From contig JABXIG010000005.1 in assembly GCA_013373205.1 (NCBI GenBank), forward strand, positions 1 to 64,000: a DNA stretch of 64,000 nt, in the 5' to 3' direction. Below the pieces are notes generated by a model. It saw only the letters and a program-made list of their open reading frames with translations. It did not search any database and was not told the origin of the DNA. The position numbers and the translations under genes are program-made. Positions 1 to 64,000 of this stretch are shown here, piece after piece; the first letter of the stretch is position 1, and each line of letters starts with the position of its first letter. This DNA is from Methylocystaceae bacterium (GTDB lineage: Bacteria > Pseudomonadota > Alphaproteobacteria > Rhodospirillales > Terasakiellaceae).

Positions 1-2196
1 AATGCATCTGATGTGGACGGCGATGACCTGTCTGTCTCCAACGTTGCAGCCGACGGCGGCACGCTCACTGATAATGGCGATGGCACTTGGACGTTTGAAC
101 CTGCTGATGACTTTAGTGGAAACATTGATCTGTCCTATGACGTATCAGACGGCACCGAAACCGTTCAAGCAGGTGGTTCCATCACCGTTGAAGCTGTTGC
201 GGATGGACCTACGATATCCATAAGCTTGGGAGAGGGTGTAACAACCACAACCGCTCCTGACCCTGTGGATGTAACGATCAATTCAAGCAACGTAACCAGC
301 GGCGATAATGGTTTTACTGTTACGGGGCGTTCAATTGTGAATGGACAACAAACTGAAGCTTCTGCGGAGAATGTTCAAATTCATAGCGGAACACCAGAAG
401 GCTTTGGTGTCAGTGGCAACGCCTCGGGATCCAGCTCTGAAATTGGCCATGATAGAGCCAGTGGTTTATCTGAAGAACTCGTGGTTGATTTTGATCAGGA
501 TATATCGTCTGTCGATGTCTCTTTTGCTTGGCAAAACTCAGAAGAAGAAGCCGCTTTTGATTTGTATAAAGACGGCGTAAAAGTCGGCGAAGGCAGTATA
601 GTCGGTGGGAGTGACGGAATTGATCAAGCGGTAACCTTGACTGCTGACAATGGAGCTGAGTTTGACCAAATTGTCTTTAGCGCACCTGGAAACGATGATG
701 ACTTCCTGATCCATAGTATTGATTACCAAGTTACAGAAGACGGTGAAACGCATACGGACTTCCCAATTAATATATCTGTTGAATTGACCGACACAGATGG
801 TTCTGAAAGCTTGTCAGATGTCACTTTGTCCGACATACCTGATGGAACAACCCTTTTAGTCAACGGTGAAGAAGTCAATGTAACCAATGGCTCTGCTGAT
901 ATTTCAGTCGAAGACCTCGGTAATGTTGTCCTTCGCGTACCAGAAGGCAGCGATGACTTCAATCTGCAGGTATCGGCCACATCCACCGAAAGTGGTTCAA
1001 GCGATACAGCAACAACACAAATTTCTGAAACCATTACAGTTGATGATGTTATCGCAGAAAATAACGATAACAATGACAGCAATATCAGCAGGACTGATGC
1101 TGAAAACGAAAATGTCAATAATGATGACTATCGTAACGCTAGTGATGCCCAAAATGAGATGCCTGGCTACAGAGGCTTTAGTGAAGTCAACGGCAATGGC
1201 TATGACAATGATCTTCGAGGTCACAGCAAAGCCTGGCGAACAGATGGTGATGAACTTTACCAAGGTCGTGATGGGGATGATGTCTTAGGTAATAGCGGTA
1301 ATAACTACGGCGATGACCTAATGATCGGCGGTGAAGGCGACGACATTGCCTACGGTGACACCGGTCATGACGTCATCTACGGCGATGACGGTGACAATAT
1401 TGATGCTGTCAATGACAATGCGCCTGTCGGTGGCGACGATACCCTGTATGGCGGGTCCGGTAATGATGAAATCTACGGCGAAGGCGGTAATGACGTCATC
1501 GACGGCGGTTCTGGCAATGACTTCCTTGTTGGCGGGTCAGGTGATGACGAACTGGTTGGCGACTCAGGCAATGATACCTTGCATGGTGGCTCCGGTGAAG
1601 ATGACCTGTCCGGTGGCTGGGGATCTGATAACCTTCAAGGCGGGTCCGGCAACGATACGCTGGATGGCCAAGGCGGCAACGACGTGCTGAACGGTGGCAG
1701 TGGTGACGATGTGCTCAAAGGTGGTGACGACTGGGGCAATGATACCCTGGACGGTGGTGCTGGTGACGACACCCTGTTGGGCGGCAATGGTTCTGACGTG
1801 CTGAACGGTGGTGACGGCAACGATACACTCGATGCTGGTGACAGCTGGGATAGCAATGAACTAAACGGTGGTGACGGTGATGACACTTTTTACGGTGGCC
1901 AGGGCAACGACACCATGATCGGCGGCGATGGTGACGACCTGTTCTACTTCGGTGAAGGCTCCGGCGATGATGTTGTCGATGGCGGCGATGGTGCCGGCTG
2001 GATGGATACCGTCTATCTGCAAAATGAAGATGGGACCGAAGTCAATGAAGATGACTGGACCATCGAGCTTGAAAGCGGCAGTATTGAAGAACAGGCCGAT
2101 GGCTATATCGAACTGTCCGAGGATGCCGAAGGAACCATCACCTTCTCGGATGGGTCCGAACTCGACTTTGACGGGATCGACCGATTTGAATGGTAA
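1..2196 (+). CDS. RTX/cadherin-like secreted calcium-binding protein, 3' part
   Basis: The reading frame is open from the first base, so the gene starts upstream and only the last 731 codons are seen. The first ~80 residues resemble a cadherin/VCBS-like beta-sandwich (NASDVDGDD, then FSGNIDLSYDVSDGTE). A beta-rich stretch and an Asn/Asp-rich linker follow. From about residue 435 a long block of GGxGxDxLx nonapeptides forms calcium-binding beta-rolls, and the protein ends in GIDRFEW. RTX proteins of this kind are normally exported by type I secretion, using an uncleaved C-terminal signal, and act as adhesins or surface-layer proteins. No secretion genes are in view. The family call is firm and the function is open. 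A terminator follows the stop. Confidence 0.9.
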   Translation, partial: NASDVDGDDLSVSNVAADGGTLTDNGDGTWTFEPADDFSGNIDLSYDVSDGTETVQAGGSITVEAVADGPTISISLGEGVTTTTAPDPVDVTINSSNVTSGDNGFTVTGRSIVNGQQTEASAENVQIHSGTPEGFGVSGNASGSSSEIGHDRASGLSEELVVDFDQDISSVDVSFAWQNSEEEAAFDLYKDGVKVGEGSIVGGSDGIDQAVTLTADNGAEFDQIVFSAPGNDDDFLIHSIDYQVTEDGETHTDFPINISVELTDTDGSESLSDVTLSDIPDGTTLLVNGEEVNVTNGSADISVEDLGNVVLRVPEGSDDFNLQVSATSTESGSSDTATTQISETITVDDVIAENNDNNDSNISRTDAENENVNNDDYRNASDAQNEMPGYRGFSEVNGNGYDNDLRGHSKAWRTDGDELYQGRDGDDVLGNSGNNYGDDLMIGGEGDDIAYGDTGHDVIYGDDGDNIDAVNDNAPVGGDDTLYGGSGNDEIYGEGGNDVIDGGSGNDFLVGGSGDDELVGDSGNDTLHGGSGEDDLSGGWGSDNLQGGSGNDTLDGQGGNDVLNGGSGDDVLKGGDDWGNDTLDGGAGDDTLLGGNGSDVLNGGDGNDTLDAGDSWDSNELNGGDGDDTFYGGQGNDTMIGGDGDDLFYFGEGSGDDVVDGGDGAGWMDTVYLQNEDGTEVNEDDWTIELESGSIEEQADGYIELSEDAEGTITFSDGSELDFDGIDRFEW
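1309..1990 (+). repeat. RTX nonapeptide repeat block
   Basis: Tandem, imperfect in-frame repeats encode GGSGNDTLD- and GGDGDD-type nonapeptides that bind calcium in parallel beta-rolls. At DNA level they appear as recurrent ggcggt..ggcaatgat units. They belong to the RTX gene and are not a separate element. Confidence 0.9.
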
Positions 2197-2210
2197 TCAA
2201 CAGCTAATCA

Positions 2211-2242
2211 GGGCGGATCACAAATTGATCCGCCCTTTTTTT
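2211..2242 (+). terminator. Rho-independent terminator of the RTX gene
   Basis: A perfect 10-bp stem (gggcggatca / tgatccgccc) with a 5-nt loop is followed by seven T. It starts 14 nt after the RTX stop codon. Confidence 0.92.
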
Positions 2243-2311
2243 GTCTGTTGACATCCGTTACGACAAGTGGGATCAAACCTGTGAATTGAAGATTTTTAAG
2301 GAAAAGAAGAC

Positions 2312-2797
2312 ATGTCCCTGTGCCCCTGTGGTTCCCGTCAAGAATATGCCGTCTGTTGTGAACCTTTTCACCAAGGTGCGGCTGCACCGACAGCTGAAAA
2401 ACTGATGCGTTCACGTTACAGTGCATTTGAAAAAGGCGAGATGCAATATCTCGAAGATACCCTGATCGAAGAAGCCCGTGTTGATTATGATGCCGCCGAA
2501 ACAGACACGTGGGCCAAAAGCGCCATCTGGAAAAAACTGGAAATTGGCAAAACCGAAGCCGGTCAGGAAAATGACGAAACAGGCATCGTTGAATTTAAAG
2601 CCTATTTCAAGATGAACGGTCAACATCAGGTTCATCATGAAATCAGTCGTTTTGCAAAACGCGACGGACGCTGGTACTATGTGGACGGGGAAATGAACCC
2701 AAAGCAGGAACAACGGATCGTCACGGTCAAAGCTGGTCGCAATGATCCCTGCCCCTGCGGGTCTGGCAAAAAATATAAAAAATGTTGTGGTGCTTAA
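2312..2797 (+). CDS. ychJ: YchJ-family (UPF0225) SEC-C motif protein
   Basis: This 161-residue cytosolic protein carries a SEC-C zinc motif at each end: [13 protein letters not shown] near residue 4 and [13 protein letters not shown] at the C terminus. Between them lies the YchJ NTF2-like core ([11 protein letters not shown]). The length and double SEC-C layout match the YchJ/UPF0225 family, whose function is not established. An aggaaaag ribosome site precedes the ATG. It is a stand-alone gene between two terminator-separated units. The family assignment is confident. Confidence 0.88.
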
Positions 2798-2845
2798 CTC
2801 TATGTAAGAAGCCCACAATATAACGGAAAAAGGGGAAGACCAACC

Positions 2846-5461
2846 ATGAGCCATATCAGAAAGTCTAAACTTGCGAGCGGCGTTTTTTGGCTGGATTTCT
2901 TGGGAGCTGACCTTCGCGTACTATGCGGATGTCCGGCTGATTCCGTTAAACATATGATGAAACGCGGGGTGATTATGTCCAATGAGGCAAGCCCCGTTTT
3001 TCATGAATCCGGCCCAAATGCCATTCTCTTATCCGACCTAACCGTCCAAAAAGGCAGCTTTGCCAATCTCGGGGAATTCCCGGTTTTGCAAATGCTCTAT
3101 CGTCAGGGTATGATCCTGCCTAATCATCCGGGCAACACAGGGGTTAAACCCCTCTTGATGGGCCACCCGGATCAACTGGCTGCGCAAATTCAATATATCC
3201 ATCGTGGCAATTACGGTCTTCTCAATGAAGATGAAATGATCGAGGTTGGAACACCCGTTGACCAAGCGCGCGCCTTCATGCGCCTGAAACTGAAATTTGC
3301 TTTTGGTAAAATCGCCGATTCTGAAGACTTGCTTGACAGTCTGGTGATTGAAAGCACCCCAACCCCAATTCGCAATGGGGTATCAGTCAGACGTCTCAGT
3401 ACCAATATCTTTGAATTTGAATATAAGGGCGAACTGGTCACAGTTGATCTGAATTTAGGGCAGAATGAACAATATGCCCCGTCTTACAATCTCGGACACT
3501 ATCAGGTCGGGCGGGAATATTTTTCGGTGGTTCATAGTGGCGAAGGCGACGGCTGGGACATTGAACGCCCCAGCATGGCCAGCGTCATTACGTTTCAGGG
3601 CAAAGTCTACCTGATTGATGTGGGACCAAATATAGAAACCACCTTACATGCACTTGGTATTGATATCAGCGAAATTGACGGCATCTTCATGACCCATTGT
3701 CATGATGACCATTTTGCCGGGCTACCATCGCTTATTCGATCAGATCACCGTATCAAGTTTTATTCAACTGCGCTGGTGCGCCAAGCCACCGTTAAAAAGC
3801 TTTGCTCCCTCATGTCGCTGGATGAAAGCCGCTTTGAGTATTTCTTCGAGGTTCATAACCTGCAAGATGGCATCTGGAATAATGTGGAAGGCTTGGAAGT
3901 CAAACCTGTCTTCTCCCCCCACCCGATGGAGACAACCGTCCTGTTTTTCCGTACCCAATGGGGAGCTGGCTATAAAAGCTATGCCCATATGGCCGATATT
4001 GCCTCTTTTGACGTGCTGGAAGGTATGGTCACCGAAGACGACAGCCAACCCGGTCTCACCCGCGAATTTTGTGAACAGATTAAAGCAAACTATCTGGAAC
4101 CCGCCGATATCAAAAAAGTCGATAATGGCGGCGGCCTGATCCACGGTATGGCAAAAGATTTCAATGAGGACCGTTCCGGCAAAATCATCTTTGCCCATAC
4201 GGCACGTCCCTTAAATGAAAATGAACGCCAGATTGGCAGCGGCGCCCCTTTCGGTACAGAAGATGTCCTGATCCCAAGCAACCATGATTATCTTTTTGGG
4301 CGCGCTTATGGGTTCATGCAGTCCTTTTTCCCGCATTTACCGCAAAATCAATTCCGGCTATTGCTGAATCATGAGGTCGTTAAATTCAACCCGGAAGAAA
4401 TCATTCTGCGTGATGGTCAAGAGATTGAGTACACCTACTTCCTACTGACAGGGTCGGCAGAGATGCTGGATCAAAGCCAGACCATCCACCGTATGTCAGC
4501 CGGATGTTTTATTGGTGATATGCAAGGGCTTTGCGACTTGACCGCCTGTGCGACCTACCGTGCCGTCAGTTTTGTCAGAGCCTTAAAGCTGCCAATGGAT
4601 ATGTATAAGGAGTTCGTCAAACGTAATGACATCTTCCAATCCATTGCCTTGCTAGCTGAAAAGCGCGAATTATTGCAAAAATCCTGGCTCTTTGGCGGAT
4701 CAATATCGGATGGTCGTAAAAATGCCATCGCAACGACCATGCATGTCACCAAACATACCGACATTCTGCATGATTATGATACAGTGCGCGATTATATCGG
4801 CCTAATCAAGGAAGGTAGCGTCCATTTAAAACTAGGGGATGAAATCTTCTTAACATTGGGACCGGGTGAAAGCCTGTTTGAAGATCATGCCGTTTATGGC
4901 ATGGAAAGTATCTTTAATCTGGAATTTTCCGAGCATGCAGCCATCGCCATGATCCCCATTGTCACCATTAAAGAAGTTCCCGTGGTGCAATGGAAACTGC
5001 TGGAAAACATCGCACGGCAAATGCGTATTCTGGCAAACTCCGAAGACTGGGATAATTCTTTGCTCAGCTGGCACAAAGAATACAGCGTGGGCTTACGTGC
5101 GATTGATGAAGACCATAAACAGCTTTTGGCCCTGACCGAAGACCTGATTACAGCAATTGATGAAAAGAAACCGACTAAAGACTTGCAAAACATCAGCCTA
5201 ACCTTGGCTGAATTCACACGTACCCATTGTGAGCGCGAGGAAAAAATCTTTTTAGCCTCTGACTATTCTGAATCCCATACCCATATCGCCAAGCATCAAT
5301 CATTGATCGAACAAATGAACGATCTCCATGAGAAATGCGCGACCCCATTTTCACAACAGGAAGCTGACGCAAATGTGCGTTTTTTGAAAAGGTGGGTGCT
5401 GCTGCATATTCTTTTAGAGGATCGAAAATACGCCTCCTACATCATGAAAAACAAAAAATAG
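2846..5461 (+). CDS. Metallo-beta-lactamase fold / cNMP-binding / bacteriohemerythrin fusion
   Basis: This 871-residue multidomain protein has a metallo-beta-lactamase motif HCHDDH at about residues 284-289. Two regions resembling cyclic-nucleotide-binding domains follow (about 500-620 and 640-735). The C terminus, from about residue 740, is a bacteriohemerythrin with the di-iron ligand pattern DEDH, HCEREE, HIAKH and HILLED. The start is the ATG preceded by aaggggaag; the N-terminal LRVLCGCPADSVKHMMKRG looks like part of the family. A role linking O2 or NO sensing to hydrolase activity is possible but is inference. No operon partner is evident. Confidence 0.8.
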   Translation: MSHIRKSKLASGVFWLDFLGADLRVLCGCPADSVKHMMKRGVIMSNEASPVFHESGPNAILLSDLTVQKGSFANLGEFPVLQMLYRQGMILPNHPGNTGVKPLLMGHPDQLAAQIQYIHRGNYGLLNEDEMIEVGTPVDQARAFMRLKLKFAFGKIADSEDLLDSLVIESTPTPIRNGVSVRRLSTNIFEFEYKGELVTVDLNLGQNEQYAPSYNLGHYQVGREYFSVVHSGEGDGWDIERPSMASVITFQGKVYLIDVGPNIETTLHALGIDISEIDGIFMTHCHDDHFAGLPSLIRSDHRIKFYSTALVRQATVKKLCSLMSLDESRFEYFFEVHNLQDGIWNNVEGLEVKPVFSPHPMETTVLFFRTQWGAGYKSYAHMADIASFDVLEGMVTEDDSQPGLTREFCEQIKANYLEPADIKKVDNGGGLIHGMAKDFNEDRSGKIIFAHTARPLNENERQIGSGAPFGTEDVLIPSNHDYLFGRAYGFMQSFFPHLPQNQFRLLLNHEVVKFNPEEIILRDGQEIEYTYFLLTGSAEMLDQSQTIHRMSAGCFIGDMQGLCDLTACATYRAVSFVRALKLPMDMYKEFVKRNDIFQSIALLAEKRELLQKSWLFGGSISDGRKNAIATTMHVTKHTDILHDYDTVRDYIGLIKEGSVHLKLGDEIFLTLGPGESLFEDHAVYGMESIFNLEFSEHAAIAMIPIVTIKEVPVVQWKLLENIARQMRILANSEDWDNSLLSWHKEYSVGLRAIDEDHKQLLALTEDLITAIDEKKPTKDLQNISLTLAEFTRTHCEREEKIFLASDYSESHTHIAKHQSLIEQMNDLHEKCATPFSQQEADANVRFLKRWVLLHILLEDRKYASYIMKNKK

Positions 5462-5561
5462 AAAGTGTTATCAAATCACGCCCCTTGCAGGATATTCATT
5501 CAATACTACGTCATAATTGTGACCTATCGTTAACAACAACAGCAATGGAAACGCTATTTAC

Positions 5562-6197
5562 ATGAAAAAATTTCTATCTCTCACCCTCGCAAGCGTTCTG
5601 GTCTTGGGTCTTGCAGCCTGTGGCGACGACAAAAAAGAAGAAACAGCCGCGCCCGAGCAAAAAAACGCTGTTGAACAGATGAAAGAAAAGGCTGAAAAGG
5701 CCGCCACCACGGTTGTGGAAGAAGTTAAAAAGCAAGCTGAACCTATTGTGGAAGAAACAAAAGCAGCCCTGAATGAAACCGCAGAAGACGTTAAAGAAGC
5801 CGCCCAACCCGTTGTGGAAACGGTTAAAGAAACAGTCGATACGGTCGAAGAGATGACCACAAAACCAGCTGACGCTGCACAAGGTGAAAAAGTCTTTAGA
5901 AAATGTAAAGCCTGTCATACTGCTGAAGAAGGCGGCAAACACAAAGTTGGCCCCAATCTGTTTAAGGTCGTTGGTCGCACGGCCGGTCAAGCAGATGGCT
6001 TTACGAAGTATTCCGATGCCATGGTTGCCTACGCACAGCCCTGGACAGTCGACCTGATTGCTGAATACGTGGAAAATCCGACCAATTTCTTGCGTGAAAA
6101 AACCGGAGATAAATCAGCCCGTGGCAAAATGACGTTTAAACTAAAAGATGTACAGGACAGAAAAGACGTTGCCGCCTATCTCGCCACACTTCAATAA
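5562..6197 (+). CDS. Lipoprotein class I c-type cytochrome
   Basis: The 211-residue product has a lipoprotein signal (lipobox LAAC, Cys near residue 20). An ~85-residue Lys/Glu/Ala-rich, probably helical stalk follows. The C-terminal cytochrome c domain carries the haem-binding CKACH and an axial Met in GKMTF. The domain resembles alphaproteobacterial membrane-anchored cytochromes that carry electrons between the bc1 complex and the oxidase (VGPNLFKVVGRTAG is typical). It should sit in the periplasm tethered to a membrane. A strong terminator follows. The fold is certain and the partner is not. Confidence 0.88.
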   Translation: MKKFLSLTLASVLVLGLAACGDDKKEETAAPEQKNAVEQMKEKAEKAATTVVEEVKKQAEPIVEETKAALNETAEDVKEAAQPVVETVKETVDTVEEMTTKPADAAQGEKVFRKCKACHTAEEGGKHKVGPNLFKVVGRTAGQADGFTKYSDAMVAYAQPWTVDLIAEYVENPTNFLREKTGDKSARGKMTFKLKDVQDRKDVAAYLATLQ

Positions 6198-6223
6198 AAT
6201 AATAAAAAAATACAGTCTTAGTA

Positions 6224-6252
6224 GGGAGGATGATTTTATCCTCCCTTTTTTT
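6224..6252 (+). terminator. Rho-independent terminator of the cytochrome gene
   Basis: The 7-bp stem gggagga / tcctccc has an 8-nt loop and is followed by seven T, about 27 nt after the stop. Confidence 0.9.
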
Positions 6253-6540
6253 ATCTGCTTTTTAGAAAGAAAAAAGAACTATACCTTTTAGGAGTTCATT
6301 GAATAAAATTTAACAGAAACAATCTTGTTTTGTCAATTATATCCTCTAAATTATATAGTCATTATCCCCTATTAACAAAAAGAAAGGTGCAGATATATCC
6401 TTTTAAATAAAATACCATTACACATTAATGACAGTTAATACTGAAAGTATTTTATCAAATAAAGGATTTATTTCTATAAATAGATATTTATTTTTCTAAT
6501 AAACATCTATTTTATACTATATATCTGCGAAATCATTACC
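6253..6540. other. AT-rich intergenic region upstream of the NAGGN operon
   Basis: About 290 bases of strongly AT-rich DNA with no credible ORF. It must contain the promoter of the osmolyte operon, but no confident -35/-10 pair or palindrome stands out. There is no clear Shine-Dalgarno before the ATG at 6541. Confidence 0.6.
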
Positions 6541-8313
6541 ATGTGCGGTATTTGTGGCGACATTCATTTCAACACCACCCCGGCTTCGCTAGATGCTGTT
6601 TCCAAAATGGTCGATAGCATGATCCCGCGCGGGCCTGACAGTGGCGATATTTATGAAGCCGGACGGGTCGTTTTCGGCCACCGTCGATTAAAGATCATTG
6701 ATCTGAGCGATCATGCTAAACAACCCATGACAGATGCTGAACTCGGCTTGACAGTTGCCTTTAACGGTTGCATCTATAACTATCAGGAACTGCGTGAAGA
6801 ATTGTTGGAAAAAGGCTATAATTTCTTTTCCACAGGCGATACCGAAGTCATCCTGAAAGCCTATCACGCGTGGGGGACAAATTGCGTCCAACGTTTCCAT
6901 GGTATGTTTGCCTTTGCTATCCATGAACATGAAACAGGGCGCGTTGTGATGGCACGCGACCGTTTTGGCATTAAGCCCTTTTATTATGCCGAACGCCCCA
7001 ACGGCATTCGATTTGCCTCTACCCTCCCCGCCCTTCTGGCTGCTGGTGATGTGGACAAGATGCTGGACCCGGTGGCAGTCCATCATTATATGCATTGGCA
7101 TGCGGTGGTTCCCGCCCCGCACACCATCATCAAGGGCGTGCGCAAACTTCCGCCCGCCACAATCCGCACCATTGATGCAGATGGCCAGACAAGTGAAAAA
7201 AACTATTGGCAGCTGAACGTCAATCAAAACGATGAAGATCGCAAAATTAGCGGTGAAGAATGGCAGGAACGCGTTCTGGACGCCCTGCGCCTTGCGGTTA
7301 AACGCCGCATGGTTGCCGATGTCCCGGTTGGCGTATTGCTATCTGGCGGTGTTGATTCAAGTCTGATCGTGGGTCTTCTGGCCGAAGCTGGACAAAAAGA
7401 TTTGAACACCTTTTCTGTCGGCTTTGAAGAGGCTGGTGGTGAAAAAGGCGATGAATTCCAGTATTCCGATCTTATCGCCAATCATTATGGTACAACCCAT
7501 CATAAAACCTTTGTCCCTTCGGCCAATCTTCTGGACGCTTTGCCCAAAACCATCAACGCAATGTCAGAACCTATGGTCAGCTATGATAACGTTGGGTTTT
7601 TCCTGCTATCCCAAGAAGTCTCCCAACATTTGAAAGTGGTGCAAAGCGGTCAGGGCGCAGATGAAATCTTTGCTGGCTATCACTGGTATCCGCCCATGAT
7701 GAAAGATGGTGTAGCCATTGATAAATACCAAAAAGCCTTCTTCGATCAGGATGAAGCGGCCTATAAAAAAGCCGTTCAGGCAAGATACGCCACCCGCAAC
7801 TATTCACGCGAATTTGTTGAAAATCATTTTGCCATGCCCGGTGCCGATCTGGATGTGGATAAGGCCCTGCGTCTGGACAGCACAATCATGCTGGTAGATG
7901 ACCCGGTTAAACGGGTTGATAACATGACCATGGCTTGGGGCCTGGAAGCACGCGTACCGTTTCTGGATCATGAGCTGTGTGAACTGGCCGGACGCATTCC
8001 GGCGGAATATAAAGTCAAAGATAACGGCAAATGGGTGCTGAAAGAAGCAGCGCGCAAAGTCATCCCTTCAGCTGTGATTGACCGCCCTAAAGGCTATTTC
8101 CCGGTACCCGCCTTAAAATATATTCAAGGTCCCTACCTTGATTTAGTGCGCGACGTGTTGCAAAGTGACAAGGCACGCGCACGTAACCTGTTTAATGAAG
8201 ACTATATCCAGACATTGCTGGATAACCCGAAAGACCACATCACGCCATTGCGCGGATCAAAACTCTGGCAGGTCGCTCTGTTGGAACTCTGGTTACAAAA
8301 ACACGGGATTTAA
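6541..8313 (+). CDS. asnO: N-acetylglutaminylglutamine amidotransferase (AsnB-like)
   Basis: This 590-residue class II glutamine amidotransferase begins MCGICG; after Met removal Cys2 is the N-terminal nucleophile, which fixes the start. The glutaminase domain covers about residues 1-215. The asparagine-synthetase-like ATP-pyrophosphatase domain follows, with the PP-loop SGGVDSS near residue 271. With the next two genes it forms the conserved three-gene NAGGN set, in which it amidates N-acetylglutaminylglutamine to the osmoprotectant NAGGN. Plain asparagine synthetase is the alternative, but the neighbours argue for NAGGN. Confidence 0.9.
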   Translation: MCGICGDIHFNTTPASLDAVSKMVDSMIPRGPDSGDIYEAGRVVFGHRRLKIIDLSDHAKQPMTDAELGLTVAFNGCIYNYQELREELLEKGYNFFSTGDTEVILKAYHAWGTNCVQRFHGMFAFAIHEHETGRVVMARDRFGIKPFYYAERPNGIRFASTLPALLAAGDVDKMLDPVAVHHYMHWHAVVPAPHTIIKGVRKLPPATIRTIDADGQTSEKNYWQLNVNQNDEDRKISGEEWQERVLDALRLAVKRRMVADVPVGVLLSGGVDSSLIVGLLAEAGQKDLNTFSVGFEEAGGEKGDEFQYSDLIANHYGTTHHKTFVPSANLLDALPKTINAMSEPMVSYDNVGFFLLSQEVSQHLKVVQSGQGADEIFAGYHWYPPMMKDGVAIDKYQKAFFDQDEAAYKKAVQARYATRNYSREFVENHFAMPGADLDVDKALRLDSTIMLVDDPVKRVDNMTMAWGLEARVPFLDHELCELAGRIPAEYKVKDNGKWVLKEAARKVIPSAVIDRPKGYFPVPALKYIQGPYLDLVRDVLQSDKARARNLFNEDYIQTLLDNPKDHITPLRGSKLWQVALLELWLQKHGI

Positions 8314-8317
8314 GACC

Positions 8318-10069
8318 ATGACCCAGGAAACCAAAGATACACTTGACCCCATGGACCCCAATGGTATGGCGTCGCTCAAACATTGGGGTGGCCGTGTGGA
8401 AGGTGATGGCATTGATGCCATGCGGCAAAAAGTCAGTGTGGATTGCGGCTGGGGCCGTTTGATTTTTGGCCAAACCTATGATGACAGCAAACGCATTGCC
8501 GATGTCTTAAGTGACGAAAAAGAAGGCCGACGAGACATTGCCCTTTATGTGCGCGACCCTCATGTGGTGGTATCTTATGCCCCACAAGACTTGTTTCTGG
8601 ATCCTTCCCTAACCTTTCGTCTGGATTTTCGCCGCTATAAAACGGCCGATGCAAAACCTGCGGGCATTATTATTCGTGAATTAAATAGCGATGATAATGA
8701 AAAAGAAATCAACCGCATTTATATGTCACGCGGTATGGTCCCGGCCTATGACGGGTTTTATTCAAAAGCCTGTGAAATTGAAGAGCTCACCATTCTTATC
8801 GCTGAAGATGAAGAAAATGGTGAAATTGTCGGGGCGGTCACCGGAGTGGATCATGCCAAGGCCTTTAATGACCCGGACAATGGCAGCAGTTTGTGGGGGC
8901 TTGTCGTTGACCCACAATGCCAGCGCCCCGCCGTCGGTGGTAGTCTGGTGCGCAGCCTGATTGAACATTTTGCCAAACAAGGCCGTCGTTTCCTTGATCT
9001 GTCGGTTATGCATGACAACACCCAAGCCATTGCACTTTATACTAAGCTGGGTTTCAAGCAAGTTCCGGTTTATTGCATCAAAAACAAAAATTCGATTAAT
9101 GAACAGTTGTTCATTGGCCCCGATCATGAAGAAGATCTGAATGTCTATGCCAAAATCATCGTAGACGAAGCCCGCCGCCGTGGTATTTACGTCGAAGTGC
9201 TGGATGCCCAAGGCGGGTTCTTACGCTTATCCCTTGGCGGGCGCACCATCACTTGCCGAGAATCTTTGAGTGAACTGACCACAGCCATTGCCATGAGCCG
9301 CTGTGATGACAAGGCCGTGACCCGGCGCATCCTGCAACATGAAGGTTTGCGTGTTCCAGACCAGGCCGTTGCGGAAAACCCGGATCAGATCAAAGCGTTC
9401 CTAAACAAAAACAAACGCATTGTCGTCAAACCCGCACGCGGGGAACAGGGACGCGGTATCCGCGTGGATCTGAACGATCTGGACGAGGTTTTAAAAGCCG
9501 TTGAAGACGCCCGTGAAATCGGCGATACGGTCTTGCTGGAAGAATTTGTCCGTGGTGACGATTTACGCATTATTGTCATTGATAATGAAGTGGTTGCCGC
9601 TGCCATTCGAAAACCGGCCCAGATCAAAGGCACAGGCGATATGACCATCAAGGCCCTGATCGAACATCAAAGCCGCCGCCGCGCTGCTGCCACCCATGGG
9701 GAAAGCAAAATACCACTGGATGGAGAAACCGAACGCTGCGTAAAAGCGGCGGGCTATGATATGAATGACATTCTACCCGACGGGATCAAGCTACGGGTTA
9801 GGAAAACGGCCAATCTTCACACTGGCGGTACCATCCATGATGTCACAGACAAACTTCATCCCGTTTTGGAACGCGCTGCGGTCAAAGCCGCCATTGCCCT
9901 TGAAATCCCGCTGGTCGGATTTGATTTTATGGTCCCCGATGTCGAAGACAGCGAATATGTCATCATCGAAGCTAATGAACGTCCCGGCCTTGCCAATCAC
10001 GAACCACAACCAACAGCAGAAAAATTCATTGATATGCTATTTCCCTATACCAAGAAAGTAGACCTCTAA
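8318..10069 (+). CDS. ngg: N-acetylglutaminylglutamine synthetase (GNAT + ATP-grasp)
   Basis: The 583-residue fusion has a GNAT acetyltransferase domain (about 110-270, acetyl-CoA loop QCQRPAVGGSLV) followed by an ATP-grasp ligase domain (about 330-575, VVKPARGEQGRGI). It acetylates and joins two glutamines to make N-acetylglutaminylglutamine. The frame is open further upstream, but the ATG at 8318, five bases after the asnO stop, is the sensible start; longer versions would overlap asnO by about 150 nt. It is translationally close to both neighbours and would be induced by osmotic stress by analogy with Sinorhizobium and Pseudomonas. Confidence 0.9.
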   Translation: MTQETKDTLDPMDPNGMASLKHWGGRVEGDGIDAMRQKVSVDCGWGRLIFGQTYDDSKRIADVLSDEKEGRRDIALYVRDPHVVVSYAPQDLFLDPSLTFRLDFRRYKTADAKPAGIIIRELNSDDNEKEINRIYMSRGMVPAYDGFYSKACEIEELTILIAEDEENGEIVGAVTGVDHAKAFNDPDNGSSLWGLVVDPQCQRPAVGGSLVRSLIEHFAKQGRRFLDLSVMHDNTQAIALYTKLGFKQVPVYCIKNKNSINEQLFIGPDHEEDLNVYAKIIVDEARRRGIYVEVLDAQGGFLRLSLGGRTITCRESLSELTTAIAMSRCDDKAVTRRILQHEGLRVPDQAVAENPDQIKAFLNKNKRIVVKPARGEQGRGIRVDLNDLDEVLKAVEDAREIGDTVLLEEFVRGDDLRIIVIDNEVVAAAIRKPAQIKGTGDMTIKALIEHQSRRRAAATHGESKIPLDGETERCVKAAGYDMNDILPDGIKLRVRKTANLHTGGTIHDVTDKLHPVLERAAVKAAIALEIPLVGFDFMVPDVEDSEYVIIEANERPGLANHEPQPTAEKFIDMLFPYTKKVDL

Positions 10070-10070
10070 A

Positions 10071-11228
10071 ATGGCCCAAGAAAACCTGTGCATCGATCAG
10101 CAATACCTCAAAGACGTACTGGAACGTCTTCTCAATACTCCCAGTCCGTCCGGCATGACAGATGATGTGGTACGTTTTACTTGTGCAGAACTGGATAAAC
10201 TGGGCATTCATTATGAATTGACGCGCCGCGGTGCCATCCGGGCCACCTTGCCCGGCACACATTATTCCCCGCGTCGCGCTGTCGCCGCACATCTGGATAC
10301 ATTGGGCGCTATGGTTAAAAACCTCAAAGAAAATGGCCGCCTGTCGGTTGTGCCTATTGGTCACTGGTCTGCACGTTTCGCCGAAGGGGCAAAATGCACC
10401 ATCCATAGTGATGACGGTAAAACCTTTCGCGGCACCATCCTGCCTTTAAAAGCATCCGGCCACACCTACAACGAAGGCATTGATGAACAACCATCAGCCT
10501 GGGATAATCTGGAACTGCGCATTGATGAAGTCTGTGCGGATGTGGACACTCTTTGGAATATGGGCATACGGGTCGGTGACTTTATTTCCATCGACCCACA
10601 ACCGGAATTTAACGAAAATGGCTTTATCAATTCACGCCATATTGATGATAAAGCCGGTGTTGCCTCTATCCTTGCTGCGGCCAAAGCGGTTAAGGACAGT
10701 GGCCAACCCTTGCCCCTTGATTGCCACTTGCTTTTTACCATTTCAGAAGAAGTCGGTGTGGGCGCGTCCCACGTGCTCCATGGGGATGTGGCAGAAATGG
10801 TTTCTGTTGATAACGGCACCATCGCGCCTTTACAAAATACTTGCGAATATGGCGCAACCATTGCCATGCAGGATTCAACAGGACCATTTGATCGCCATTT
10901 GACCAAGCATCTGATCGATATCTGCATGCGTAAATCTATTGAATTCAGCCGCGATGTGTTTTTGTATTACCGCAGTGATTCAGCCGCTGCCCTCGAAGCG
11001 GGTAATGACATTCGAACTGCGCTTGTCTGTTTTGCCCTTGATGCATCACATGGCTATGAACGTACCCATGCCAAATCACTGGATTGTGTGGCTCGTGTTC
11101 TGGGGGAATATATGCTCTCCAGCCCGATCTTCTCAGAACATGAAAATGTCATCGGCGAGATTGAAAACTTCCCCATGATCGACAACACCAGCCTTGAACA
11201 ACAGATCACAAAGAAGAAAAAACTTTAA
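10071..11228 (+). CDS. NAGGN-system M42-family aminopeptidase-like hydrolase
   Basis: This 385-residue M42 (glutamyl aminopeptidase/endoglucanase type) metallohydrolase shows the co-catalytic metal motifs AHLDTLG (~72), DDKAGV (~190), EEVGVG (~223) and SDSAAAL (~300). It starts one base after the ngg stop, so it is co-translated with it. It is the usual third member of the NAGGN operon and probably turns over the peptide osmolyte or a precursor. The exact substrate is not established. Confidence 0.85.
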   Translation: MAQENLCIDQQYLKDVLERLLNTPSPSGMTDDVVRFTCAELDKLGIHYELTRRGAIRATLPGTHYSPRRAVAAHLDTLGAMVKNLKENGRLSVVPIGHWSARFAEGAKCTIHSDDGKTFRGTILPLKASGHTYNEGIDEQPSAWDNLELRIDEVCADVDTLWNMGIRVGDFISIDPQPEFNENGFINSRHIDDKAGVASILAAAKAVKDSGQPLPLDCHLLFTISEEVGVGASHVLHGDVAEMVSVDNGTIAPLQNTCEYGATIAMQDSTGPFDRHLTKHLIDICMRKSIEFSRDVFLYYRSDSAAALEAGNDIRTALVCFALDASHGYERTHAKSLDCVARVLGEYMLSSPIFSEHENVIGEIENFPMIDNTSLEQQITKKKKL

Positions 11229-11269
11229 TTTCAACACTGTGGTGCAATTCACATAACTATTTTCCGAGG

Positions 11270-11305
11270 TCGGTTACAAAGGATTAAGTTCATTTTTGTA
11301 ACCGA
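11270..11305. promoter_or_regulatory. Inverted repeat upstream of the bax-like gene
   Basis: An 11-bp perfect inverted repeat, tcggttacaaa / tttgtaaccga, has a 14-nt spacer and lies 15 nt before the bax ATG. It has no T-run. It may be an operator or a 5'-leader hairpin that could mask the ribosome site. Confidence 0.5.
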
Positions 11306-11319
11306 TCAAAGGATACCCT

Positions 11320-12237
11320 ATGGCCATCAAAGCTAAATTTGCCGCCCTTGGTGCGTTCGCGCTTTTGACAGCACTGACAGCTTGCGATGCCGTCGGCATC
11401 AAAAAAGTAACCCATGAAGAAGGCTTACGGCTTGAAACCCCCTTACTTTCGCGTGGGAACCAACTTGTTGATGGGCAAAGTGCCCATCCCGCAAAAAGCT
11501 ATGAAGAAGTACATGCCTTTTATGAGCGTCTGGGTATCAGCACACGCGAGGCCTTAAAAGGCAAAGCGTTCAAGCCCACAGGCTTGTTAAGTCAAGTTCC
11601 GAAAGACTTTGCCAACATCCAAACAGTTGACCAGAAGAAAGAAGCTTTTCTGGCTTTTACCTTGCTGCCAATTAAAGCGGTGAACGCGTCTTTGCTCGAA
11701 GAACGTGCTGATCTGCTTGCCATTCATAGAAAATATGGCGATCAAGGTCCCTATCCTGCCCAGATTCAAGACAAACTGGATCATTTTGCCAATCGATTTG
11801 GCGGAAAAGCAAATGTAGCCGACCTGCTGAAAAGGGTTGATATCATTCCGCCATCTCTGGCCTTGTCACAAGCCGCGATCGAAAGTGGCTGGGGCACATC
11901 GCGGTTTGCCATTCAGGGCAATGCCTTGTTTGGGGAACATACCACGTCCAAGGAGCTGGGTTTGGATGCCGAACATGCACGTCATGTATCTGTCGAGGCC
12001 TTCGATACCGTCTATGACAGCGTTGCCTCTTACATGATGAACTTGAACTCCCATGCCGCTTATGCGGATCTTAGGGAAATTCGTGCGAATTTGCGTGCCA
12101 AAGGCCAAACCATCAGCGGTCAAAGATTGGCTGTTGCCCTCACGCCTTATTCTGAGCGCAAACAAGCCTATGTCACGGAAGTCAGAAGTGTGATCTCCCA
12201 TAACAATCTGGCCTTGCTGGATGTCAAACAAGGCTAG
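11320..12237 (+). CDS. bax: Bax-like glucosaminidase-domain lipoprotein
   Basis: The 305-residue protein has a lipoprotein signal (LTAC, Cys near 22). Its C-terminal half is a glucosaminidase domain of the Bax family, with SQAAIESGWGTSRFA around residues 182-196 holding the catalytic Glu. Such enzymes cleave peptidoglycan glycan strands in the periplasm. It converges on clpX, and the two genes share one terminator hairpin. The upstream inverted repeat may regulate it. The family is confident and the physiological role is not. Confidence 0.82.
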   Translation: MAIKAKFAALGAFALLTALTACDAVGIKKVTHEEGLRLETPLLSRGNQLVDGQSAHPAKSYEEVHAFYERLGISTREALKGKAFKPTGLLSQVPKDFANIQTVDQKKEAFLAFTLLPIKAVNASLLEERADLLAIHRKYGDQGPYPAQIQDKLDHFANRFGGKANVADLLKRVDIIPPSLALSQAAIESGWGTSRFAIQGNALFGEHTTSKELGLDAEHARHVSVEAFDTVYDSVASYMMNLNSHAAYADLREIRANLRAKGQTISGQRLAVALTPYSERKQAYVTEVRSVISHNNLALLDVKQG

Positions 12238-12255
12238 GGTTTCATCCCCTAGCCT
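12231..12255. terminator. Shared bidirectional hairpin holding both stop codons
   Basis: The 9-bp stem aggctaggg / ccctagcct lies between the convergent bax and clpX genes. The left arm contains the bax TAG and the right arm the clpX TAG (minus strand). A T-rich stretch follows on the plus side only, so termination is clearer for bax. Confidence 0.7.
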
Positions 12256-13529
12256 GCACTTTTCTTTGCGCCCGCTTCATCTTCTTCAAAGATCATACGC
12301 ACTTCGCCTTCCCCCATGACAGCATCGCGGTCCACTTCACAGCGAACAACACCTTCGTGGGAGGGAAGTTCAAACATAGTGCGTTGAAGTAAACCTTCCA
12401 ACACGCCCCGCAATCCCCGCGCGCCAGTTTCCATATCCAATGCTTTCTGGGCGATTTCTTTTAAAGCCTCTTCGCTGAATTCCAGATCAACGCCTTCATG
12501 TTCAAACAGATATTGATACTGTTTAATAAGCGCATCTTTCGGTTGGGTGAGAATAGCAACCATGTCATCTACTGTTAACGGGTCCAGCGTTGCGACAATT
12601 GGAAAACGACCGATAAATTCCGGGATCAAACCGAATTTCTTCAAATCCCCCGGCGTAACCCCTGTGTAGGATTTTACTTTTTTATCGCCATCATCAACCG
12701 TAACAACTTCGGCATGGAACCCAATCGTCGGCATATCGCCTGTGTCACGTTCATTAATCAGATCAACCATGCCATCAAAGGCCCCCCCTGCAATAAACAG
12801 GATATTTCGTGTATCAATGGACAGGTCTTTGCTGTCATGCTTGCGTCCCTGTTTCGAAGAAACGCGCACGGTCGAACCTTCCACCAGTTTCAACAAGGCC
12901 TGCTGCACCCCTTCCCCTGATACATCACGTGTGCCATGGGCCGATGTGCCTTGCTTGGCAAGCTTGTCAATTTCATCGATATAGACAATGCCCCATTCAC
13001 ACAGGCCCACATTGCCGTCTGCGGCTTCTAACAAACGTTCAATGATACTTTCTACGTCATCGCCTACATAACCGGCTTGCGTCAATGATGTGGCATCTGC
13101 AATCACAAAAGGCACCCCGGCAATACGTGCCAAAGTGCGGGCAAACAAAGTTTTCCCCGTTCCACTTGGCCCTAGCAACAGAATGTTGGATTTATCGACT
13201 TCCACACGATTTTCATCTTCCACCGTGCTGTGTTTGGGGACACTTTCAACCGCTAACCGCTTAAAGTGGTTATAAACCGCAACCGCCAAAGTTTCCTTTG
13301 CGCCCGGTTGACCAATGATATAGCGATCCATCAGTTCCTTGATCTTCATCGGGATCGGCGGTGGTGCAAGAAGACCGTCTTCTTTTTCCGCACGGCCCCA
13401 GTTTTCAACGATCTGAATGGCAAGCTTGGTGCATGCTTCACAGATTTGACCGTTGCGACCCGCAATCAGGGGGCGTTCCGGGGTTTTAGGTTCCCCGCAG
13501 AAGGAACATTCATGAATCTCATTAGCCAT
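12249..13529 (-). CDS. clpX: ClpX-type AAA+ unfoldase, nif-linked copy
   Basis: The 426-residue product has the ClpX N-terminal zinc domain (CSFCG...CEAC), Walker A GPSGTGKT, Walker B VYIDEIDK and the usual sensor and substrate loops. ClpX unfolds tagged proteins for ClpP. No clpP or lon is adjacent, unlike housekeeping clpX loci. It is the last gene of the nifV-cysE-nifWZM operon, starting about 13 nt after nifM, which mirrors clpX2 beside nifM in Azotobacter vinelandii. A role in nitrogenase protein turnover is inferred from that position. Confidence 0.9.
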   Translation of the reverse strand: MANEIHECSFCGEPKTPERPLIAGRNGQICEACTKLAIQIVENWGRAEKEDGLLAPPPIPMKIKELMDRYIIGQPGAKETLAVAVYNHFKRLAVESVPKHSTVEDENRVEVDKSNILLLGPSGTGKTLFARTLARIAGVPFVIADATSLTQAGYVGDDVESIIERLLEAADGNVGLCEWGIVYIDEIDKLAKQGTSAHGTRDVSGEGVQQALLKLVEGSTVRVSSKQGRKHDSKDLSIDTRNILFIAGGAFDGMVDLINERDTGDMPTIGFHAEVVTVDDGDKKVKSYTGVTPGDLKKFGLIPEFIGRFPIVATLDPLTVDDMVAILTQPKDALIKQYQYLFEHEGVDLEFSEEALKEIAQKALDMETGARGLRGVLEGLLQRTMFELPSHEGVVRCEVDRDAVMGEGEVRMIFEEDEAGAKKSAG

Positions 13530-13541
13530 GGGGTAGGTTTC

Positions 13542-14396
13542 CTATTTCGCTGACAGTTTATGCAACCAGACCCGTTGGGCATGTGTGCGTTTTTTTTCTG
13601 TCAGATACGTGACAATTTGTTCTTTCGCATCAAACAGGCTCGCCTGACGGGCCGGTGCAATGGCTTCACATTTTACCAGATGAAAGCCGATCTCGGTTTC
13701 CACCGGACCACCAATACCACCCTCTTCCAATGAAAAAGCAATCTCGTCAATTTCAGGATAGAGCTGACCGCGTTTAACTGTGCCGACTTCCCCACCATTT
13801 AAGGCCGTGGGACATTCGGAATTTTCGCTTGCCAGTTTGGCAAAATCACCCCCGTCTTCCAGCGCTTTTTTCATCTCTTCAAGTCGTGCGGCGACGGCCT
13901 GTTTGGTATTTTCTTTATAATCATCATTTTCTGTAACCAGGATATGACGAATAAAGCGGGTTTCTTCAGTATAAAATTTCGACTGGTTCTTCTGATAAAA
14001 AGCGATAATCTCACTTTCTTCAATCTCTTCAATATCCGAAGAGACACGATCCAGAACCGCTTCGACCCAAAGTTCGCGACGCAAGGATGTTTGCATAGAT
14101 TCAATGGTCAACCCGTTTGCCAAAAGACTTTTCAAGAAATCATCCGGGTTTTCATATCGTCCTTCAATTTCTTCCAAAGCCTTGGCAATGCTATGAGTCG
14201 GGATAACCACTTCCTTCGCTTCAGGGCTAGCCAGAATTTTATATTCAAGCTCCAGACTACGTTTGGCTGTTTGCGAAACGGTTTTCTTTTGCTGCGCCGT
14301 CAATTCACTTGGGGCCTGATCGAAATGGGCTTGTGCGCTTTTCAGTACATGATAGGCCATCAATTCGGCGTCATTTGCGACAAATTCAGACATCAT
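13542..14396 (-). CDS. nifM: NifM, parvulin-type peptidyl-prolyl isomerase
   Basis: This 284-residue protein has a C-terminal parvulin/rotamase domain (RFIRHILVTEN about residue 140, GEVGTVKRGQLYPE, GFHLVKCE) after a helical N-terminal half. NifM is needed for folding the NifH iron protein in Azotobacter and Klebsiella. I chose the ATG at 14396, which has aggag 10 nt upstream and overlaps the nifZ stop; the next codon is also ATG. A longer frame exists but would lie inside nifZ. NifM is typical of gammaproteobacterial nif sets. Confidence 0.88.
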   Translation of the reverse strand: MMSEFVANDAELMAYHVLKSAQAHFDQAPSELTAQQKKTVSQTAKRSLELEYKILASPEAKEVVIPTHSIAKALEEIEGRYENPDDFLKSLLANGLTIESMQTSLRRELWVEAVLDRVSSDIEEIEESEIIAFYQKNQSKFYTEETRFIRHILVTENDDYKENTKQAVAARLEEMKKALEDGGDFAKLASENSECPTALNGGEVGTVKRGQLYPEIDEIAFSLEEGGIGGPVETEIGFHLVKCEAIAPARQASLFDAKEQIVTYLTEKKRTHAQRVWLHKLSAK

Positions 14397-14877
14397 TCGT
14401 TTCCAACTCCTCATCATCCTGATGTTCATAGATGGGGGATTCACCCGTGCTTTCCAGCGCTGTTTCCGGTACCAGCAACATTCGACCGGGAAAATTGACC
14501 TCATAGGCGACCCCGTTGGGGTTATCACGATCAACGCGGATAATTTCGCCAATCGCACCTTGTTCAACGATCACTTCCCCGTTGATACCTAATGGCAACT
14601 TACAGGCAACTTTTTCTCGGCTTTCAAACTTACTAGGCGTCCAAGGGTCGTCAGCAGCGATCAATTCAGGCTCGCGACAGCCGACCACATAATCCTGTTC
14701 CATGAAATGGACGGTATAAACAATCTGGTCCTGCAAAAAAGTCCCGATATCACGTACATAGCCGATAGACCCACGACGCACCAACAAATCACCACGGTCC
14801 TTGCCTGGGAATGTCCCGTCATTGCGCAGGTTACGGATCACACGAACTTCATCACCGTTTTGGAATTCACTAATCAT
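14386..14877 (-). CDS. nifZ: NifZ, P-cluster maturation factor
   Basis: The 163-residue protein contains two SH3-like NifZ repeats: GDEVRVIRNLRNDGTFPG...GSIGYVRDIG and a second ending GVAYEVNFPGRMLLVPE. NifZ assists formation of the second P-cluster pair in the NifDK protein. It lies between nifW and nifM, and its stop overlaps the nifM start, as in other nifWZM groups. Confidence 0.9.
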   Translation of the reverse strand: MISEFQNGDEVRVIRNLRNDGTFPGKDRGDLLVRRGSIGYVRDIGTFLQDQIVYTVHFMEQDYVVGCREPELIAADDPWTPSKFESREKVACKLPLGINGEVIVEQGAIGEIIRVDRDNPNGVAYEVNFPGRMLLVPETALESTGESPIYEHQDDEELETNDV

Positions 14878-14893
14878 GGCTGCATTTCCTTCC

Positions 14894-15220
14894 TTACTTG
14901 GCGATCATATCAAGCGAGACAAACCCTTGCGGCTTATCCACATCTTGTAAGACTTTAAATACTTTTTCCGTAATGGCGTCGGACTTGACGAAATCATTAT
15001 AGGCTTGGGTCAAATATCCGGCATAAATACCTTTGCGCGCCTCTTCATCTTCGGGAAGCTTGGTAATTTCGTTCAGATAATTGTGGAAACGTTGCAAAAT
15101 GTGCAAACGGTTCACATGGACCACAGAAGGGTCGTATTCAACATTGAAGAATTGAAGAAAGTCTTCGGCACTGACCAAATCTTGCATATCATCTTCTAAA
15201 TCTCCATCATAATCAAACAT
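14894..15220 (-). CDS. nifW: NifW, nitrogenase-stabilising protein
   Basis: This 108-residue protein matches the NifW family in size and pattern ([38 protein letters not shown]). NifW associates with the MoFe protein, aids full activity and may limit oxygen damage. Its ATG overlaps the cysE stop (atgtttga), so translation is coupled. The order cysE-nifW-nifZ-nifM is the Azotobacter arrangement. Confidence 0.88.
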
Positions 15221-15983
15221 GGCTGCTTATCCTTGATTTCTGTTTTTCTAAAGGGGGGTGGTCTTCACTAATACATTCGGGCAAGTCACATTGCGGACAT
15301 GCGCCCGGCTCACCCAAGCCAACGATGCCATGGGCACGGGCCACTTCTTTTTCCAAAATACGAATACGTTCCATCAGACATGAAATCGCATCGGCCACTG
15401 GGTCGGGGATCAAATGATGGTTTAAATCCACACCATAAGGGTTAGGATCAAATCCAACGTTAGAACTCACGACATTAACCACTTTGCCGGGGATCCCAAC
15501 CACCGTGCGTCCGGCGGGTACATCTTCAATAACAACAGAATTGGCCCCCACCTTGGCATGTTCACGAACCGTGATCGGGCCCAAGATTTTTGCCCCGCCT
15601 CCAACAACAACGCCATCTTCCAGCGTCGGGTGACGTTTACCTTTGCGCCAGGACGTTCCGCCTAAGGTCACACCGTGATACAGGGTCACATCATCCCCGA
15701 TCTCGGCCGTTTCCCCGATCACAACGCCTGCGCCATGGTCGATGAAAAAACGTCGCCCGATGGTCGCACCGGGATGAATATCAATATTGGTCAACAAACG
15801 GCTAATATATGAAATAAACCGCGCCCCAAAACGCCAGCCCTTTTGCCACAGCTTATGGGACAAGCGATGAAACAAGATGGCATGGACACCGGGATAAGTG
15901 AGCAATACCTCAAGCTTATTTCTTGCTGCCGGATCACGTTCAAAAACGCAGGCGATATCTTCTGAAATCAAAGAGTTAGCCAT
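15213..15983 (-). CDS. cysE: Serine O-acetyltransferase (nif-linked CysE/NifP)
   Basis: The 256-residue enzyme has hexapeptide-repeat left-handed beta-helix signatures ([32 protein letters not shown]). It makes O-acetylserine for cysteine synthesis; in nif clusters this supplies sulfur for NifS. The C-terminal ~55 residues include a CPQCDLPEC cysteine cluster beyond the catalytic core. The start overlaps the nifV stop within atggctaa. The frame runs 12 codons further upstream but lacks a better start. Confidence 0.9.
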
Positions 15984-17106
15984 TAGGGTGCACCTGATTG
16001 TAGAAGTTAAACAAATCAACTTTTTCAGGCAGGCGCTTCATCTCGGTTGCAAATTTACGCACCATATCCAGAATGCTGGTGGCTTCAACCTTACTCAGCT
16101 TAATCCCGATTTTCTCATAAGCGCTTAAGACTGCCTTTGTGCCGCTGTGTTTGCCCAGCACAAGCTTATGTTCACGGCCCAATGATTTGGGGTCGATGGT
16201 TTGATAATTTTCCGGGTCTTTCAAAAGCCCATCTACATGAATACCGGCTTCATGGGTAAAGACACCTTCGCCCACAATACTTTTTTGCCAGTGAACGGCC
16301 CGACCAGACGCCATCGCCACAAGGGCAGACACATCTTTATATTCGGCAAGATTGATGCCTGTATCGATCTGATGCAGATATTGCAAAGCTACCACGACTT
16401 CTTCCATGGCTGCATTGCCTGCGCGTTCCCCCAGACCATGCACCGTTGTGTTGGCATGGGTTGCCCCACCAAGGGCAGCGGCAACCGTGTTGGCTGTGGC
16501 CAGCCCCAAATCATCATGGGCATGCATTTCAAGTTCAAGACCAGAATGTGCACGCATTTTTTCAAAGGCCGCGCGGACGCCAAATGGCTCCATACAGCCC
16601 ATCGTATCGGCGAAACGGAAACGTCGCGCCCCTGCTTTTTCTGCGACTTCCAAAACCTTCAGTATAAAATCGGGGTCTGCGCGCGATGAATCTTCGCCCC
16701 CGACGATCACGTCAAAGCCCAAATCAAGGGCACGTCCAACCATGATCGGAATTTCTTTCAAAACATAATCGCGTGTTTTACCCAGTTTCTTGGAAATCTG
16801 CACGTCTGAAACAGGGACAGACAAATCGATAATGTCTACGTTTAACGGCGCTGCACAAAGCAAATCTGCATTACACATGCGACCCCAGACGATCAGCTTG
16901 GCATCCAGATCAAGGCTTGCGATACATTGGATCGCATCACGTTCCTGGGCGCTCATAGACGGGATACCGACTTCCAGCTCGGGCACTTTTAAGCCATCAA
17001 GCTTTTGGGCGATCAGTAATTTTTCTTCTAAAGAAAATGCTACGCCTGCGGATTGTTCCCCATCGCGCAGGGTCGTATCATCAATAATTAAAGTTGGCTG
17101 CTGCAT
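15976..17106 (-). CDS. nifV: Homocitrate synthase NifV
   Basis: The 376-residue member of the homocitrate/isopropylmalate synthase family has [14 protein letters not shown] at the N terminus, and [12 protein letters not shown] and GLGERAGNA metal/substrate motifs. It condenses acetyl-CoA with 2-oxoglutarate to homocitrate, the organic ligand of FeMo-co. It leads the nifV-cysE-nifW-nifZ-nifM-clpX operon, with aaggag before the ATG, and a sigma-54 promoter and NifA site upstream. Confidence 0.93.
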
Positions 17107-17134
17107 GACAATACTCCTTATCTACAACGGGTAT

Positions 17135-17150
17135 CGCAACTCCCATGCCA
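17135..17150 (-). promoter_or_regulatory. Sigma-54 promoter of nifV operon
   Basis: On the minus strand TGGCAT-GGGAG-TTGCG has GG and GC at the exact -24/-12 spacing. It lies about 30 nt before the nifV ATG. Confidence 0.85.
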
Positions 17151-17200
17151 ACTATTTTAATGATTAAAAACAATGCATTAATGAATCATATACATGACAT

Positions 17201-17216
17201 TGTCGGGTTTACTACA
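17201..17216. promoter_or_regulatory. NifA upstream activator site (nifV)
   Basis: TGT-cgggtttact-ACA fits TGT-N10-ACA. It is about 85 nt upstream of the predicted nifV transcription start. Confidence 0.8.
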
Positions 17217-17228
17217 GAAGAACTGCGC

Positions 17229-17296
17229 ACTTGCGAAAGCAGGTGCCTCTTAAAATCAAACCTTAACGGCCCAAAGGTCCCTGTTTACACAGGGAA
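17229..17296. repeat. Diverged copy of a two-hairpin palindromic element
   Basis: A short hairpin (ttgcgaaagcagg), then tcttaaaatcaa, then a second hairpin (tccctgtttacacaggga). The layout matches the element at 21075-21142, and both sit in intergenic DNA. Confidence 0.5.
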
Positions 17297-17300
17297 TATC

Positions 17301-17338
17301 TAATAAAAAACGGCGGCTGATCCGAAGATCAACCACCG
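17301..17338 (-). terminator. Terminator of the iscA-nifU-nifS operon
   Basis: On the minus strand a 12-bp stem with G-U pairs and a UUCG loop (cggtggttgatc ttcg gatcagccgccg) is followed by TTTTTTATTA. It begins about 33 nt after the nifS stop and separates nifS from nifV. Confidence 0.9.
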
Positions 17339-17370
17339 TCGACAAACCTAGGGGACACTAGGTATTGATA

Positions 17371-18582
17371 TTAGGAATAGGTCGGTGCAAAAGCAGCTTC
17401 CGGGTTTTCCAAAGGCTTACCGTTGCCCCAGTATGGGGACAGTTTGCGCAGTTTTTCGATGATAGGAGGAACCGCTTTGATGACTTCTTCCACCTCATCC
17501 ATCGTATTGTAACGAGAGAAAGAAAAACGGATCGAACCGTGTGCCGCCGTGAACGGAATATCCATTGCGAGCATCACATGGCTTGGTTCCAATGAGCCGG
17601 ATGTACAGGCCGAGCCAGAAGAAGCAGCAATACCCATTTTGTTTAACAGCATCAAGATGGCTTCACCTTCGACAAATTCAAAAGCAATGTTTAAGGTATT
17701 GGGCAAACGGTTGTCCGGATCACCTGTGACAAAACAGTTGGAAACTTCTTCCATAATGCCTTCTTGCAAGCGATCACGCATGGCTTTGACGCAGGAATTT
17801 TCATATTCCATATGTTTTTTCGCCATTTCACAGGCCATACCCAGACCGATGATAGAGGCAGCATTTTCAGTCCCGGCACGACGACCACGTTCCTGATGAC
17901 CGCCCCGTAAAAGCGGACGATAACGTGTGCCGCGTTTCAGGTACAACACACCAATGCCTTTCGGAGCATGCAGTTTGTGACCGGACAAAGACAGCATATC
18001 GATTTTACTGTTTTTCAGGTCCATCGGGATTTTCCCAACAGCTTGAACCGCATCGGTATGGAACATCACACCCGCGGCATGGGCCATTTCAGCCATTTCC
18101 AAAACTGGAAACAAGGTGCCCGTTTCGTTGTTGGCCCACATGATAGAAACAATCGCTGTTTTGGGACCCAACAAGGATTTATATTCTTCCAAATCCAACT
18201 GGCCTTTTTTGTTCACTTTCAGATAATGAACCTTATAGCCGTCTTTTTCCAGATACTCACACAGGGACAAGACAGCCGGATGTTCCACCACAGTTGTGAT
18301 GATTTCGTTTCGTTGCGGTTGAGCTTTCAAGGCGGACAGGATAGCGGTTGAATCTGCTTCTGTCCCGCAGGAGGTAAAGACAATTTCAGATTCAAATTCC
18401 GCCCCAATCAGATTTTGCACCTGTGCGCGTGCAGTTTTCATCGCCTTGCCCACTTTATCGCCAAATTGGTGCATGGAAGACGGGTTGCCAAACTGTTCGG
18501 TAAAATACGGGATCATTTCGTCAACGACCTGCTTATCCACCATGGTCGTTGCATTGTTATCGAGATAAATACCTTTTGTCAT
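17371..18582 (-). CDS. nifS: Cysteine desulfurase NifS
   Basis: This 403-residue PLP enzyme shows YLDNNATT at the N terminus, the PLP lysine in SLSGHKLHAPKG and the active-site cysteine in SSGSACTSGSLEPSHV. It removes sulfur from cysteine as a persulfide and hands it to NifU for nitrogenase Fe-S clusters. It starts 15 nt after nifU, and its transcript ends at the UUCG hairpin downstream. Confidence 0.95.
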   Translation of the reverse strand: MTKGIYLDNNATTMVDKQVVDEMIPYFTEQFGNPSSMHQFGDKVGKAMKTARAQVQNLIGAEFESEIVFTSCGTEADSTAILSALKAQPQRNEIITTVVEHPAVLSLCEYLEKDGYKVHYLKVNKKGQLDLEEYKSLLGPKTAIVSIMWANNETGTLFPVLEMAEMAHAAGVMFHTDAVQAVGKIPMDLKNSKIDMLSLSGHKLHAPKGIGVLYLKRGTRYRPLLRGGHQERGRRAGTENAASIIGLGMACEMAKKHMEYENSCVKAMRDRLQEGIMEEVSNCFVTGDPDNRLPNTLNIAFEFVEGEAILMLLNKMGIAASSGSACTSGSLEPSHVMLAMDIPFTAAHGSIRFSFSRYNTMDEVEEVIKAVPPIIEKLRKLSPYWGNGKPLENPEAAFAPTYS

Positions 18583-18597
18583 AATCTATCCCTTCCC

Positions 18598-19488
18598 TTA
18601 TGCCGCTTGCAATTCAGCAGGTAGAACCTGTACGAATTCGCCCAATTCTTCGATGATACGTTGTTGCACGCCACCAAGTGTCGCTGTTGCCATTTGACAG
18701 CCGGAACAAGCACCTGACAGTTTGACGAAGATTTTCTTATCTTCCACATCAACCAGTTCGATATCACCACGGTCTGCCTGAATTTGCGGGCGCACTTCGG
18801 CGATCACTTGTTCGATCTTAAGGATACGCTGAACAGCAGTCAGCTTGCCCTTTTTCGGGGCGGCTTTTTCTTCTGCCGGATCAATGGTCACAGGCGTGTC
18901 AGGGTCAAAGCTTTCGCCTTTTTCGGCCAAGATGTTGGTCAGGATTTCTTCAATCCCTTCGTGACAAGAAGAACAGCTGCCACCGGCTTTGGTGTAATGG
19001 GTAACTTGTTCAACAGTTTTTAAGTCATTGGCACGGATGGTTTCTTCGATCATCACAGCATCAATGGCGAAACATTTACAGATCAAAGCGCCTTCTTCGT
19101 GATCATCTGACCATTCTTCGCCACGATAGTTGGCAACAGCAGCCTGCAAAGCTTCACGGCCCATCACGGAACAGTGCATCTTTTCTGGCGGCAGGCCTTC
19201 AAGGAAGTCCGCGATATCCTGGTTAGAAATCGCCAAAGCCTCATCCAACGTTTTCCCTTTCACCATTTCCGTCAATGCAGAAGACGACGCGATGGCAGAG
19301 CCACAGCCAAATGTCTGGAAGCCCGCATCCTTGATGATTTCGGTTTCCGGGTCCACATCCAGGGTCAGGCGAAGCGCATCGCCACAACTGATGGAGCCCA
19401 CATCGCCAACAGCATTGGCGCCTTCAAGGGCCCCCGCGTTACGAGGGTTGTAAAAATGGTCTTTAACTGTTTCTGAATAGTCCCACAT
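18598..19488 (-). CDS. nifU: NifU Fe-S cluster scaffold
   Basis: The 296-residue modular scaffold has three parts. The N-terminal IscU-like domain has cysteines in ISCGDAL, FGCGSA and MHCSV. A central permanent [2Fe-2S] domain has CKC and CSSC. The C-terminal Nfu domain has CSGCQ. It assembles [4Fe-4S] clusters with NifS and delivers them to NifH and other apoproteins. It lies between iscA and nifS in a NifA-controlled operon. All expected cysteines are present. Confidence 0.95.
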
Positions 19489-19528
19489 GGTCTGTCATTC
19501 CTTTTATTTGGCTGCAAAGGGGGTTTTG

Positions 19529-19849
19529 TTAAGCAAAGGATTTACCGCAACTGCATTTGCCTTCGGCATTGGGGTTTTCAAAATTGAACCCTTTACCTGC
19601 AACGCTTTCTGTAAAATCAACCGTCGTGCCGTCTAGTTTGGCCGCACTTTCAGGTTCGATATAAATCGCTCCCCAATCGGCCTGTAGAACGATATCGTCG
19701 TCGTTGGGTTTTTCTTCCAACTTCATACCGTATTGCAAACCGGCACATCCGCCGCTTTGTACAGAAATACGCAAACCACCATTGACCCGGTCATTCGCGA
19801 CCAGAAGTTCCTGAATAGCAGCTTTGGCATCATGGGTAATTTTTAACAT
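19529..19849 (-). CDS. iscA: Nif-specific IscA/A-type Fe-S carrier
   Basis: This 106-residue A-type carrier has the three metal cysteines (SGGCAGLQYG and the terminal CSCG). It transfers Fe-S clusters or iron. The ATG at 19849 is preceded by aaggag; the open frame extends upstream, but that part lies across the promoter. It heads the iscA-nifU-nifS operon, corresponding to iscA-nif of Azotobacter. Confidence 0.9.
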   Translation of the reverse strand: MLKITHDAKAAIQELLVANDRVNGGLRISVQSGGCAGLQYGMKLEEKPNDDDIVLQADWGAIYIEPESAAKLDGTTVDFTESVAGKGFNFENPNAEGKCSCGKSFA

Positions 19850-19907
19850 GGCTGGCTCCTTTATTTTTTGTCGCCTCTGGGGGACGACAACTATCTGACC
19901 AATGAAC

Positions 19908-19923
19908 AGCAAAGCTTGTGCCA
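19908..19923 (-). promoter_or_regulatory. Sigma-54 promoter of iscA-nifUS operon
   Basis: The minus-strand sequence TGGCAC-AAGCT-TTGCT is a full -24/-12 match. Confidence 0.88.
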
Positions 19924-19957
19924 AACTGAAAAACGTTGATTTAGAATGGTTTTAGCT

Positions 19958-19973
19958 TGTCAGATATCCGACA
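19958..19973. promoter_or_regulatory. NifA upstream activator site (iscA)
   Basis: TGT-cagatatccg-ACA, within the longer palindrome TTGTC...CGACAA, lies about 70 nt upstream of the predicted start of transcription. Confidence 0.85.
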
Positions 19974-19981
19974 ATGTTCGA

Positions 19982-21016
19982 TCATAACGGGTCACTTACG
20001 ACAAACTGCGGTTTAATTTTTTCAGAAATACGCACGCGTTCTTTCATAGCCGGATTGGTATAGAACGTGCCGTTTTCATCAATCAACAGCACATATTTAA
20101 GCCCCATTTTCTTAGCAATCCGGTACCAATCCTTTGGCCCGGCGACACTTAATGCCGTGGCAGCCGCATCGGCCAATGCGCCGTTTTCATGAATTACACT
20201 TGCCGAAACAATATGATTAACCGGCATCCCCGTGGATGGCGTGAGAATATGGGAATATTGCAGGCCTTCATGTTCCAAAAACCGTTCATAGTTGCCCGAG
20301 GTATAAAGTTCTTCATCGGGTTGAAGTTCAACCGAAGCAATTACATCCCATTTAACAAAAGGATGCCGGATGGCCATCACCCATGGGCGATCCCCATGAT
20401 CCCCAAGGGTATTAATATCGCCCCCGGCATTTAAAACCGCATGCTCCACCCCCATTTCTTTTAATTTTTCTTCAGCCAGATCAAGGGCGAGACCTTTACC
20501 AAAGCCGCCAAAGTCAAAACTGACTGTCGGGTTTGTGGAAGAAACCAGATGATCCTTGATTTCAACATCATTCATGCTGGGTTTTTGCGCGGCCAGTGCC
20601 TTGATCTTATCAAGCGGCGGCTTAAGACCTTTTGGCAGTTCATCCTGATGAAACCCCCAGGCTGCGATCATTTGACCAATAGCCGGATTGAAATAACCAT
20701 CACTAATTTTTTCAAAATGCTTAGCTTTTTTTAACCCTAAAACCACAAGATCGCTGACCTCTATGGCTTCGCCCTTTCGGATTTCTTCGTTCAAACGGCT
20801 TAATTCACCCGGTTTCCAGGCATGCCAAACCTTATGGAGCTTTTGAAAGTCCTGTTGAAGTTCTGATAAAATGGATTTGGCTTTTTCTTCTTCCACATCC
20901 CGTAAGGTGACTTCCACAAGGGTACCAAACACATAAAGGGTGGATTTATATTCAGGTATCTTTTGCTCGCAGGCTGTAAAGCACAGAAGGCATAAGATTA
21001 AAAGGGTTCTCAACAT
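19982..21016 (-). CDS. apbE: FAD:protein FMN transferase (ApbE), lipoprotein
   Basis: The 344-residue protein has a lipoprotein signal (FTAC, Cys ~16) and ApbE-family motifs (FGTLVEVTL, DFGGFGKGLALD, NAGGDI, SVAGPKDW). ApbE covalently attaches FMN to Thr/Ser in RnfD, RnfG and NqrB/C-type proteins in the periplasm. Its own sigma-54 promoter and NifA site upstream link it to the nif-regulated rnf operon, which it probably flavinylates. It lies about 1 kb upstream of iscA on the same strand. Confidence 0.88.
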   Translation of the reverse strand: MLRTLLILCLLCFTACEQKIPEYKSTLYVFGTLVEVTLRDVEEEKAKSILSELQQDFQKLHKVWHAWKPGELSRLNEEIRKGEAIEVSDLVVLGLKKAKHFEKISDGYFNPAIGQMIAAWGFHQDELPKGLKPPLDKIKALAAQKPSMNDVEIKDHLVSSTNPTVSFDFGGFGKGLALDLAEEKLKEMGVEHAVLNAGGDINTLGDHGDRPWVMAIRHPFVKWDVIASVELQPDEELYTSGNYERFLEHEGLQYSHILTPSTGMPVNHIVSASVIHENGALADAAATALSVAGPKDWYRIAKKMGLKYVLLIDENGTFYTNPAMKERVRISEKIKPQFVVSDPL

Positions 21017-21053
21017 GGCTGCAACTCACGTTGTTGATAGATAATGTCCTTCT

Positions 21054-21069
21054 TGCAAGCCTTGCACCA
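21054..21069 (-). promoter_or_regulatory. Sigma-54 promoter of apbE
   Basis: The minus-strand TGGTGC-AAGGC-TTGCA has correct GG/GC spacing with two mismatches in the -24 box. A NifA site about 90 nt upstream supports it. Confidence 0.7.
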
Positions 21070-21074
21070 CGTGT

Positions 21075-21142
21075 TCCTGCGAAAGCAGGAATCTTTTAAA
21101 TTCAACACTCTACATAAAAAGATCCCTGCTTTCGCAGGGATG
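21075..21142. repeat. Two-hairpin palindromic element
   Basis: tcctgc-gaaa-gcagga, then about 30 nt, then atccctgc-tttc-gcagggat. It is a REP-like intergenic element; diverged relatives lie at 17229-17296 and as a half copy at 26473-26494. Confidence 0.6.
21115..21141 (-). terminator. Terminator of the nifENX operon
   Basis: On the minus strand the stem atccctgc-gaaa-gcagggat is followed by C and TTTTT. It sits about 30 nt after the last gene of the operon and is half of the palindromic element. Confidence 0.8.
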
Positions 21143-21154
21143 CATAAAATACAT

Positions 21155-21170
21155 TGTCACAAATGCGACA
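21155..21170. promoter_or_regulatory. NifA upstream activator site (apbE)
   Basis: TGT-cacaaatgcg-ACA, in the palindrome TTGTC...CGACAA, lies directly after the stop codon of the preceding gene and about 120 nt upstream of the apbE transcription start. Confidence 0.82.
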
Positions 21171-21171
21171 A

Positions 21172-21600
21172 TCAGCCGCCCATGGCATGAATATAGATAC
21201 GGCGGATGATTTCCATATCTGTGGCAGAGAGTTGTCGGGCTTGGGTCATTTCGATAAATTTAGCTCCCGCTTCAGCCACTTGATCAAAGGGCGGATCAAT
21301 CTCGGTAAACTTCACCCCATGAATGGGCACAAAACCGTCTGCCGTATCAACAGAGGCCACATCGGGAAAGGCCATGGTGGCATCACTTTTGGCAACACCG
21401 ATTTTGTCCAAAATCAGGACGAGACCATTGTCGGGAAACGCGACAACATCTTCATCGTCATAATCGCGCTCGACCTCTTCCACCACATTCAGGACAGGTA
21501 AAGAAGGGCCGCTTAAGACGGAGCCATTATCAAACACCATAAAACGCATGCGCGCACTAGTGGGTTGTTTATGAAAAAAAACAAATCTTGGCTCAGTCAT
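21172..21600 (-). CDS. Unrecognised 142-residue protein, end of nifENX operon
   Basis: I do not recognise this family. The protein has no cysteines, signal peptide or membrane segment, and reads as a mixed alpha/beta cytosolic protein with an acidic stretch (EEVERDYDDED) near residue 50. The ATG at 21600 is the likely start. The frame stays open upstream into fdxB, which argues against a longer product. It starts 28 nt after fdxB and ends at the operon terminator, so it should be NifA-regulated with nifENX. Confidence 0.75.
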   Translation of the reverse strand: MTEPRFVFFHKQPTSARMRFMVFDNGSVLSGPSLPVLNVVEEVERDYDDEDVVAFPDNGLVLILDKIGVAKSDATMAFPDVASVDTADGFVPIHGVKFTEIDPPFDQVAEAGAKFIEMTQARQLSATDMEIIRRIYIHAMGG

Positions 21601-21628
21601 CTTAAACGGCTTCTCTTTAGAACAATGA

Positions 21629-21955
21629 TTATTCAGCAGCCACAGCACTTGGGGCATGTGACATACAGGCTTTCGGACAGACCTTGAAACAGGACGTACA
21701 ACCAATACAGTCGAGCTTGTTTTTCAAGCTCATGACCATAGAGGTATCATCGGAAAAACCATCATCATCGTCGTCATCGTAATCGTCATAATCATCGTCA
21801 TCATTGGCCGCTTCGCGTTCAACCAAATCAAACACATCGCGCGGACAAACTTTAAAACAACGACCACACCCGATACAGTTGGTTTGATCCAGTTCCATAA
21901 TAAACTCAGGCGTCCATTCGGTACCGCCCAAGGTAATCCCTGTAATTTCTGACAT
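21629..21955 (-). CDS. fdxB: Ferredoxin III, nif-specific (FdxB), 2[4Fe-4S]
   Basis: The 108-residue ferredoxin has two four-cysteine motifs, CIGCGRCFKVCP and CIGCTSCFKVCP, typical of nif-specific ferredoxin III. The linker between the two clusters is unusual: about 14 of 17 residues are Asp. It lies in the nifX-DUF269-DUF683-fdxB order common to diazotrophs and probably donates electrons to nitrogenase or to cofactor assembly. Confidence 0.9.
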   Translation of the reverse strand: MSEITGITLGGTEWTPEFIMELDQTNCIGCGRCFKVCPRDVFDLVEREAANDDDDYDDYDDDDDDGFSDDTSMVMSLKNKLDCIGCTSCFKVCPKACMSHAPSAVAAE

Positions 21956-21980
21956 TGTTTTCTTCTCCTTAAAAGTAAAC

Positions 21981-22196
21981 TTAAGCCGCTTCTTCTTCGG
22001 CTTTTTTCAATTCTGCCTCAGCCTTTTCCCAAGCTTCGCAAGCTTTGATCGTCGCTTCGGTGATCGCGGGGAGTTCCCGATACGCAGCGGGCAGACGGTC
22101 TTCCACAAGATCATGCAGTTCACTTGCATGTTCTGTGGCAATCCGTTTGGCTTTGCGCGCGGCTTTACGAATGGCTTTAAGTTCTTCTTCCGTCAT
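21981..22196 (-). CDS. NifX-associated DUF683 protein
   Basis: The 71-residue, all-helical, charged protein fits the DUF683/CCE_0567 family found beside nifX. It begins MTEEELKAIRKAARKAKRIA and ends in a Lys/Glu/Ala coiled-coil-like segment. The ATG at 22196 follows aaggagg. The biochemical role is unknown, though linkage to FeMo-co assembly is constant. Confidence 0.85.
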   Translation of the reverse strand: MTEEELKAIRKAARKAKRIATEHASELHDLVEDRLPAAYRELPAITEATIKACEAWEKAEAELKKAEEEAA

Positions 22197-22206
22197 TTGA
22201 CCCTCC

Positions 22207-22680
22207 TTACAATCCGGCAACTTCGCTATGCTTACCAACCAATGTGAGAGCGATAGACAAATACTTGTCGCCTTCGTCTTTCATTTTTGACAGTGTTGGA
22301 AACCCAAAACGGTGGACATCGCGCAAAGACCGATCCAGCACCACCAGCTTGCCAACCGTAATGACCACCCGGCCAAAACCTTCGTGGCTTAGGTTCACAA
22401 GCGGGACAGCCATCAGCTTGCATTCTTTTTCAATCAAAGATGCAATGGCGTTATAAAAAGCTTTCACCCGAGAAATGGTGATTTCATCCGGGTCGCCCAC
22501 GATGGGGATTTCACGCTTTCTTTCTTTGGTCAAAATAAATGGATCAAGGATGGTTTCCGGCCCCACCCCATCATATTGGCCATAGGTATCCAGCGCGCGC
22601 ATCTGCCGCAGGATTTCAACCATAAAATCTGTTTTCAAAAGCGGATCACCCGCTTCAATTTCCAGGGCGGTTTCACTCAT
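22207..22680 (-). CDS. NifX-associated DUF269 protein
   Basis: This ~157-residue protein matches the DUF269 nitrogen-fixation family (DFMVEILRQMRALDTYG, HRFGFPTLSKMKDEG, ALTLVGKHSEVAG). It is always found near nifX; its function is undefined. Two nearby ATGs exist (22686 and 22680). The second sits 8 nt after aagga and is preferred. It overlaps the end of the rseC-like gene. Confidence 0.87.
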   Translation of the reverse strand: MSETALEIEAGDPLLKTDFMVEILRQMRALDTYGQYDGVGPETILDPFILTKERKREIPIVGDPDEITISRVKAFYNAIASLIEKECKLMAVPLVNLSHEGFGRVVITVGKLVVLDRSLRDVHRFGFPTLSKMKDEGDKYLSIALTLVGKHSEVAGL

Positions 22681-23128
22681 ATCCATGTTCCTTTATGCGA
22701 TGTAAAAAGACAACTTCGTAACTTTCTTCCTTACCTTGGCTCGGCAGATTCAACAGCACCCCAAGACCCAGGCCAACAAATGCCCCGGCAGCGGCACTTA
22801 ATTCGCTTATCACCCCCCCCAGGCAAGCAAATAAAACGCACAGAAAACTTGGCAAAAGGTACGTTTTCGCAACTGTCTGCAAAAACGATCCCCCATGCCA
22901 GCCGATCACCACCCATTCGCGTAAAACAGCGTGGAATGTGTTCGGAATCCTCAGGCGTAATTTCTTGTTGCTGCTTAACAATTCGGCCATGGCTGCATTG
23001 CTGCACGCACTATGGGCAGCACATCCCCCACAGGCGCTTTTGGGCATAGCTTCAACCCAGACCCAAGCACCATCAATGCTAATCACTTGGGCTTTTTCCT
23101 CCATGCAGGATGTGGGGGTGTTATTCAC
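22673..23128 (-). CDS. rseC: RseC/MucC-like membrane protein in the nifX operon
   Basis: This ~151-residue protein has an N-terminal cysteine cluster (CGGCAAHSAC) typical of RseC, then two hydrophobic segments (about 80-100 and 103-125). In E. coli RseC works with the Rsx/Rnf complex to keep SoxR reduced. The GTG at 23128 has ggagg 6 nt upstream and overlaps the nifX 3' end. The ATG at 23104 fits the family start better but lacks a ribosome site. It is inserted between nifX and DUF269, far from the rnf operon. Confidence 0.78.
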   Translation of the reverse strand: MNNTPTSCMEEKAQVISIDGAWVWVEAMPKSACGGCAAHSACSNAAMAELLSSNKKLRLRIPNTFHAVLREWVVIGWHGGSFLQTVAKTYLLPSFLCVLFACLGGVISELSAAAGAFVGLGLGVLLNLPSQGKEESYEVVFLHRIKEHGYE

Positions 23129-23600
23129 TCCATCCCTCCATCTCCATATCGTCAAAGCGGTTCATATTTTTTTCCTGATCTAGCGCACGCGCAAGCCAGG
23201 AGCGCGGACCTTCGCGCAGTTCCGATTGCAGGGCTTCCAGTAATTCGTTGATTGGGGCACCATGACTGACTTTCACTGGTTGCACCCCGATCATGGTCAG
23301 CTTTTTAATGGCCGATGCGCCGACGGCTTGCAGATAAACCGCCACACAACCTTCCAACGCCTTGATCTTGGTGATGAGTTTGTCTTCATTGCCATCTTGG
23401 GCCAGATTGCCAAATTCAACCACTTCCAACAGTTTATATTGGTCCATAGTCACCGCATAACATACGAAAGCAGAGGCAGAGCCGAAATGCTGATCCACAT
23501 GTTGCATATCGGTTGAACAAAACGCCACACGAATGGCGCTATCGAGCCATTTTTGATCAGTGGCAGTATCCATGATGGTCAACTTTCTTGGTTGTGCCAT
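23121..23600 (-). CDS. nifX: NifX, FeMo-co precursor carrier
   Basis: The 159-residue protein has the NifX/NafY cofactor-binding fold (STDMQHVDQHFGSASAFVCY, GASAIKKLTMIGVQPVKV). It holds NifB-co or the VK cluster between NifB and NifEN. The ATG at 23600 is preceded by aaagggg and overlaps the nifN 3' end by about 44 nt; the open frame runs further upstream inside nifN. It belongs to the nifENX operon. Confidence 0.92.
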   Translation of the reverse strand: MAQPRKLTIMDTATDQKWLDSAIRVAFCSTDMQHVDQHFGSASAFVCYAVTMDQYKLLEVVEFGNLAQDGNEDKLITKIKALEGCVAVYLQAVGASAIKKLTMIGVQPVKVSHGAPINELLEALQSELREGPRSWLARALDQEKNMNRFDDMEMEGWSE

Positions 23601-24966
23601 TTGTTTGCCCCTTTGCATATTCCGGTTTTTGTCCGTAGATGGATTCATATGGTTTGACTTCACCCTTATGGTTTTGAAGCTGCAGGTTCGCCAGATCGAA
23701 CAGGACCTGACGCCCCCCGCGATAGCCAACCCAGGTTTTCTGATAGCCCCCGACCAAATCCCATTGCGGGAAGCCACAGCGCAGGATAGGCACGCCTAAG
23801 CGTTCTGCACTTTCAACCGCATGTGAATTACTGATAATCAGATCCAAATTTTCACCTATGGACAGCTGTTCCAAGTCTTCCAGATCACCGATTTTCACAA
23901 ATTTTGTTGGCACTTCTGTCAGGATCGGCTGATTGCTCGGTGCAACCGCCACACAGGTTTCCCCGCCAATGGTTTCCAAAAACTTGCTCATGCCATAAAG
24001 CAGATCCGGGTCGCCTGCGATGGCCAGACGGCTCATCCCCAGCATAAAGTGGGTATCCAGCATGGCGTCTTGCAGCTGGGCACGTTGTCTTTCCAGCTTT
24101 TCCGGCACTTCTTTGTCCGCAATTTCACGCAAGGCCATGATCAGATCATCTGTGCCTTCCAGACCAAACACATGATCCAGACGATAATCGGGAATGTCCG
24201 TTTCAGCCTTTAACCAATCGGCAGCCTGCACCAAAGACCGCCCGATGACAATCGTCGCCGCCGAAGAACCGATGGACAGAATTTCATCAACAGGCGTGCC
24301 GCCAACACTTAAGGGCGAAAAATCAAATTCAGGCAAGTGACCATCAAGTGCGGTCGAAAGGTCAGGGAAAACCACGGGACGCAAGCCGAACAGTTCGATA
24401 ATATCCTTGATCTCTTCGATATCACCCGGGGTCAGGTGGGAGCCCACTAGGACCGTGACCTGTTTCTTGCGTTTGGCTGTTTTGCGTTCCTTAACCAGTT
24501 CTTTCAACATCGCCAGAACCGCATCGGCATAGCCGGTTTCCAGACACCCCTTATAATCCGGTGTGCTGACGGGAACGACAGGGATATGTTCATATCCAGG
24601 GTATTTCGTGCGAAATTCCTTTACCGCCATATTAATATCTACACCTTGCGTTTCAGAAAGGCCCGTTGTCGGAATACCAACCATGGCAGGGGATGATGTT
24701 TCGCAGATGGTTTTCACCCCTTCCACGACATTATCATAAGACCCCATAACGGCAGAAACCTGATCCATCGCAGTTGTTTGCAACGGAATAGGTTCTCGAA
24801 AATGACGCACAAAAAACACTTTCCCAAAGGCCGAACACCCTTGGGAGCCATGCAACATTGGGATCGTGCGACTAACCCCCATAAAAGCAAGGGCCGCACC
24901 GATGGTCGAGCTGGATTTAAGCGGGTTGACGCTCAATGCTTTTTTTCTTTTTACGATATCTGCCAT
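23557..24966 (-). CDS. nifN: NifN, FeMo-co scaffold beta subunit
   Basis: This 469-residue NifK homologue has SVNPLKSSSTIGAALAF, HGSQGCSAFGKVFFVRHF and a C-terminal WDLVGGYQKTWVGYRGG. With NifE it forms the scaffold on which NifB-co is matured with Mo and homocitrate. The ATG at 24966 follows agaggtg and begins just after the nifE stop. Length and motifs are normal. Confidence 0.94.
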   Translation of the reverse strand: MADIVKRKKALSVNPLKSSSTIGAALAFMGVSRTIPMLHGSQGCSAFGKVFFVRHFREPIPLQTTAMDQVSAVMGSYDNVVEGVKTICETSSPAMVGIPTTGLSETQGVDINMAVKEFRTKYPGYEHIPVVPVSTPDYKGCLETGYADAVLAMLKELVKERKTAKRKKQVTVLVGSHLTPGDIEEIKDIIELFGLRPVVFPDLSTALDGHLPEFDFSPLSVGGTPVDEILSIGSSAATIVIGRSLVQAADWLKAETDIPDYRLDHVFGLEGTDDLIMALREIADKEVPEKLERQRAQLQDAMLDTHFMLGMSRLAIAGDPDLLYGMSKFLETIGGETCVAVAPSNQPILTEVPTKFVKIGDLEDLEQLSIGENLDLIISNSHAVESAERLGVPILRCGFPQWDLVGGYQKTWVGYRGGRQVLFDLANLQLQNHKGEVKPYESIYGQKPEYAKGQTNGTTKKVDHHGYCH

Positions 24967-24967
24967 G

Positions 24968-26350
24968 TCACACCTCTTTGCCTTTTTTCCATGGGGCCAC
25001 ATCGCGCACCTGCGCCCAGACAGGGTTATTGATCGTCAGGACCATCTGGCGGGCCAGTTCGATCATGCCGTCATATCCGGCATAGCCAAATTCACGTTCC
25101 TGATTGATATCCAAAAACGGGATACGGGCCTTAATCGCGGTATACATATTGCGCCCACCTGCAATAAGCACATCGGCTTTCAGATCATTCACCTTATCGA
25201 TCAAACCACGGGGGTTGCCGTCTTCGATCATCACCGCTTCATCCCCCATCAAATCCTTGATGCGGGCTTTATCTTCTTCGGTGGATTTTTTCGTACCTGT
25301 TGCAACAACGGTCATACCAAGGTCTTGCAAGGCTGACACCACAGACCAGGATTTCACCCCGCCTGTATAAAGCAATGCCCGTTTACCTGTTAAGCGGATA
25401 CGCCATTCTTCCAAGGCTTCATTAATCTTTTTATTTTCACGCTCAATCAAGGCTTCGGTGCGCTTGACTAAATCTTCGTCCCCAATCAAATGGGCGATTT
25501 TACGCAGCGCGAAATTCACATCTTCAACCCCGTAGAAGCTGCCTTCAAACCAAGGCGTGCCGAAATCCTCTTCCAGCTTGCGCGCCACATTGATCGTGGC
25601 TTTGGAACAGACCAGCATATTGACTTCTGCACGGTGCATTGTCTGGACTTCACGATAACGCGCATCACCAGACAGCGTACATAAAACACGGATGCCAAGT
25701 TCATCCAACAAGGGCAAGACATTCCACAGCTCACCTGCAATGTTATATTCACCAATCAGGTTGATATCATGCACCTTGATGCCACGACCATCATCAGGCA
25801 CGGGATCCGGTTCACGCGTGCCGATCACTTGTTTCAGCATGCTATCTCCCGCAATGCGGTTGCCTAGGTTTTTAGTACCGTAAAAACCTGCGGCATCTAC
25901 CGTAATTACCGGACGACCCCATTTTTCGGAAGCAGCCTTGGCAACCGCCTGAATATCATCCCCAATCAAGGCTGGAACGCAGGTGTTATAGACAAAGACT
26001 GCCGGTGGATCATAGGTGTCGATGGCTTGTTTAATAGAATGGAACAGACGTTTTTCACCCCGTCCCATAATCACATCCTGTTCGGTCAAATCGGTCGTCA
26101 TGCCGATACGAAACATTGTCGGTCCCGTCGATTTGGTCCCACGATTATCCCAAGAGCTACCCGCACACGCAATGGACCCATGAACAATATGGGCCACATC
26201 ACAAATGGGTAACAAAGCAATTTGGGCCCCATCAAACGAACATCCACCTGCTGTGGCACCCGGTTTTAATCTGGCACAACCGGATTTGGATTTGTCGTTA
26301 TGGGAACAGGCCGGCTCATCTAGGAGCGCTTGTAAGTCTTTTGATTTCAT
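24968..26350 (-). CDS. nifE: NifE, FeMo-co scaffold alpha subunit
   Basis: This 460-residue NifD homologue has the N-terminal cysteine region ([18 protein letters not shown]), [28 protein letters not shown] and [13 protein letters not shown] near the end. It pairs with NifN as the cofactor scaffold. It leads the nifE-nifN-nifX-rseC-DUF269-DUF683-fdxB operon from a consensus sigma-54 promoter. Confidence 0.95.
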
Positions 26351-26391
26351 TCTGGCTACACTTTGTTTAATGTTGACTTTAAAGAAGGTGT

Positions 26392-26407
26392 AGCAAGCCG
26401 CGTGCCA
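26392..26407 (-). promoter_or_regulatory. Sigma-54 promoter of nifE operon
   Basis: The minus-strand TGGCACG-CGGC-TTGCT is a perfect consensus match, about 42 nt before the nifE ATG. Confidence 0.92.
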
Positions 26408-26441
26408 TGACTAAGTAATTGTTTTTTAATAATTATATATT

Positions 26442-26457
26442 TGTAGGGAATGCGACA
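26442..26457. promoter_or_regulatory. NifA upstream activator site (nifE)
   Basis: TGT-agggaatgcg-ACA lies about 70 nt upstream of the predicted transcription start. Confidence 0.85.
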
Positions 26458-26466
26458 ATGAACCAT

Positions 26467-26494
26467 AAAAAAGGTTCCTGCTTACACAGGAACA
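26467..26494 (-). terminator. Terminator of the nifHDK operon
   Basis: The minus-strand stem gttcctg / caggaac with a 6-nt loop is followed by TTTTTT, just after the stop of the last gene. It resembles one half of the palindromic element at 21075-21142. Confidence 0.8.
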
Positions 26495-26505
26495 CGAGAA
26501 TATCT

Positions 26506-27432
26506 TTAGAAACAATATGGGTCTGCAATCCAACCTTTAAGAATTTTTAAGTCTCTGGCTGGCAGATACGCATAAGCCCCCATCAAATCGTCATGTACCA
26601 TTTCGGCTAATTTATGGAAGCTTTTCTTAGACGTCAGCATAAAGAAATACCAGGCCATAGGATAACCGACTGCGCGGTCAAAATCATGGATCGCGCGTCC
26701 CAAGGGCTGCCCTTGTCCAATTTGGTCAAAATCAATATCGGGAGCCAGATCAAGCTGGCGCGATTTCGGAATAATTTCGGTCGACACTTCGCCAAACGCG
26801 CCTTTATGTTTGGTGAAGTTCAGCACCCAATAATCACTAAAATGCCCATTACCTTGCGCGCTTGAAACTTTCCATTCTTCGTAAAACCGTTTGAAGGTGC
26901 TGGCCCGATTAATAGACATTTTTAGATCAAACATATTGCGGGCCGTACGATACACATAACGCGGCAAGGCGATTTGGCGTGGCTCCACCCGTTTATAATC
27001 AATCGGATCGATTAAATCTTCAAAATCATCAGCAATATTTTCATCATCAAAAAGCGGACGATCAACAACTTCCTGCACTTCATCCACTTCCAACTGAATA
27101 TAGCTCAGCGGGTCTTCTCCTATCGGGATCACTAGATACAGTGTCTTGCCAATAATTCGGGTAACATAAAGCGCATCAGCGCCAAAGGCTTCGTATAGGC
27201 CGAGGATATCATCCACATCCTGACTTTCCACCCAGTCACGTAAATTATCGCTGATCTGGTTGCCATTTTCATCAACCAGACCGCCTACGCGGTACCATTC
27301 ATCCTTAGTGTGGGCGAGCGAAACATCTTTATCGCTGAAAACGTGCGCGATACTTTGTAGCAATGCTTCGTGATCTTTACGCACAAGTGTATCTGTACAG
27401 GCTTTTTGAAGCGTTTCTTCATCCAAAATCAT
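26506..27432 (-). CDS. Unrecognised 308-residue protein, end of nifHDK operon
   Basis: I do not recognise this family. It is an acidic cytosolic protein with no signal or membrane segment and only two cysteines. Residues ~120-150 are Asp/Glu-rich; the C-terminal half is aromatic-rich (DYWVLNFTKHKGAFGE, GYPMAWYFFMLTSKK). It is the last gene of the nifH operon, about 107 nt after the small DUF6129-like gene and before a terminator. That is where Azotobacter carries orf/lrv genes. Co-regulation with nitrogenase is inferred from position. Confidence 0.78.
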   Translation of the reverse strand: MILDEETLQKACTDTLVRKDHEALLQSIAHVFSDKDVSLAHTKDEWYRVGGLVDENGNQISDNLRDWVESQDVDDILGLYEAFGADALYVTRIIGKTLYLVIPIGEDPLSYIQLEVDEVQEVVDRPLFDDENIADDFEDLIDPIDYKRVEPRQIALPRYVYRTARNMFDLKMSINRASTFKRFYEEWKVSSAQGNGHFSDYWVLNFTKHKGAFGEVSTEIIPKSRQLDLAPDIDFDQIGQGQPLGRAIHDFDRAVGYPMAWYFFMLTSKKSFHKLAEMVHDDLMGAYAYLPARDLKILKGWIADPYCF

Positions 27433-27519
27433 GGCTGTCCTAACCCCTATAAACTTCTAAATCCGGGTGGGGAGAGAGGCGAAAACGAAACGGGTCGCTT
27501 TCGCCATCCCCCCCAGATA

Positions 27520-27544
27520 CCTGACGGTGCAGCCTTCCGTCAGG
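27520..27544 (-). other. Stem-loop after the small nif gene
   Basis: A perfect 8-bp stem cctgacgg / ccgtcagg with a 9-nt loop overlaps the stop codon at 27540-27542. There is no T-run, so RNA processing or attenuation is more likely than termination. Confidence 0.55.
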
Positions 27545-27812
27545 CACAAAAATCGTCCAGTTCGGCAATCACAAGACCGCTTGCCGCTTCTGGGTATGAT
27601 GTGAATGTGGCACAATGGGCTGTTCCATCGACAAGATAGATGTTAAAGGCATCATCTTCATAGGCGGGCTTTGGGCCACAGACATCATCATCAAAACAAT
27701 ATGTAAAATGAATGTCGCCAAATTTTGCACGCAATTCTTTTACCGTTTCTTCACTTGGCCCTTTTTCATGAACCAGTTTTGCCACGTCGGTGATGGTGCT
27801 TTGCTCGATCAT
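27540..27812 (-). CDS. Small nif-cluster protein, DUF6129-like
   Basis: The 90-residue protein, with HFTYCFDDDVCGPKPAYED and AFNIYLVDGTAHCATFT, resembles a small family seen beside nifY/nifT in other diazotrophs, which I believe is DUF6129. The function is not known. Its ATG overlaps the nifY stop (atga), so translation is coupled. Confidence 0.75.
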   Translation of the reverse strand: MIEQSTITDVAKLVHEKGPSEETVKELRAKFGDIHFTYCFDDDVCGPKPAYEDDAFNIYLVDGTAHCATFTSYPEAASGLVIAELDDFCA

Positions 27813-28525
27813 GCGTCTTCACCTTCCAATTCAAAACGCACGCGTTCTTCAGTCGATTGTCCCATGACCTTTGCAAGCCACGGTGCAGGTTTACCTTTCA
27901 GGTTTGCCTGCAGGTCTGCCAGAAGTTGAGGCGCTTCGCCACCTGTTGGGCGTTTGATCGGATGCACATTACGGCGCACCACCTTTGCAGCTGCCGGCCC
28001 CCCGACCGACACCACATATAAAATCTGGCAATCACCCACCGCATTGGCACGTGCTGACATTTTATCTTCCGTATCCGTACCTTCATTTGTGGCTGTGCGC
28101 ACATCGATCAAACGGACTTCTTCAGAAGATACTTGATAGATCAAATAACGCGAACAAGACCCGAAGTGACCGTCCAGACTTTCCCCTGAATTCGACGCAA
28201 TCGCCACACGGATGGAACCGGGCATATCGCCTTCTTCATAAGCTACTGGCTCAGGCAGGCTGTCATCGTCAAAATCAATGTCTTTTTCGCCGCGCAGATA
28301 AGCGGCAGCTTCTTTCAGGCTGGCGGTTGTAAATTCAGCAAATTTACCATCACAGGCCGTCTTTAAATGTTTAACAGATACTTTTTTTAATTTTGCCGGG
28401 GTTGGGGGCAAACCAATAATATCTTCAAGGACGCTTAGGACCGCTGCCGGCGTTGTATCCGGGAGTTCACGCGCTGCAAGTCCAATGCGCAAGGCAATAT
28501 CATTTGAAACAGGATTGGCATTCAT
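27809..28525 (-). CDS. nifY: NifY/NafY-type dinitrogenase cofactor-insertion protein
   Basis: The 238-residue protein has an N-terminal helical domain of ~95 residues like the NafY apo-NifDK-binding domain. A C-terminal NifX-like domain follows (SGESLDGHFGSCSRYLIYQV, VGDCQILYVVSVGGPAAAK). Such proteins bind apo-dinitrogenase and deliver FeMo-co. The ATG at 28525 is preceded by aaggagg. It sits in the nifHDKT-fdx-nifY order, as in Azotobacter. Confidence 0.87.
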   Translation of the reverse strand: MNANPVSNDIALRIGLAARELPDTTPAAVLSVLEDIIGLPPTPAKLKKVSVKHLKTACDGKFAEFTTASLKEAAAYLRGEKDIDFDDDSLPEPVAYEEGDMPGSIRVAIASNSGESLDGHFGSCSRYLIYQVSSEEVRLIDVRTATNEGTDTEDKMSARANAVGDCQILYVVSVGGPAAAKVVRRNVHPIKRPTGGEAPQLLADLQANLKGKPAPWLAKVMGQSTEERVRFELEGEDA

Positions 28526-28563
28526 AATTAAAGTCCTCCTTATGGCTGCGAAAGGGGGAAACG

Positions 28564-28602
28564 TTCGTCGGTTCATTGTGTGAAAGGCAACAAACCGACG
28601 AA
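28564..28602 (-). other. Stem-loop between ferredoxin gene and nifY
   Basis: The 10-bp inverted repeat ttcgtcggtt / aaccgacgaa with a 19-nt loop has no T-run. It may stabilise the upstream transcript or reduce read-through into nifY. Confidence 0.5.
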
Positions 28603-28610
28603 ACGAGAAA

Positions 28611-28808
28611 TCAGTTCTCTACGTAACTAATGCAATCGTCCATACAGACTTCCACGCATTTCGGAAAATCGGCTTCACCTTCACATTCGGTGCAGCTTTC
28701 AGCTTTCACGGCGAACACGCCTTTTTGCGGAAAGATTGAGGTAGTCGGGCAGACTGGTTCACAGTCACCACAAGCTGTACACATTGACCCATCAATAGCT
28801 ACTGCCAT
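28611..28808 (-). CDS. 2[4Fe-4S] ferredoxin in nifHDK operon
   Basis: This 65-residue ferredoxin has CTACGDCEPVCP and a second, expanded motif CTECEGEADFPKCVEVC. The enlarged second loop is typical of FdxN/VnfN-type nif ferredoxins. It lies between nifT and nifY and could donate electrons to NifH or NifB. There is a good aaggagaa site upstream. Confidence 0.87.
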   Translation of the reverse strand: MAVAIDGSMCTACGDCEPVCPTTSIFPQKGVFAVKAESCTECEGEADFPKCVEVCMDDCISYVEN

Positions 28809-28834
28809 GATTCTTCTCCTTATAATAAAGTCAA

Positions 28835-29047
28835 TTAGGCTCGTTTAAAACGCAAGGTCGTCGGAAAGGACGGACGCGGGCTGATCGGATCGATGTACCA
28901 TTCAGAACCATCGGTCAGTGTGACCACACCGCCCCAGGCATCGTCCGTATCGGTTTCTACTTTTTCGATCGGATCTTCCTGGTCTTTCTTGGCGATATAA
29001 AACAAAAGTTCATCATCTTCACCTTTACGGATCATAACGCTAGGCAT
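28835..29047 (-). CDS. nifT: NifT/FixU
   Basis: The ~70-residue protein matches NifT (PSVMIRK, LLFYIAKKDQEDPIE, WYIDPISPRPSFP). NifT usually follows nifK and has no proven essential role. Two in-frame ATGs (29053, 29047) exist; the second sits 8 nt after aaggag and is preferred. Confidence 0.88.
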   Translation of the reverse strand: MPSVMIRKGEDDELLFYIAKKDQEDPIEKVETDTDDAWGGVVTLTDGSEWYIDPISPRPSFPTTLRFKRA

Positions 29048-29077
29048 GGGCATTTCTCCTTAAAATGGAAGAGAGAA

Positions 29078-29105
29078 TGTGGGCCAATCCAATGACCAGC
29101 CCACA
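29078..29105 (-). other. Stem-loop between nifK and nifT
   Basis: The 7-bp stem tgtgggc / gcccaca has a 14-nt loop, 11 nt after the nifK stop. With no following T-run it probably protects the nifHDK mRNA 3' end or reduces read-through. Confidence 0.5.
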
Positions 29106-29115
29106 CGTCCCTAAC

Positions 29116-30687
29116 TTAGCGAACGAGGTCGTAGTTATAGTCTGTTTCACCCATATACTTCGTCTCGGCATCCAACTTCTCAAGAACAGCGTTCGTGATA
29201 GTTGTGAGCATTTGCATCGCACCTTCGTAACCGTAAGTCGTTGCACGGTGTGTGTGGTGACGATCGAAGATCGGGAAGCCGATACGGATCAGTGGAACTT
29301 CAAACTCAGCACCTTTATGGAAGGTGTCACGTTGAATAAACTTACCGTAGGAGTTACCAATCATGAAGTCAGGCTTGTTGGTGAACATCAGTGAGCGGAA
29401 GTGCCACAGGTCTTTACCAATGTGAACCTGTGTGTTCTGACCATAAGGAGAGTCAGCACAGATTTTGTCCAAAGCTTTTTTGTAGCGTTTGTTCGCGTGG
29501 TTAACCAACACATCGGTCGGTTCAGCACCAACTTCCAGAAGGAAGTTAACCATACCAAGAACAAAGTCAGCATCGCCATATACAGCGAACTTCTTACCAT
29601 GCAACCATGCATGGGAGTCAGTCATCATATCAACAAGGCGACCACGTTCTTTTACAAGGCAATCTGCAATCGGTTTACCTGTAATTTCAGAGACAGTCAT
29701 CAAGAATTGGTCAGTTGCACCCAGACCCATCGGAATAGTCACGTCTGTTGCAGCTTGTTTCCAAGTGTTTTTGACGAACTTGCGGCTCTTAACTGATTGC
29801 CAAGGTTGCAAGAACAAAGTGTCCCCAGAGTTTGGCGCATCTTTAACTTCGTCGATGGTTGTCCCACCTTCGTACATGCGGTATTTGCCGTCTGCAGGTG
29901 TGTCAAGCACTTCGCTTGGATCGCCAAGCATCGTGTAATCCACATCCATTTCTTCAAGCATACGCTTGATGACACGATAGTTGCCAAGATAAGTCTCAAA
30001 GCCCGGTACAACGTTAATTTTACCGTTAGAACCAACTTCCTTGTCATCCATGAAGTTCAGCGTAAAGTAACGCATGATACCTTCCATCATGTTGTCGAAC
30101 CCGGTTGTGTGGGACCCTACAAATGACGGGGTGTGCGCGAAGGGAAGCGGGAAATCTTCGTCAATATGACCTTCTTTTTTAGAGTTGTTGATGAATGCGT
30201 TCAAATCATCACCAATAACCTCAGCCATACAGGTTGTAGATACCGCGATCATTTCAGGTTTGTACAGTGCTTTGGCGTTTGCCAGACCGTCAAACATGTT
30301 TTTCTGACCACCGAATACGGCTGCATCTTCTGTCATAGAGTCAGAGACACAAGCAACCGGCTCTTTAAAGTGACGGTTAAAGTATGTGCGGAAGTAAGCC
30401 ACACAACCTTGTGAACCATGCACATAAGGCAATGTCTTTTCAAAACCCAGGGCAGCCAATACGGCACCCAGAGGCTGACATGCTTTTGCCGGGTTTACGG
30501 TCAGAGCTTCGCGTTGGAAGTTCAGTTCTTTATATTCTTCAGAAGTAGACCATTCGAAGACTTCAGCGATTTTATCGTCTGAGTAACGTTCTTCAAACAT
30601 GTCACGTTTGTTACCGAGGGACTCTTTGTAGTCGTCATCGCGGAAAAGCGGATAACTCGGTTTGATATTGTCAATAGATTGACTCAT
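29116..30687 (-). CDS. nifK: Nitrogenase MoFe protein beta subunit NifK
   Basis: The 523-residue protein equals Azotobacter NifK in length. P-cluster cysteine regions AKACQPLGAV, HGSQGCVAYF and STTCMAEVIGDD are present, and it ends YNYDLVR. The ATG at 30687 follows ggaggag; an 8-codon extension is possible but unlikely. It forms the alpha2beta2 MoFe protein with NifD. Confidence 0.97.
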   Translation of the reverse strand: MSQSIDNIKPSYPLFRDDDYKESLGNKRDMFEERYSDDKIAEVFEWSTSEEYKELNFQREALTVNPAKACQPLGAVLAALGFEKTLPYVHGSQGCVAYFRTYFNRHFKEPVACVSDSMTEDAAVFGGQKNMFDGLANAKALYKPEMIAVSTTCMAEVIGDDLNAFINNSKKEGHIDEDFPLPFAHTPSFVGSHTTGFDNMMEGIMRYFTLNFMDDKEVGSNGKINVVPGFETYLGNYRVIKRMLEEMDVDYTMLGDPSEVLDTPADGKYRMYEGGTTIDEVKDAPNSGDTLFLQPWQSVKSRKFVKNTWKQAATDVTIPMGLGATDQFLMTVSEITGKPIADCLVKERGRLVDMMTDSHAWLHGKKFAVYGDADFVLGMVNFLLEVGAEPTDVLVNHANKRYKKALDKICADSPYGQNTQVHIGKDLWHFRSLMFTNKPDFMIGNSYGKFIQRDTFHKGAEFEVPLIRIGFPIFDRHHTHRATTYGYEGAMQMLTTITNAVLEKLDAETKYMGETDYNYDLVR

Positions 30688-30753
30688 TTCTTTACTCCTC
30701 CCGCGCCACAATAATGTGAACAGTACGGGTAAGATGGTTACACGAGTTGAGAA

Positions 30754-32238
30754 TTATTCACCGGCAGCGGCCACAGGTGCTTCGTCATCATCAGAAGCAA
30801 GCCAAGGCGCTTTCAGTTTATTCCAACACGGGTTGTTCAGGGTCATGTCCATGTCACGGGCAAAGATGGCAAAGCCGTCGTAACCGTGGTAAGGACCAGA
30901 ATAATCCCAAGAGTGCATTTGACGGAAAGGGATGCCCATTTTCTGGAAGATGTACTTCTCTTTAATACCAGAACCGATCAGGTCAGGTTTCACGCGCTTG
31001 ACGAATTCTTCGAATTCAAAGCCAGTCACATCATCATAAATCAGGGTCGCATCGCCCATTTCCTTAATTGTACGGTCGTAGTCATCGTTGTGAGCGAACT
31101 CATAACCAGTCCCAACAACTTCCATACCCAAGTCTTCGTAAGCACCGATAACGTGACGCGGACGCAGGCCACCGATGTACAACATGACTTTTTTGCCTTC
31201 CAGACGCGGACGGTATTTTTCAATAACCGCATCCATTTCCGGCTTGTATTTTGCGATAACAGCTTCACATTTTTCTTGAATACTTTCGTCGAAGAATGCA
31301 GCAATTTTACGCAAAGATTCAGCCATCTTGGTCGGACCAAAGAAGTTATATTCCATCCAAGGAATACCGTACTTTTCTTCCATGTGACGAGAGATGTAGT
31401 TCATGGAACGATAGCAGTGCAGCAGGTTCAGCTTCACTTTTGGTGTCAGTTCCATTTCAGAGATGGTGCCGTCACCAGACCATTGTGCAACAACGCGCAG
31501 GCCCATTTCTTCCAAAAGGATACGAGATGCCCAAGCATCACCACCGATGTTGTAATCGCCAAGGATCGCAACGTCGTAATCAGTTGCTTCCCAAGTGTCA
31601 TCATCGTCACGAGCACCCAAAGTCCAGTCACGAACAGCGTCGTTGGCAATGTGGTGACCCAAAGACTGAGACACACCGCGGAAACCTTCACAACGTACCG
31701 GAACGATTGGTTTTTCGTATTCAGCGCCTTTTTTCTTAGAAACGGCTTCGATGTCGTCACCGATCAGGCCGATGGGACATTCTGACTGTACGGAAATACC
31801 TTTGTTCAGCGGGAACAGAGTTTCGATTTCGTCGATCAGTTTTTCCAGTTTCTTGTCACCGCCAAATACGATGTCTTTTTCCTGGAAGTCAGATGTGAAG
31901 TTCATTGTACCGTATGTGTTGATACCAGTTGTACCCACATAATAGTTACGACGACCTGCACGTGAATATTGACCACAGCCAACAGGGCCGTGTGAAATGT
32001 GGATCATGTCCTTGATCGGACCCCAAACCACACCCTTTGAACCAGCGTATGCACAACCACGGATGGTCATAACACCAGGGGCAGATTTACGGTTGGACGT
32101 AATGCATTTCTTGGACTGTTCAACTTCGTGATCGTTGACAGTCAAGTGTTTTGCACGATCCTTTTTCGCTTTTTCAGGATAAACTTCAAGAACTTCTTGA
32201 ATAAGTGCTTGAGTTTCCTCGCGTGTCATAGAAGACAT
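30754..32238 (-). CDS. nifD: Nitrogenase MoFe protein alpha subunit NifD
   Basis: The 494-residue protein carries P-cluster ligands at Cys62 and Cys88 ([18 protein letters not shown]) and [11 protein letters not shown]. The FeMo-co ligands are Cys in [12 protein letters not shown] and His in [19 protein letters not shown]. Numbering follows the Azotobacter protein closely. It is the Mo-type subunit, not Vnf or Anf. It is preceded by aaggagaag and lies 86 nt after nifH. Confidence 0.97.
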
Positions 32239-32291
32239 AGGCCTTCTCCTTTGACGTAATGTTTCAAAAATAAACGAAATTGGGGGGTGTC

Positions 32292-32316
32292 CGTGGCGCG
32301 AACAATACGCGCCACG
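32292..32316 (-). other. Stem-loop between nifH and nifD
   Basis: The perfect 9-bp GC-rich stem cgtggcgcg / cgcgccacg with a 7-nt loop begins 8 nt after the nifH stop. No T-run follows. It probably stabilises a nifH-only mRNA and sets the NifH excess over NifDK. Confidence 0.65.
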
Positions 32317-32324
32317 TCTTAGCC

Positions 32325-33218
<894 letters not shown>

Positions 33219-33255
33219 TCAGTTAGTTGAAAACGAGATACTCACCGACCTTCTC

Positions 33256-33271
33256 CGCAAGGGATGTGCCA
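33256..33271 (-). promoter_or_regulatory. Sigma-54 promoter of nifHDK
   Basis: The minus-strand TGGCAC-ATCCC-TTGCG is a full -24/-12 match, about 62 nt before the nifH ATG. Confidence 0.92.
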
Positions 33272-33328
33272 GTTTTAAAATTTGGACCTAACCATTTGAT
33301 TCCAAATAAAATATATTTTTTTGTCAGT

Positions 33329-33344
33329 TGTAGTTGACGTGACA
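33329..33344. promoter_or_regulatory. NifA upstream activator site (nifH)
   Basis: TGT-agttgacgtg-ACA lies about 92 nt upstream of the predicted nifH transcription start and only 25 nt from the draT ATG. Confidence 0.83.
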
Positions 33345-33363
33345 CACCTAACAATTCCATACT
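33334..33363 (+). promoter_or_regulatory. Candidate sigma-70 promoter of draT
   Basis: A -35-like TTGACG (33334-33339) and a -10-like CATACT (33358-33363) are 18 nt apart. The -35 lies inside the nifH NifA site. Transcription would begin about at the draT ATG. Confidence 0.35.
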
Positions 33364-33369
33364 TTTTGT

Positions 33370-34182
33370 ATGGTTAAAAACACAAAACACGACATTTTGT
33401 CTGCTCCCTTACCAAAATGGGCCAAATTGCCCATCAATAGATGTAATATTCCGTCAGAAACCCTTGGGAGCCTTGGCTTTCAGGCCCACCCGCGCCCCTT
33501 ACATCTGGATGGGGTGCATAGCTTACATAAAGATTTGTTCACCAAACTGGATGTGTATCCTGATCCTGAAGACAGACAACAACAGTTTATCGACTATATG
33601 AATGTGCATTTCGCGGCAAATGACCCCGCACGTAAACAGACAAAACGCCATAAAGCCAGTTATCAAAGCCTTCTTCGAGGCTGGTTCTTTGATTCAGACA
33701 GTCGAGAGGCCGCCGTTTTAAAAGGATGGGTCGAAAGTCGCTTTGGATTGTCGCCAAACTTTCATCGTGGACGCTTAAACGACAAAAGCTCTGCCCTCTA
33801 TGCCAATTTCATGCAGATGCGGGCAGATGGCTTATATGCGACATACGCTTTAGAAGCCCAAATGGACCTGCTTTATAGCTATTGTCAGTATGAATTATCA
33901 AAGCTGCGCATTCCCATTACTTTATATAGGGGCGTCAATCGTCTGGAAGAATTCACCATCCTGCATAAACAAGACAAACGCGCTGTTGTCCTGTTTAACA
34001 ACCTCAATTCCTTTAGTTCAGATAAGGAAACCGCAGGCGCTTTTGGCGACATTATTATAAAGGTACGCGTCCCTAAAGAGAAAATTCTCTGTTTTCCGGC
34101 CCTGCTGGATCAAAAATTCACCAGCGAAAATGAATTTATGGTGATTGGTGGGTTGTATGATGTGACATTGTCGTATTACTGA
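33370..34182 (+). CDS. draT: Dinitrogenase reductase ADP-ribosyltransferase DraT
   Basis: The 270-residue protein matches DraT (WAKLPINRCNIPSETLGSL near the N terminus, ITLYRGVNRLEEF, LNSFSSDKETAGAFGD). It transfers ADP-ribose from NAD+ to Arg101 of NifH and switches nitrogenase off on ammonium or energy loss. It is divergent from nifH, as in Rhodospirillum rubrum, but draG is not next to it. No ribosome site precedes the ATG. The next gene begins about 94 nt downstream. Confidence 0.92.
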   Translation: MVKNTKHDILSAPLPKWAKLPINRCNIPSETLGSLGFQAHPRPLHLDGVHSLHKDLFTKLDVYPDPEDRQQQFIDYMNVHFAANDPARKQTKRHKASYQSLLRGWFFDSDSREAAVLKGWVESRFGLSPNFHRGRLNDKSSALYANFMQMRADGLYATYALEAQMDLLYSYCQYELSKLRIPITLYRGVNRLEEFTILHKQDKRAVVLFNNLNSFSSDKETAGAFGDIIIKVRVPKEKILCFPALLDQKFTSENEFMVIGGLYDVTLSYY

Positions 34183-34275
34183 CATTCATCATTCATTTTG
34201 TTTAATTTCAATAAGTTAAAAACTGGTTCACTTCTTGCTTTGAATAATTCAAATTTATTTTTGGAGAGTGAAATC

Positions 34276-35139
34276 ATGTCGCAGGACCAGTTTAAAGAAA
34301 TCTTTGAGAACATTAAATCCGGCCAAGTTATTCCTTATCTGGGCGCTGGCGCTTTAGAAGGGGCTGTCAGTCTTGAAGATCAATCCCCCATCCCTGCCGA
34401 TAGCGACAGTTTAATTCTGGCAATGAATGATGGCCGTCCCATGGCACCAAAACTGATGTGGGAATTTGCCCGCGCTGCCATGAACCTGGAACTGAAAAAG
34501 GGCCGCAGCTTCATCACCCGTTTTTTAAATAAAACATATGGGGAAAAACAATGGACCCGCGCAGTCGTTCACGACTGGCTTAAAAGCCTGATGTTGCCCT
34601 ATGTTATCGATATCAACCGCGACACCCAGTTACAAGACACCTACAAAAACACCCCGCACAATCTGGTGCGCGGCTGTGCGCGTTTGGGCGGAACAGATTA
34701 TCGCTTCATCATCCATGCTTATGACGGCAAGGAATATAAAGAGATTAAACAGGAACAAATGGATATGTCCCTGCCCCTATTGTTTAAACCCATGGGTAGT
34801 CCTCTGCCGGAACCGGCCACTTATATTGCTTCAGATGCAGATTATGTGGATTACATCACCGAGCTGATGGGCGGCTTTGCCATCCCCAATCCGTTAAAAG
34901 AATATCGCAAGGAAAAGCAATATCTCTTTATAGGCCTGCGTCTTAACCGCGATACCGAACGGATGGTCATGAGCGATATCGTCTATTCAGGCGGCACCCC
35001 AAAAGGCTGGGCTTTGTTGCCGGATGCATCGGAAAAAGAAAAACGCTTCTGTAAGAAAATGAACATTGAAGTGATTGATGCCGATATCAGCGATTTTCTT
35101 GATGTTGTTGCGCCGGACCTTAAAGGTGCTGCGGCATGA
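34276..35139 (+). CDS. SIR2-like domain protein downstream of draT
   Basis: The 287-residue protein shows a SIR2-like layout: IPYLGAGA near residue 20 (GAG nucleotide loop), YVIDINRDTQLQ where SIR2_2 proteins have TTNYDxxLE, LLFKPMGSP where they have KLHGS, and YLFIGLRLNRDTE near the end. The catalytic His of HGS is replaced by Met. I infer an NAD/ADP-ribose-binding protein with impaired or no NADase activity. The ATG at 34276 follows ggagag. It overlaps the next gene by atga and follows draT, so a role with DraT is plausible but unproven. Confidence 0.65.
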   Translation: MSQDQFKEIFENIKSGQVIPYLGAGALEGAVSLEDQSPIPADSDSLILAMNDGRPMAPKLMWEFARAAMNLELKKGRSFITRFLNKTYGEKQWTRAVVHDWLKSLMLPYVIDINRDTQLQDTYKNTPHNLVRGCARLGGTDYRFIIHAYDGKEYKEIKQEQMDMSLPLLFKPMGSPLPEPATYIASDADYVDYITELMGGFAIPNPLKEYRKEKQYLFIGLRLNRDTERMVMSDIVYSGGTPKGWALLPDASEKEKRFCKKMNIEVIDADISDFLDVVAPDLKGAAA

Positions 35140-35558
35140 TCAAACGGCGTGACGACAACCCCTTCCCCATTCTTGCCCTGTGGGAAATGGATGCCACCCA
35201 TCAAAAAGCCTTTGAACTTTTAGACGGGGTCAATGCGGCCAGTGATGAAGACCTCTCGACCATGGTTGATGTCTTCCTGACCCACACCAAAGACCACTTT
35301 GAACGCGAACGTCAAATGATGCTGGAAACTGATTTTACCGCCATTACGGAACATGAGGCCGAACATGGTCGCATTGTTTCTGATATCGTCCAATTTCATG
35401 GGGCCTTAAAACGCGGCAGCATAAAATTCGCCCGTATGTTCTTTAAGGACTCTTTACCGGAAATTCTGGACGTTCATATCCGGCAGGTCGACAGTGCGCT
35501 TGCCGCCCACATCAAGGCTTTTCGCGACAAAGAGAAGACAGACCAATCAGTTGCCTAG
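35136..35558 (+). CDS. Hemerythrin-domain protein, draT operon
   Basis: The 140-residue four-helix hemerythrin has di-iron ligands ATHQKAF, KDHFERERQ, HEAEHGRI and HIRQVD. It would bind O2 or sense O2/NO in the cytosol. Its start overlaps the SIR2-like stop (atga), so the two are co-translated. Its 3' end overlaps draG on the opposite strand by 47 nt. Confidence 0.85.
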   Translation: MIKRRDDNPFPILALWEMDATHQKAFELLDGVNAASDEDLSTMVDVFLTHTKDHFERERQMMLETDFTAITEHEAEHGRIVSDIVQFHGALKRGSIKFARMFFKDSLPEILDVHIRQVDSALAAHIKAFRDKEKTDQSVA

Positions 35559-36432
35559 CCTGATCTTCACATTCAGCAAGCACCTTTTTGTCCATCACTT
35601 TTAACCAGCGTTTCGGGATGGCCGGGGCACCATAAAATGCCCCGGCAATCATCCCGGTAATGGCCCCTGTGGTATCAGCATCCCCGCCGCGATTAACCAC
35701 ATCGATCAGGCAATCTTCAAAATTATCGGTATCAAACAAGCTTTGAAACACAGCCTTTAACGTATCAACAATAAACCCGCTTGGATTTTCCTGTCGTTTT
35801 TTATCAAACCGAAATTCAGGATGGCTGGCGACCAGATCATTGGCAATGGTCTTTAATCCTAATACAGACCCCTGCCCCGTCAAGCATAGCTGAACCATCT
35901 TGATCACAGCCAGTGTCCCCGCATCGGACAAGGGGTTATTGTGGGTTACATGTGATTGAAGGCGTGCTTTTTCGCCAACGTGTTCCTCGTCTTGTCCCAG
36001 ACTGCACAATGAAATGGGCAAGGTGCGCATACAGGCCCCATTCCCGCCATCATATTCATTTAACGCAACCTGAATTTGACCTTTTTGGCGGTATTGAACA
36101 ATGCCGCGTCGAACCGTATTGCCAATATCCACAGGCTTGCTTGCCATCCAGTCACTGAAATATTGCGCGATCATCAAGGGATCAACAAAACGTGCTTTCA
36201 AAATGGCACGCCCGAGATAAAGACTCATTTGCGTATCATCGGTAACGGCACCTGCTTTCAGGTTTAGCCAACCTGCCCCAACAATATCACGATGAACTTT
36301 GTGCTGTGCCTGAATTTCGCGCGGGGTCATAAATTCCACCGTCGCACCCAAGGCGTCACCAACTGCCAGCCCTTTATATGCAGCGGCTGCGCGGTTGATC
36401 ACATCCTCACTCTTCGGGACCGAAACATTCAT
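35512..36432 (-). CDS. draG: ADP-ribosyl-[dinitrogen reductase] hydrolase DraG
   Basis: The 306-residue ADP-ribosylglycohydrolase has the dinuclear Mn motifs GDALGATVEF, TDDTQMSLYL and GGDADTTGAITG. It removes ADP-ribose from NifH Arg101 and reactivates nitrogenase. I chose the ATG at 36432; it lies inside the nifQ 3' end, so draG is the last gene of the nifB-nifQ operon and not in a draTG operon. Its end is antisense to the hemerythrin gene. Confidence 0.92.
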   Translation of the reverse strand: MNVSVPKSEDVINRAAAAYKGLAVGDALGATVEFMTPREIQAQHKVHRDIVGAGWLNLKAGAVTDDTQMSLYLGRAILKARFVDPLMIAQYFSDWMASKPVDIGNTVRRGIVQYRQKGQIQVALNEYDGGNGACMRTLPISLCSLGQDEEHVGEKARLQSHVTHNNPLSDAGTLAVIKMVQLCLTGQGSVLGLKTIANDLVASHPEFRFDKKRQENPSGFIVDTLKAVFQSLFDTDNFEDCLIDVVNRGGDADTTGAITGMIAGAFYGAPAIPKRWLKVMDKKVLAECEDQARQLIGLSSLCREKP

Positions 36433-36961
36433 CGTAATCCACACAAACATCACAACTGGGCGAGCGACAGACATAAATCCCTTCGGTCTGGCATAGCTCG
36501 CGATAGATAAATTTTTTCCATTTCATATTATGTACATTGCGCTTGGCCATCTTGGGGAAATTATTTTCCATAAGAGCCGTCAGTTCGGTGCGGTTTTGAA
36601 GCCCCAAATCCTGCCAAAGATGGTTTTGCCCCATACAGGCGCTTGAGACAATTTCCGCAATCCAAATTTCGGATGCACAGTTTCTGGCACGATTTTTCAG
36701 AAGATATTTTTTCAAATCCCTCCATTCCACCGCACGTTCATTAGAAACGGCCGTGCGTGCTGGTCTGAATTTGCGCATCTGAAGCTGCGGAAACTGGAAA
36801 CGCACCAAACGGCGAAAGGTCAGACGATCCAACCCCAGCCAGTTGGGCATTTTATCATCCCCATCCATCCAGGTTGCCAACATGCTGGAAAGCGGCCCAT
36901 CATTCACATGACCGCGTGCACACGACATAATCTGTTTTTTATAAGCGGTTCTCGGCTGCAT
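36407..36961 (-). CDS. nifQ: NifQ, molybdenum donor for FeMo-co
   Basis: This 184-residue protein ends with the NifQ signature C-x4-C-x2-C-x5-C (CRSPSCDVCVDYDEC), which holds a Mo-Fe-S cluster. Upstream is the helical NifQ core (IVSSACMGQNHLWQDLGL). It passes Mo to NifEN. It follows a [2Fe-2S] ferredoxin gene and overlaps draG. Confidence 0.9.
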   Translation of the reverse strand: MQPRTAYKKQIMSCARGHVNDGPLSSMLATWMDGDDKMPNWLGLDRLTFRRLVRFQFPQLQMRKFRPARTAVSNERAVEWRDLKKYLLKNRARNCASEIWIAEIVSSACMGQNHLWQDLGLQNRTELTALMENNFPKMAKRNVHNMKWKKFIYRELCQTEGIYVCRSPSCDVCVDYDECFGPEE

Positions 36962-36984
36962 TTTGAGACCCCTTTCACATTTTC

Positions 36985-37275
<291 letters not shown>

Positions 37276-37283
37276 TTAACTCC

Positions 37284-38558
37284 TTACAATAAATCGGAAA
37301 AGTCAATGACCCGCGGGGCGTTTGTCCCGGTCAGGTTCTCTGCTATCAATCGGCCAAAGGCACGACATTCTTCTAATTCTTCATTGGTTGGGATAAGTTT
37401 CACCTTCACCCCGGGCACCGGGACCTTAAACTTTAACCCGCGCAAACGATCCTCGATCATGGCCACCGCTTCGCCCGTCCAGCCATAAGACCCAAACGCC
37501 GCGCCCAGTTTACCTTGCGTGTGAATAGAACAGAGCGAGGAAAGCAAATCCCACACCGGTTTCACCGCATCGCCATTAATAGTCGGGCTGCCAAAAACAA
37601 GACCGTCGGCTTCTTCGATCAAATCCACAAAAGGCGGCATTTCGCCCCCTTCCAGATCATAAAGCGAGATCCTCACCCCACTGACCTGTTCGGCCCCTTT
37701 TAAAACCTCTTTTGCCATATCCCCGGTACTGCCATAGGCACTCATGTAAAAAATCAGCAAGGTCTTTTCTGTGATTTCACCTTCCCGACGTAAATGCGGG
37801 ACGGACATGGAATGGTAGTGACGCACATATTCACGTGGATGTTCCCGCAAAATCGGCCCATGGGCGGGCGCAATCAGCTTGATATCCAATGGTTCAATTA
37901 AATCAAGGGCCTGCAACACATGATGTTTGAAAGGCCGCATGATATGGGCATAGTAATATTCAAAAGAAAAACGGAAATCCCCGACCAAATCATTAAACAG
38001 CCGTTCATCACAGAAATGACAGCCAAACAAATCGCCGGATAGCAACATGCCGCAGTCTTCCAACCATGTGCATTGCGTGTCGGGCCAGTGTAAAAAAGGT
38101 GTATTGATAAAGGAAACTTTACGGTTGCCCAGATCAATGCTGTCCCCGGTTGTCACAGCTGTGACATCCAGATTTTCTGCCCCTTCTTTCAACAAACCCT
38201 TTAACATGCCTTGGGCTTGAAAAGACAGATAGACTTTTGCATTGGGGGCGCGCTTTAACAGTTCAGGCAAAGCGCCTGTATGGTCCGGTTCCATGTGGTT
38301 CAGGACGATATATTTTATCTCGTCATACGCACAGATACTTTCCAAACGCTTGAAAAATATATCCTGAAATTCTTTTTTGACTGTATCAACAATGCAGACA
38401 CCATCAGCCCCGCGCACCAGATAGGAATTATAGCTGGTACCATTGGCGGTTTTTAAGATCAGGTCAAAACTACGTAAACTAGGGTCAAACGCACCGATCC
38501 AATAGACATCAGAGCCTATGGCAACCGCTTGTGTTCCGGTTATGGGCATTCCATCCAT
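37284..38558 (-). CDS. Flavodiiron protein (A-type flavoprotein, FprA-like)
   Basis: The 424-residue protein has an N-terminal beta-lactamase-type di-iron domain (HMEPDHTGALPE, SGDLFGCHFCDERL) and a C-terminal flavodoxin domain (from about 265, FYMSAYGSTGDMAKE). Such proteins reduce O2 to water or NO to N2O. In the nifB operon, between nifO and a ferredoxin, it probably protects nitrogenase from oxygen. The ATG at 38558 follows aaggtg; a GTG two codons earlier overlaps the nifO stop. Confidence 0.9.
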   Translation of the reverse strand: MDGMPITGTQAVAIGSDVYWIGAFDPSLRSFDLILKTANGTSYNSYLVRGADGVCIVDTVKKEFQDIFFKRLESICAYDEIKYIVLNHMEPDHTGALPELLKRAPNAKVYLSFQAQGMLKGLLKEGAENLDVTAVTTGDSIDLGNRKVSFINTPFLHWPDTQCTWLEDCGMLLSGDLFGCHFCDERLFNDLVGDFRFSFEYYYAHIMRPFKHHVLQALDLIEPLDIKLIAPAHGPILREHPREYVRHYHSMSVPHLRREGEITEKTLLIFYMSAYGSTGDMAKEVLKGAEQVSGVRISLYDLEGGEMPPFVDLIEEADGLVFGSPTINGDAVKPVWDLLSSLCSIHTQGKLGAAFGSYGWTGEAVAMIEDRLRGLKFKVPVPGVKVKLIPTNEELEECRAFGRLIAENLTGTNAPRVIDFSDLL

Positions 38559-38560
38559 TG

Positions 38561-38983
38561 TCACACCTTTTCAGGTTCGGGACACGCATGGGCGTGATCG
38601 TTTGAACAACCCTCGCGCCCAACATCGGCATCGATATTTTCAAGACCCAAACGGCGCAAGGTTGCTTCTTCAAACCCACAACCCAAGCCCCAGTCCGTCA
38701 TCAACAAGGGGCGACGGATCAACAAGGGACTTTCCAGCATTAGCTTAATCGCCTCCTGTTCATCGACCTTTTCAGGATCAACATCACCGGATTTTACTTG
38801 CGGGGCCGCCTTGTTAAACCAGTCCGCAACGGGCAAATCGCCAAAATAGGCGCGAAGACCCGATGCCTCCCAGTTTTCCTTGCGCATATCGCGCGCATCC
38901 ACATCAAATCCGGCTGCGATCAGAAGTTTTTTCTGCCGGGTGTTTGTCTTACACCCCGGCTTTTCATAAAAAACGACCTTCAT
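38561..38983 (-). CDS. nifO: NifO, nitrogenase-associated ArsC/thioredoxin-like protein
   Basis: The 140-residue ArsC-fold protein (VVFYEKPGCKTNTRQKKLL, LPVADWFNKAAP, SPLLIRRPLL) fits the nitrogenase-associated NifO family. In Azotobacter nifO influences molybdenum partition between nitrogenase and nitrate reductase. It overlaps the upstream ferredoxin gene by atga and touches the flavodiiron gene. Confidence 0.87.
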   Translation of the reverse strand: MKVVFYEKPGCKTNTRQKKLLIAAGFDVDARDMRKENWEASGLRAYFGDLPVADWFNKAAPQVKSGDVDPEKVDEQEAIKLMLESPLLIRRPLLMTDWGLGCGFEEATLRRLGLENIDADVGREGCSNDHAHACPEPEKV

Positions 38984-39258
38984 CGTGCCTGAATTTCCGC
39001 CATAACTTCGGCCAGACGTAACGGCGGGATCCCAGTTAAGGAGCCTGCCGGATTGGCAGGTTCACCAGCCGGTGTCAGGATTGCGCCTTCAATGGGACAG
39101 ATGCTGGCACATTGTGCATCATCATGGTCGCCTTCACATTCCGTACATGTCTTTTTATTGATCATAAACTGCGTTGAAGCTTTATAGATCGCATCATTGG
39201 GACAGACGTCAAAACAGGCGTGGCAATTCACACAAAGGTCAGTAATAGAATAAGACAT
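38980..39258 (-). CDS. fdxN: 2[4Fe-4S] ferredoxin downstream of nifB (FdxN-like)
   Basis: The 92-residue ferredoxin has CVNCHACFDVCP and the expanded second motif CTECEGDHDDAQCASICP. The ~25-residue C-terminal tail beyond the clusters is Pro-rich, then helical. The position directly after nifB matches FdxN, which supports NifB chemistry. It lies 17 nt after the nifB stop. Confidence 0.88.
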   Translation of the reverse strand: MSYSITDLCVNCHACFDVCPNDAIYKASTQFMINKKTCTECEGDHDDAQCASICPIEGAILTPAGEPANPAGSLTGIPPLRLAEVMAEIQAR

Positions 39259-39275
39259 CAGGGCTGCTCCTTATC

Positions 39276-40787
39276 TTATGCTGTGGCTTGTTGAATGATT
39301 TTATCGGATTGGATATCAGCCTTTCCGGCTTCAACCATTTCGAGATAGACGGCGGCGATGGCTTCTTCGATGGGCTCATACGCATGTTCACCGTTGGGTT
39401 CAATGCCGGCATCTTCCAGCTGCCCCCATGGTTCCAGACCGATCTTGGCACACAGCACGGCTTCACAACCTTCCAGCGTGCGAATATTGCGTTCCAGTTT
39501 GCTTTCACCTTCATCACATTCGCTAGACCCGATGCAATATTGATCGACTTTACGCGGACCGACAAAACGCACACCGTCACTGGAGGCTTCATAAACCAGA
39601 AACTCAGTTGCATGACCAAAGTGTTGGTTAATCACCCCTTGGCCTTCTGTTGCAACGGCCATCAGGATCGGACGGGTCGCTTTCTTTTCTTCAGTCTTCA
39701 CGCCTGCAATCGCATCCAAGGAAACCGTTGCAACCTTTTTCATGGCGGTGCGCTGTTCTTCGATGGATTGATGGACTTCAGCGCGAAATTCCATGGCTTG
39801 CTTGTAGTCGATATCCATTTCTTCAACTTTATCCATGGTAAATTCATGACCACGGTCTTCGCCCAACAAACCAACAGCATCAGCGCGACACTGGCGACAG
39901 TGACGCATCATGTTCATGTCACCGGAACAGCTATCCTGAAGTTCCTGCAATTCTGCCTTAGACGGGCTGCGTTGCCCCATAACACCATAAAACGTGCCAT
40001 GTTCTTCTTCTGCAATCAACGGCATGACGTTGTGTAAGAATGCGCCCTTGGATTTCACAATCTTGCTGACTTCTTCCAGATGCTTGTCATTGACACCCGG
40101 GATCATGACCGAATTGACCTTAACCAGTACATCACGTTCGACCAGCATTTCCAGACCAAGCTGTTGGCGTTCAATCAGGATTTTTGCGGCTTCTTCGCCA
40201 CGGATACGTTTGTTGTCCCAATAAATCCACGGGTAAATCTGCGCGCCAATTTTGGGGTCCACACAGTTAATCGTGATGGTCACATGGTCAATGTTCAGTT
40301 CAGCCAGATCATCGACCACATCCGGCAAGGCCAGACCGTTGGTGGAAACACAAAGCTTGATATCCGGCGCCTGTTCGTAAATTGCACGGAACGTGCTTAA
40401 AGTGCGTTCTGGGTTGGCTAATGGATCACCCGGTCCTGCAATACCGACAACCGACATTTGCGGCACATTGGCAGCAACGGCCAAAACTTTCTTTGTTGCC
40501 TGTTCTGGCGTTAAAAGTTCAGATACCACACCCGGGCGTGATTCATTGGCACAATCATATTTGCGGTTACAATAATGACATTGGATATTACAAGCGGGCG
40601 CAACGGCCACATGCATGCGCGCATAAAAATGATGCGCTTCTTCTGAATAACAGGGATGGTTATTTACACGATCACGAACCGATTGGGGCAGATGCGCCAT
40701 CGCATCATCAGAGCTGCCGCAGCTCCCGGAAGAACATCCGCCAGACGGCGCATTCGTGGCATCATTTTGGGGGGCCATATCCGTCAT
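39276..40787 (-). CDS. nifB: NifB, radical SAM FeMo-co core synthase
   Basis: This 503-residue protein has an N-terminal radical SAM domain (CNIQCHYC, a CX3CX2C motif at ~55-62) and a C-terminal NifX-like domain (about 375-490, VINQHFGHATEFLVYEA). A cysteine-rich GGCSSGSCGSS precedes the catalytic part. It fuses [4Fe-4S] units and inserts carbide to make NifB-co. It leads nifB-fdxN-nifO-flavodiiron-ferredoxin-nifQ-draG from a sigma-54 promoter. Confidence 0.96.
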   Translation of the reverse strand: MTDMAPQNDATNAPSGGCSSGSCGSSDDAMAHLPQSVRDRVNNHPCYSEEAHHFYARMHVAVAPACNIQCHYCNRKYDCANESRPGVVSELLTPEQATKKVLAVAANVPQMSVVGIAGPGDPLANPERTLSTFRAIYEQAPDIKLCVSTNGLALPDVVDDLAELNIDHVTITINCVDPKIGAQIYPWIYWDNKRIRGEEAAKILIERQQLGLEMLVERDVLVKVNSVMIPGVNDKHLEEVSKIVKSKGAFLHNVMPLIAEEEHGTFYGVMGQRSPSKAELQELQDSCSGDMNMMRHCRQCRADAVGLLGEDRGHEFTMDKVEEMDIDYKQAMEFRAEVHQSIEEQRTAMKKVATVSLDAIAGVKTEEKKATRPILMAVATEGQGVINQHFGHATEFLVYEASSDGVRFVGPRKVDQYCIGSSECDEGESKLERNIRTLEGCEAVLCAKIGLEPWGQLEDAGIEPNGEHAYEPIEEAIAAVYLEMVEAGKADIQSDKIIQQATA

Positions 40788-40830
40788 TATTCATCTCCAA
40801 AAGATTGTTACAAAAACTTAACAGTTAAAT

Positions 40831-40846
40831 AGCAATCCTCGTGCCG
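40831..40846 (-). promoter_or_regulatory. Sigma-54 promoter of nifB operon
   Basis: The minus-strand CGGCACG-AGGA-TTGCT is a -24/-12 match, about 44 nt before the nifB ATG. Confidence 0.88.
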
Positions 40847-40881
40847 CTTCATTAAGTTATTGATTTTACTTAAAATACCAT

Positions 40882-40897
40882 TGTCACAAACCCGACA
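40882..40897. promoter_or_regulatory. NifA upstream activator site (nifB)
   Basis: TGT-cacaaacccg-ACA, in the palindrome TTGTC...CGACAA, lies in the nifA-nifB gap about 70 nt upstream of the predicted start. Confidence 0.85.
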
Positions 40898-40914
40898 AAT
40901 GGCAGGTTTCGGCC

Positions 40915-42492
40915 CTAGAATTGTTGTACTTGGATGTCTAATGTCTGAATCCGATAAGCAATTTGACGAGGCGTCATGTTCAACAAACGCGCTGCCTTTG
41001 CCTGTACCCATCCAGCCTTTTCCAAAGCCCAGATCACTTTGTCGCGTTCTGAAATGCTGTCGTCATTCAGATCAATATCTTCAATCGCGTCATCACTGCT
41101 TTCCATCTGTACGGGGGCAGGCTTACAAGGTGCTTTCATCGGGCTACGTGATTTAATGCCCATCATATCGATGACTTCTTTTTGAATAACTTCGCCTTCT
41201 GTCATGATGGAGGCACGTTCCAGACAGTTTTCCAGCTCGCGCACGTTACCGGGCCAGTGATGTTGTTGCAGTTGACGCACTGCCGTTTCAGAAATGGACA
41301 AGGGACGACCTTGGGCCGCCCCTATTTTTTCCACCAGAAACCGCGACAAATCGACAATATCACCCAAACGTTCACGCAAAGCCGGCAAGATGATTGGCAT
41401 CACATTCAAACGATAATAAAGGTCTTCACGAAATTCACCGATGGACACGGCTTCTTCCAGATCCCGGTTGGTTGCCGTAATCACGCGCACGTCCACTTTT
41501 AAAGTCTGACTGCCGCCGACCCGTTCAAATTCCCCTTCCTGAAGGACACGTAAAAGCTTGGCCTGAAAGGCTGCTGAAATTTCACCGATCTCATCCAAAA
41601 AGATGGTGCCACCATCGGCCAGTTCAAAGCGCCCCTTGCGCATGCCAACCGCCCCCGTAAAGGCCCCTTTTTCGTGACCAAACAATTCAGATTCAAGCAA
41701 ATTGTCTGGAATGGCCGCACAGTTGAGCTTTACAAAAGGCGCATTATTGCGCGGCGAATTATAATGAATGGCATTGGCAATCAATTCTTTACCAGTACCT
41801 GATTCACCCCGGACCAGAACAGTGGTGTTCCATTTGGCGACCAGACGAATTTGTTCAAACACCTGTTTCATCACGTCGGATCGACCAACAATATTCTTGA
41901 AACCATGTTGTTTTTTCACTCGACGTCGCAAGCTGTCACGTTCATCTTCAATCTCGCGCTTTTGGGTTTGCACATCTTCAAACAACCGCACGGTCTGGGA
42001 CACAAGGTTTGCAATCATTTCCAGAAAACGGGTGCGTTCCCCCAACATGGCGCGATTTTCCGGCGGCTGTGCGGCCAGTGCACCAATGGGCAAACCGTCA
42101 TCCCCCACAATCGGCGCACCGATAAAAGGCAGTTCTGGATTAAAAACTTTCAAACGGTCCAGAAATTTTACTTCATCTTTCACCCGCGGCAAAAGAACGG
42201 TTTCGCCCGTTTCAAGAATATGCCCAATCACACCTTCACCCGGTTTATAGGTGATATTTTCTGGTGGGGTCGGAATTTCGTTATGGGCGACACTTAACTG
42301 ACATTCCCCGGAATGTTCGGTATCCAACGTCACAAAACAATAGTGATAACCACCGACTTCATGAAGAACGGCGAGGATTTGCTTCAAACTTTCGCTGGGG
42401 TGTGCGGTTCGCGACAGGATTTGGCTAACCTGAAACAATATTTCCAGATGGCTCTCAATCAATTCACCGCGCTGTATAGAATTATTTTGCAT
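40915..42492 (-). CDS. nifA: NifA, sigma-54-dependent activator
   Basis: The 525-residue protein has an N-terminal GAF domain (~20-165), a central AAA+ domain with Walker A GESGTGKE (~229-236), sigma-54-contacting GAFTGA (~276) and Walker B GTIFLDE, then a C-terminal Fis-type HTH ([17 protein letters not shown]). The linker before the HTH has only one Cys (KAPCKPAP), so it lacks the redox C-x4-C of rhizobial NifA. This fits control by NifL, encoded directly upstream. Confidence 0.95.
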
Positions 42493-42513
42493 GAGAAAGT
42501 TCCGGCTTTTTTA

Positions 42514-44142
42514 TTAACTATTTTCACTGATGGGGAGGGAAACATGCGCGCGTGCACCACTTCCCACAGGGTGGCTGAGATCAATTGTGCCGTCATGTTC
42601 AGTCAGCACCTGCTGCACAATCGCCAGCCCCATCCCTGATCTGCCACCAGCTTTTTTCCAATTTGTAAAAAAGGGTTCAAACACTTTATGGCCGCAGTCT
42701 TCACACATACCGGGACCATTGTCCTGAATGGTAAATTGCACGGCATCGCCTTCAATCACATGGGTTGTGATTGTGATTTCACGCCCCAAAGCACCCGGTT
42801 CGTTAATGGCGATAATCGCATTATCCAAAAGATGCTTGATCATGGAGCGCAAGGCATTGCCTTGTCCGACAATTGCCGGAACCACAGGTGTTGGATGCCA
42901 ATTCACCACAATTCCTTCCGTAAGGAATTTCTCAGTGGAAATATCAAGAACTTCCCGGATCAGTTCATTGATATTAATGGTCGAGTGAACTTCGTGTGAG
43001 ATTTCCGGCACACAAGCCTTTAGCTTATCCAAAGCTTCCTGCCCGGTCTGCTGCACTTGTTTGAGCATTTCTTTCAAGGTCAACGGATCACTTGCACCGC
43101 GTTCCACCATGGAAGCTGCCGCAGAAACCAGATTCAACGGACCTTGCAATTGATAAATTGCCCCGCTGATAACTTCTGAAATACCCTGGATCATCTGCTT
43201 TTCAGCCATGATCGCTTTGATGGCATTCGTTTTTGCCTGTTCAAAATGATAGCGCCGTTTTGAAATGTCGTTACAGACCAACAAAAGCCCACGGGTTTTC
43301 ACATCATCATAATAATAATCGGCTTCGGTTTTAACACTCTCGATCCAAGTGCCTGAACAGGAATACCATTTTGGCGTGCGGTTACCATCAAACTCCACGC
43401 GCACTTCCACATTTTCAAAGTTTTTATTCTTAGTTTCTAAGGACTTGAAATCCTCTTCAATGGTTTTACAAATGGATTTCAACAGAAAACGCGCTGGTTC
43501 TTCACCATCCAGATCAGCCATCAGGACCTTATAGCCCTGGTTATCCAGCATGACCTTGCCTGTTTCATCCATCACACAAATGACCATGGGTGCATCATCA
43601 ATGATACTTTCCAACAAGCCTTTTTGGTTGGACAGTTTGCGTTCCAGCTTCATCGTCTGGGTCACATCACGGTGAATCCCCAAATAATAAGACACTTGCT
43701 TGTCTGCATTAAACACAGGGGCAACGGTCAGGTCGGCCAGATATGGTGTGCCATCTTTGCGCTTGTTTAAAAGGGTACCGTTCCATTTGCGCCCGGATGT
43801 AACGCTGTGCCAAAGGTCTTGGTAAACCTCAACCGGGGTCTTGTTATAAGACAGGATGGAATGCTGTTTACCAACCAGTTCGCAAGCTGTATAACCAGAC
43901 AAACTTTCAAAGGTCGGATTACAATAAAGGATATTACCTTTCACATCGGCAATGGAAATGGCGACGGCCAATTGCCTGACAATTTCATAAAAAAGTTTGG
44001 GTGGCAAAATACCGTCCTGAATTTCGATGCTTTCACCCAAAGCATCCAGAACTTCTTGTGGCACACCATCGGGTAATGCCTTCATAAAAGTGCTTAAGGC
44101 TTCCGCCATCCGCTCTTTCGCTACATTCGATGTCGGCTGCAA
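42514..44142 (-). CDS. nifL: NifL, redox/nitrogen-sensing anti-activator
   Basis: The ~542-residue protein has PAS1 (~45-150, NPTFESLSGY), PAS2 (~170-295), a dimerisation segment and a GHKL ATPase domain (N box HLLDNAIIAI, DNGPGM, GRSGMGLAIV). The usual phospho-His position reads AIYQLQGPLN, so it is not a working kinase. It inhibits NifA when oxidised or when nitrogen is replete. The TTG at 44142 has gaggagg 5 nt upstream; the ATG at 44184 lies across the promoter. The ATG at 44109 is an alternative. Confidence 0.9.
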   Translation of the reverse strand: MQPTSNVAKERMAEALSTFMKALPDGVPQEVLDALGESIEIQDGILPPKLFYEIVRQLAVAISIADVKGNILYCNPTFESLSGYTACELVGKQHSILSYNKTPVEVYQDLWHSVTSGRKWNGTLLNKRKDGTPYLADLTVAPVFNADKQVSYYLGIHRDVTQTMKLERKLSNQKGLLESIIDDAPMVICVMDETGKVMLDNQGYKVLMADLDGEEPARFLLKSICKTIEEDFKSLETKNKNFENVEVRVEFDGNRTPKWYSCSGTWIESVKTEADYYYDDVKTRGLLLVCNDISKRRYHFEQAKTNAIKAIMAEKQMIQGISEVISGAIYQLQGPLNLVSAAASMVERGASDPLTLKEMLKQVQQTGQEALDKLKACVPEISHEVHSTININELIREVLDISTEKFLTEGIVVNWHPTPVVPAIVGQGNALRSMIKHLLDNAIIAINEPGALGREITITTHVIEGDAVQFTIQDNGPGMCEDCGHKVFEPFFTNWKKAGGRSGMGLAIVQQVLTEHDGTIDLSHPVGSGARAHVSLPISENS

Positions 44143-44179
44143 TGACACCTCCTCTACGCGTATACTATATGAAGCACAA

Positions 44180-44195
44180 CGCAAAGAACGTGCCG
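44180..44195 (-). promoter_or_regulatory. Sigma-54 promoter of nifLA
   Basis: The minus-strand CGGCACG-TTCT-TTGCG has exact -24/-12 spacing and lies about 38 nt before the TTG start of nifL. Confidence 0.82.
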
Positions 44196-44239
44196 AAAGA
44201 CAAAACCGCAGAGTTATGGACTTTTTTCATTTGTAGAAT

Positions 44240-44255
44240 TGTCGCAAACACTACA
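44240..44255. promoter_or_regulatory. NifA site 1 between nifL and rnfA
   Basis: TGT-cgcaaacact-ACA. It is palindromic, so it can serve nifL (about 79 nt upstream) and rnfA (about 146 nt upstream). Confidence 0.8.
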
Positions 44256-44279
44256 AAGACAAGGTTTTATTTTTTTCAT

Positions 44280-44295
44280 TGTCGCACATACAACA
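44280..44295. promoter_or_regulatory. NifA site 2 between nifL and rnfA
   Basis: TGT-cgcacataca-ACA lies 40 nt (about four helical turns) from site 1, about 106 nt upstream of rnfA transcription and 119 nt upstream of nifL. Confidence 0.78.
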
Positions 44296-44365
44296 CCCTT
44301 TCAAACCGAACAGAAAAGCCCGTTATTTAGGCAAGAACGCCCTTTTTATAGGCTACATCTAAGCT

Positions 44366-44381
44366 TGGTATGAACTATGCA
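44366..44381 (+). promoter_or_regulatory. Sigma-54 promoter of rnf operon
   Basis: TGGTAT-GAACT-ATGCA keeps GG and GC at the right spacing with a few off-consensus bases. It lies about 40 nt before the rnfA ATG. Confidence 0.65.
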
Positions 44382-44421
44382 TTGCACCTGCTAACAACAG
44401 CTAGATAGGTGATGAACGACA

Positions 44422-45003
44422 ATGAATGATTATTTGCTCATCCTGATCGGGACCGTGCTCGTCAATAACGTGGTTTTAGTAAAATTTCTGGGGCTTTGTC
44501 CCTTCATGGGCGTATCTAATAAAGTGGATACGGCCATCGGCATGGGGTTTGCCACCACCTTTGTGCTGACACTTGCCGCCGTTGCTGGCTGGATGGTCGA
44601 ATATTTTGTGCTGGAACCTTTGGGGATCCAGTTCTTGCGCATCCTAACCTTCATTCTTGTCATCGCCGCCGTCGTTCAATTCACTGAAATGGCCATTCGC
44701 AAATATTCGCCCAGCCTGTATCAGGTTTTGGGGATTTTCTTGCCACTCATCACTACCAACTGCGCCGTGCTTGGCGTTGCGCTTTTAAACATTCAGGAAG
44801 AAAACGGTTTTCTGGACAGTCTGCTGTACGGATTTGGTTCTGCCCTTGGTTTTACATTGGTGATGGCAATCTTTGCGGGCCTGCGCGAACGTTTAAGTCT
44901 GGCCGCTGTTCCCAAAACATTTTCCGGCATTCCCATCGGTTTTATCACCGCAGGCCTTTTATCCATGGCCTTTATGGGGTTTTCCGGTCTTGTGACGAAT
45001 TAA
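44422..45003 (+). CDS. rnfA: RnfA, ion-translocating complex membrane subunit
   Basis: This 193-residue protein has six membrane segments and the RnfA signatures [17 protein letters not shown] and [14 protein letters not shown]. The two half-repeats each hold a Cys (LGLCPF, TTNCAV) that binds an intramembrane [2Fe-2S] cluster with RnfE. It is the first gene of rnfABCDGEH. The complex uses ion motive force to reduce ferredoxin for nitrogenase. Confidence 0.95.
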
Positions 45004-45015
45004 AGGGGTACAAAA

Positions 45016-45546
45016 ATGTTAGAAGCAATCGGTAGCTTGACAATTCTGGGCGGGGGTATGGGCATTCTACTTGGATTTGCCGCTCAAAAGCTGAAAGTTG
45101 AAGGTAACCCACTGGTTCAGGAAATCGAAGATCTGCTGCCCGGTTCCCAATGCGGACAATGCGGTTTTCCGGGCTGTACTCCGGCTGCCGAAGCCATTGC
45201 CGAGGGTGAGGCCGAAGTCACCTGCTGTCCACCCGGCGGTAAAGCTCTGGTGCAGGCCTTGGCTGATAAAATGGGCATCGAGGTTGATTTATCCGCCGTC
45301 GAAGATAAAGGCCCCACGGTTGCTTTTGTAAACGAAGAACTTTGCATCGGATGTACCCGTTGTTTTAAACGCTGCCCGACAGATGCGTTGGTTGGTGCGT
45401 CAAAACAAATGCATGTGGTCATCGAAGATGCCTGCACCGGTTGTGAAAAATGCGTCGACATCTGCCCGACCGAATGTATTGAAATGAAGCCCCTGCCTGT
45501 CACGTTACAGACTTGGTATTGGCCTAAACCAGAACAAGCCGCATAA
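45016..45546 (+). CDS. rnfB: RnfB, Fe-S subunit
   Basis: The 176-residue protein has an N-terminal membrane anchor, an Fe-S domain with CGQCGFPGC and TCCPPGG, and two [4Fe-4S] motifs (CIGCTRCFKRCP, CTGCEKCVDICP). It is the likely exit point for electrons to ferredoxin. It lies 12 nt after rnfA. Confidence 0.95.
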   Translation: MLEAIGSLTILGGGMGILLGFAAQKLKVEGNPLVQEIEDLLPGSQCGQCGFPGCTPAAEAIAEGEAEVTCCPPGGKALVQALADKMGIEVDLSAVEDKGPTVAFVNEELCIGCTRCFKRCPTDALVGASKQMHVVIEDACTGCEKCVDICPTECIEMKPLPVTLQTWYWPKPEQAA

Positions 45547-45564
45547 CGGTTAGGAGCACTAAAC

Positions 45565-47022
45565 ATGAAACTCTTTCGTATTCGTGGCGGCGTTCACCCA
45601 AAAGAAAACAAGCACTTAACTGAAGACAAGCCGATCAGCCCGCTGCCTTTGTTCTTTTACTATCATATCCCGTTACAACAACATATCGGCGCCCCTGCCG
45701 AACCGGAAGTCGTAGTCGGTGATCGTGTGCTTAAAGGTCAACTGATCGCGTCTGCACGAGGGATGATTTCAGCAAATATTCATGCCCCAACCTCGGGGAC
45801 AATTACTGCCATTGGTCCTTATATTGCCCCTCATGCCTCAGGCCTTCAGGGACGTACCATCACCCTTGAAGCTGATGGCAAGGATGAATGGGCCGAACTG
45901 CCTGCCCCGATGGATTGGCAAAATGCCAAACCTGTTGAAATTTCCAAACGCGTGCGTGAATGTGGCGTTGTCGGCATGGGCGGGGCAACTTTTCCATCTT
46001 CCGTTAAATTGAACCTTGGTGGCCGTTACGAGCTGGACACACTGGTGTTAAACGGGTCTGAATGTGAACCGTACTTGACCTGTGATGACCGTTTGATGCA
46101 GGAACAGGCTGACGAGGTTATCGAAGGCATTTTAATTATGGCAAAATCCTTAGGGGTCGGAAAAGCCTATATCGGAATTGAAAAAAACAAACCCGATGCC
46201 ATCGAGAAAATGACCGAAGCCGCCAAAGAATATCCCGGCATCACCGTTGTTGCTTTACCCACCCGCTACCCTATGGGGTCGGAAAAACATCTTGTTCAGA
46301 CTTTAACAGGGAAAGAAACACCCGCGCGTGGCCTGACAGCCGATATAGGTGTTGTGGTTCATAACGTTGCCACGGCCAAGGCCGTTTATGATGCCGTGTC
46401 CAAAGGGGTTCCGTTGATTGAACGGATCGTCACTGTTTCTGGTCGCGCCATCAAAACACCGCGCAATTTGAAAGTTCTGGTTGGAACCATCATTGAAGAT
46501 TTGATCGATTTCTGCGGGGGCTATACCGAACCCCCGCAACAGATTTTAAGTGGCGGCCCTATGATGGGACAGCCGATCCGGTCCACCTCCATCCCGTTGG
46601 TGAAAGGGGCAAATGGGGTACTGGCCTTGAATGAAGAAGATATCAAACAAGATGACCAGATGCCCTGTATCCGCTGTGCCAGTTGTGTCGCGGCCTGCCC
46701 TTGCGGTCTCGTACCGCTTGAAATGTCGGCCCATATCCGTGCTGACGATCTGGAAGGTGCTGTCAAACTGGGCTTACAAGACTGCATTTCCTGCGGATCC
46801 TGTTCTTATACCTGTCCGTCGCGTATTCCGTTGGTTCAAACATTCAATTACGCCAAAGGGAAATTGACAGAAACCCAACGCACCCAACACCGCCAGGAAG
46901 AAACCAAACGTCTGGCAGAGGCTCGAACCATCCGCATGGAAAAAGAAGCCAAAGCCAAACGTGAAGCCATGATGCGCAAAAAAGCTGCCATGGCTGCCAA
47001 AAGAAAGAAGAGTGCCTCATGA
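45565..47022 (+). CDS. rnfC: RnfC, NADH-binding subunit
   Basis: The 485-residue protein has GVVGMGGATFPSSVKL (FMN/NADH site, ~135-150) and two [4Fe-4S] motifs (CIRCASCVAACP, CISCGSCSYTCP). A Lys/Ala/Glu-rich helical tail of ~60 residues follows. It oxidises NADH and feeds the complex. Its stop overlaps the rnfD ATG (atga). Confidence 0.95.
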   Translation: MKLFRIRGGVHPKENKHLTEDKPISPLPLFFYYHIPLQQHIGAPAEPEVVVGDRVLKGQLIASARGMISANIHAPTSGTITAIGPYIAPHASGLQGRTITLEADGKDEWAELPAPMDWQNAKPVEISKRVRECGVVGMGGATFPSSVKLNLGGRYELDTLVLNGSECEPYLTCDDRLMQEQADEVIEGILIMAKSLGVGKAYIGIEKNKPDAIEKMTEAAKEYPGITVVALPTRYPMGSEKHLVQTLTGKETPARGLTADIGVVVHNVATAKAVYDAVSKGVPLIERIVTVSGRAIKTPRNLKVLVGTIIEDLIDFCGGYTEPPQQILSGGPMMGQPIRSTSIPLVKGANGVLALNEEDIKQDDQMPCIRCASCVAACPCGLVPLEMSAHIRADDLEGAVKLGLQDCISCGSCSYTCPSRIPLVQTFNYAKGKLTETQRTQHRQEETKRLAEARTIRMEKEAKAKREAMMRKKAAMAAKRKKSAS

Positions 47023-48098
47023 AACAACTTCCTCTCGTCGCAGGCCCTTTTATTCACAAAGGCAACACTGTTCAAAAAACCATGTTGCTTGTTATTTTGG
47101 CCCTTGTTCCGGCAACCGCTTACGGGATTTACCTATTCGGTCTGCCCGCGCTTTATCTGTTTGCCACCACCATCGCGGCTTGTGTGCTGATCGAAATGGC
47201 GTGCCTGAAACTGGCGGGAAAAAAGGTTAAACCCTTTATCTTTGATGGGTCCGCTGTCCTGACTGGCTGGTTGCTCGCCATGACCTTACCGCCTTGGGCG
47301 CCATGGTGGATTGGTGTTGTCGGTGCTATTTTGGCAATCGCCATCGGTAAACATGTATTTGGGGGACTGGGGCAAAACCTGTTTAATCCGGCCATGGTTG
47401 CACGAGTGGCATTGCTGATCTCTTTCCCTGTGGAAATGACCAAATTCACCCATCCCACCCCCCTGTTCAGCGAAAAAAGCCCTGATGCTGCCGCCGCAAC
47501 GGATGTGACTTTTGGGCAAGCCTCTACGATTGACGGGGTGTCCAGTGCCTCCACGCTCGGCCATATCAAAACAGAAGTGTCTTTGGGCCATAGCGCCCAA
47601 GACCTGATTGCCAACGGATTTGACCTGATCACCCAAAGCTTAGGCAATGTACCGGGCAGTCTGGGGGAAACGTCAGCTATCTCGATCCTGATCGGTGGCT
47701 TGTTCCTGCTGGCGATGCGGGTCATCTCTTGGCATATACCGCTTTCCATGATTGTGGGCGTCGGCTTGTTTGCGCAAATTTTCCACACCATTGACCCCAG
47801 CAAATACGCCGGTGCCGATGTGCATATTTTAGGTGGAGCAACCCTTTTAGGGGCCTTTTTCATTGCCACAGACCTTGTGACCTCACCTGTAAGCAAGACG
47901 GCACAGATTATCTTTGGCTTTGCCATCGGGGTGTTGGTCTACATCATCCGTACCTGGGGCGGCTACCCAGAAGGCATGGCCTTTGCCGTGCTGTTGATGA
48001 ACGCTGTCACACCTTTGCTGGATCGTTACATCAAGCCGCGCGTCTATGGCCGTGATCGCAAAGGCACACCCTTGGAATTTGGGGAGAAAAAATCATGA
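47019..48098 (+). CDS. rnfD: RnfD, flavinylated membrane subunit
   Basis: This 359-residue NqrB-like membrane protein (IGKHVFGGLGQNLFNPAMVA) has about nine hydrophobic segments. The covalent-FMN site appears as DGVSSASTLG, with a Ser-Ala-Ser-Thr core where SGATP-like sequences are usual. ApbE at 20-21 kb is the probable FMN transferase. It overlaps rnfC and rnfG by atga. Confidence 0.94.
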   Translation: MKQLPLVAGPFIHKGNTVQKTMLLVILALVPATAYGIYLFGLPALYLFATTIAACVLIEMACLKLAGKKVKPFIFDGSAVLTGWLLAMTLPPWAPWWIGVVGAILAIAIGKHVFGGLGQNLFNPAMVARVALLISFPVEMTKFTHPTPLFSEKSPDAAAATDVTFGQASTIDGVSSASTLGHIKTEVSLGHSAQDLIANGFDLITQSLGNVPGSLGETSAISILIGGLFLLAMRVISWHIPLSMIVGVGLFAQIFHTIDPSKYAGADVHILGGATLLGAFFIATDLVTSPVSKTAQIIFGFAIGVLVYIIRTWGGYPEGMAFAVLLMNAVTPLLDRYIKPRVYGRDRKGTPLEFGEKKS

Positions 48099-48778
48099 GC
48101 GATGATGTAAAAGAAAACGAAGACGTCAAAAAAGAAGAAACAGAAGACACCAAAGCTGAAGCCCCCAAAATTTCATTTCGTGAAAAAATCCCTTATCAGG
48201 CAATCCTGCTCGGTGGGTTTGCACTGGCCGCATCGACTTTGCTGGCAACCGGAAACGAAAGCACACAAGCGGCCATTGCTGAACGTCTGCGAGAAGATTT
48301 ACTGTCTTCACTGGAAGAAGTCGTCCCCCAAAAAACCCACAGCAATGATTTGTTAGAAGACATCATCACCCTGCCGCGCGCCGATGGGACCGAAGCCACC
48401 ATCTATCGCGGCCAGAAAAATGGTCAAGTCACGGCCCTTGCATACGGAATGGTCGGACAAGGTTACGCCGGGGCTATTTCGGTCATTATGGGAGTGGATG
48501 CAACAGGTGAAATTTTGGGCGTGCGCGTTCTTAGTCATGCCGAAACACCGGGTCTTGGCGACAAGATTGAAGTTGCAAAAAACAACTGGATTACCAAATT
48601 CACCGGCCTGTCTTTCGATAATCTGGTACCAGAAAAATGGAAAGTCAAAAAAGACGGGGGTCATTTTGACCAATTTAGTGGCGCGACCATTACACCGCGC
48701 GCGGTTGTCTCTGCCGTAACGAAGGGCCTTAATTTCTACAAAGACAACAAGGAAAAACTGTTGGAGGTCAAAAAATGA
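48095..48778 (+). CDS. rnfG: RnfG, flavinylated subunit
   Basis: The 227-residue protein has one membrane helix (~35-52) and a periplasmic FMN-binding domain ending with the flavinylation motif SGATITPRAVV. A ~30-residue Lys/Asp/Glu-rich cytosolic extension precedes the helix, which is longer than in most RnfG. ApbE should attach FMN to the motif Thr. It overlaps rnfE by atga. Confidence 0.93.
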   Translation: MSDDVKENEDVKKEETEDTKAEAPKISFREKIPYQAILLGGFALAASTLLATGNESTQAAIAERLREDLLSSLEEVVPQKTHSNDLLEDIITLPRADGTEATIYRGQKNGQVTALAYGMVGQGYAGAISVIMGVDATGEILGVRVLSHAETPGLGDKIEVAKNNWITKFTGLSFDNLVPEKWKVKKDGGHFDQFSGATITPRAVVSAVTKGLNFYKDNKEKLLEVKK

Positions 48779-49473
48779 GTGACACTGTCAATTACAAACA
48801 AATCACCGTTGATGGCCTGTGGTCCAACAATGTGGTCTTTGCCCAAATGCTTGCCCTGTGTCCCCTTTTGGCTGTGACTGGAACGGCAACCAATGGGTTA
48901 GGCATGGGATTGGCCAGTACGGTTGTAATGGTGGCATCCGGCCTTGTGGTTTCCTTGCTGCGCGGCTTGATTACCCCGCATGTACGTATTCCGTCTTTTG
49001 TATTGATTATTGCATGTCTCGTCACGTTGGTGGATATGGCGATGAATGCCTGGGTGCATGACCTTTATAAAGTTTTGGGTCTGTTTATCCCGTTGATCGT
49101 AACCAACTGTGCCATTTTGGGTCGTGCTGAATCTTTTGCCTTTCGTCAGGCGCCCTTTGCTGCGGCCTATGACGGTTTGATGATGGGACTTGGCTTTACC
49201 TTTGCCTTGACTTTATTAGGGGCAGTTCGCGAAATTTTGGGTAGCGGCACCTTATTTGCCAACGCCCCGCTTTTATTAGGTGACGCTTTTGCTTTTATGG
49301 AACTAGTGCTGATCCCGGATTACAAAGGATTTTTATTGTTAATCCTGCCACCGGGGGGCTTTTTAATGCTGGGCTTTATTCTGGCTGTGAAACGTCTGAT
49401 CGACAACAAAGTCACCAAAAAACGTGAAGCAAAAGAAGAAACTGCAGTTTCTGTTGAGGAGGCGTTGGCATGA
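48775..49473 (+). CDS. rnfE: RnfE, membrane subunit
   Basis: This 232-residue RnfA-related protein has six membrane segments with VFAQMLALCPLLAVTG and LIVTNCAILGRAESFA; its two Cys pair with those of RnfA for the intramembrane cluster. The C-terminal tail is charged. Its stop overlaps rnfH by atga. Confidence 0.94.
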   Translation: MSDTVNYKQITVDGLWSNNVVFAQMLALCPLLAVTGTATNGLGMGLASTVVMVASGLVVSLLRGLITPHVRIPSFVLIIACLVTLVDMAMNAWVHDLYKVLGLFIPLIVTNCAILGRAESFAFRQAPFAAAYDGLMMGLGFTFALTLLGAVREILGSGTLFANAPLLLGDAFAFMELVLIPDYKGFLLLILPPGGFLMLGFILAVKRLIDNKVTKKREAKEETAVSVEEALA

Positions 49474-49739
49474 ATGTCGGTATCGTTTATGGCACAGCCA
49501 TCAAGCAAGTCTGGCTAAAAATGGAAGTTCCCGATGGATCCACTGTGCAGGATGCCATCGATATTTCAGGTATTCTGGAACAATTCCCCGAAATTGATCT
49601 GGAAACGCAGAAAGTCGGGGTCTTTGGCCGCATTACTAAACTGGACCGGGTTTTGGAAGCCGGTGAGCGTGTGGAGATTTATCGCCCGATCACAGCCGAC
49701 CCTGAAACCGTTGAACGTCGTGATATACAGGCTGACTGA
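49470..49739 (+). CDS. rnfH: RnfH, ubiquitin-like accessory protein
   Basis: The 89-residue beta-grasp protein (IKQVWLKMEVPDGSTVQDAI, GVFGRITKLDRVLEAGERVE) fits the RnfH/UPF0125 family found at the end of nif-linked rnf operons. Its role is unknown, possibly in complex assembly. It abuts the next gene by one base. Confidence 0.9.
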   Translation: MNVGIVYGTAIKQVWLKMEVPDGSTVQDAIDISGILEQFPEIDLETQKVGVFGRITKLDRVLEAGERVEIYRPITADPETVERRDIQAD

Positions 49740-50239
49740 TGTTTGAGAATGCTCCAGACAACTGGATGGATCGGCGCGATTATCCCGATCTTCCCGAAGA
49801 AGCAGAACAAGCCTTGCGTGCCGCTGCCCTGCATTGGGAAGAACCGGAAAAAGCCGAACAGTATCTCGCCACCGCACGAGAGTTGGCTGATGACCATCTT
49901 CAAGTTCATATTGCGACCTATAAATTCCTGTTCTATTCCCATCAATACGAAAAAGCCTGCGTTGCTGCACAAAGCTGCATTGATCTAATCCTTTTAAAAC
50001 GTCAAATCCACAAACCCATGTTGGAACTGACACCGGATGATGCCCCTTTTGACACATTTGATCCTGAACTGCGTTTTTTGATGAACGCCATTATGGCTTA
50101 TGGTTATTGCCATTTGCGCCAAGGCACAATGAAGGAAGGCAAAGAGGTTCTTGATCTCCTCGCCACATTAGACAGTGCCAAACAGACATCCGTTCTTAAT
50201 CTGTTGGATATTGTTGACAATGATGCAGAAGATGAGTGA
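49739..50239 (+). CDS. Unrecognised TPR-like protein at end of rnf operon
   Basis: This 166-residue helical protein has a TPR-like pattern (AEQALRAAALHWEEPEKAEQ, QVHIATYKFLFYSHQYEKAC, MAYGYCHLRQGTMKEGKEVL). It has no signal or membrane helix. It shares a base with the rnfH stop, so it is the eighth gene of the rnf operon. I cannot name it; a scaffold or assembly role for Rnf is inference. Confidence 0.8.
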   Translation: MFENAPDNWMDRRDYPDLPEEAEQALRAAALHWEEPEKAEQYLATARELADDHLQVHIATYKFLFYSHQYEKACVAAQSCIDLILLKRQIHKPMLELTPDDAPFDTFDPELRFLMNAIMAYGYCHLRQGTMKEGKEVLDLLATLDSAKQTSVLNLLDIVDNDAEDE

Positions 50240-50242
50240 GTT

Positions 50243-50258
50243 TGTCGCATTGGTGACA
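50243..50258. promoter_or_regulatory. NifA upstream activator site (fesII)
   Basis: TGT-cgcattggtg-ACA, in the palindrome TTGTCGC...GACAA, starts 4 nt after the preceding stop codon and is about 68 nt upstream of the predicted start of transcription. Confidence 0.85.
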
Positions 50259-50290
50259 AGAAATTTTATTTATTTTCAATAGCTTAATTC

Positions 50291-50306
50291 TGGCCCACTC
50301 TTTGCT
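50291..50306 (+). promoter_or_regulatory. Sigma-54 promoter of fesII
   Basis: TGGCCC-ACTCT-TTGCT is a -24/-12 match, about 45 nt before the fesII ATG. Confidence 0.85.
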
Positions 50307-50351
50307 GGTACCCCTTTGTCGATTCACAATGCCAACACCAAGGGGGTAGTT

Positions 50352-50720
50352 ATGGCTAACGTATATTTCACATCACCGTTGATGAAGAAAAACAAAAAGG
50401 TTGAAGCTGTTGCAGGTAAACGCAGCACGCTTTTGGGTCTTGCCGAAGAAAATTCTATTAAAATTCCGTGTGAATGCCGCGACGGCGAATGCGGTTCCTG
50501 TCTGGTTAAAATTACACATCTGGATGGCGAGCGCATCAAAGGCATCATGTTGACGGATAAGGAGAAGAACGTTCTGAAATCTATCGGCAAATTGCCGAAA
50601 TCAGAAGAAGAACGTGCTGCTGTTAACGATCTACCGCCAACCTACCGCCTAGCTTGTCAAACCATCGTCACCGATGAAGACATTTTGGTTGAATTCACTG
50701 GTGAGCCGGGTGGCGCATAA
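50352..50720 (+). CDS. fesII: Shethna protein II (FeSII), nitrogenase-protective ferredoxin
   Basis: This 122-residue [2Fe-2S] protein has C-x4-C-x2-C (CRDGECGSC) and [11 protein letters not shown], and it follows Azotobacter FeSII almost residue for residue over [17 protein letters not shown] and KSEEERAAV. FeSII binds oxidised nitrogenase and holds it in an inactive, oxygen-tolerant complex. The ATG at 50352 follows agggggt. It is monocistronic from its own sigma-54/NifA promoter, with a terminator after it. An extra Cys sits two residues before the cluster motif. Confidence 0.93.
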
Positions 50721-50729
50721 CCCATCACA

Positions 50730-50773
50730 AAGGCCCCTTCATTCGTCCCACTGAAGGGGCCTTCTTGTTTTTT
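50730..50773 (+). terminator. Terminator of fesII
   Basis: The 11-bp stem aaggccccttc / gaaggggcctt with a 12-nt loop is followed by a T-rich run, starting about 10 nt after the stop. Confidence 0.9.
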
Positions 50774-50792
50774 ACTTGAAGGAATAAACATA

Positions 50793-51356
50793 ATGCTTTT
50801 CGATACGTTTAAAGATCAGGAACTGATTTGGCAATCCAACGTCAGTGGTGACACAAGCTGTGGTAAATATGCTTTCCGTGGCGACCTTGCCATCACATTG
50901 GGCGATATGCACGAAGCTTCCAACACCCGCAACCAACCCAAATGCATTCTGGAAAGTGCCAACATTCTTGCTGACGCAGAGCAATTTATTTTTGTATCCG
51001 GCAGCTTGTTGTCTTTGGATGATATCCCGGCCTTTGTTGAACGTTATGGTCAATATATTGCGGATGACGTCAAAGTTATGCTGTATGTTGTTGATACTTC
51101 CAAACCCATGTTCATCGAATATGAAGGCAAACAGCTTTACATCAACACCTATGAAGACAGCACCGTCTGGCAATTGTTGATGGAAGACCTTTATGTTGAA
51201 AAATCCGACATGAAAGGCCAAAGCCCACAAGACAAACTGGTCACCATGTATGAAGCCTGTAAAGACTTTAAACCCAAATATGACACTGTGTCTTATGACG
51301 ACGCTTTAGGCTTTAAAATCGAAGGTGCAAAACGTGCCATCCACGGCGCTGTTTAA
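50793..51356 (+). CDS. Unrecognised 187-residue protein between fesII and reductase
   Basis: I do not recognise this family. It is a cytosolic alpha/beta protein with three Cys, no signal peptide and no obvious metal motif; notable stretches are KCILESANILADAEQF, DVKVMLYVVDTSK and TYEDSTVWQLLMED. An aagga site precedes the ATG. It follows the fesII terminator, with no sigma-54 promoter of its own seen, and is paired with the next small gene. A nitrogenase-related role is suggested only by position. Confidence 0.75.
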   Translation: MLFDTFKDQELIWQSNVSGDTSCGKYAFRGDLAITLGDMHEASNTRNQPKCILESANILADAEQFIFVSGSLLSLDDIPAFVERYGQYIADDVKVMLYVVDTSKPMFIEYEGKQLYINTYEDSTVWQLLMEDLYVEKSDMKGQSPQDKLVTMYEACKDFKPKYDTVSYDDALGFKIEGAKRAIHGAV

Positions 51357-51380
51357 AGCGTCCTGAGAAGGTCTGGTTGG

Positions 51381-51692
51381 ATGAGCTATCCCGGTGCTGA
51401 AGATTATCTGCATTGCTTTAGTTTATATGGTGATGATATCCGTACAATGTATCTGGATCATGACGAGGGACGCTATGAGTTCCTGTTTGAACGGATTTTG
51501 CGCATGCTCATCCAACAATCTTCCTTCAACACAAAAATTCCCCTCCCCTTTAAAATTACCGCACGCAAGATCCTGTCGGGCGACCCAGAAGCGCGCAGCT
51601 ATATGTCCGATCCTGAAAAGCGTAATTTTATGCTGAGCGACCTTTACGATTTTGTCCTATTGCAGCATAAAATCAACCAACGCAACATGTAG
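51381..51692 (+). CDS. Unrecognised 103-residue protein
   Basis: The small, mainly helical protein (GEDYL-like start, YEFLFERILRMLIQQSSF, FMLSDLYDFVLLQHKI) has no cysteine cluster or signal peptide. It starts 24 nt after the 187-residue gene with an agaagg site, so the two probably form an operon. Its stop codon lies inside the NifA site of the next gene. I cannot assign a family. Confidence 0.72.
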   Translation: MSYPGAEDYLHCFSLYGDDIRTMYLDHDEGRYEFLFERILRMLIQQSSFNTKIPLPFKITARKILSGDPEARSYMSDPEKRNFMLSDLYDFVLLQHKINQRNM

Positions 51693-51703
51693 GTTTTGCG
51701 ACA
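51688..51703. promoter_or_regulatory. NifA upstream activator site (reductase operon)
   Basis: TGT-aggttttgcg-ACA overlaps the stop codon of the 103-residue gene and lies about 76 nt upstream of the predicted transcription start. Confidence 0.75.
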
Positions 51704-51743
51704 AAAATAAATTTATACATTATTTTTCAATGATTTAATTTAT

Positions 51744-51759
51744 TGGCACAATATTCGCT
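51744..51759 (+). promoter_or_regulatory. Sigma-54 promoter of reductase-modBC operon
   Basis: TGGCAC-AATAT-TCGCT has the correct spacing with one off-consensus base in the -12 box, about 43 nt before the ATG. Confidence 0.78.
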
Positions 51760-51802
51760 GTGGGCTTTTTAAATGATGATTTAAAAAGAAAAGGGTCCCC
51801 CC

Positions 51803-52759
51803 ATGTCACAAGACAGTTTTGTTGCCGAAGTAAAACGCAAATGGCCCATCGCGGAAAATACCTTTGCCTTTGAACTGGTCGGTGCCAATGATACCGTCCT
51901 TCCCCGCTTTGAAGCTGGCGCGCATATCGATATCATTGCCGGACAGGACCTCACCCGACAATATTCTATCGCCAGCAATCCAGCCGTTGAAAACAGCTAC
52001 ATTCTGGGAATTTTAAAAACACCCAACCCACAAGGGGTTTCAAGCGCCGTTTGTGAACGGGTGGAAGTCGGCAGCCTGTTGCGTTTGGCAGGCCCGCGTA
52101 ATCACTTTCCACTGGATGAAGAAGCGCCGTTTAGCCTATTAATCGGCGGCGGGATCGGCATTACACCCATGCTTGCGATGGCGCACCGCCTGCATGAAAC
52201 CGGCAAACCCTTTGCCATGCATTTCTTTGCCCGCAACCATAGCGCTGCACCTTTTATCAACGAGATAAAAGACCTGCCTTTTGCCGATCAGGTGACAACC
52301 TATTTCGATGAAAACGATGGCAACCCGCAACTGAACCTGCAAAAAATCCTGCTCGGTGCACCCACAGGTGCCCATGTATACACCTGCGGACCCACCGGTT
52401 TTATGAATATGGTTATCGACATGTCCAAGCAGGTCATGCCGGAAGACCGTATTCATAAAGAATTTTTTGAATTTGAAGAAAAGACCGTTGAAAACACCGC
52501 CTTTGAAATTGAAATCAAAAGCACAGGTCAAGTCCTGAGCGTACCGGAAGACCGCAGCGTCATTGATGTCTTGCAGGAAAGCGGCGTCTTTGTGCCGCGC
52601 AATTGCCCTAAAGGTGTGTGTGGAGCCTGTGCCCGTCAGGTGCTGGAAGGTGAAATTGATCACCGCGACAGTGTCTTGCCGGACATTGCACGCAATCAAG
52701 GTTATATGCTTCTTTGTGTCTCGCGCGCGAAAAGCGAGCGTTTGCTGCTGGATTTATAA
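51803..52759 (+). CDS. PDR/VanB-type ferredoxin reductase (flavin, NAD, [2Fe-2S])
   Basis: This 318-residue protein has an FMN-binding barrel (RQYSIASNP), an NAD domain (LLIGGGIGITPMLAMA, YTCGPTGFM) and a C-terminal plant-type [2Fe-2S] domain (CPKGVCGAC plus a distal Cys). This is the phthalate-dioxygenase-reductase layout. No oxygenase partner is nearby. It is driven by a sigma-54/NifA promoter and sits 3 nt before modB. Electron supply to a nif ferredoxin or FeSII is an inference. Confidence 0.87.
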   Translation: MSQDSFVAEVKRKWPIAENTFAFELVGANDTVLPRFEAGAHIDIIAGQDLTRQYSIASNPAVENSYILGILKTPNPQGVSSAVCERVEVGSLLRLAGPRNHFPLDEEAPFSLLIGGGIGITPMLAMAHRLHETGKPFAMHFFARNHSAAPFINEIKDLPFADQVTTYFDENDGNPQLNLQKILLGAPTGAHVYTCGPTGFMNMVIDMSKQVMPEDRIHKEFFEFEEKTVENTAFEIEIKSTGQVLSVPEDRSVIDVLQESGVFVPRNCPKGVCGACARQVLEGEIDHRDSVLPDIARNQGYMLLCVSRAKSERLLLDL

Positions 52760-52762
52760 GGA

Positions 52763-53428
52763 ATGGGTGAAGCAGTCTCACTCACCCTTAAACTCGCAAC
52801 GATCACCACAATCATTCTGCTGATCGTCGGCACCCCTTTGGCTTGGTGGCTGGCGCGCAGCAAGGCCTGGTATAAAGAAATGATCGGGGCGGTCGTGGCC
52901 CTGCCCTTGGTCCTGCCGCCCACCGTTTTAGGTTTTTACCTGTTATTGCTATTGGGACCGCACAGTCCAATAGGACAAATGGCCCATATGGTCTTTGGTC
53001 ATAACCTCCCTTTCAGCTTTGAAGGCTTGGTAGTGGGGTCAGTCATCTATTCCCTGCCCTTTGTCGTCCAGCCTGTGCGCAACGCTTTTGAAGCCATTGG
53101 CACACGCCCCTTGGAAGTCGCAGCGACCTTGCGTGCATCGCCCCTTGATATCTTTTTTACCATCGCCCTGCCCCTTGCCAGACCGGGTCTGATCACAGGT
53201 GCAGTCTTGGGGTTTGCCCATACGGTGGGGGAATTTGGTGTGATCTTGATGATCGGCGGTAATATCCCGGGCGAAACACAGGTTCTTTCTATCGCTATTT
53301 ATGATTATGTCGAAACTATGGAATGGGATAAAGCCCACCAGCTATCGGCTGGTATGCTGATCTTTTCCTTCCTTGTCATCTTTATCATGATGGCGGTTGA
53401 AAAACGCATGAGAAAGGCCAACACATGA
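52763..53428 (+). CDS. modB: ModB, molybdate ABC transporter permease
   Basis: The 221-residue permease has about five membrane segments. The EAA-type loop is [20 protein letters not shown], and [14 protein letters not shown] is typical of ModB. It brings molybdate in for FeMo-co. It lies 3 nt after the reductase gene and overlaps modC (atga). No modA is seen in this window. Confidence 0.93.
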
Positions 53429-54534
53429 GCCTGATCCGTGCCGAATTCTGTCTGAAGCTTGACCAGTTCGACCTCTATGCCGACCTGACCATCCCCTCTA
53501 GCGGGATCACAGCGATTTTCGGCCCTTCCGGCTGCGGCAAAACAACTTTGCTGCGCTGTATGGCGGGATTGGATCGTTGTGATGAAGGCTATTTTTCCAT
53601 TAATGATACCATATGGCAGGACAACAAAAGCTTCACCCTCCCACATAAACGTGCCATTGGCTATGTCTTTCAGGAAGCCAGCCTTTTTCCCCATCTATCG
53701 GTGAAACAAAACCTGCTCTATGGGCAAAAGCGATCCAAAAGCACCATGGCACTGGATGAAATCACCCAGCTTTTGGGACTAACTGATTTGCTAAAACGAT
53801 CCACAGCCAAACTCTCCGGTGGGGAACGTCAGCGTGTCGCCATCGCACGGGCCCTGTTATGTGATCCTGCGATTTTGTTGATGGATGAACCTTTATCCGC
53901 CCTTGATCGCTTCAGCAAAGAAGAAATCCTGCCTTATCTGGATAAGCTTCAAAAAGACCTATCTATCCCCATCGTCTATGTTACCCATGACTTTAGCGAG
54001 ATTGAACGGCTTGCCAATCAGTTGATCTACATGGAACGTGGCCTTGTTAAAGCACAAGGCCCGCTTGGTGAACTGATCAGCAATCCTGCGCTACCACTAT
54101 CCACCTCCCCACAAGCCGCCAGTGTCTTTGACGGGAAAGTGGTGGATATTGATGCCGAATATGGTCTTGCCACACTGCGGGTAAAAGGCGCAGATATCAT
54201 CGTGTCTAAAAACTATACAGAACTAGGCAGCATTCATCGTTTTAAAGTCGCTGCCAAAGATGTCGGTCTGTGCCGCAACCGTGCAACAGAAGGATCTTCG
54301 ATTATCAATGGTCCGCCCGCGCGCATTATCCGCATCGAACAGGCCGGCCCCTTTAAGATGAATATCCTGATGAAGCTAGGGGCAGAGGGGGACGGCGAAC
54401 CCTTAATAGCCCGCATCACCCGTAAATCATTTGACACCCTCGCCTTGAAAGAGGGCGAACAGGTTCATGCCTTAATCAAAGGGGTGGCCTTGAACGGGTC
54501 TGACCCGTCCTTTACCTATCCCCGCGAAGATTGA
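53425..54534 (+). CDS. modC: ModC, molybdate ABC transporter ATPase
   Basis: This 369-residue ATPase has Walker [10 protein letters not shown], signature [15 protein letters not shown], Walker [13 protein letters not shown] and a C-terminal Mop/TOBE domain (~295-365) for molybdate sensing. It powers ModB. It ends the operon, 4 nt from the convergent maiA stop, with no terminator between them. Confidence 0.94.
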
Positions 54535-54538
54535 ACCT

Positions 54539-55186
54539 TTAAACCGCGTCGCCTTGCTGTTCTGGTGCCGCCTTGTTAAACGCCTCGATTGCCTGACAGT
54601 TTTGGTCAATGCTGACAATTGTTGGATACGGCGTTAGATCAACATTGAACCTACGAGCATTATAGACTTGCGGGACAAGGCAAATATCCGCCAGCCCCGG
54701 TTCATCACCAAAGCAGAATTTCCCGGTATGATCGTTTTTTTCCAAGGTTTCTTCCAAAGCGGCAAAGCCTTCAGTGACCCAATGGCGATACCATATGGAT
54801 TTTTCTTCATCACTGGCTTTCAAATCATTGGAAAGATATTTCAGCACACGCAAATTATTCAACGGATGGATTTCACAAGCCACAGACAAAGCCAGAGACC
54901 GGACATAGGCGCGGTCCTGTGATGTTTCAGGCAACAGCTTATGTCCCCCAAATGTTTCTTCCAGATATTCTAGAATGGCCACGGACTGAGTCAGATAATC
55001 ACCATTATCCAGTTCAAGGCTCGGGACAAGACCTTGTGGATTGATCGCTTTATAGGCCTCTTTTAACTGTTCACCGCCATCTTTTACCAGATGAACAAAA
55101 TTATCCTCATAGGATAGCCCCTTTAAGTTCATGGCAATACGCACCCGATAAGCAGCAGAAGACCGCCAATACCCAAATAATTTCAT
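54539..55186 (-). CDS. maiA: Maleylacetoacetate isomerase (zeta-class GST)
   Basis: The 215-residue zeta GST starts MKLFGYWRSSAAYRVRIAMN; the family usually has SSCxxRVRIA, so the catalytic-loop Cys is Ala here while the Ser is kept. It converts maleylacetoacetate to fumarylacetoacetate with glutathione. It is the last gene of the TRAP-hemerythrin-maiA unit and is functionally linked to the fumarylacetoacetate hydrolase at 59.4 kb. Confidence 0.87.
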   Translation of the reverse strand: MKLFGYWRSSAAYRVRIAMNLKGLSYEDNFVHLVKDGGEQLKEAYKAINPQGLVPSLELDNGDYLTQSVAILEYLEETFGGHKLLPETSQDRAYVRSLALSVACEIHPLNNLRVLKYLSNDLKASDEEKSIWYRHWVTEGFAALEETLEKNDHTGKFCFGDEPGLADICLVPQVYNARRFNVDLTPYPTIVSIDQNCQAIEAFNKAAPEQQGDAV

Positions 55187-55210
55187 TTTTATTCTCTTTT
55201 CTTTCTTACT

Positions 55211-55615
55211 TTATTTCTTGTTACCCACAACCGTGTCGCGGTAGGCCATATCCGATTCAAGAATATGGTTAATCAGCCAGTTTCGAAGATAGGCATTCAT
55301 ACTTTCTGCAATCAGATGCGCACTTGATCCGCCCAGATTAAACGACTGGCGAACGGCGCTCAGCCATTCTTCAAAGGTACGATGTTCGATCTTGTGGGCC
55401 TGAAAGTCGGCATAATCGAAGGCGCGCAGCAGGTCTTCTTCTGCGCGAAAATGTTCTTTGACATACAGATCAAGATCATCAAACACATAAGCGATCATAC
55501 CGCCTTCATCTTCGGCCCTTGCAAGACGGTTGATCAAGGCAACCAGTTGCTGATGCTGCCTGTCAATTTGGGGAATACCGATATTATAGTCGTCTTTCCA
55601 TTCAATCTGTTCCAT
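55211..55615 (-). CDS. Bacteriohemerythrin in the TRAP-maiA unit
   Basis: The 134-residue protein has the hemerythrin di-iron ligands IDRQHQQ, KEHFRAEED, HKIEHRTF and INHILESD. It binds O2. It starts 4 nt after the dctM stop and precedes maiA by 24 nt, so it is in the same operon. An oxygen-delivery role for a ring-cleaving oxygenase is speculative. Confidence 0.87.
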   Translation of the reverse strand: MEQIEWKDDYNIGIPQIDRQHQQLVALINRLARAEDEGGMIAYVFDDLDLYVKEHFRAEEDLLRAFDYADFQAHKIEHRTFEEWLSAVRQSFNLGGSSAHLIAESMNAYLRNWLINHILESDMAYRDTVVGNKK

Positions 55616-55619
55616 CGTC

Positions 55620-56924
55620 TTAATCCATCATGATGGTCGGCAGCCATAAAGACAGTGCCGGGAATAAAATCAACAAAGCCAGACGCATGACATCGGCCAG
55701 CAGGAAAGCAATCACCCCTCGGCTGATGACTTGCAGACGAAGCCCAGGTGTGCTTGCCATAATGACAAATAGGTTCATACCGACAGGGGGGGTGATCAGG
55801 CCCACTTCCACCACAGACACCATGATCACCCCAAACCAGATGGGATCGAAGCCTAAATTTGTGATCAGCGGATAGACAAAAGGCAAGGTCAGAAGGATCA
55901 TGGACAAAGCATCCATAAAACAGCCAAGGATCACATAGAACACAACCAGCAACACAAGGATGATATAAGGGTTCCAGCCCAGTTTACTAACCGATTGGAC
56001 CAATGCTTGTGGCAAACCTGTTGTTTCCACAAAATAGTTAAAGACGGCTGTCCCCACCAAAATCATAAAAATCATACCGCTGGTGGTCGCTGTTTCCCCC
56101 ATACAGTCCAGAATAACTTTGAAATTTAGCTGTTTTCTGACAAGTGCCAGTAAGAATGCACCCATGGCCCCAATGGCAGCAGCTTCTGTTGGGGAAAACC
56201 AGCCAACATAAATCCCGCCAATAACCACACCAAACAACAAAACAACCGACCAGACGTTCATCATCGCGCTGACGCGCCCGGACCAATCCACCTTGTCATC
56301 CGCAGGCCCCAATTCAGGTTTACGTACCGTCTTGATCCAAATCGCCAACATATAAAGCACAGTTGCCAAAATGCCCGGGATTAACGAAGCCGCAAACATG
56401 CGTCCAATGGATTGTTCCGTCAAAAGCGCATAAATCACCATGATAACACTGGGAGGAATTAACACGCCTAAGGTCCCGCCAGCGGCAATGGTCGCACTTG
56501 CCAGACCGTCATCATAATTGCGACGGCGCATTTCCGGCATGGCAACCCGACACATAGTTGCAGCCGTTGCTAAAGACGACCCACAAATCGCGCCAAATGC
56601 AGCACATGCCCCGACAGATGCCATGGCAAGACCACCGCGATAATGTCCGATAAAAGCATGAACAGCATCAAAAAGCGCGCGTGACAAGCCCGCACGGGCC
56701 GCAAAGACCCCCATCAGGATAAACAACGGGATTACACTTAAGGAATAGGGAAAGACCGATTCAAATGGGACAGACCCCATAATAAAGGCCGCACTGTCAA
56801 ATCCATTGATGGCCCAGCCACCAACAGCCCCGACCACACCCATGGCAATCGCAATGGGAACGCGCAAAGCCATTAATCCAAATAATGCAATAAAGGCGAT
56901 TGTGCCAATAAAACCGGCTGACAT
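55620..56924 (-). CDS. dctM: TRAP transporter large permease DctM
   Basis: The 434-residue protein has about 12 membrane segments and DctM signatures (AACAAFGAICGSSLATAATM, GGTLGVLIPPSVIMVIYALL, ITPPVGMNLFVIM). It couples sodium flux to uptake of an organic acid delivered by DctP. It lies 3 nt after dctQ. Confidence 0.93.
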   Translation of the reverse strand: MSAGFIGTIAFIALFGLMALRVPIAIAMGVVGAVGGWAINGFDSAAFIMGSVPFESVFPYSLSVIPLFILMGVFAARAGLSRALFDAVHAFIGHYRGGLAMASVGACAAFGAICGSSLATAATMCRVAMPEMRRRNYDDGLASATIAAGGTLGVLIPPSVIMVIYALLTEQSIGRMFAASLIPGILATVLYMLAIWIKTVRKPELGPADDKVDWSGRVSAMMNVWSVVLLFGVVIGGIYVGWFSPTEAAAIGAMGAFLLALVRKQLNFKVILDCMGETATTSGMIFMILVGTAVFNYFVETTGLPQALVQSVSKLGWNPYIILVLLVVFYVILGCFMDALSMILLTLPFVYPLITNLGFDPIWFGVIMVSVVEVGLITPPVGMNLFVIMASTPGLRLQVISRGVIAFLLADVMRLALLILFPALSLWLPTIMMD

Positions 56925-56927
56925 TTT

Positions 56928-57452
56928 TTAAACTTCCTTCGCCAATTGATGCCCGCTATGGCCGGTAATGGCGACATACAAGCTTTCGACTGCAATATGC
57001 AGGGTTGCCACAGTGGATAAAAAACTCCCTACAATCAGCGGCACCCAATAATAGATCATCGGCAAACCAAAGATCATGGACACATCGCCATATTCAGCCT
57101 GTTCCATCGCACGCAAATAGCCATAATAGGCGATCGCGGCCATAAACAGACAGGCCAGCCCCATGGCAAGAATTTGCGTCACTGCCTGTGCCCTGCGCGA
57201 CATATTGTCTGTAATCATGGAAACTGCTACATGGGCGCGTGACATAAAAGTATAAGGGATCGACAGGTAAGCCGCAGACAGTACGGTCAACTGGATCAGA
57301 TCAATTGCCCCGTAAATCCCCTGCCCGTCGAACTTTCGCAACACAACATCTGCTGTGGTGATGAAGACAGCCCCGAACAGAAATAAAATGCCAACATAGG
57401 CAACATATTTCGTCATCCGAAAGAGGATTTTATTAAAGATCATGATCATCAT
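56928..57452 (-). CDS. dctQ: TRAP transporter small permease DctQ
   Basis: This ~174-residue protein has four membrane segments (GILFLFGAVFITTADVVLR, then AVSMI..., LACLFMAAIAYYG, VPLIVGSF). The ATG at 57452 has aaagg about 10 nt upstream. A longer open frame reaches into dctP but reads as shadow sequence. Confidence 0.88.
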   Translation of the reverse strand: MMIMIFNKILFRMTKYVAYVGILFLFGAVFITTADVVLRKFDGQGIYGAIDLIQLTVLSAAYLSIPYTFMSRAHVAVSMITDNMSRRAQAVTQILAMGLACLFMAAIAYYGYLRAMEQAEYGDVSMIFGLPMIYYWVPLIVGSFLSTVATLHIAVESLYVAITGHSGHQLAKEV

Positions 57453-57516
57453 TGCTTGATACCTTTGGGGTCGTGAAGGGCGCGATATTGCACACGCCCT
57501 TTTTCGACTGTCTTTC

Positions 57517-58536
57517 TTACTGTTCGTATTTTGCGACCAGTTCTTGGGCTTTGGCATAGATTTCACGGGCGTTCTTGATGCCCTTATCTTCCATGTCACC
57601 AAGATATGCATCGATCATGGGTTCCAGATGTTTACGCCACGCATCCCGTTCTGCATCCGTCAGGACTGTGACTTCGTTGCCTTTATCTTTAATGGCCTGA
57701 ATACCCGGCTGATCCCATTTGGTCCACCAACCGCCAAACTTGTTGACTAATGTCTGACCGGAAATATCGTCAATGACTTTGCGAATATCTTCCGGCAGGG
57801 AGTTATATTTCTTTTCGTTCATAGCGAAATAAAAAGAGGTTGTGTAAGCCTTGGCATCCAGGTGATAGCCTAGTACTTCGTAAAGCTTAAAACTGTTAAC
57901 GGCTTCATAGGGGAAAACATTCCCGTCAATCACACCTTTTTGCAGGTTTTCATACACTTGCGTTGGTGGCAAACCGACCGGTGTTGCACCGAGATATTTC
58001 AACATGTTGGAAATCGCAAGACTTGGTGTACGCAGACGCAGACCTTTTAAATCTTCCATCTTAGTGACTTTTTTATCGCGCGTATGAATCAGACCACCGT
58101 TATGGGCATGCATAGCCAGCATTTTCATGCCTTTATATTCTTCAGCCAGATAAGTCGGGTATAGGTCCCACAATGTTTTAGATGCCGCATCTGAGGTTTT
58201 AACCAAAAAAGGCAGATCTGTGACCAACGTCCGTGGCAGACGACCGCGCGGGAATCCTGTCAATCCATGGGCGATATCAACAACGCCGGCACGAACCTGA
58301 TCAAACTGTTTTGCCACATGACCAAAAGCCGACCCCGCCGGGTAGATTTCCACCTTTACTTTACCGTTGGTGCGTTTTTCAAGCTCTGCGACCCAAGGTT
58401 CAATGAAATCTTTTTGAGATGGATGGGAAGACGGCAAAAAGTGGCTAAGCTTTAGCTTAATCACCTCCTCGGCCTGTGCAGCTGTTGCACCGGATAAAGC
58501 AAACACTGCAAGTGCAGCGATAAATAGACGTTTCAT
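57517..58536 (-). CDS. dctP: TRAP transporter solute-binding protein DctP
   Basis: The 339-residue periplasmic protein has a signal peptide (MKRLFIAALAVFALSGATA, cleavage after AQA) and the DctP fold (SHFLPSSHPSQ, LRLRTPSLAISNMLKYLGA, VFPYEAVNSFKLYEV). It binds an unknown carboxylate. Linkage to aromatic-acid catabolism genes suggests an aromatic or keto acid. The ATG at 58536 follows tgagg. It is the first gene of its operon. Confidence 0.9.
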   Translation of the reverse strand: MKRLFIAALAVFALSGATAAQAEEVIKLKLSHFLPSSHPSQKDFIEPWVAELEKRTNGKVKVEIYPAGSAFGHVAKQFDQVRAGVVDIAHGLTGFPRGRLPRTLVTDLPFLVKTSDAASKTLWDLYPTYLAEEYKGMKMLAMHAHNGGLIHTRDKKVTKMEDLKGLRLRTPSLAISNMLKYLGATPVGLPPTQVYENLQKGVIDGNVFPYEAVNSFKLYEVLGYHLDAKAYTTSFYFAMNEKKYNSLPEDIRKVIDDISGQTLVNKFGGWWTKWDQPGIQAIKDKGNEVTVLTDAERDAWRKHLEPMIDAYLGDMEDKGIKNAREIYAKAQELVAKYEQ

Positions 58537-58887
58537 GTCGTAAAACCTCAAACTTAAAGGGACCTGTTAAATCAAAATGGAAATCAGTTTTTGCGCACTA
58601 AATCCAAATTTCGTCTTTGTGAATATGATCTGAAACTTATAAACCGTTTCATTTGAAACAAATTTAATTTCAATTGAAACTAAGATCAAGAACTTTCTAT
58701 AAACTATTCCGATAAATTTTCTTACCTTATTGAAAAATATATAAAAAAAAATATTATCTTTTTTCAGAAATAATACTTGATTTAGTTTCAGTTGTAACTA
58801 TTATAGGAAGCGCGCACAATTGCAGCCCCCAATGGAGATCAGCTGCAAGAGATCTGAATTTTCGACATTTTCGAAAAGAGCTCACTC
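58537..58887. other. Divergent control region, TRAP operon / catabolic operon
   Basis: About 350 AT-rich bases hold no gene. They contain three similar palindromes (see next entry) and must carry both divergent promoters; no confident -35/-10 pair was fixed. Confidence 0.7.
58646..58798. promoter_or_regulatory. Three TTTCA-N-TTG palindromic operator-like sites
   Basis: gtttcatttgaaac (58646-58659), atttcaattgaaac (58667-58680) and gtttcagttgtaac (58785-58798) share the pattern nTTTCAnTTGnAAC. The first two are two helical turns apart. They lie between divergent transport and catabolic genes, which suggests a shared transcription factor. Confidence 0.65.
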
Positions 58888-59421
58888 ATGACGATTCAAA
58901 AAATTCACCATGTCGCCTATCGCTGCAAAGATGCGAAAGAAACCGTAGAATGGTATGGCAAATATCTGGATATGGATTTCGTTCTCGCCATCGCAGAAAA
59001 TGAAGTTCCCTCCACGAAAGAACCCGATCCTTATATGCATGTCTTTCTGGATGCGGGTGCAGGCAATGTGCTTGCTTTCTTTGAACTTCCCAATTCACCG
59101 GAAATGGGCCGGGATGAAAACACCCCTGTCTGGTGCCAACATCTCGCCTTGCAGGTCGAATCCATGGACGAGTTGATGGCTGCTAAGGAAAAGCTTGAAG
59201 CCGACGGCATTGATGTTGTCGGACCAACCGATCATACCATTTTTAAATCCATCTATTTCTTTGACCCCAACGGGCACCGTCTGGAACTGGCCGCCAATAC
59301 AGGCACGACCGAGATGTCAAAGAAACTGGATGCTGTCAAATGGGACATGCTTAACGAATGGGCCGAAACCAAACGTGCCCCTGAACATGCCAAATGGATG
59401 CATGAAAAAGAATTCAGCTAA
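58888..59421 (+). CDS. VOC-family (glyoxalase/extradiol dioxygenase-like) protein
   Basis: The 177-residue single VOC unit has candidate metal ligands in KIHHVAYRC, WCQHLALQV and HRLELAANT. It starts the operon VOC-FAH-MBL-MFS. Its ATG is preceded by a weak gagctc region. It could be a ring-cleaving dioxygenase, a lyase or an isomerase; the sequence alone does not decide. Confidence 0.82.
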   Translation: MTIQKIHHVAYRCKDAKETVEWYGKYLDMDFVLAIAENEVPSTKEPDPYMHVFLDAGAGNVLAFFELPNSPEMGRDENTPVWCQHLALQVESMDELMAAKEKLEADGIDVVGPTDHTIFKSIYFFDPNGHRLELAANTGTTEMSKKLDAVKWDMLNEWAETKRAPEHAKWMHEKEFS

Positions 59422-59439
59422 GGAAACAGAGTAAGACAC

Positions 59440-60456
59440 ATGAAACTTGCAACATTAAAAAATGGCACCCGCGACGGACAATTGGTCGTTGTCGCAAAAG
59501 ATTTATCTAGCTACGTCACTGCCGGAAGCGTTTGTCCGACCCTACAAGCGGCCATTGACGATTGGGAAGCAACAAGCCCCAAACTTCAAGCGATCTATGA
59601 CGATTTGAACGCAGGTAAACTGGCTGATGTCAAACCGTTTGAAGAAAACGCCTGTGAATCACCGTTGCCGCGCGCCTATCAATGGGCAGATGGTTCTGCT
59701 TATGTCAACCATGTGGAACTGGTTCGTAAAGCCCGTAATGCTGAATTACCAGACAGTTTCTGGACGGACCCCTTGATGTATCAGGGCGGATCTGACAGCT
59801 TTATCGGCCCACGTGAAGATATCGAACTGGCAAGTGAAGACTACGGTATCGATTTTGAAGCCGAAGTCGCAGTCATCACTGACGACACCCCCATGGCTGT
59901 CAGCGCAGAAAAAGCAGCAGATCACATCAAACTTCTTATGCTGGTCAATGATGTGTCATTGCGCGGCCTGATCCCGGCAGAACTGGCCAAAGGCTTTGGT
60001 TTCTTCCAATCCAAACCATCCAGCGCCTTTTCTCCGGTAGCGATTACCCCGGATGAATTGGGTGAAAGCTGGAAAGACGGTAAAGTTCATCTACCCATGC
60101 TTGCCACCTTGAACGGGGAAGCCTTTGGTAAAGCCGAATGTGGCGTCGATATGACCTTTGATTTCCCGACTATTGTCGCCCATGCTGCAAAAACACGCCC
60201 CCTTGGTGCAGGCGCGATTATCGGGTCTGGAACCATTTCCAACAAAATGAATGATGGACCCGGCAAGCCGATTTCAGAAGGCGGTGTTGGTTATTCCTGT
60301 ATCGCAGAAATTCGCATGATCGAAACCATCGAACATGGCGCACCGAAAACCAGCTTCATGAAGTTTGGCGACACCATCCGCATAGAAATGAACGATAAAA
60401 ACGGCCAAAGCATCTTTGGCGCGATTGATCAAAAAGTCGTTCAATACTCAGCTTAG
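59440..60456 (+). CDS. Fumarylacetoacetate hydrolase-family protein
   Basis: The 338-residue FAH-fold protein has acidic metal ligands in GIDFEAEVAVITDD and the conserved VNDVSLRGL, FFQSKPSSAFSPVAITPDELG and GSGTISNK. It most likely splits fumarylacetoacetate (or a homologue) into fumarate and acetoacetate, following MaiA. It lies 18 nt after the VOC gene. Substrate assignment rests on family and on maiA nearby. Confidence 0.88.
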   Translation: MKLATLKNGTRDGQLVVVAKDLSSYVTAGSVCPTLQAAIDDWEATSPKLQAIYDDLNAGKLADVKPFEENACESPLPRAYQWADGSAYVNHVELVRKARNAELPDSFWTDPLMYQGGSDSFIGPREDIELASEDYGIDFEAEVAVITDDTPMAVSAEKAADHIKLLMLVNDVSLRGLIPAELAKGFGFFQSKPSSAFSPVAITPDELGESWKDGKVHLPMLATLNGEAFGKAECGVDMTFDFPTIVAHAAKTRPLGAGAIIGSGTISNKMNDGPGKPISEGGVGYSCIAEIRMIETIEHGAPKTSFMKFGDTIRIEMNDKNGQSIFGAIDQKVVQYSA

Positions 60457-60492
60457 AAAACAATTCGAACAGATAGATTTAAGGAAACCACC

Positions 60493-61446
60493 ATGACTAA
60501 AACTTTTGCCTCCACAGGCGATCTCGGTGATAAACAGGTTACTTTTGCAAAACTCGGTGAAGGTGCTTATGCCTACACAGCCGAAGGCGACCCCAACACA
60601 GGTGTGATCATTGGCGATGATGGCGTAATGGTCATCGACACCCAAGCGACACCGTTTATGGCCCAAGATGTGGTGAAACGCATCCGTGAAGTCACCGACA
60701 AGCCGATCAAATACATCCTGATGAGCCATTATCACGCCGTTCGTGTCTTGGGCGCAGCAGCTTATGAGGCCGAAAACATCATTGCATCACGCGCAACTTA
60801 CGAAATGATCGAAGAACGTGGCCAATATGACTATGACAGTGAATTGGGTCGTTTCCCCCGTTTATTCCAAGGGGCTGAAACCATCCCAGGCCTGACTTGG
60901 CCGTCCATCGTGTTTGATGGCAAAATCACCATTGATCTGGGCAACTGTCCGGTCGAGATTTGGTCACCGGGTCGTGGTCACACCCAAGGCGATACAATTG
61001 CATGGTTGCCGGAACAAAAAATCCTGTACGCTGGTGATCTGGTTGAATTTGGTGCAACACCTTACACAGGCGATGCCCATCTTCGCGACTGGCCGACCAC
61101 ATTAGATGCCTTGCGTGCCCTGAACCCTGAAAAACTGGTTCCGGGTCGTGGTGATGCGTTGGAAACGCCTGAACTATGTGAAAAAGCCATGGCGGAAACA
61201 CAAGCCTTTATCACCGATCTTTACGAAAGCGCCAAAGAAGCGCGCGATGCAGGCAAAGACCTGAAAGAAGCCTTTGATCTGTGTAAAGAACGCATGGACC
61301 CGAAATACGGCGACTGGGTGATTTACGAACACTGTATGCCGTTTGATGTTTCCCGCGCTTATGATGAAGCTGGCGGGATGGAACGTCCGCAAATCTGGAC
61401 GGATGAACGCGACCAGGAAATGTGGTCCGCGCTTAATACCAAGTAA
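60493..61446 (+). CDS. Metallo-beta-lactamase-fold protein with altered metal motif
   Basis: The 317-residue protein has the MBL fold (GVMVIDTQAT, GRGHTQGDTIAWLPE, LYAGDLVEFGATPYTG). The usual HxHxDH reads SHYHAVRVLGA, so the Asp-His pair is replaced by Val-Arg. At most one metal site can be normal. It is in the catabolic operon 37 nt after FAH and may open a lactone or hydrolyse a ring-cleavage product. Substrate unknown. Confidence 0.83.
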   Translation: MTKTFASTGDLGDKQVTFAKLGEGAYAYTAEGDPNTGVIIGDDGVMVIDTQATPFMAQDVVKRIREVTDKPIKYILMSHYHAVRVLGAAAYEAENIIASRATYEMIEERGQYDYDSELGRFPRLFQGAETIPGLTWPSIVFDGKITIDLGNCPVEIWSPGRGHTQGDTIAWLPEQKILYAGDLVEFGATPYTGDAHLRDWPTTLDALRALNPEKLVPGRGDALETPELCEKAMAETQAFITDLYESAKEARDAGKDLKEAFDLCKERMDPKYGDWVIYEHCMPFDVSRAYDEAGGMERPQIWTDERDQEMWSALNTK

Positions 61447-61458
61447 GGACCGAACGAC

Positions 61459-62649
61459 ATGTCGGCCCCTGTTCGTCTGAGCATTCTTGCCATTCCGATT
61501 TTAGCGGTGATGACGGGCAATGCCGCCTTGTCTTTAGACATGTATCTGCCCGCCTTTCCGGCCATTGCAAGTGATCTTGCAGTGGCCGAAAGTGCGGTGC
61601 AGAAAACAATGGCAACCTTTCTTCTGGGCTTTGCCATCGGCCAGATGATCTATGGCCCCCTTTCTGACAGTTTGGGGCGCCGTCCGGTCATTTTGATCGG
61701 CCTCGGCCTTTATGGAATGGTCAGCGTTTTTTGCGCCCTCAGCGGCGACATTACAGATCTTACAAACTATCGCCTGATCCAAGGGCTGGCCGGGGCATCT
61801 GGCTCTGTCCTTGGCCGGGCAGTCATCCGCGATGTCTATCAAGGACCGGAACTGACCCGCGCTCTATCAATGTTGATGCTGGTCCTGACCGCAGCCCCTA
61901 TGGCAGCCCCCTTAATCGGGGCTCAAGTTCTGGATTTATGGGACTGGCGCGCCATTTTCTGGACGTTAAGTGCCTATGCCTGCTTGTGGTCCATCCTGAT
62001 TTTTATTTTCGTACCAGAAACATTATCCCCCTCAAGGCGCACACCACTAAAACCCGGTTTCTTGTTATATGCGACAAAACAGGTGCTCACTCACAGAATA
62101 GCCATGGGCTATGTATTAAGTGCAAGTTTAGGCTTTGCAGGCATGTTTGCCTATATCAGTGCAACGCCTTTTATTTACATGAATATTTTTGGTGTCAGCC
62201 CCAGCGGTTATGCGCTTTTCTTTGCAGCCAACATTGTCTCTATGGCGTGCTTTTCCGCCCTCAACCGACGCATTGCACATAAATTTGCGCTTGAACGTTT
62301 AATGACGTTCCTTATTTGGGGCTTGATTTTAAGCGCCACCATCATGCTCATCAATGTCCTGACAGACTTTGGCGGGGTTTGGGGATTGGCTGTTCCGCTA
62401 TTTTTCTTTGTTGGTTGTCTCAGCCCCATGGCTGCAAATGGGATCTCCGGGACATTGCATCCATTTGGTCAGTTTGCCGGGACCGCATCTTCCGTCTTTG
62501 GGTTATTTCAGTTTGGAATTGGCAGTCTGGCTGGTTATGTGGTCTCGCTATTAAATGACGCCACAGCGCAGCCATTGGCATATACGGTCATGGGTTGTGC
62601 GCTTTTGTCCTTTTCTATTTTTAAAATTAGCCAACGAACCAGCAGCTAA
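61459..62649 (+). CDS. MFS exporter, Bcr/CflA family
   Basis: The 396-residue, 12-helix transporter has Bcr/CflA signatures (LSLDMYLPAFPAIASDL, GQMIYGPLSDSLGRRPV, RAVIRDVYQG). It exports drugs or metabolites with protons. It is 12 nt after the MBL gene, so probably the last gene of the catabolic operon, perhaps expelling a toxic intermediate. A strong terminator follows. Confidence 0.9.
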   Translation: MSAPVRLSILAIPILAVMTGNAALSLDMYLPAFPAIASDLAVAESAVQKTMATFLLGFAIGQMIYGPLSDSLGRRPVILIGLGLYGMVSVFCALSGDITDLTNYRLIQGLAGASGSVLGRAVIRDVYQGPELTRALSMLMLVLTAAPMAAPLIGAQVLDLWDWRAIFWTLSAYACLWSILIFIFVPETLSPSRRTPLKPGFLLYATKQVLTHRIAMGYVLSASLGFAGMFAYISATPFIYMNIFGVSPSGYALFFAANIVSMACFSALNRRIAHKFALERLMTFLIWGLILSATIMLINVLTDFGGVWGLAVPLFFFVGCLSPMAANGISGTLHPFGQFAGTASSVFGLFQFGIGSLAGYVVSLLNDATAQPLAYTVMGCALLSFSIFKISQRTSS

Positions 62650-62650
62650 C

Positions 62651-62692
62651 AAAAAAGCCGACCCCCTGAAGATGCGGGGATCGGCTTTTTTT
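62651..62692. terminator. Bidirectional terminator, MFS / RND genes
   Basis: A-run, stem aagccgaccccc / ggggatcggctt and T-run make it work in both directions between the convergent genes. Confidence 0.92.
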
Positions 62693-62707
62693 AAAGTGTC
62701 TTAGACT

Positions 62708-64000
62708 TTAATCTACTATCGGTTTCTTGCGTTTAAACAAGCCAATAATCAAGACAAAGAACAGGGGCACGAAGAAAATCGCCAGAACAGTTGCGGCAAT
62801 CATCCCCCCCATCACCCCGGTTCCCACCGCAATACGTGCCCCGGCACCTGCACCGGAACTAATTGCTAGCGGCAGTACCCCAAGGGTAAAGGCCATGGAT
62901 GTCATAACGATGGGGCGTAGGCGTTGACGTGCGGCTTCCACCGTGGCTTCCACCATGTCCATCCCCTGATCGTACAGGTCACGGGCAAATTCCACGATCA
63001 GAATCGCGTTTTTCGCTGACAGACCAATGGTCGTCAAAATCGCAACCTGGAAGTAAACGTCACCGGGAAGACCGCGCAACATCACGGCAATCACCGCGCC
63101 CAAGACCCCCAGCGGTACCACCATCATGACCGAAACCGGAATGGTCCAGCTTTCATAAAGAGCGGCCAGACACAGGAAGATTACAACCATGGACAATGCG
63201 TAAAGGGCGGGACCTTGTTCACCAGCTTCGCGTTCTTCGTAAGAAACGCCCTGCCAACGCAAGCCCACACCACCGGGTAGCTGCTTGACCAGTTCTTCCA
63301 TCACCAGCATCGCTTCACCAGAAGAAACACCCGGTGCTGCTTGACCTTGGATATTCAGGGACGACAGACTGTTAAACCGTTCCAGACGCGGGGAACCAAA
63401 GTTCCATTCGGTCGAGGTAAAGGCCGAAATTGGCACCATTTCATCCAGATTGTTTCGCACGTACCAATAGTTCAAATCTTCCGGCATCATGCGATAGGGT
63501 GCATCAGCCTGAACATAAACTTTCTTGGTGCGACCTTTTTCAATAAAGTCGTTGACGTAACTGGACCCCCAAGCCGTTGCAAGTGTGCGGTTAATGGTTG
63601 TCAAGTCCACACCCAACGCACTGGCTTTTTCCTGGTCGATATTGATATTGAATTGGGGCATGTCATTCAGGCCATTAGGGCGAACACCGACCACACGTGG
63701 GTCTTGTGCTGCCATACCCAACAACTGATTACGCGCTGCAACCAACGCATCATGACCAACACCAGTTTGATCCACCAATTGTAAATCAAAACCTGTTGCA
63801 CTGCCCAATTCGATGATTGCTGGAGGGGCAAAAGCAAATACCATCGCTTCTTTGATATGGGCAAAAGCACCATAAGCCCGCCCGATCACAGCCTTAACTG
63901 ATTGATCTGGGCGTTCACGTTCGGACCAGTCTTTCAAGTTAATAAAGGCAATACCAGCGTTTTGACCACTCCCGGCAAAGGAGAACCCGGCAACGGTAAA
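62708..64000 (-). CDS. RND efflux pump inner-membrane subunit, HAE1 (AcrB-like), 3' part
   Basis: The frame is open to the window edge, so the gene continues beyond 64000; 430 C-terminal residues are seen. They match AcrB/MexB-type pumps ([52 protein letters not shown], and final membrane helices with [18 protein letters not shown]). It exports hydrophobic drugs by proton antiport with a membrane-fusion and an outer-membrane partner that lie outside the window. Confidence 0.93.

Follow-up and report, generated by a model that had tools for sequence, protein, structure and literature searches.

A predicted SIR2-fold pseudoenzyme of nitrogen-fixation gene clusters, most probably of the PnfA family, encoded between draT and a hemerythrin gene in a Methylocystaceae bacterium

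The DNA analyzed here, called the window throughout, is the whole stretch from position 1 to 64,000 of contig JABXIG010000005.1 (GCA_013373205.1) of a Methylocystaceae bacterium, read on its forward strand. Its open reading frames include a plus-strand trio, encoding DraT, a SIR2-like protein and a hemerythrin, that is flanked by minus-strand nifH and draG:

29116–30711, nifK, and 30754–32238, nifD, both after nifH
32325–33194, minus strand, nifH, divergent from draT and the SIR2-like gene
33370–34182, plus strand, draT (270 aa; PF07357, E 1e-90), between nifH and the SIR2-like gene in the window lineage
34276–35139, plus strand, PnfA-like SIR2-fold pseudoenzyme gene (287 aa), with N114 kept and the catalytic His replaced by Met173
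35136–35558, plus strand, nif-type bacteriohemerythrin gene (140 aa), overlapping the SIR2 stop through an ATGA
35512–36474, minus strand, draG, convergent with the hemerythrin gene, whose 3′ end it overlaps by 47 bp

An earlier note on this DNA read the SIR2-like gene and the co-translated hemerythrin gene as a candidate control module linked to draT. The ATG start of the SIR2-like gene is backed by homologues, and the overlap between its stop and the hemerythrin start is real (35139 versus 35136). However, draT lies 93 bp away, and the SIR2-like gene carries a separate sigma-54/NifA signature. The candidate promoter elements of the region are:

33256–33271, minus strand, candidate sigma-54 promoter of nifHDK, TGGCACATCCCTTGCG, 1 mismatch
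33329–33344, plus strand, candidate NifA site TGT-N10-ACA in the nifH–draT intergenic region
34169–34184, plus strand, candidate NifA upstream activator site TGT-N10-ACA, TGTCGTATTACTGACA, upstream of the SIR2-like gene
34224–34239, plus strand, candidate sigma-54 (−24/−12) promoter, TGGTTCACTTCTTGCT, 2 mismatches, upstream of the SIR2-like gene

The same elements recur upstream of the gene at most of 30 loci of clade M, the clade of the window protein (see below), although these loci are related and hence not independent. A sigma-54 site with at most two mismatches precedes the start in 22 of the 30, compared to a mean of 1.7 and a maximum of 5 in shuffled sequences, and a TGT-N10-ACA site in 25 of the 30 (shuffles: mean 1.9, maximum 7). 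Most of these sigma-54 sites lie 50 to 65 nucleotides upstream of the start codon, and the window's site lies at a similar distance. The signature is present even at loci that carry draT; on the plus strand of the nifH–draT interval, no sigma-54 site with at most two mismatches was seen. As judged from the sequence, the SIR2-like gene has a NifA/sigma-54 promoter signature of its own. Counted over the whole window, TGT-N10-ACA sites number 30 where 17.4 were expected, and no shuffle reached 30.

The encoded SIR2-like protein (32.5 kDa) contains every motif that had been read in it: Y-L-G-A-G-A-L at residues 21–27 (the GAGA loop), VIDINRD at 110–116 in place of the TTNYD of catalytic SIR2 proteins, LLFKPMGS at 168–175 in place of their KLHG, and LFIGLRLN at 217–224. 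Its assignment to the SIR2_2 family (PF13289) goes beyond chance, because its score of 37.4 bits exceeds the Pfam gathering cut-off of 24.5; the family model is matched by all 14 members of our alignment A2, and NCBIfam holds no model for the window protein. An AF2 model built from 16 homologues (mean pLDDT 88.2, pTM 0.89) has the SIR2 Rossmann fold, and a comparison of the model over its whole length with the PDB returned BcThsA (Z 19.1), KomC (18.8) and DSR2 (17.9), with SIRT1 at 11.9. A sequence profile weakly recovers the same ThsA/KomC/DSR2-type families. Profile search and structure prediction both bear out the SIR2 membership that the note had proposed, and by the predicted model the fold is that of a defence-type SIR2. 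The window protein resembles the SIR2 NADase domains of ThsA, KomC and DSR2 along its entire fold but, unlike them, it has its catalytic His replaced, stands alone without a sensor domain and is linked to nif genes.

We now turn to the catalytic residues. N114 aligns with the catalytic Asn of TTNYD (ThsA N112, DSR2 N133) and is kept; M173 aligns with the catalytic His of KLHG (ThsA H152, DSR2 H171, KomC H146), which is lost, just as the note had said. In ThsA, mutation of N112 or H152 abolished activity, with an oligomerisation caveat for H152, and the N112A and H152A proteins lost NAD+ binding (PMC7272460). In DSR2, mutation of N133 or H171 decreased activity, and H171A still bound NAD+ (PMC10981675). 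We scored both positions in 49 nif-linked members, taken from the window, whole genomes, contigs and plasmids, and the Asn–His pair is intact in none of the 49. The residue pairs are N/M (28), N/L (4), W/L (8), W/H (6), W/S (1), W/W (1) and W/Y (1). In the 32 clade M proteins the Asn is kept and the His has become Met (28) or Leu (4); in all 17 of clade W a Trp stands at the Asn position, and the second position is H, L, S, W or Y. The two clades are 23–28% identical, and their functions may differ.

Ordinary SIR2_2 proteins behave differently from the nif-linked ones. Seven of them, from six genomes, served as controls and all keep both catalytic residues; four of the genomes (G000, G051, G301 and G042) also have a nif-linked member, one (G148) has nifH without such a member, and one (G471) has no nifH. 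The last is the source of L106, an intact (N/H) generic SIR2 and the nearest intact relative found. The nif family has five invariant residues (E72, R77, P172, D187 and R211) at which L106 differs. Together with the loss of the catalytic pair, these family-only invariants suggest that catalysis is gone and that other residues are under strong constraint; a protein with an N/M or W/H pair could have residual activity. When a tree was built with SIR2_2 outgroups, clades M and W fell on one branch (99/95, in all bootstrap trees). A single origin of the two clades is likely, though not certain because of the long branches in this tree. The window's own genome has two other SIR2_2 proteins (G000:C28:5009-5488 and G000:C67:1956-2297) that keep both catalytic residues, and they may be defence NADases.

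The missing residues weigh heavily on the possibility that the window protein is an active NAD+-dependent deacetylase of Nif proteins, as was suggested for ZMO1821 of Zymomonas mobilis, which rises under N2 fixation and was regarded as a probable deacetylase (PMC8600466). The SIR2 annotation, the location in a nif island, and the acetylation of NifA, NifH and NifK under N2 fixation (PMC8600466) agree with such a role. However, the general-base His has become Met or Leu in all of clade M, the catalytic Asn has become Trp in all of clade W, and the defence NADases rank well above sirtuins in the structure comparison. The window protein has only two Cys in its whole length and therefore no Cys4 zinc module, so that with Met173 both features of a sirtuin deacetylase are absent. 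We rejected this reading on its missing catalytic residues and regard it as very unlikely, and the same evidence counts against the printed Zymomonas suggestion that nif-linked SIR2 genes encode deacetylases. A defence effector, with NADase activity that would shield the nif island from phage, would suit the nearest folds (ThsA, KomC and DSR2) and the weak PADLOC matches of some family members to ThsA and LmuA models, but it fails for the same missing residues, the catalytic pair being lost in 49 of 49 members. The protein is also a stand-alone domain that lacks a sensor domain, the promoter signature is of the NifA type, and the phenotype of an apparent orthologue lies in nitrogenase activity. 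We rejected it as well and find it extremely improbable.

The distribution of the family follows nitrogen fixation. Among 274 genomes of Gammaproteobacteria (the class of Thiohalocapsa halophila), it is present in 22 of 26 genomes with nifH and in 2 of the 248 others (p 2.5e-26), where single absences are soft because some assemblies are incomplete. Of the 24 carriers, the two outside the nifH-positive set contribute L106, the generic SIR2, and a protein of G575 whose gene is at the end of a contig. In the window's own class (289 genomes), the counts are 6 of 9 with nifH and 0 of 280 others (p 1e-10). The family is not essential, since three of the nine alphaproteobacterial and four of the 26 gammaproteobacterial genomes with nifH lack it. 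Within the nifH-positive Gammaproteobacteria, it is found in 9 of 12 genomes with draT and in 13 of 14 without (Fisher p 0.31), and its co-occurrence with draT is not above what nif predicts. The SIR2-like gene tracks nifH, not draT, and it regularly accompanies nitrogen-fixation gene clusters, being carried by most of the nif-positive Gammaproteobacteria sampled.

These counts decide against the control module that the note had proposed, in which a pseudo-sirtuin senses NAD+ or ADP-ribose and, together with the hemerythrin, tunes the inactivation of NifH by DraT. DraT uses NAD+, which counts in favor of the proposal, and draT stands directly upstream of the SIR2-like gene in the window and upstream of it, on the same strand, at nine other loci (L007, L009, L010, L017, L018, L086, L087, L093 and L095). 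Our first scan of contigs also gave a draT match above the Pfam cut-off in all 19 genomes recovered, that of G303 being weak (38.5 bits, within a frame of 766 residues), and by itself would suggest a link to draT. However, that scan used one protein as its query and was thereby biased to close relatives, the remote clade being recovered by whole-genome searches; the wider sample corrects it. At loci without draT, the SIR2-like gene lies directly beside nifH and divergent from it (e.g. L085, L088, L090 and L094; L096 is also beside nifH). In the stretches shown of rhizobial symbiosis plasmids, the gene comes after nifT and draT is absent, as in the order nifA-nifB-4Fe4S protein-nifZ-nifT-SIR2 of R. 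etli p42d, and clade W genes in general come after nifT, often in the order nifB-fdx-nifZ-nifT. The family is also apparently present in Pseudomonas stutzeri A1501, where the authors did not find draT or draG (PMC2820453). Co-occurrence, promoter and literature thus led us to reject a draT-specific module, and we hold it to be quite unlikely. The expectation that homologues sit in nif clusters was right and the expected link to draT was not, so that the note's interpretation as a whole is partly supported.

The neighboring hemerythrin had been called a di-iron protein, and its sequence agrees. It scores 28.5 bits against PF01814 (cut-off 25.3) and 58 against TIGR02481 (51.75), and it has all seven di-iron ligands common to bacteriohemerythrins (H22, H54, E58, H73, H77, H114 and D119, in the pattern H-HxxxE-HxxxH-HxxxxD), which are invariant in ten aligned hemerythrins (alignment A3). 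Compared to other bacteriohemerythrins, it belongs to a nif-linked subfamily with a VDSALAAH or MDSALAAH C-terminus that is confined, among the genomes searched, to those with clade M. This nif-type hemerythrin (>150 bits) is found in 11 of 40 genomes searched, all 11 with clade M, and in 9 of the 11 it lies within the nif cluster near the SIR2-like gene; around the hemerythrins of G301 and G296, no nif query matched within 15 kb. A hemerythrin gene accompanies the SIR2-like gene at only about one in three clade M loci. The protein probably handles O2 or NO, and its subfamily is a candidate O2/NO partner of the SIR2-like protein. A literature search for a SIR2 protein with a nif cluster and a hemerythrin found no paper. 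Elsewhere in the window, a gene at 2846–5461 joins a hemerythrin domain to a long N-terminal region resembling, by eye, a metallo-beta-lactamase, and a stand-alone hemerythrin-domain gene lies on the minus strand at 55211–55615. Several gammaproteobacterial loci have a small conserved protein, weakly DUF1289-like and with the Cys motif CxxCGRSxxEI, just downstream of the SIR2-like gene (L009:10812-11138, L010, L011:2246-2488, L085:8978-9202 and L087); it precedes the hemerythrin where one exists, and it was not seen in the window.

A characterized protein suggests a physiological role. In P. stutzeri A1501, the 31.7 kDa protein PnfA (PST1325) has a NifA- and sigma54-dependent gene that is linked to nifHDK and runs in the opposite direction, and it is similar only to proteins of diazotrophs and to a second subfamily at 20% identity (PMC2820453). 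For Azoarcus BH72, that paper cites both nitrogenase switch-off and a homologue of PnfA, and A. vinelandii has a homologue too. In 2010 PnfA was compared with UspA/ETF-alpha, and its SIR2 nature went unrecognized (PMC2820453); PST_1325 was later listed as a ‘SIR2 family protein’ (PMC11332353). Compared by description, the window gene shares with pnfA its divergence from nifHDK, a sigma-54/NifA promoter signature, a product of about 32 kDa, confinement to diazotrophs and a SIR2 annotation; it differs in that draT stands between it and nifH and a hemerythrin gene overlaps its stop. From position, orientation, size, promoter and database name, we infer with some force that the window protein is most probably a member of the PnfA family. 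Other nif-cluster SIR2-like genes are those for Rcc03262 of Rhodobacter capsulatus, which went undetected in a nifA mutant (PMC6925177), for ZMO1821 and for the SIR2 family protein of R. etli p42d. The last belongs to clade W, with Trp for the catalytic Asn and 23–28% identity between its clade and the window protein, and Rcc03262 and ZMO1821 are put there by gene position only.

The consequences of losing PnfA were measured by others. A non-polar PST1325 mutant had 23% nitrogenase activity at 0.5% oxygen (microaerobiosis) with unchanged nifH transcription, lost nitrate-supported N2 fixation, showed wild-type-like nitrogenase activity under strict anaerobiosis and was restored by complementation; the authors termed it Nif+ (PMC2820453). 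Nitrogenase activity in this mutant is lower, not deregulated, contrary to the control function that the earlier note had in mind. A chaperone-like or cofactor-maturation protein for nitrogenase, for which the SIR2 fold is a scaffold without a small-molecule ligand, would agree with the position of clade W genes after nifT and with the eroded GAG loop, where Gly25 is replaced by Ala, Tyr, Glu or Asp in some family members. However, Gly23 and the fold are retained, and normal activity under strict anaerobiosis is unexpected for a general maturation factor. We consider this role unlikely.

Combining the mutant phenotype and the NifA–sigma54 dependence of the apparent orthologue with the fold prediction, family-wide pair loss, nif association, promoter signature and hemerythrin ligands computed here, we think it probable that the window gene encodes a SIR2-fold pseudoenzyme of a family specific to nif clusters, most probably PnfA, and that it lies within the NifA/sigma-54 regulon and helps nitrogenase to stay active while the cell respires oxygen or nitrate. 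Its ancestor would have been a SIR2 protein of the defence type, similar to ThsA, KomC and DSR2, whose Asn–His pair was then lost. The protein would most likely be non-catalytic, ligand-responsive or partner-binding, and would help to supply nitrogenase with electrons or to protect it from oxidants, a role that fits best because the PST1325 mutant shows its defect solely during respiration of oxygen or nitrate. The modeled fold makes a nucleotide ligand plausible, but binding of NAD or ADP-ribose is not assured because ThsA N112A and H152A lost NAD+ binding (though DSR2 H171A bound it). In the window lineage, the protein would be made together with the di-iron hemerythrin, which may be its O2/NO partner in clade M, and DraT would be a neighbor and not a necessary target. 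An orphan nitrogenase factor, whose apparent orthologue when mutated brings nitrogenase activity down to 23%, thereby gains a predicted fold, a probable ancestry and a non-catalytic mechanism that can be tested. More tentatively, a defence SIR2 NADase may have been recruited once, lost catalysis by two routes (the His in clade M, the Asn in clade W) and become a nucleotide-sensing pseudoenzyme that, assisted in clade M by a dedicated hemerythrin, couples nitrogenase to the respiratory or redox state (NAD(H), ADP-ribose-type ligands, O2 or NO).

The surrounding nif cluster (29116–50720) looks like a horizontally transferred gammaproteobacterial one, because the window's nifH and nifD are 84–98% identical to those of Chromatiales/Sedimenticolaceae and of the L007 MAG but only about 67–77% identical to those of other genomes of its own class, and because NifL, NifA and rnf adjoin it. 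At locus L016 (2312–10001), a 7.7 kb insertion with a 1458-residue open reading frame and several smaller ones lies between draT and the SIR2-like gene. Two reading frames of the window's nif cluster, at 21172–21705 and 26506–27432, match no Pfam or NCBIfam model, and the latter has homologues at 32–38% identity in other nif clusters.
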